A DNA stretch of 14,173 nucleotides from Candidatus Desantisiibacteriota bacterium (lineage in GTDB: Bacteria; JACRDZ01). The position numbers and the translations under genes are program-made. Each line of letters begins with the position of its first letter. Position 1 is the stretch's first letter. The DNA lies in contig JACQWU010000199.1 of NCBI GenBank assembly GCA_016209155.1, forward strand, positions 1 through 14,173, in the 5' to 3' direction. This document shows positions 1 to 14,173 of the stretch, piece by piece. The notes under the pieces were generated by a model that was given only the letters and a program-made list of their open reading frames with translations, was not told the origin of the DNA and searched no databases.

Positions 1-81
1 ATAAATATTCATAATGAAGTTAAGACTACTTTAAAAGTATGGGTTGAAAAAGAAAATACAGAGAAAAGCACCGGTAATTAA
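1..81 (+). CDS. 3' end of an unidentified upstream gene (partial)
   Basis: The reading frame is open from the first base to a TAA at 79-81 and encodes 26 residues rich in Lys, Glu, Asn and Thr. The stop is immediately followed by the ATG of larE (TAAATG), the kind of zero-gap junction expected inside an operon. The tail is too short and low in complexity to identify. It does not look like the C-terminus of LarC, the usual partner of LarE, although that would have been an attractive neighbour. Confidence 0.5.
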   Translation: MNIHNEVKTTLKVWVEKENTEKSTGN

Positions 82-2000
<1,919 letters not shown>

Positions 2001-2046
2001 AATTTCAAATTTCAAATTTTTTGTAGAGACGCAATGCCTTGCGTCT
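2001..2046. repeat. Small palindromic repeat between tgt and yajC
   Basis: Directly after the tgt stop, an AT-rich tandem (AATTTC AAATTTC AAATTTTTT, 2001-2022) is followed by a perfect 8-bp inverted repeat, AGACGCAA (2027-2034), loop TGCC, TTGCGTCT (2039-2046). The form GTAGAGACGCAA...TTGCGTCT resembles a short dispersed palindrome I recognise from many environmental bacterial genomes. No T-run follows the right arm, so it is a poor terminator. It ends 11 bases before the yajC ribosome site and could affect yajC expression, but mobile-repeat origin is the better guess. Confidence 0.5.
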
Positions 2047-2070
2047 TCGCAATAAAAGGGAGGTGAAAAA

Positions 2071-2412
2071 ATGTTTACAAAAACAATTTATGCTATGGGA
2101 CAGACACAATCAGCTCAGTCACCTGCTACTCCGGCTTCAATATTTATACAAATGGCACCGCTTGTACTTATATTCGGCGTGTTTTATTTTTTAATAATAA
2201 GACCTCAGCAGCAGAAACATAAAAAACATCAGGAAATTTTGAATAATCTTAAAAAAGGTGATAAGGTAGTTACTATTGGAGGCCTTACAGGCGTGGTAAA
2301 TGCTATAAAAGATGATAATTTAATAAGCATAGAAATAAGCTCCGGTGTTAAGGTTGACATATTAAAAAGTGCAGTATCATCTTTGTTGGGCAGTAATACT
2401 GAAGAAAAATAA
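2071..2412 (+). CDS. yajC: Preprotein translocase accessory subunit YajC
   Basis: YajC is a small inner-membrane protein that associates with SecDF and the SecYEG translocon. The 113-residue product has the family plan: a short periplasmic N-terminus, one hydrophobic helix at about 28-44 (APLVLIFGVFYFLIIRP), the signature RPQQQKHKKHQEILNNL, and a cytoplasmic beta-rich part with KGDKVVTIGGLTGVV (62-76). A strong ribosome site (GGGAGGTG, 2058-2065, 5 bases before the ATG) fixes the start. The usual partners secD and secF do not follow; an intrinsic terminator comes immediately after the stop instead. Confidence 0.95.
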   Translation: MFTKTIYAMGQTQSAQSPATPASIFIQMAPLVLIFGVFYFLIIRPQQQKHKKHQEILNNLKKGDKVVTIGGLTGVVNAIKDDNLISIEISSGVKVDILKSAVSSLLGSNTEEK

Positions 2413-2439
2413 CCACAGTATACAGCTGTGGTTTTTTTT
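2411..2439 (+). terminator. Intrinsic terminator after yajC
   Basis: A perfect 8-bp stem, AACCACAG / CTGTGGTT (2411-2418 and 2426-2433), with a 7-base loop, leads into an unbroken run of T to 2439. It begins inside the yajC stop codon and closes the larE-tgt-yajC unit. Confidence 0.88.
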
Positions 2440-2457
2440 GAACTTAAAGATTTTAAC

Positions 2458-2486
2458 TTGACAGATAATACTTTAAAATTTAAAAT
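2458..2486 (+). promoter_or_regulatory. Sigma70-type promoter for the cytochrome cluster
   Basis: A perfect -35 box TTGACA (2458-2463) is separated by exactly 17 bases from TAAAAT (2481-2486), one mismatch from the -10 consensus. It lies just downstream of the yajC terminator and 30 bases before the first gene of the following same-strand cluster, giving a short 5' leader of about 20-25 bases. Confidence 0.8.
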
Positions 2487-2515
2487 CTAATAAATATATA
2501 CATATAGGATTAATT

Positions 2516-3391
2516 ATGAAATTTATTAGTATATCAATAATTATTTTTCTATTGATAATTTTTATTCTTTTCGGTTGTCAGGATAAAAATGTTATTGAAA
2601 TGACAATTGAAGAACAAAATAAATTAGCCGCATTGCATTATAAGAACGCTTTTGACACATTTTTTGTAAGCAAGCATATTCTTGAAAAAGTTGACCCCAA
2701 AGACCGCACACGAAAAGTAAAAGAACAACGCATTAAAGCATATAAGGATTTCAAAGTAATTACAGAACGTTATTATAAAAGCATATATATGGATAAAGCT
2801 TTAGTCAGTATTGCCAGAATAGAAGAAGAATATTTATCTGACTATGGAGCAGTCAAATATTATAAAAAATTAAGGGATGATTTCCCTGATAGTAAATATA
2901 ATTTTGAAGCAGCGCAGAAAGTTTCTGAGATTAAAAACAAATTTATATGGAAAATAGAAGAATCCATTCATCAGAAAGAATACGATAATGCTATTTTAAT
3001 CATAGAAAGATTAAAAAATATTTTACCTGAATTTGAAGAGCTATATTTTTATCTTGGACTTATTTATGAAAAAAAAGGATTTTATGAACAGGCGATGAGA
3101 GAATGGGGAAAATTAAAAGATAATCCAAAAGCGCATTTTTTATTGTCCATTTCATACTACGATCGAAAACTCTACAAAAAAGCCATAAAAGAATTATTTG
3201 AAGCAATTGATTTAGATAAGAAGAATCCTGTTTATTATTATAATTTAAGCATAATTTATGAAAAAGATGGTAATAAAGAAAAAGCAAAACAGTTGAAGGA
3301 TGCCTACTTAAAAATAGCAAAAAACAATGAAGATGAAAAAAAATGGACAAATGCAATAATGGAAGAAAGCGCAGGTAATAAAGAGAAATAA
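2516..3391 (+). CDS. TPR-containing envelope lipoprotein
   Basis: The 291-residue product begins with a lipoprotein signal: a hydrophobic stretch at 5-18 and lipobox LFGC with acylated Cys21. Residue +2 is Gln, so by the E. coli rule it would not be held in the inner membrane. The rest is helical repeat. The 70-145 part (with DDFPDSKY) recalls the TPR arrays of BamD-like lipoproteins, and clear TPR units lie at about 163-275, including YFYLGLIYEKKGFYEQAMREW and YYYNLSIIYEKDGNKEKAKQ. No enzymatic motif is visible, so a scaffold role is inferred. AGGA (2506-2509) sits 6 bases before the ATG. It is first in a cluster leading to a multihaem cytochrome, suggesting a part in assembling or anchoring that system. 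Confidence 0.8.
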   Translation: MKFISISIIIFLLIIFILFGCQDKNVIEMTIEEQNKLAALHYKNAFDTFFVSKHILEKVDPKDRTRKVKEQRIKAYKDFKVITERYYKSIYMDKALVSIARIEEEYLSDYGAVKYYKKLRDDFPDSKYNFEAAQKVSEIKNKFIWKIEESIHQKEYDNAILIIERLKNILPEFEELYFYLGLIYEKKGFYEQAMREWGKLKDNPKAHFLLSISYYDRKLYKKAIKELFEAIDLDKKNPVYYYNLSIIYEKDGNKEKAKQLKDAYLKIAKNNEDEKKWTNAIMEESAGNKEK

Positions 3392-3436
3392 GTGATTAAT
3401 TTTTATATTACCTATGCCGATATGGAGGAAATAGGT

Positions 3437-4627
3437 ATGGAGGTAAAGGTGAAAGATTATTTTTCTAAATGTATATGCATAATAATTATTTTATTCACGG
3501 TTACAGCTATAAAAACTCATGCTCAGGCTTTTAAACGTTTTAAGGAAGGGGATAAAGCTTTAACCATTGTATCAAAAACATTAGACGGGAAACAAATTAA
3601 TACAGATGAATTTAAGCAGAAAAACACCCTGGGGGTGATTTTCTGGAAACTTGGAAGCGTTCGGAGTATATCAGCATTAAAATATTTACAGAAAACAAAG
3701 GAAACATATAAAGATATAGGATTTACAGTCATTTCCGTATATTGTCCCAAAGAATCAACAGGAATATCAAGCAGTGAAATAGAAGAAGTGGAAAAAATTT
3801 TGCAGGAAAATAATATTAGCATACCTGTGCTTTTGGATGAAGGATTAAAAGTATTTAATAATTATGGCGTAATTAGTCTGCCGAGTATAATGATACTGGA
3901 TGTGGAAGGAACGGCAAAATATATTTTAGGAGGTTTTCCTAAATTCGGAGCTGAAAGCGATATCAGTAAAAATGTTAAAAAGATTCTTGGTATTCCTGAG
4001 GAGGCTGTCGCAAAAAAGAAATACGAACCTAAATTGCCCGCGAGCAGAAATTACAAACTTGCAAACGCTGTTTTGGAGAGAGGAAATACAGATAAAGCGA
4101 TTGAATATTTAAAAAATGCAATATCAATGGATCCGGATTATGCGGATCCATATGCTTTAATAGGGAAATTGTATCTTCAGAACCAGAATAAAGAACTTGC
4201 ACTGGAGAATTATAGAAAAGCTCTGGAATTGGATCCGGACAATAATGAAAATATGATAAAATATGGTTTCTTGTGTCTTGAAGCCGGAATGAATGACGAT
4301 TCACTTCTGGTTTTCAAAACAATACTTGAAAAGTCACCTGATTTTACACCGTCAGCCCATTATGGGATAGGCAGTGTTTATATGCAAAATCAGGTATATG
4401 ATTCAGCCCGGTCTGAATCAGAAAAAGCCGAAATACTTTATTCTCAGGCTAACAACTTAAGTCCGCACGAAAATCTTTATTACGCTCAGACTATAAGTAA
4501 CCTGGCGGAAATATATTCAGCTCTTCAGGAAAAATCTAAAGCCATTGAAGCATATAAAAAAGCCGGTAAGAAATACGAAGAAATTTTAGGAGAATTGGTT
4601 AATGAAACCTCTACTCGGGAAAGATAA
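3437..4627 (+). CDS. Secreted thioredoxin-fold (TlpA/AhpC-TSA-like) protein with C-terminal TPRs and SXXS in place of CXXC
   Basis: From the ATG at 3437 (GGAGG at 3424-3428, 8 bases away) the product has 396 residues. A GTG at 3449 with its own GGAGG (3439-3443) is an equally reasonable start; a frame extension back to a GTG at 3392 has no ribosome site and adds a tail before the signal peptide. The signal peptide ends near THAQA (residues 27-31). Residues 38-185 form a redoxin-like domain: GDKALTIVSKTLDGK, GVIFWK, and the cis-Pro region YGVISLPSIMILD. Where TlpA/ResA proteins have WCxxC after FW, this one has GSVRS, so both redox cysteines are serine (Ser74, Ser77). Residues about 210-390 hold four or more TPRs (EYLKNAISMDPDYADPY, NYRKALELDPDNNENM). 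A binding or chaperone role is more likely than disulfide exchange. It is 45 bases after the lipoprotein gene and overlaps the cytochrome gene. Confidence 0.8.
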   Translation: MEVKVKDYFSKCICIIIILFTVTAIKTHAQAFKRFKEGDKALTIVSKTLDGKQINTDEFKQKNTLGVIFWKLGSVRSISALKYLQKTKETYKDIGFTVISVYCPKESTGISSSEIEEVEKILQENNISIPVLLDEGLKVFNNYGVISLPSIMILDVEGTAKYILGGFPKFGAESDISKNVKKILGIPEEAVAKKKYEPKLPASRNYKLANAVLERGNTDKAIEYLKNAISMDPDYADPYALIGKLYLQNQNKELALENYRKALELDPDNNENMIKYGFLCLEAGMNDDSLLVFKTILEKSPDFTPSAHYGIGSVYMQNQVYDSARSESEKAEILYSQANNLSPHENLYYAQTISNLAEIYSALQEKSKAIEAYKKAGKKYEEILGELVNETSTRER

Positions 4628-6812
4628 AATGATGAAAAAAATATTCTACGCTTCCATGCTGATTATATTTATGTTGACCGCAAATATTATTTTTGGAAAT
4701 GCTAATGACAATTCTGCCGGTGATGAATTTACTAAAATAATAACCGGTGTTGAATTTGAAAAAAAACTTCATTATCCCACCGGAGTTGCAGTTAATTCTC
4801 ATGGCGAAATTTATATAAATAATATTAAATCTGAAAGTAAGTTTTTTTTGAATAATATTATAGTAGTAAAAATTCAAAAATATAACAAAGAGGGAAAGCT
4901 TATTCTGGAGTTTGGTGAAAAAGGTCAGGGAGACGGAAAGTTTAATTTACCTACTGATATTGCTGTTGATAAAGATGATAATATTTATATCACGGATATC
5001 GGACTGCACCGTGTACAAATTTTTTCTTCAAAAGGGAAATTTATTAGAAAATTTGGAGTACAGGGTAAAGGAGACGGTGAGTTAAATATGCCGTTTGCTA
5101 TAGCTGTTGATGATCACAAGGGAAATATTTATATTGCAGACACGGGGAATAATCGCATATCGGTGTTTAATAATAACGGAGCTTTTGTTTTTTCATTTGG
5201 AAGAGAGGGCAGTAAAGAGGGGGAATTCAGCAAACCAATGGATTTGGAAGTCATAGACAAAGAGATTTATGTTGTTGATACAGGTAATTCGCGCATACAG
5301 GTATTTAATTTTGATGGAAAATTTTTATGGAAATTTGGACAACCCGGTTCCGAATTGGAAGATTTTTCTAATCCGAAAGGAATATCTGTTGATAAGAAAA
5401 ACGGGATCGTTTATATAAGTGATACAGATAATAATACGATAAAAGCTTTCAGTAAAAAATCGCAATTAATACTTTTTTCTTTTGGGACCAGAGGAGCGAT
5501 AGAAGGTACATTTAACAGCCCGCAGAGGTCTTTTATTGATAAAAACGGAAAATTATACATAACCGATTCCAACAATGACAGACTGCATATTTTTAAACCA
5601 AAATTTCATGTTAATGATGAAGCAAGCAAGAAATGCGCTGATTGCCATAATGAAGAGGTTGTTGAAGTAGATAATAAAAAAACACATCCGGGTTTTGGCA
5701 AAGAATGTTCTCCCTGCCATAAATTGGAAGAAATAATTAAGATAAGAGGAGTCAGAAAGTATGAGAAACAGATATGTTTAAGATGTCATGAAAAAGATTT
5801 TCGCTACCGCTATTTACATGGTCCTATAGGAATGGGAGAGTGCGGAATATGCCATAATCCTCATGGGTCGGAAAAATATGATCAGCTTCTTGAACGAAAA
5901 GACGCTAATCTCTGTATAATGTGTCATGATGTAAAATCAACCAATAATTTTGTGCATTCTCCTATTGAAAAAGGTTTGTGCCTAATATGTCATAACCCTC
6001 ACGGGGGCAATAATCCAAATTATACATCACGTACTGAAATGAAATTATGCAATTCATGTCATGGGGCAAGATTTCAAAAGAAATATCTTCATGGTCCTAT
6101 TGGAAGCGGGGAATGTATTGTATGTCATGACCCGCACAGTTCAAAAGAAAAATTTTATCTGAAATTACCGGAAAGCGTGTTATGCAGAACATGTCATAAA
6201 GATATTAAATTGAATAAATTTACCCATAAACCTGTTTCTGAAGGTAAATGTCTGGCATGTCATACTCATCATGAATCAGATTTTCAGACTCAATTGCAGA
6301 ATATAGAAGTTGATTTATGCTACTCATGCCATAAGGAAGAAAAAGAGAAATTTAATAAAAAGTTTGTTCATGCTCCGCTTAAACAGGGTAAAGGTGAATG
6401 TATCATATGCCATACTCCTCATAGCTCACAAAATCCTTTTATGCTGAAATATTATTTCAATCCGGCTTTTTATATTAATTATAATTTGAAAAATTTTGAT
6501 TTGTGTAATCGATGCCATAATAAAAATATTGCGGAAGACGAAATATTATCTAATGATAGAAGTATTATGATTACAAATTTCAGGAATGGAGATGTGAATT
6601 TACATTACAAACATGTAAATCAAACCAAAGGCCGTAATTGCATAACATGCCATAATATACATGCGTCCGATTCAGATTTCTTGATCCAGACCGAAACTTA
6701 CCTTGGGGGAATGATGCAGGGAAAAATAACTTTTACACGCACAGCAAGCGGAGGGAAATGTGAAGTCGGATGTCATAAGCCGAGAGAGTATTCACGCAGT
6801 AAAGGGCAATAA
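4602..6812 (+). CDS. NHL beta-propeller fused to a 15-haem c-type cytochrome
   Basis: A 736-residue secreted fusion. The signal peptide is at about 11-34. The ATG at 4602 has AGGAGA (4588-4593) 8 bases upstream and overlaps the previous gene by 26 bases; ATGs at 4629 and 4632 would give a more compact signal peptide but have only a weak ribosome site. Residues about 50-333 contain six NHL units (for example AIAVDDHKGNIYIADTGNNR), enough for a six-bladed propeller. Residues 345-725 contain 14 CXXCH haem sites (Cys345, 369, 392, 414, 438, 460, 483, 505, 528, 550, 573, 600, 635, 680) and one CX3CH (CEVGCH, 720-725). Most fall in the doubled-CXXCH pattern HxPxxxGxCxxCHxPH...LCxxCH, repeated six times. 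It should carry electrons in the periplasm or outside the cell; the propeller probably docks a partner. Cytochrome c maturation genes are not in the window. Confidence 0.92.
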   Translation: MKPLLGKDKMMKKIFYASMLIIFMLTANIIFGNANDNSAGDEFTKIITGVEFEKKLHYPTGVAVNSHGEIYINNIKSESKFFLNNIIVVKIQKYNKEGKLILEFGEKGQGDGKFNLPTDIAVDKDDNIYITDIGLHRVQIFSSKGKFIRKFGVQGKGDGELNMPFAIAVDDHKGNIYIADTGNNRISVFNNNGAFVFSFGREGSKEGEFSKPMDLEVIDKEIYVVDTGNSRIQVFNFDGKFLWKFGQPGSELEDFSNPKGISVDKKNGIVYISDTDNNTIKAFSKKSQLILFSFGTRGAIEGTFNSPQRSFIDKNGKLYITDSNNDRLHIFKPKFHVNDEASKKCADCHNEEVVEVDNKKTHPGFGKECSPCHKLEEIIKIRGVRKYEKQICLRCHEKDFRYRYLHGPIGMGECGICHNPHGSEKYDQLLERKDANLCIMCHDVKSTNNFVHSPIEKGLCLICHNPHGGNNPNYTSRTEMKLCNSCHGARFQKKYLHGPIGSGECIVCHDPHSSKEKFYLKLPESVLCRTCHKDIKLNKFTHKPVSEGKCLACHTHHESDFQTQLQNIEVDLCYSCHKEEKEKFNKKFVHAPLKQGKGECIICHTPHSSQNPFMLKYYFNPAFYINYNLKNFDLCNRCHNKNIAEDEILSNDRSIMITNFRNGDVNLHYKHVNQTKGRNCITCHNIHASDSDFLIQTETYLGGMMQGKITFTRTASGGKCEVGCHKPREYSRSKGQ

Positions 6813-6831
6813 AATTGTTTAAAGGATAATA

Positions 6832-6972
6832 ATGAGAAAAAGACATAAAAGATTACGAATACATCTGGCGGATAAAATAAAAAATGAACAGGAATTATTA
6901 ATAGATAGTTTTATGCTGGTTATTAAAGTTGTTATAGTACTTTTTATTTTTTATTGGTTATTCAGGCCTTAA
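6832..6972 (+). CDS. Small single-TM basic protein (46 residues)
   Basis: A short gene in the gap between the cytochrome and U32 genes. ATG at 6832 is preceded by AAAGGA (6821-6826), 5 bases away, and the frame ends at TAA 6970-6972. The protein starts with a very basic segment (MRKRHKRLRIH), has an amphipathic middle and ends in one strongly hydrophobic helix at about 28-44 (MLVIKVVIVLFIFYWLF) followed by Arg-Pro. By the positive-inside rule the N-terminus is cytoplasmic. Tight spacing (19 bases after the cytochrome stop, 9 before the U32 start) and a proper ribosome site support a real gene. No family is recognised; a membrane anchor or partner for the cytochrome module is a guess. Confidence 0.6.
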   Translation: MRKRHKRLRIHLADKIKNEQELLIDSFMLVIKVVIVLFIFYWLFRP

Positions 6973-6981
6973 AGGAAGATT

Positions 6982-8202
6982 ATGTATAAACCGGAGCTGG
7001 TATCACCTGCCGGGAATTATGAGAAATTAAAAATAGCTATACAATACGGCGCAAATGCAGTTTATCTTGGGGATACAAGATTCAGTTTAAGATCATATGC
7101 TGATAATTTTAGCCCGCAGCAAATAAAAAAAGCAGTTCTATATGCGCATGAAAGAGGAGTGAAAGTATATCTAACTATTAATATTTTTGCACATAACAAT
7201 AATCTTGCGGATATTAAGGAATATATTTTATTTTTAAAAGATTCCGGAATAGATGGAGTTATAGTTTCTGATCCCGGTGTTTTTACAATTGTTAAGGATT
7301 TAGCGCCAGTTTTACCGCTTCATATAAGTACACAGGCAAATGTAACAAATTTGCAGTCTGTTAAATTTTGGGAAAAACTTGGTGCATCACGTATAATTCT
7401 TGCCCGTGAGCTGGGATATGATGAAGTGAAGGAAATAAGAGAATCCGCGGCTATTGAACTGGAAGTATTTATTCACGGAGCCATGTGCATGGCTTATTCC
7501 GGAAGATGCATGTTAAGCAGTTATATGGTTGGGAGAGATGCTAATCTCGGAAGCTGTGCTCATCCCTGCCGTTATAAATATAATTTGCTTGAAGAAGAAA
7601 GACCCGGGCAGTATTTCCCTATAGAAGAGGATGAAAAAGGAACATATATTTTAAGCGCAAGAGATTTATGTACTATTGAACATATTCATTATTTTTTAAA
7701 TATTGGAATTAATAGTTTTAAAATTGAAGGCAGAATGAAAGGAATTTATTATCTGGCAGTTGTAACCCGGGCATATAGACAGGCAATTGATTCTTATTTG
7801 AAGGATTCTAAAAATTATATTGTTAACCCGGAATGGAAAGAGGAACTCGAAAGCATAAGTCACCGTGAATATACTTCCGGTTTTTACTTTGAAAAGGATA
7901 GATATAATCTGCAAACAAAAGCAGAATCTTCTTATATTCAAAAATATGATATTGTAGGAATAGTTAAGGGAAAAATAAAAGACAATACAGAGAGAAAATT
8001 TATTATAGAAATAAGGAATAAATTATCCAGGGGCGACGAGATAGAGATTTTAGCGCCTTCAGGTAATTTATCATATAAAATAGAAAAAATTTGTGATATA
8101 AACGGAGCTGATCTCGAATTTGCACACCCTAATCAGCAGGTACTAATTGAATTTAAAGGTTCTATCGAAGAAGGAAATCTTTTAAGAATCAGGAAAAAAT
8201 AA
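6982..8202 (+). CDS. Peptidase U32 family protein (probable RNA hydroxylation/prephenate-dependent type)
   Basis: The 406-residue product is a full-length U32 protein: N-terminal ELVSPAGNYEKLKIAIQYGA, YLTINIFAHN (63-72), the U32 signature EVFIHGAMCMAYSGRCMLSS (161-180), then SCAHPCRY (191-198) and SARDLC (225-230). Cys169, Cys176, Cys192 and Cys196 are the conserved set thought to hold an iron-sulfur cluster in relatives. A C-terminal beta domain spans about 325-405. Despite the family name, characterised members such as TrhP/YegQ and RlhA hydroxylate tRNA or rRNA using prephenate; which subgroup this belongs to cannot be read off. AAGGAAG lies at 6972-6978, 3 bases before the ATG. The stop overlaps the next start by one base. 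Confidence 0.92.
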   Translation: MYKPELVSPAGNYEKLKIAIQYGANAVYLGDTRFSLRSYADNFSPQQIKKAVLYAHERGVKVYLTINIFAHNNNLADIKEYILFLKDSGIDGVIVSDPGVFTIVKDLAPVLPLHISTQANVTNLQSVKFWEKLGASRIILARELGYDEVKEIRESAAIELEVFIHGAMCMAYSGRCMLSSYMVGRDANLGSCAHPCRYKYNLLEEERPGQYFPIEEDEKGTYILSARDLCTIEHIHYFLNIGINSFKIEGRMKGIYYLAVVTRAYRQAIDSYLKDSKNYIVNPEWKEELESISHREYTSGFYFEKDRYNLQTKAESSYIQKYDIVGIVKGKIKDNTERKFIIEIRNKLSRGDEIEILAPSGNLSYKIEKICDINGADLEFAHPNQQVLIEFKGSIEEGNLLRIRKK

Positions 8203-8426
8203 TGCAAGTAGAGACATTAAACACTATCAGTAAATGCTATAAAGTTCCTTCTGAAAAAATAGGATTTATCAACATGATTATTGATTCTTACGAAGGAATG
8301 GCTTGTCTTCGTACGCTGGATGAAAAGCTTGGGTATGTTGAGCTGTGGATTTCTCCGTTTTTTGAAAAAGAAGTCGAAAAAATAATAGAAGATCTAAAAA
8401 AAGATATTCTTATAGAAAGGATATAA
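8202..8426 (+). CDS. DUF4911 domain-containing protein
   Basis: A 74-residue protein starting in the TAATG overlap with the U32 gene, so almost certainly translationally coupled to it. It matches the DUF4911 pattern: a KCYKVPSEKIGFINMIIDSYEGMA core, then LRTLDEKLGYVELWISPFFEKEVEKII. The family has no known function; pairing with a U32-family gene recurs in anaerobic bacteria as I recall, suggesting a shared job. No signal or TM segment is visible, so it should be cytoplasmic. It is the last gene before a new promoter. Confidence 0.8.
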   Translation: MQVETLNTISKCYKVPSEKIGFINMIIDSYEGMACLRTLDEKLGYVELWISPFFEKEVEKIIEDLKKDILIERI

Positions 8427-8441
8427 GAAAATACATTTCTC

Positions 8442-8470
8442 TTGATTTTAAATTAAAATTAAGATATTAT
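8442..8470 (+). promoter_or_regulatory. Sigma70-type promoter for the LysM gene
   Basis: TTGATT (8442-8447) and TATTAT (8465-8470) are separated by exactly 17 bases, with matches of 4/6 and 5/6 to consensus. They fall in the 92-base gap after the DUF4911 gene and about 50 bases before a start with a perfect ribosome site (AAGGAGG, 8505-8511). No GC-rich terminator separates this from the upstream gene, so readthrough is possible. Confidence 0.6.
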
Positions 8471-8518
8471 TGAAACAATATTTTAAAAAAACAAATTAAA
8501 TAATAAGGAGGCTAATTA

Positions 8519-9193
8519 ATGATAAAAAAAATATTCATTATTATTACTGCTATTTTAGCTTATACCCTTTGTTTTTCAACTATTTATGCTGACACAAGAA
8601 CAGATGAGTTATTAATAAGAGGCAGAGCTTTAGTTGAATCAGCTATTAAAACTTCTGAGCAAAATACAGCAAAGTATTTAGAAGAGATAGAATTTGAGAA
8701 ATTAAAAATTAAAGAATCGCAGGATATTATCAGTGAAACCAGAGTTAAGCATGAAGAAAATCTGGTAAAAATTCGCGAGCAGGAAGAAATTATTAAAAAA
8801 TTGGAAGAAAAACCTAAAGAAATTCATTATACAGTTATACGCGGAGATTGTTTATGGAGAATAGCAAAGAAAAATGAGGTCTATGGAGATCCTTACAAAT
8901 GGACTCAGGTCTATTATTATAATCAGGATCAAATAAAAAATCCGGATCTTATATATCCGGGGCAGATATTCAGAATTCCTTTAGGCCATGTGGACGAAAG
9001 TGATATGCCGAATAGATATGAAGTAGTTAAAGGCGACAGTTTGTGGAAAATAGCCGGATATCAGAAGATTTACGGTGATCCTTATAAATGGCCGGTTATT
9101 TATAAAGCAAACAAAAAATTCATTAAAGATCCGAGTATTATTTATCCATATCAGATTTTAAATATTCCAAGGCAATTAAGCAAAGCCAATTAA
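8519..9193 (+). CDS. Secreted protein with coiled coil and two LysM domains
   Basis: 224 residues. The signal peptide (KKIFIIITAILAYTLCFST) is probably cut after TIYA (residues 21-24). A charged, heptad-like helix rich in Glu and Lys spans about 37-100. Two LysM modules follow, at about 103-154 (YTVIRGDCLWRIAKK...IYPGQIFRIP) and 167-217 (YEVVKGDSLWKIAGY...IYPYQILNIP). Both contain the insert YGDPYKW typical of the longer LysM variant seen in envelope and phage-tail-like proteins. It should bind peptidoglycan in the periplasm, with the coiled coil acting as spacer or oligomerisation part. No catalytic domain is present. It is followed by a second, broken LysM gene; whether one substitutes for the other is unknown. 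Confidence 0.85.
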   Translation: MIKKIFIIITAILAYTLCFSTIYADTRTDELLIRGRALVESAIKTSEQNTAKYLEEIEFEKLKIKESQDIISETRVKHEENLVKIREQEEIIKKLEEKPKEIHYTVIRGDCLWRIAKKNEVYGDPYKWTQVYYYNQDQIKNPDLIYPGQIFRIPLGHVDESDMPNRYEVVKGDSLWKIAGYQKIYGDPYKWPVIYKANKKFIKDPSIIYPYQILNIPRQLSKAN

Positions 9194-9233
9194 AATTAAT
9201 TTTAAGGGTTCATATTCCTGATTGTGAAGCAAA

Positions 9234-9702
9234 ATGCAAAAAAAATTGCAAATTTTTTTTTTATTTAATAAATTTTAGTATATTGTGGTTATTTTTTTCA
9301 AGTACAATATTTGCTTCACAAAAATCCTATCATATTGTTCGCCGTGGTGACACACTAATGGGCATTTCCAGGATTTATCAAATTCCTGTTAATGAGCTAT
9401 TGCGATTAAATAAGCTTAAAATAAGAAGTAATATACATGCCGGACAAAAAATAATTATAACTGCCAAAACAGAATCTCCTGCTCAAAAAATCACGGTACA
9501 TATCGTGAAAAAAAATGATACTTTATCAAGTATCAGCAGATATTACAAAATTTCGATGCAAAATATTAAATCCAATAATAAAATATATAATGATAAATTA
9601 TTTATTGGACAGCGTCTTTTCATTCCTGTTAAAGATGACAAAGTGCATTTGACTGAATATAATTTTTCATGGCCTGTTTCCGGCAGGGTAGTGGATAGTT
9701 AA
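9234..9702 (+). pseudogene. Broken NlpD-like gene, N-terminal part (frameshifted signal peptide, two LysM domains)
   Basis: The frame open from TTG 9283 to TAA 9700-9702 starts in the middle of a signal peptide (LWLFFSSTIFAS), then has LysM modules at about 9325-9460 (YHIVRRGDTLMGISRIY) and 9500-9630 (VHIVKKNDTLSSISRYY), a linker and the beginning of a LytM domain (FSWPVSGRVVDS). The natural start appears to be ATG 9234 (MQKKLQIFF), which is one base out of phase with the rest. Removing one base from the A8 run (9238-9245) or the T10 run (9253-9262) yields a complete signal peptide joined to the LysM part. The stop at 9700 falls where the LytM domain should continue. Either a pseudogene or, less likely, a slippage-controlled gene; a sequencing error in the T run is also possible. 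Confidence 0.7.
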
Positions 9703-9898
9703 ACACGACAGTGATATCACTACTGTATATGGTAATTTAGGAGAAACATTAGTAAATATCGATCAAAAAGTTGAAGAAGGAGAAGTTATCGGGAAAATTA
9801 CTACCGAAGAAAATTCCTCAATATCCTTTTTGCATTTTGAAATAAGGATTAATGCCTCTCCACGTGATCCTTTGTCTTATTTGACGAAAAAATATTAG
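9692..9898 (+). pseudogene. C-terminal LytM/M23 remnant of the NlpD-like gene
   Basis: In the next frame, from about 9692 to TAG 9896-9898, the translation VKHDSDITTVYGNLGETL, then KVEEGEVIGKI and LHFEIRINASPRDPLSYL is an unmistakable M23/LytM C-terminus. It joins directly to the WPVSGRVVDS start of the same domain, so roughly 40-50 residues between them, including the HxxxD zinc-ligand region, are missing and the frame is shifted. Remaining catalytic positions are also substituted: Gly-Asn for Gly-His in VYGNL and Phe-Leu-His for His-Leu-His. This is as in catalytically inactive LytM regulators such as NlpD and EnvC, so the ancestor was probably an amidase activator rather than an endopeptidase. 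Confidence 0.75.
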
Positions 9899-9926
9899 CT
9901 TCAGGTGAATAGACTGAAGGTGGAAG
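9899..9926 (+). repeat. Degenerate CTGAAGG heptamer repeat, copy 1, with short hairpin
   Basis: CTTCAG (9899-9904) and CTGAAG (9914-9919) form a 6-bp stem with a 9-base loop. The stretch 9900-9926 matches 11714-11740 at 22 of 27 positions, both reading TTCAGGTGnnTAG followed by two degenerate (R)CTGAAG heptamers. It lies just after the LytM remnant stop. Confidence 0.45.
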
Positions 9927-9943
9927 GTTTTTAGGTGCAAATT

Positions 9944-10417
9944 ATGAAATTTATTATTGATGGATATAATCTTATTCGCACATTGCCGCGTTATACACAC
10001 AGCAGGTTCGCGGATGAAAAAAGAGCAGTTGTGCGTCTTATAAAAATACATCCTTTAATGAAAAAGCAGAGTCATGAAACTATTATTGTATTTGACGGTT
10101 ATGCTGATGATGAAAATATAATTAACGATAAAAATATTAAAATAATTTTTAGCGACGATGATTCTGCTGATGAAACAATAAAAAATATAGTGGAAAATTC
10201 AAAAAAGCCCGAAGAAATCTATGTCGTAACAGATGATCGTGAGATACGGGATTTCATAAGAATTATGGGAGCGAAAAATATAACAATAAAAGAATTTGCC
10301 GCCGCAATTAAACAGGATAAAGAGCCAATAAAGAAAAATATTGAAAACAATAAAATAGATGATAATGACGCTATAAGGATTACTAAAGAGTTTGAGAATA
10401 TCTGGAAAGTTAAATAA
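9944..10417 (+). CDS. NYN/YacP-like PIN-fold nuclease-family protein
   Basis: 157 residues from ATG 9944; a GTG at 9935 would add three residues. Relatives start almost directly with the first strand, here KFIIDGYNLI, which favours the ATG. Acidic motifs of the NYN fold are all present: Asp6 in IIDGYN, Asp51 in IVFDG, SADET (74-78) and VVTDDREIRDF (94-104). The B. subtilis relative YacP/Rae1 is a ribosome-associated mRNA endonuclease, so an RNA-cleaving role is plausible but not shown. The lysine-rich tail from about 125 is not part of the fold. The stop lies within the left arm of a long palindrome that separates it from hflX, another ribosome-associated protein. Confidence 0.82.
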   Translation: MKFIIDGYNLIRTLPRYTHSRFADEKRAVVRLIKIHPLMKKQSHETIIVFDGYADDENIINDKNIKIIFSDDDSADETIKNIVENSKKPEEIYVVTDDREIRDFIRIMGAKNITIKEFAAAIKQDKEPIKKNIENNKIDDNDAIRITKEFENIWKVK

Positions 10418-10461
10418 TGAAGATACGCTGCGGTCTGCCGCAGGGTATCTTCATTATTTAA
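10410..10461. repeat. Long near-perfect palindrome at the 3' end of the NYN gene
   Basis: Left arm 10410-10426 (TTAAATAATGAAGATAC) pairs perfectly over 17 bp with 10445-10461; after one G-G mismatch, CTGCGG (10428-10433) pairs with CCGCAG (10438-10443) around loop TCTG. In all 23 pairs in 52 bases. It begins within the NYN stop region and ends 20 bases before the hflX start. The GC-rich core with AT-rich outer arms looks like a REP-type mobile palindrome. It would also form a strong RNA hairpin able to protect the upstream mRNA end or reduce readthrough, although no clean T-run follows. Confidence 0.75.
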
Positions 10462-10481
10462 ATCATAATTTGGATGGAGCT

Positions 10482-11726
10482 ATGGAAAAAGCATTGTTGG
10501 TAATTCCTTATGGTTATAAAAGGCATGACTGGGATCTGGAAGATATTATTTCTGAGCTGGAAGATCTGGTTCAATCAGCTGGGATTGATATTCAGGAAAA
10601 AACTATCTGCCGTATTAAAGAGATTAACGCGTTTTATTATATTGGTAAAGGTAAAGCATTTGAGATAAAAGAAAAAGCCCATGATAAACACGTAGATGTT
10701 GTTATTTTTAATTCTGATTTGACTCCGGGACAGCAAAGAACATGCGAGGAAATAATCGGTGTTAAAGTAATTGATCGGACACAATTAATTCTTGATATTT
10801 TTGCCCAGCGTGCAAAATCGAATGAAGGAAAAATTCAGGTTGAACTTGCTCAATTAAATTATATACTGCCGAGGTTAACAGGTTCGGCTAAATATCTTTC
10901 GCGTCTTGCGGGAGGAATTGGCACACGCGGTCCGGGTGAGCAGAAACTGGAAATTGACCGCCGGAGAATAAAAGAAAAAATTTCTAAACTAAAAACCGAT
11001 CTCGAAATTCTTAAAAGACAGAGAAAAAGCTTAAGAATACAAAGAAAACGTAATGACCTGCCGCTTTTAAGCCTTGTAGGTTATACTAATTCAGGTAAAT
11101 CATCTCTTCTTAATAAGTTAACCGGTTCTGAGGCCATAGTAGAAAACAGGCTTTTCAGTACCCTGGATGCTTTAACCCGGAGACTTGCTTTACCCAATCA
11201 TCAGAAAATTCTTTTGACTGATACGGTAGGATTTCTTCATAACCTTCCGCATAACCTTATAGAATCGTTCAAGTCTACGCTTGAAGAAGCTCAGGAGGCG
11301 GATTTACTTTTGCATGTTGTTGACGCTTCCAGCCATCTCCTGCTGGAAAAAATTAAAGATGTTAATAAAGTTTTAAAAGAATTAAAATTAGAAGAAAAAC
11401 CTGTTTTAATGATATTAAATAAAATTGATAAACCCGGCGCGAGAAAAAACGCAAAAAAAATGGAACTTGAATTTCCTGATTCGATTATGGTATCCGCTTT
11501 AAGCGGTTATGGTTTAAATAAATTGAAAGATTTATTAGAAAAAAAACTGAAATATTTTACAAAAACAATTGAAATTCTTATTCCTTTTAATCAAATGAAC
11601 ATACTTGATATGATTTCAAGAGAGGGAGAAGTTCTGGAAAGAGAATACATCGAAACAGGAGTAAAACTAAAAGCCAGAATCCCAACACATCTGGCAAATA
11701 ATTTAAAAATTGTTTCAGGTGTTTAG
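10482..11726 (+). CDS. hflX: GTPase HflX
   Basis: HflX is a ribosome-binding GTPase that splits stalled or inactive 70S ribosomes. The 414-residue product has the N-terminal HflX domain (ALLVIPYGYKRHDWD; YYIGKGKAFEIKEKA; DRTQLILDIFAQRAKSNEGK), the family glycine-rich segment GGIGTRGPGEQKLEIDRRR (144-162), a charged linker helix, and a complete G domain: G1 GYTNSGKSS (200-208), switch I FSTLDALTR, G3 DTVGF (247-251), G4 NKID, G5 SALSG. The chosen ATG at 10482 opens directly onto the family N-terminus and has GGA 7 bases upstream; the frame stays open back to an ATG-less start near 10392, but that would translate through the palindrome and overlap the NYN gene by 26 bases. A CTGAAG-type repeat follows the stop. 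Confidence 0.93.
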   Translation: MEKALLVIPYGYKRHDWDLEDIISELEDLVQSAGIDIQEKTICRIKEINAFYYIGKGKAFEIKEKAHDKHVDVVIFNSDLTPGQQRTCEEIIGVKVIDRTQLILDIFAQRAKSNEGKIQVELAQLNYILPRLTGSAKYLSRLAGGIGTRGPGEQKLEIDRRRIKEKISKLKTDLEILKRQRKSLRIQRKRNDLPLLSLVGYTNSGKSSLLNKLTGSEAIVENRLFSTLDALTRRLALPNHQKILLTDTVGFLHNLPHNLIESFKSTLEEAQEADLLLHVVDASSHLLLEKIKDVNKVLKELKLEEKPVLMILNKIDKPGARKNAKKMELEFPDSIMVSALSGYGLNKLKDLLEKKLKYFTKTIEILIPFNQMNILDMISREGEVLEREYIETGVKLKARIPTHLANNLKIVSGV

Positions 11727-11740
11727 GCTGAAGGCTGAAG
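11714..11740 (+). repeat. CTGAAGG heptamer repeat, copy 2
   Basis: Two perfect GCTGAAG heptamers (11727-11733, 11734-11740) directly follow the hflX TAG. Together with TTCAGGTGTTTAG, which encodes the hflX end, the 27 bases match copy 1 at 9900-9926 at 22 positions. Confidence 0.5.
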
Positions 11741-11751
11741 TATATTAGCAT

Positions 11752-11876
11752 GGGCTGTACAAAAAGGTGTAAGCCCCCATATTTTGTCCCGCGAAAGCGG
11801 GAATCCAGTATTTAAGCCATTCTTTGAAAACATAGATTCCGCATCGAGTGCGGAATGATACCTTTTTGGACAGCCC
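11752..11876. mobile_element. 125-bp MITE-like element with 17-bp terminal inverted repeats
   Basis: The ends GGGCTGTACAAAAAGGT (11752-11768) and ACCTTTTTGGACAGCCC (11860-11876) are inverted copies matching at 16 of 17 positions. Inside lie two further hairpins: CCCGC GAAA GCGGG (11788-11801) and ATTCCGCA / TGCGGAAT (about 11836-11856). The GTCCCGCGAAAGCGGGAATC core resembles a dispersed repeat found in many bacteria. There is no coding capacity, so any movement would need a transposase from elsewhere. I see no convincing target duplication. The nested hairpins might also end hflX transcription. Confidence 0.75.
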
Positions 11877-12013
11877 CCAGGTAGACTTAAGTGTTAAGCG
11901 TGTTTCCTATTATAAAGGTATTATTTTTTATACCGGAAATAGAATTTATCCGGTTGCATCAAATATTTATGCTGTTCCACGGACAGCGATTTAATGTTAC
12001 AGTAGAATATCGC

Positions 12014-12042
12014 TCTATATTTCAGGATGCTTTGGGTATAAT
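12014..12042 (+). promoter_or_regulatory. Possible promoter of the HAF/PEP-CTERM gene
   Basis: A perfect -10 hexamer TATAAT (12037-12042) lies 96 bases before the start, but the 17-base-spaced -35 position (TCTATA) matches only 3 of 6, so an activator or another sigma factor may be needed. Predicted leader about 90 bases. Confidence 0.35.
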
Positions 12043-12090
12043 TTAATGGATAGATAAGAAGGGGGGTATATTAAAAAAGAAATTAGTTTA

Positions 12091-12125
12091 TGTAAACAAA
12101 TGTAACTATATATAAACAAATATAA
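12091..12125 (+). repeat. Paired 15-bp direct repeats in the leader of the PEP-CTERM gene
   Basis: TGTAAACAAATGTAA (12091-12105) and TATAAACAAATATAA (12111-12125) match at 13 of 15 positions and start exactly 20 bases apart, two helical turns. The second ends just before the AGGAG ribosome site. Candidate operator or leader element; AT-rich chance similarity cannot be excluded. Confidence 0.35.
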
Positions 12126-12137
12126 AAAGGAGAAAAA

Positions 12138-13304
12138 ATGAAGGAAAAATTGTTGAAATTTGGAATGGCAGCAGCTTTACTTTTAAGTTTTACGGCGGTT
12201 TCTTTTGCCGCCTCTTCTTACGAGATTATTGACCTGGGCTTGGATTATGCCATGGACGTAAACAATAGCGGCCAGATTGCCGGTGGTTTAGGGGGACATG
12301 CTGTAATATACACCAACGGTATAATCACTGATATAGGAACTCTGGGCGGATATTCGAGCCAGGTCAACGGTCTCAATGAAAGCGGACAAGTTGTAGGAAG
12401 TTCTACAACTGCAGGGGGAGAAAACCATGCTTATATATATTCCGGAGGTGTGATGACTGACCTGGGTACTCTGGGTGGGGACCAGAGTCAAGCTTATGGC
12501 ATTAACGACAACGGTATAGTAACTGGAGTTTCTATGACCGCTGATGGATTCTATCATGCTTTTATGTGGGATGGTACCATGCATGATATGGGTACACTGG
12601 GTGGTGTTATGAGCTTAACCTTGGGCAGTTGGGCTGTCAACAACAGCGGACAGATAGTTGGAGTTTCTGACGGCTATGCTTTCTTGTATGATGGAGTAAT
12701 GCACAACCTGGGGACTTTACCCGGCGGCATTGGAAGTAACGCTATGGCTATTAATGAAGGCGGACAGGTTGTCGGGGAATCCGGCACTGCCGGCGGAGAA
12801 ACCCATGCTTTTTCTTATGTTGGCGGAGTGATGAGTGATTTAGGCACCCTGGGAGGCAATACAAGCAGCGCATGGGGTGTCACCAGCAGCGGACTGATTG
12901 AAGGATATTCGGTGACATCAAGTGGAGAAGAGCATGCTTTCTTTTATAATGGCATAATGCACGATGTTGGTACTTTAGGCGGCAATTACAGCAGGTCTTA
13001 CCCAATGAACGAAATCGGCCAATTAGCCGGTAATTCTAACACTGCCACTGGAGAATATCATGCATTTGTATACAGTCTTAGTGATGGGATTATTGATCTG
13101 GGGATGCTGGATGGCGGCAACTACAGCTCTGCGTATGGTATTAACGATAACGGCTGGATAGTGGGAGTTTCCAATGACGGGATAAGTCCGCCGCATGGCG
13201 TTCTCTGGAAACCGCAGGATAGCGTTGTTCCTGAACCAGGTACTATGTTTCTTTTTGGCAGCGGTTTAGCCGGTTTGCTGGTTTTTCGCCATAAAAAAAA
13301 CTAA
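12138..13304 (+). CDS. Extracellular HAF-repeat protein with PEP-CTERM sorting signal
   Basis: 388 residues. Signal peptide 1-24 (KEKLLKFGMAAALLLSFTAVSFA). About eight HAF units of 40-50 residues follow, each reading roughly DLGTLGG..S.A.GIN..GQVVG.S...G..HAF.Y.GG, as in the HAF family of exported proteins. The C-terminus has VPEP (364-367), a hydrophobic helix (TMFLFGSGLAGLLVF) and basic RHKKN, the full PEP-CTERM signal recognised and cut by an exosortase, which is not in this window. The product is therefore surface- or matrix-directed; its function is unknown. AGGAG (12128-12132) lies 5 bases before the ATG. Its codons (GGC, GGA, ACC, CTG) are clearly more G/C-rich than those of neighbours, and it stands alone between a MITE and a truncated toxin gene, both signs of acquired DNA. 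Confidence 0.9.
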   Translation: MKEKLLKFGMAAALLLSFTAVSFAASSYEIIDLGLDYAMDVNNSGQIAGGLGGHAVIYTNGIITDIGTLGGYSSQVNGLNESGQVVGSSTTAGGENHAYIYSGGVMTDLGTLGGDQSQAYGINDNGIVTGVSMTADGFYHAFMWDGTMHDMGTLGGVMSLTLGSWAVNNSGQIVGVSDGYAFLYDGVMHNLGTLPGGIGSNAMAINEGGQVVGESGTAGGETHAFSYVGGVMSDLGTLGGNTSSAWGVTSSGLIEGYSVTSSGEEHAFFYNGIMHDVGTLGGNYSRSYPMNEIGQLAGNSNTATGEYHAFVYSLSDGIIDLGMLDGGNYSSAYGINDNGWIVGVSNDGISPPHGVLWKPQDSVVPEPGTMFLFGSGLAGLLVFRHKKN

Positions 13305-13330
13305 GCTATTATTCTAAATTTAATACTGAA

Positions 13331-13365
13331 AAATATCCGTGGCTTTTGCCATGGATATTTTTTTT
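13331..13365. terminator. Bidirectional intrinsic terminator
   Basis: AATATCCGTGGC / GCCATGGATATT form a 12-bp stem with one G-T wobble around loop TTTT, followed by eight T on the plus strand and five T on the minus strand. It serves the PEP-CTERM gene and, from the other side, the convergent toxin gene whose stop codon overlaps the T-run. Confidence 0.85.
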
Positions 13366-13636
13366 ATCCTGTATTCAAGTTAACGATTTCCTTGGTTCTA
13401 CTATTATTGCTCTTTCGTAAAACAGTTCCTAATTCCTCAATCTCATCAGGTGAAAAATTAAATTTAGATCTGGATAGAACCTCAAACAATTCTTCTAAAG
13501 CTTCATTTGATATTAATAACTCAAATTTGTCATCTAACCATAAATCGAGAATTTTTCTATAATAACCACGTTTTAAAAAAGATATATAAATATTTGTATC
13601 TATAACTATTCTAAGCTTTTCTGTTTTTTTTCCCAT
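13364..13636 (-). CDS. PIN-domain putative toxin, C-terminally truncated
   Basis: 90 residues resembling the first two-thirds of the PIN-family toxin component (COG1569 type, usually about 130-145 residues). LRIVIDTNIYISFLKRGYYRKILDLW carries the first metal ligand Asp13, and ELLISNEALEELFEVLSRSKF carries the second acidic site (Glu48/49). The frame then stops at KEIVNLNTG, before the expected DPDDNKFLELA and TGDKDLL segments holding the remaining two acidic ligands. It therefore probably lacks nuclease activity. The stop falls in the terminator shared with the PEP-CTERM gene, suggesting the 3' part was lost when that DNA arrived. The start overlaps the antitoxin gene by 26 bases. Confidence 0.72.
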   Translation of the reverse strand: MGKKTEKLRIVIDTNIYISFLKRGYYRKILDLWLDDKFELLISNEALEELFEVLSRSKFNFSPDEIEELGTVLRKSNNSRTKEIVNLNTG

Positions 13637-13853
13637 AGTTTGCTCTAACCTCTTGAATCTCTTTTTGTATATCTTCTTCAGTAATGTTATCTAATTTGTT
13701 TTCTACTTTGGAAAGAAAAGCTCGAAATTTTATTTTCCAGTTTTCTTTTCCTTTTAAATATTCAGCATAATTAATAAGTTCTACTACTTTATTTGTTGGC
13801 AAATCCTTTACTGTGGACATTAACCTATCTTCAAACACTCTATGTAATTCCAT
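13611..13853 (-). CDS. Putative antitoxin partner of the PIN toxin
   Basis: 80 residues, mostly helical and highly charged, with an N-terminal segment (VKDLPTNKVVELINYAEYLKG) like those of small antitoxins placed before PIN toxins, and a C-terminal EEDIQKEIQEVRANYG helix likely to wrap the toxin. AGAGG on the minus strand, 8 bases before the ATG, supports the start. The order antitoxin first with overlapping toxin is the usual type II arrangement. Family assignment rests on context and general character, not on a diagnostic motif. Confidence 0.65.
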   Translation of the reverse strand: MELHRVFEDRLMSTVKDLPTNKVVELINYAEYLKGKENWKIKFRAFLSKVENKLDNITEEDIQKEIQEVRANYGKKNRKA

Positions 13854-14134
13854 ATTTAATTACCTCTATTACAATATTTACTTATCAAGGGTAAGAATTA
13901 TAAATTTAAGGAAAATTAAGCTGTTTTAAATATAATTTAAACACATAAAATTTTAAAAGTCAAAGAAATTTCTGAGAACGACATTAAGAAGAGATTTTTC
14001 CAAAGACCCCGGAAGCGCAGATTATTGGGAAACAAATTTTACGTTCTGGGCCATCGGTTGGAGCAAATTATTGTGAAAGTTGCAGAGCAAGATCAGATAA
14101 TGAATATGTAAATTGAAAAGTGAAAGGTTTAATT
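13854..14134. other. AT-rich intergenic region
   Basis: No convincing gene. One plus-strand frame is open from 13957 to TGA 14074-14076 and reads protein-like (RRDFSKDPGSADYWETNF), but it has no standard start codon and may be a fragment. The part next to 13854 must hold the antitoxin promoter; several AT-rich hexamers on the minus strand could serve and none stands out. Confidence 0.4.
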
Positions 14135-14173
14135 ATGGAAGAAGAACTTTATGGAAATTTATGTAAGATTGAA
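14135..14173 (+). CDS. 5' end of an unidentified gene (partial)
   Basis: ATG at 14135 with GAAAGG (14122-14127) 7 bases upstream opens a frame of 13 codons (MEEELYGNLCKIE) that runs off the window. Too short to identify. Confidence 0.4.
   Translation, partial: MEEELYGNLCKIE

Follow-up and report, generated by a model that had tools for sequence, protein, structure and literature searches.

A redoxin-TPR protein with serines in place of the active-site cysteines recurs beside long paired-CXXCH cytochromes and may assist in their assembly

System II of cytochrome c biogenesis is built from ResA together with ResB/ResC or CcsBA. How 15 or more haems are added to a single chain whose numerous cysteines must be kept from scrambling remains an open problem in cytochrome biogenesis. 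The TPR proteins NrfG, SirG and CcmI are not known to be redoxin fusions. The TPRs of NrfG and CcmI bind apocytochrome, and atypical haem motifs are served by dedicated lyases (PMC12285233, PMC6976685). Multihaem cytochromes also occur together with an NHL-propeller protein in the Desulfovibrio ferrophilus clusters DFE_0448-0451 and DFE_0461-0465, in a genome that has no apparent porin-cytochrome conduit (PMC9769857). Finally, thioredoxin-NHL fusions of the NHLRC2 type combine a redoxin and an NHL propeller in one protein (PMC6107167).

The locus described here lies in a window of 14,173 nucleotides, the whole stretch of DNA that was analysed. A sequence-only reading of this DNA had proposed four same-strand genes that stand behind one strong promoter and encode only envelope proteins. 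All four open reading frames were found on the + strand at about the positions given there, and the features of the region are as follows:

2411-2433, +, terminator-like hairpin with a T run, after yajC (9-bp stem, TTTTTT tail)
2458-2486, +, sigma-70-like promoter TTGACA-17-TAAAAT (11/12 match)
2516-3391, +, gene 1, TPR lipoprotein of 291 aa with a lipobox-like LFGC; outside the conserved module
3437-4627, +, gene 2, exported ResA-like redoxin-TPR of 396 aa with a GSVRS site (S74/S77) and the Pro loop LPS retained
4632-6812, +, gene 3, six-bladed NHL propeller plus 15-haem paired-CXXCH cytochrome, 726 aa
5634-6779, +, haem-binding region of gene 3, with 14 CXXCH (from 5634) and a terminal CX3CH (CEVGCH, residue 710)
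6832-6972, +, gene 4, orphan protein of 46 aa whose single TM stretch is C-terminal
6982-8202, +, U32 family gene, TrhP/RlhA-like, of a function unrelated to the gene pair
8202-8426, +, DUF4911 protein, a conserved neighbour of U32

At the transcriptional level, the hairpin supports the start of a new transcription unit. The promoter is a good match in itself, but it constitutes weak evidence because the region holds about as many promoter-like sites as expected by chance (53 found in the scan vs 45.6 +/- 7.7 expected). No + strand terminator was called between the end of gene 4 (6972) and the start of the U32 gene (6982); the unit need not stop at 6972, and the U32 gene is probably co-transcribed. 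An exclusive content of envelope proteins thus holds for the four named genes and fails for the probable operon, since U32 begins 9 bp after gene 4 with no terminator before it. As for translation, ATG 3437 is the preferred start of gene 2 (GGAGG 8 nt upstream), with GTG 3392 also open. Gene 3 may start at ATG 4602 (AGGAGA upstream), which gives a 26 bp overlap with the end of gene 2, or at ATG 4632.

The four genes were considered as one unit, and this possibility was rejected. Gene 1 carries TPRs behind a hydrophobic N-terminal helix that ends in the lipobox-like motif, and its homologues (26-29% identity) in G001, G003 and G002, the other genomes of the window's phylum, stand among unrelated neighbours. 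No homologue of gene 4 was found among the loci examined, and the gene is absent upstream of both U32 homologues examined; the U32-DUF4911 pair forms part of another conserved context. The refuting condition set in the sequence-only reading, scattered homologues that do not co-occur, therefore removes genes 1 and 4 from the set and leaves the gene 2-3 pair in place.

Gene 3 is, to judge from its sequence, an exported electron-transfer protein, as had been suggested. Its N terminus is signal-like, and its cysteines total exactly 30, all of them inside the 15 haem motifs; a shuffled sequence gives on average 0.05 CXXCH. The haem sites recur with a period of 22-24 residues, and the paired-CXXCH domain PF09699 scores 205.9 bits against a curated cut-off of 20.6. 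Used as a single-protein query against the genome contig collection, gene 3 gave no match, and an alignment scan of the collection recovered the full-length NHL-cytochrome in two records only, evidently G003 and G002. In the scanned collection the fusion looks restricted to the window's phylum.

Gene 2 encodes Redoxin/AhpC-TSA domains followed by TPRs. A ResA-type thioredoxin-like fold is predicted for it (AF2 model, pLDDT 90); the model matches 4nmu and ResA chains in Foldseek with E about 1e-10, hmmsearch retrieves 4nmu at 2.6e-28, and the best redoxin matches are ResA, with DsbE-type proteins next. The active site, FWKLGSVRS, places S74-x-x-S77 at the positions of C74-x-x-C77 in ResA, so that the CxxC of ResA/TlpA is replaced by serine at both positions. 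Since the redox cysteines are absent, this protein is unlikely to act as an electron carrier. The Pro of the putative cis-Pro loop by the active site is aligned in all listed family members and is invariant as P149 in A1. The CcmH/CycH-type TPR domain PF23914 stays below its cut-off in gene 2 (32.5 vs 42 bits). Gene 2 also clusters with the paralogues encoded in its own genome, and not with the same-position copies of G003 and G001.

The evidence that links genes 2 and 3 comes from recurrence across genomes. A redoxin-TPR adjoins a paired-CXXCH cytochrome of about 15 haems in each of the four genomes from the window's phylum, at up to two loci per genome. The order redoxin-TPR then NHL-cytochrome is found in the window, G003:C36 and G001:C36, and the order 15-haem cytochrome, redoxin-TPR, 5-haem cytochrome, 8-haem cytochrome in G000:C128, G001:C49, G003:C42 and G002:C77. 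The same pair exists in four other phylum-level groups (the G110 group, G150/G263, G232/G262 and G239), making five in total, in a sample in which the large electroactive phyla (Nitrospirae, Deltaproteobacteria) are thinly represented and in which, for those phyla, at most seven candidates were scored per genome. Among 62 fused redoxin-TPR ORFs examined, 33 have a same-strand ORF of at least four haems no more than 1 kb away and two carry CxxC, one of these being an ordinary TlpA-like protein. Outside the window's phylum the site is mostly WATW-S-x-x-S, and position 4 is Ser in 43/45 ORFs. Because the site drifts within the window's phylum (GSVRS, PSERC, PGDRC, TTKDS, with CNRC retained in one copy), strict SxxS characterises the other phyla. 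Genomes of the window's phylum carry few redoxin-TPR genes, about 3-6 each, and 8/17 fused copies there have no same-strand cytochrome within 1 kb; paired-CXXCH genes are also few. A narrower linkage, in which the redoxin-TPR would be dedicated to the CX3CH haem, was rejected; cytochromes of 22-23 haems that likewise end in this CX3CH lack an adjacent redoxin-TPR. No description of an SXXS redoxin-TPR paired with multihaem cytochromes was found in the open-access papers searched.

Other phyla associate the redoxin-TPR with the haem-attachment genes. In G110 and G241 it forms the array ResB-ResC-cyt15-redoxinTPR-cyt5-redoxinTPR, in which it occupies the System II place of ResA; ResB and/or ResC also stand beside the module in G247 and G251, as well as in G263:C205, which comes from another group. 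This linkage, seen in the G110 group and G263, is not observed in the window's own phylum, where ResB was found in 4/4 genomes with its genes located away from the module. A further SxxS set follows dnaK directly in 7/8 of the G110-group genomes examined, the eighth giving a partial match. The ResB/ResC linkage in other phyla suggests a role of the redoxin-TPR in cytochrome assembly, and because the pairing recurs in several unrelated phyla, sometimes with haem-attachment genes, the protein probably helps to assemble the cytochrome and does not itself belong to the wire.

We propose, with a probability of roughly 0.45, that the biological unit is the gene 2-3 pair, a long paired-CXXCH cytochrome and its dedicated partner, and that the redoxin-TPR is a redox-dead holdase or assembly factor for long apocytochromes, analogous to NrfG and CcmI. 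This proposal draws on the pair and its five-group recurrence, the ResA fold predicted for gene 2, the Ser residues that replace Cys in its active site and the resBC linkage in two groups. The Pro-loop peptide groove and the TPRs of gene 2 would hold the long apocytochrome in the periplasm for delivery to the haem lyase of System II (CcsBA/ResBC), and the SxxS site would form no mixed disulfides with it. The NHL propeller of gene 3 would probably dock a partner protein. More broadly, and tentatively, exported Ser-x-x-Ser pseudo-ResA redoxin-TPRs might constitute a hitherto undescribed branch of cytochrome c assembly that works independently of redox chemistry: they would hold long and irregular multihaem apocytochromes while System II attaches the haem, and would be retained as a gene pair or operon in at least five phyla. 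Several observations count against a holdase: DnaK is cytosolic and the redoxin-TPR and cytochrome proteins are exported; resB lies elsewhere in the window's phylum; the active site drifts there and nearly half of the copies lack a nearby cytochrome; PF23914 is below cut-off, and gene 2 groups with its own paralogues.

Several other explanations were weighed. The redoxin-TPR might instead belong to the mature electron-transfer complex as a structural subunit that clamps or spaces multihaem cytochromes and uses the redoxin fold for binding only, a role that fits redoxin-TPR genes flanking or separating cytochrome genes in several phyla, TPRs and NHL propellers being docking domains, the frameshifted redoxin-NHL gene at G000:C50 in the same genome, and the NHL proteins encoded by large clusters. 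It is the strongest rival but less likely than the holdase; the same-operon ResB/ResC and the dnaK-linked copies point to protein assembly, and several redoxin-TPR copies lie away from any cytochrome. The ResA fold, the position-4 Cys of G003:C36, G001:C36 and G002:C90 and the CNRC of G002:C132 would also accommodate a thiol enzyme of cytochrome maturation, a monothiol reductase or trap acting via a single or outside Cys. This is quite improbable: no Cys is conserved family-wide, one G110 copy is entirely devoid of Cys, and both positions are Ser in the copy from the window. It is more doubtful still that gene 3 is a component of a conduit across the outer membrane or of a nanowire, as in MtrCAB, PCC or OmcS, to which genes 1, 2 and 4 would add accessory parts. 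Its 15 periodic haems and its domain-level similarity to MtrC/MtrF and decahaem families are in line with such a role, but no beta-barrel or porin gene is present among the window's listed ORFs, with Pfam applied to the main proteins, its PDB sequence matches include no OmcS-type chain, and the AF2 model of its haem region is of low confidence (pLDDT < 50). Since no porin is encoded, the locus cannot be recognised as a trans-membrane conduit like MtrCAB/PCC. Least probable is a chance arrangement of four genes that share only transcription, with unrelated jobs for genes 2 and 3; it is retained for genes 1 and 4, which like the downstream U32 gene are not conserved with the pair, and is already unlikely for genes 2-3, whose pairing recurs in five phylum-level groups and, inside the phylum, at two paralogous loci, both gene types being few.

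Should the holdase reading be true, a thioredoxin-fold partner that retains the substrate groove, carries Ser for Cys and accompanies such cytochromes, in some cases together with their haem lyase, would be a dedicated holdase for multihaem cytochromes, and the question would be reduced to a test by single deletion. WATWSxxS-TPR beside a paired-CXXCH cytochrome would also serve as a sequence marker for electron-transfer loci in uncultured phyla without recognisable porin-cytochrome genes.

Compared with known systems, the locus resembles the MtrCAB and Geobacter porin-cytochrome conduits in its long multihaem c-type cytochrome and differs in lacking a porin and in its cytochrome family, paired CXXCH. 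With the DFE clusters, compared by description, it shares multihaem cytochromes and an NHL propeller without a porin conduit; there NHL is a separate gene and the part of the source describing them mentions no redoxin-TPR partner, whereas loci of the window type fuse NHL to the cytochrome (PMC9769857). The likeness to NrfEFG/SirEFG and CcmI resides in a TPR protein tied to a multihaem cytochrome whose haem motifs are atypical and, in the G110 group and G263, to a haem lyase (PMC12285233, PMC6976685), but those are System I parts, and the TPRs of gene 2 have no family-level match to them. NHLRC2-type fusions (PMC6107167) find a parallel at G000:C50, where redoxin and NHL are linked in one protein, while in the window they occupy separate adjoining genes, with TPRs and 15 haems in addition. 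Regarding System II, the redoxin-TPR shares the ResA-like fold and, in two other groups, an operon-like array with ResB/ResC; it departs from ResA in its SxxS for CxxC, its added TPR scaffold and, in the window's genome, its position away from resBC.

The conserved part of the cluster is the pair formed by genes 2 and 3, which encode a ResA-like redoxin fused to TPRs (hereafter redoxin-TPR) and a multihaem cytochrome. The window is one entire contig (C131) of a 3.08-Mb genome, G000, that is 79% complete, and three further genomes of the same phylum (G001-G003) were available for comparison. The four open reading frames of the sequence-only reading are confirmed, all on the same strand:

2516-3391, + strand: gene 1, TPR lipoprotein of 291 aa
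3437-4627, + strand: gene 2, exported redoxin-TPR protein of 396 aa (Pfam Redoxin 1e-9, AhpC-TSA 2e-8, TPR 5e-20)
4632-6812, + strand (start maybe 4602): gene 3, NHL propeller plus Paired_CXXCH repeats (205.9 bits)
6832-6972, + strand: gene 4, single-TM protein of 46 aa, without family matches

Farther along the contig, a LysM gene stops at 9702 and M23-peptidase-like sequence continues there in another frame (9283-9935), an apparent assembly frameshift or pseudogene. Positions 12138-13304 encode a protein that carries HAF-like repeats together with a PEP-CTERM sorting signal (PEPGTMFLFGSGLAGLLVFRHKKN), and the contig ends with a gene pair, by eye a PIN-domain-like toxin and a small antitoxin-like gene (13364-13853, - strand).

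Full-length relatives of gene 3 occur in G003 (44%), G001 (44%) and G002 (42%). In G003 (C36) and G001 (C36) the gene immediately upstream is a redoxin-TPR, the same order as in the window; in G002 the contig begins at the cytochrome. A second, larger locus is present in all four genomes (G000:C128, G001:C49, G003:C42, G002:C77), where a 15-16-haem cytochrome of gene 3's family, devoid of the NHL domain, is followed by a redoxin-TPR and then by cytochromes with 5 and 8 haems; NHL proteins and 14-haem cytochromes lie farther out. A tetrahaem gene also adjoins the redoxin-TPRs of G003:C1 and G001:C123. Since the window's redoxin-TPR groups in a tree with paralogues of its own genome (support 100/99), the pairing has been kept despite turnover of redoxin-TPR copies. 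Three genomes of the phylum also encode a 22-23-haem paired-CXXCH cytochrome at the end of an apparent riboflavin operon, which runs from ribD-like to nusB-like genes (L253:4705-6516, G003:C16; L254:6548-8359, G001:C22; L255:3896-5749, G002:C30), with no redoxin-TPR beside it in these three loci. Separately, an apparent frameshift splits a redoxin-NHL gene in G000:C50 (L035:5781-7302), and the redoxin part of that gene likewise lacks CxxC and reads PDST.

The unity proposed for the whole four-gene set does not hold. Homologues of gene 1 (26-29% identity) in G001, G003 and G002 adjoin other genes, no homologue of gene 4 turned up in the loci compared, and the U32 (TrhP-like) and DUF4911 genes that follow gene 4, the former after 9 bp with no + strand terminator called in the interval, recur as a pair in G002:C10 without gene 4 or a cytochrome; a conserved unit of genes 1-4 is therefore ruled out. 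Likewise, a trans-outer-membrane conduit of recognisable type is not supported, as no porin gene was seen in the window. As for the strong promoter claimed before gene 1, a terminator-like hairpin (2411-2433) and a promoter-like site (2458-2486) are consistent with transcription starting there, but such sites occur near chance frequency in this AT-rich stretch (53 versus 45.6 +/- 7.7).

The count of 15 haems for gene 3 stands: 14 CXXCH and one CEVGCH motif, spaced mostly by 22-24 residues, account for all 30 cysteines, which argues for the CX3CH being a genuine haem site. Among relatives, cysteines number about twice the CXXCH and CX3-6CH motifs. The structural model is confident for the propeller only (residues ~50-322), and the protein most likely carries electrons after export, whether in the periplasm or at the surface.

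ResA and CcmG reduce apocytochrome cysteines, and the ResA active-site motif is C74-x-x-C77. Gene 2 carries S74 and S77 at these numbers (FWKLGSVRS), its AF2 model is good (pLDDT 90), and its best redoxin matches are ResA chains followed by DsbE-type proteins. Outside the window's phylum, redoxin-TPRs mostly show WATW-S-x-x-S (SEHS, SKRS, SPRS, SDNS, SQRS), a canonical TlpA/ResA signature in which serine replaces each of the two cysteines; the redoxinTPR-A class has Q-x-R-S, and position 4 is serine in 43 of 45. Within the phylum the active site drifts, with CNRC retained in one copy. The proline loop is kept across the whole family.

In a profile search of 241 genomes over many families, full redoxin-TPR matches were restricted to a few further groups. 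In the phylum of G110, 9/12 genomes are positive, and G110 and G241 share the order ResB, ResC/CcsA, 15-haem cytochrome, redoxinTPR-A, 5-haem cytochrome, redoxinTPR-B (in G110, Pfam ResB 2e-103 and Cytochrom_C_asm 9e-58). ResB and/or ResC accompany the module also in G247 and G251, and its redoxin-cytochrome part occurs in G242, G243, G245 and G248, all of the G110 group. A corresponding array including ResB/ResC is found in the phylum of G150 (G263:C205), in another group (G232, G262) two redoxin-TPRs follow a cytochrome that combines 13 CXXCH with 2 atypical sites, and in a further one (G239) a redoxin-TPR follows a 15-haem cytochrome. A same-strand cytochrome ORF with at least 4 haems lies within 1 kb of 33 of the 62 fused redoxin-TPR ORFs examined; this adjacency looks far above chance, given that the 73-92 paired-CXXCH matches per genome in the window's phylum sit on few ORFs. 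Near the module, a 26-haem, ~760-aa paired-CXXCH cytochrome stands beside a NapH-like 4Fe-4S membrane protein (L248:1965-4250, L249:4986-7277), and an MreB/actin-like gene, MamK-like by eye, lies near a redoxin-TPR tandem of G243 (L243:6434-7486).

The redoxin-TPR is best read as a putative redox-inactive apocytochrome holdase for System II, in which ResB/ResC attach haem, because a ResA fold without thiols keeps the substrate loop, is fused to TPRs and is encoded with a cytochrome, and ResB/ResC join it in two groups. ResB is present in 4/4 genomes of the window's phylum. The protein would hold the apocytochrome and deliver it to System II, and the gene 3 propeller might dock a partner. TPRs of NrfG and CcmI hold apocytochrome, and organisms with unusual haem motifs have dedicated lyases and chaperones (PMC12285233, PMC6976685). 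The chief alternative is that the redoxin-TPR serves as a structural part of the mature complex. In the G110 group (L209, L221, L222, L224, L226, L227, L233, L239, L244, L252) a further SxxS redoxin-TPR set of 1-3 tandem genes directly follows dnaK in 7/8 genomes, with a partial dnaK match in the eighth, G243; this also hints at protein assembly, but DnaK is cytosolic. Gene 2 does not classify as a CcmH/CycH-type TPR protein, PF23914 scoring under the cut-off.

Unlike the ResA enzyme, which has CxxC, gene 2 lacks this motif, whose absence rules out its membership. The cytochrome-plus-NHL clusters of Desulfovibrio ferrophilus (DFE_0448-0451 and DFE_0461-0465) have cytochrome and NHL in common with the window, whereas the portion of their description drawn on here makes no mention of a redoxin-TPR partner (PMC9769857). 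Genes 2 and 3 are rated as a module, serving cytochrome assembly or electron transfer, that has a cysteine-less ResA-TPR protein.
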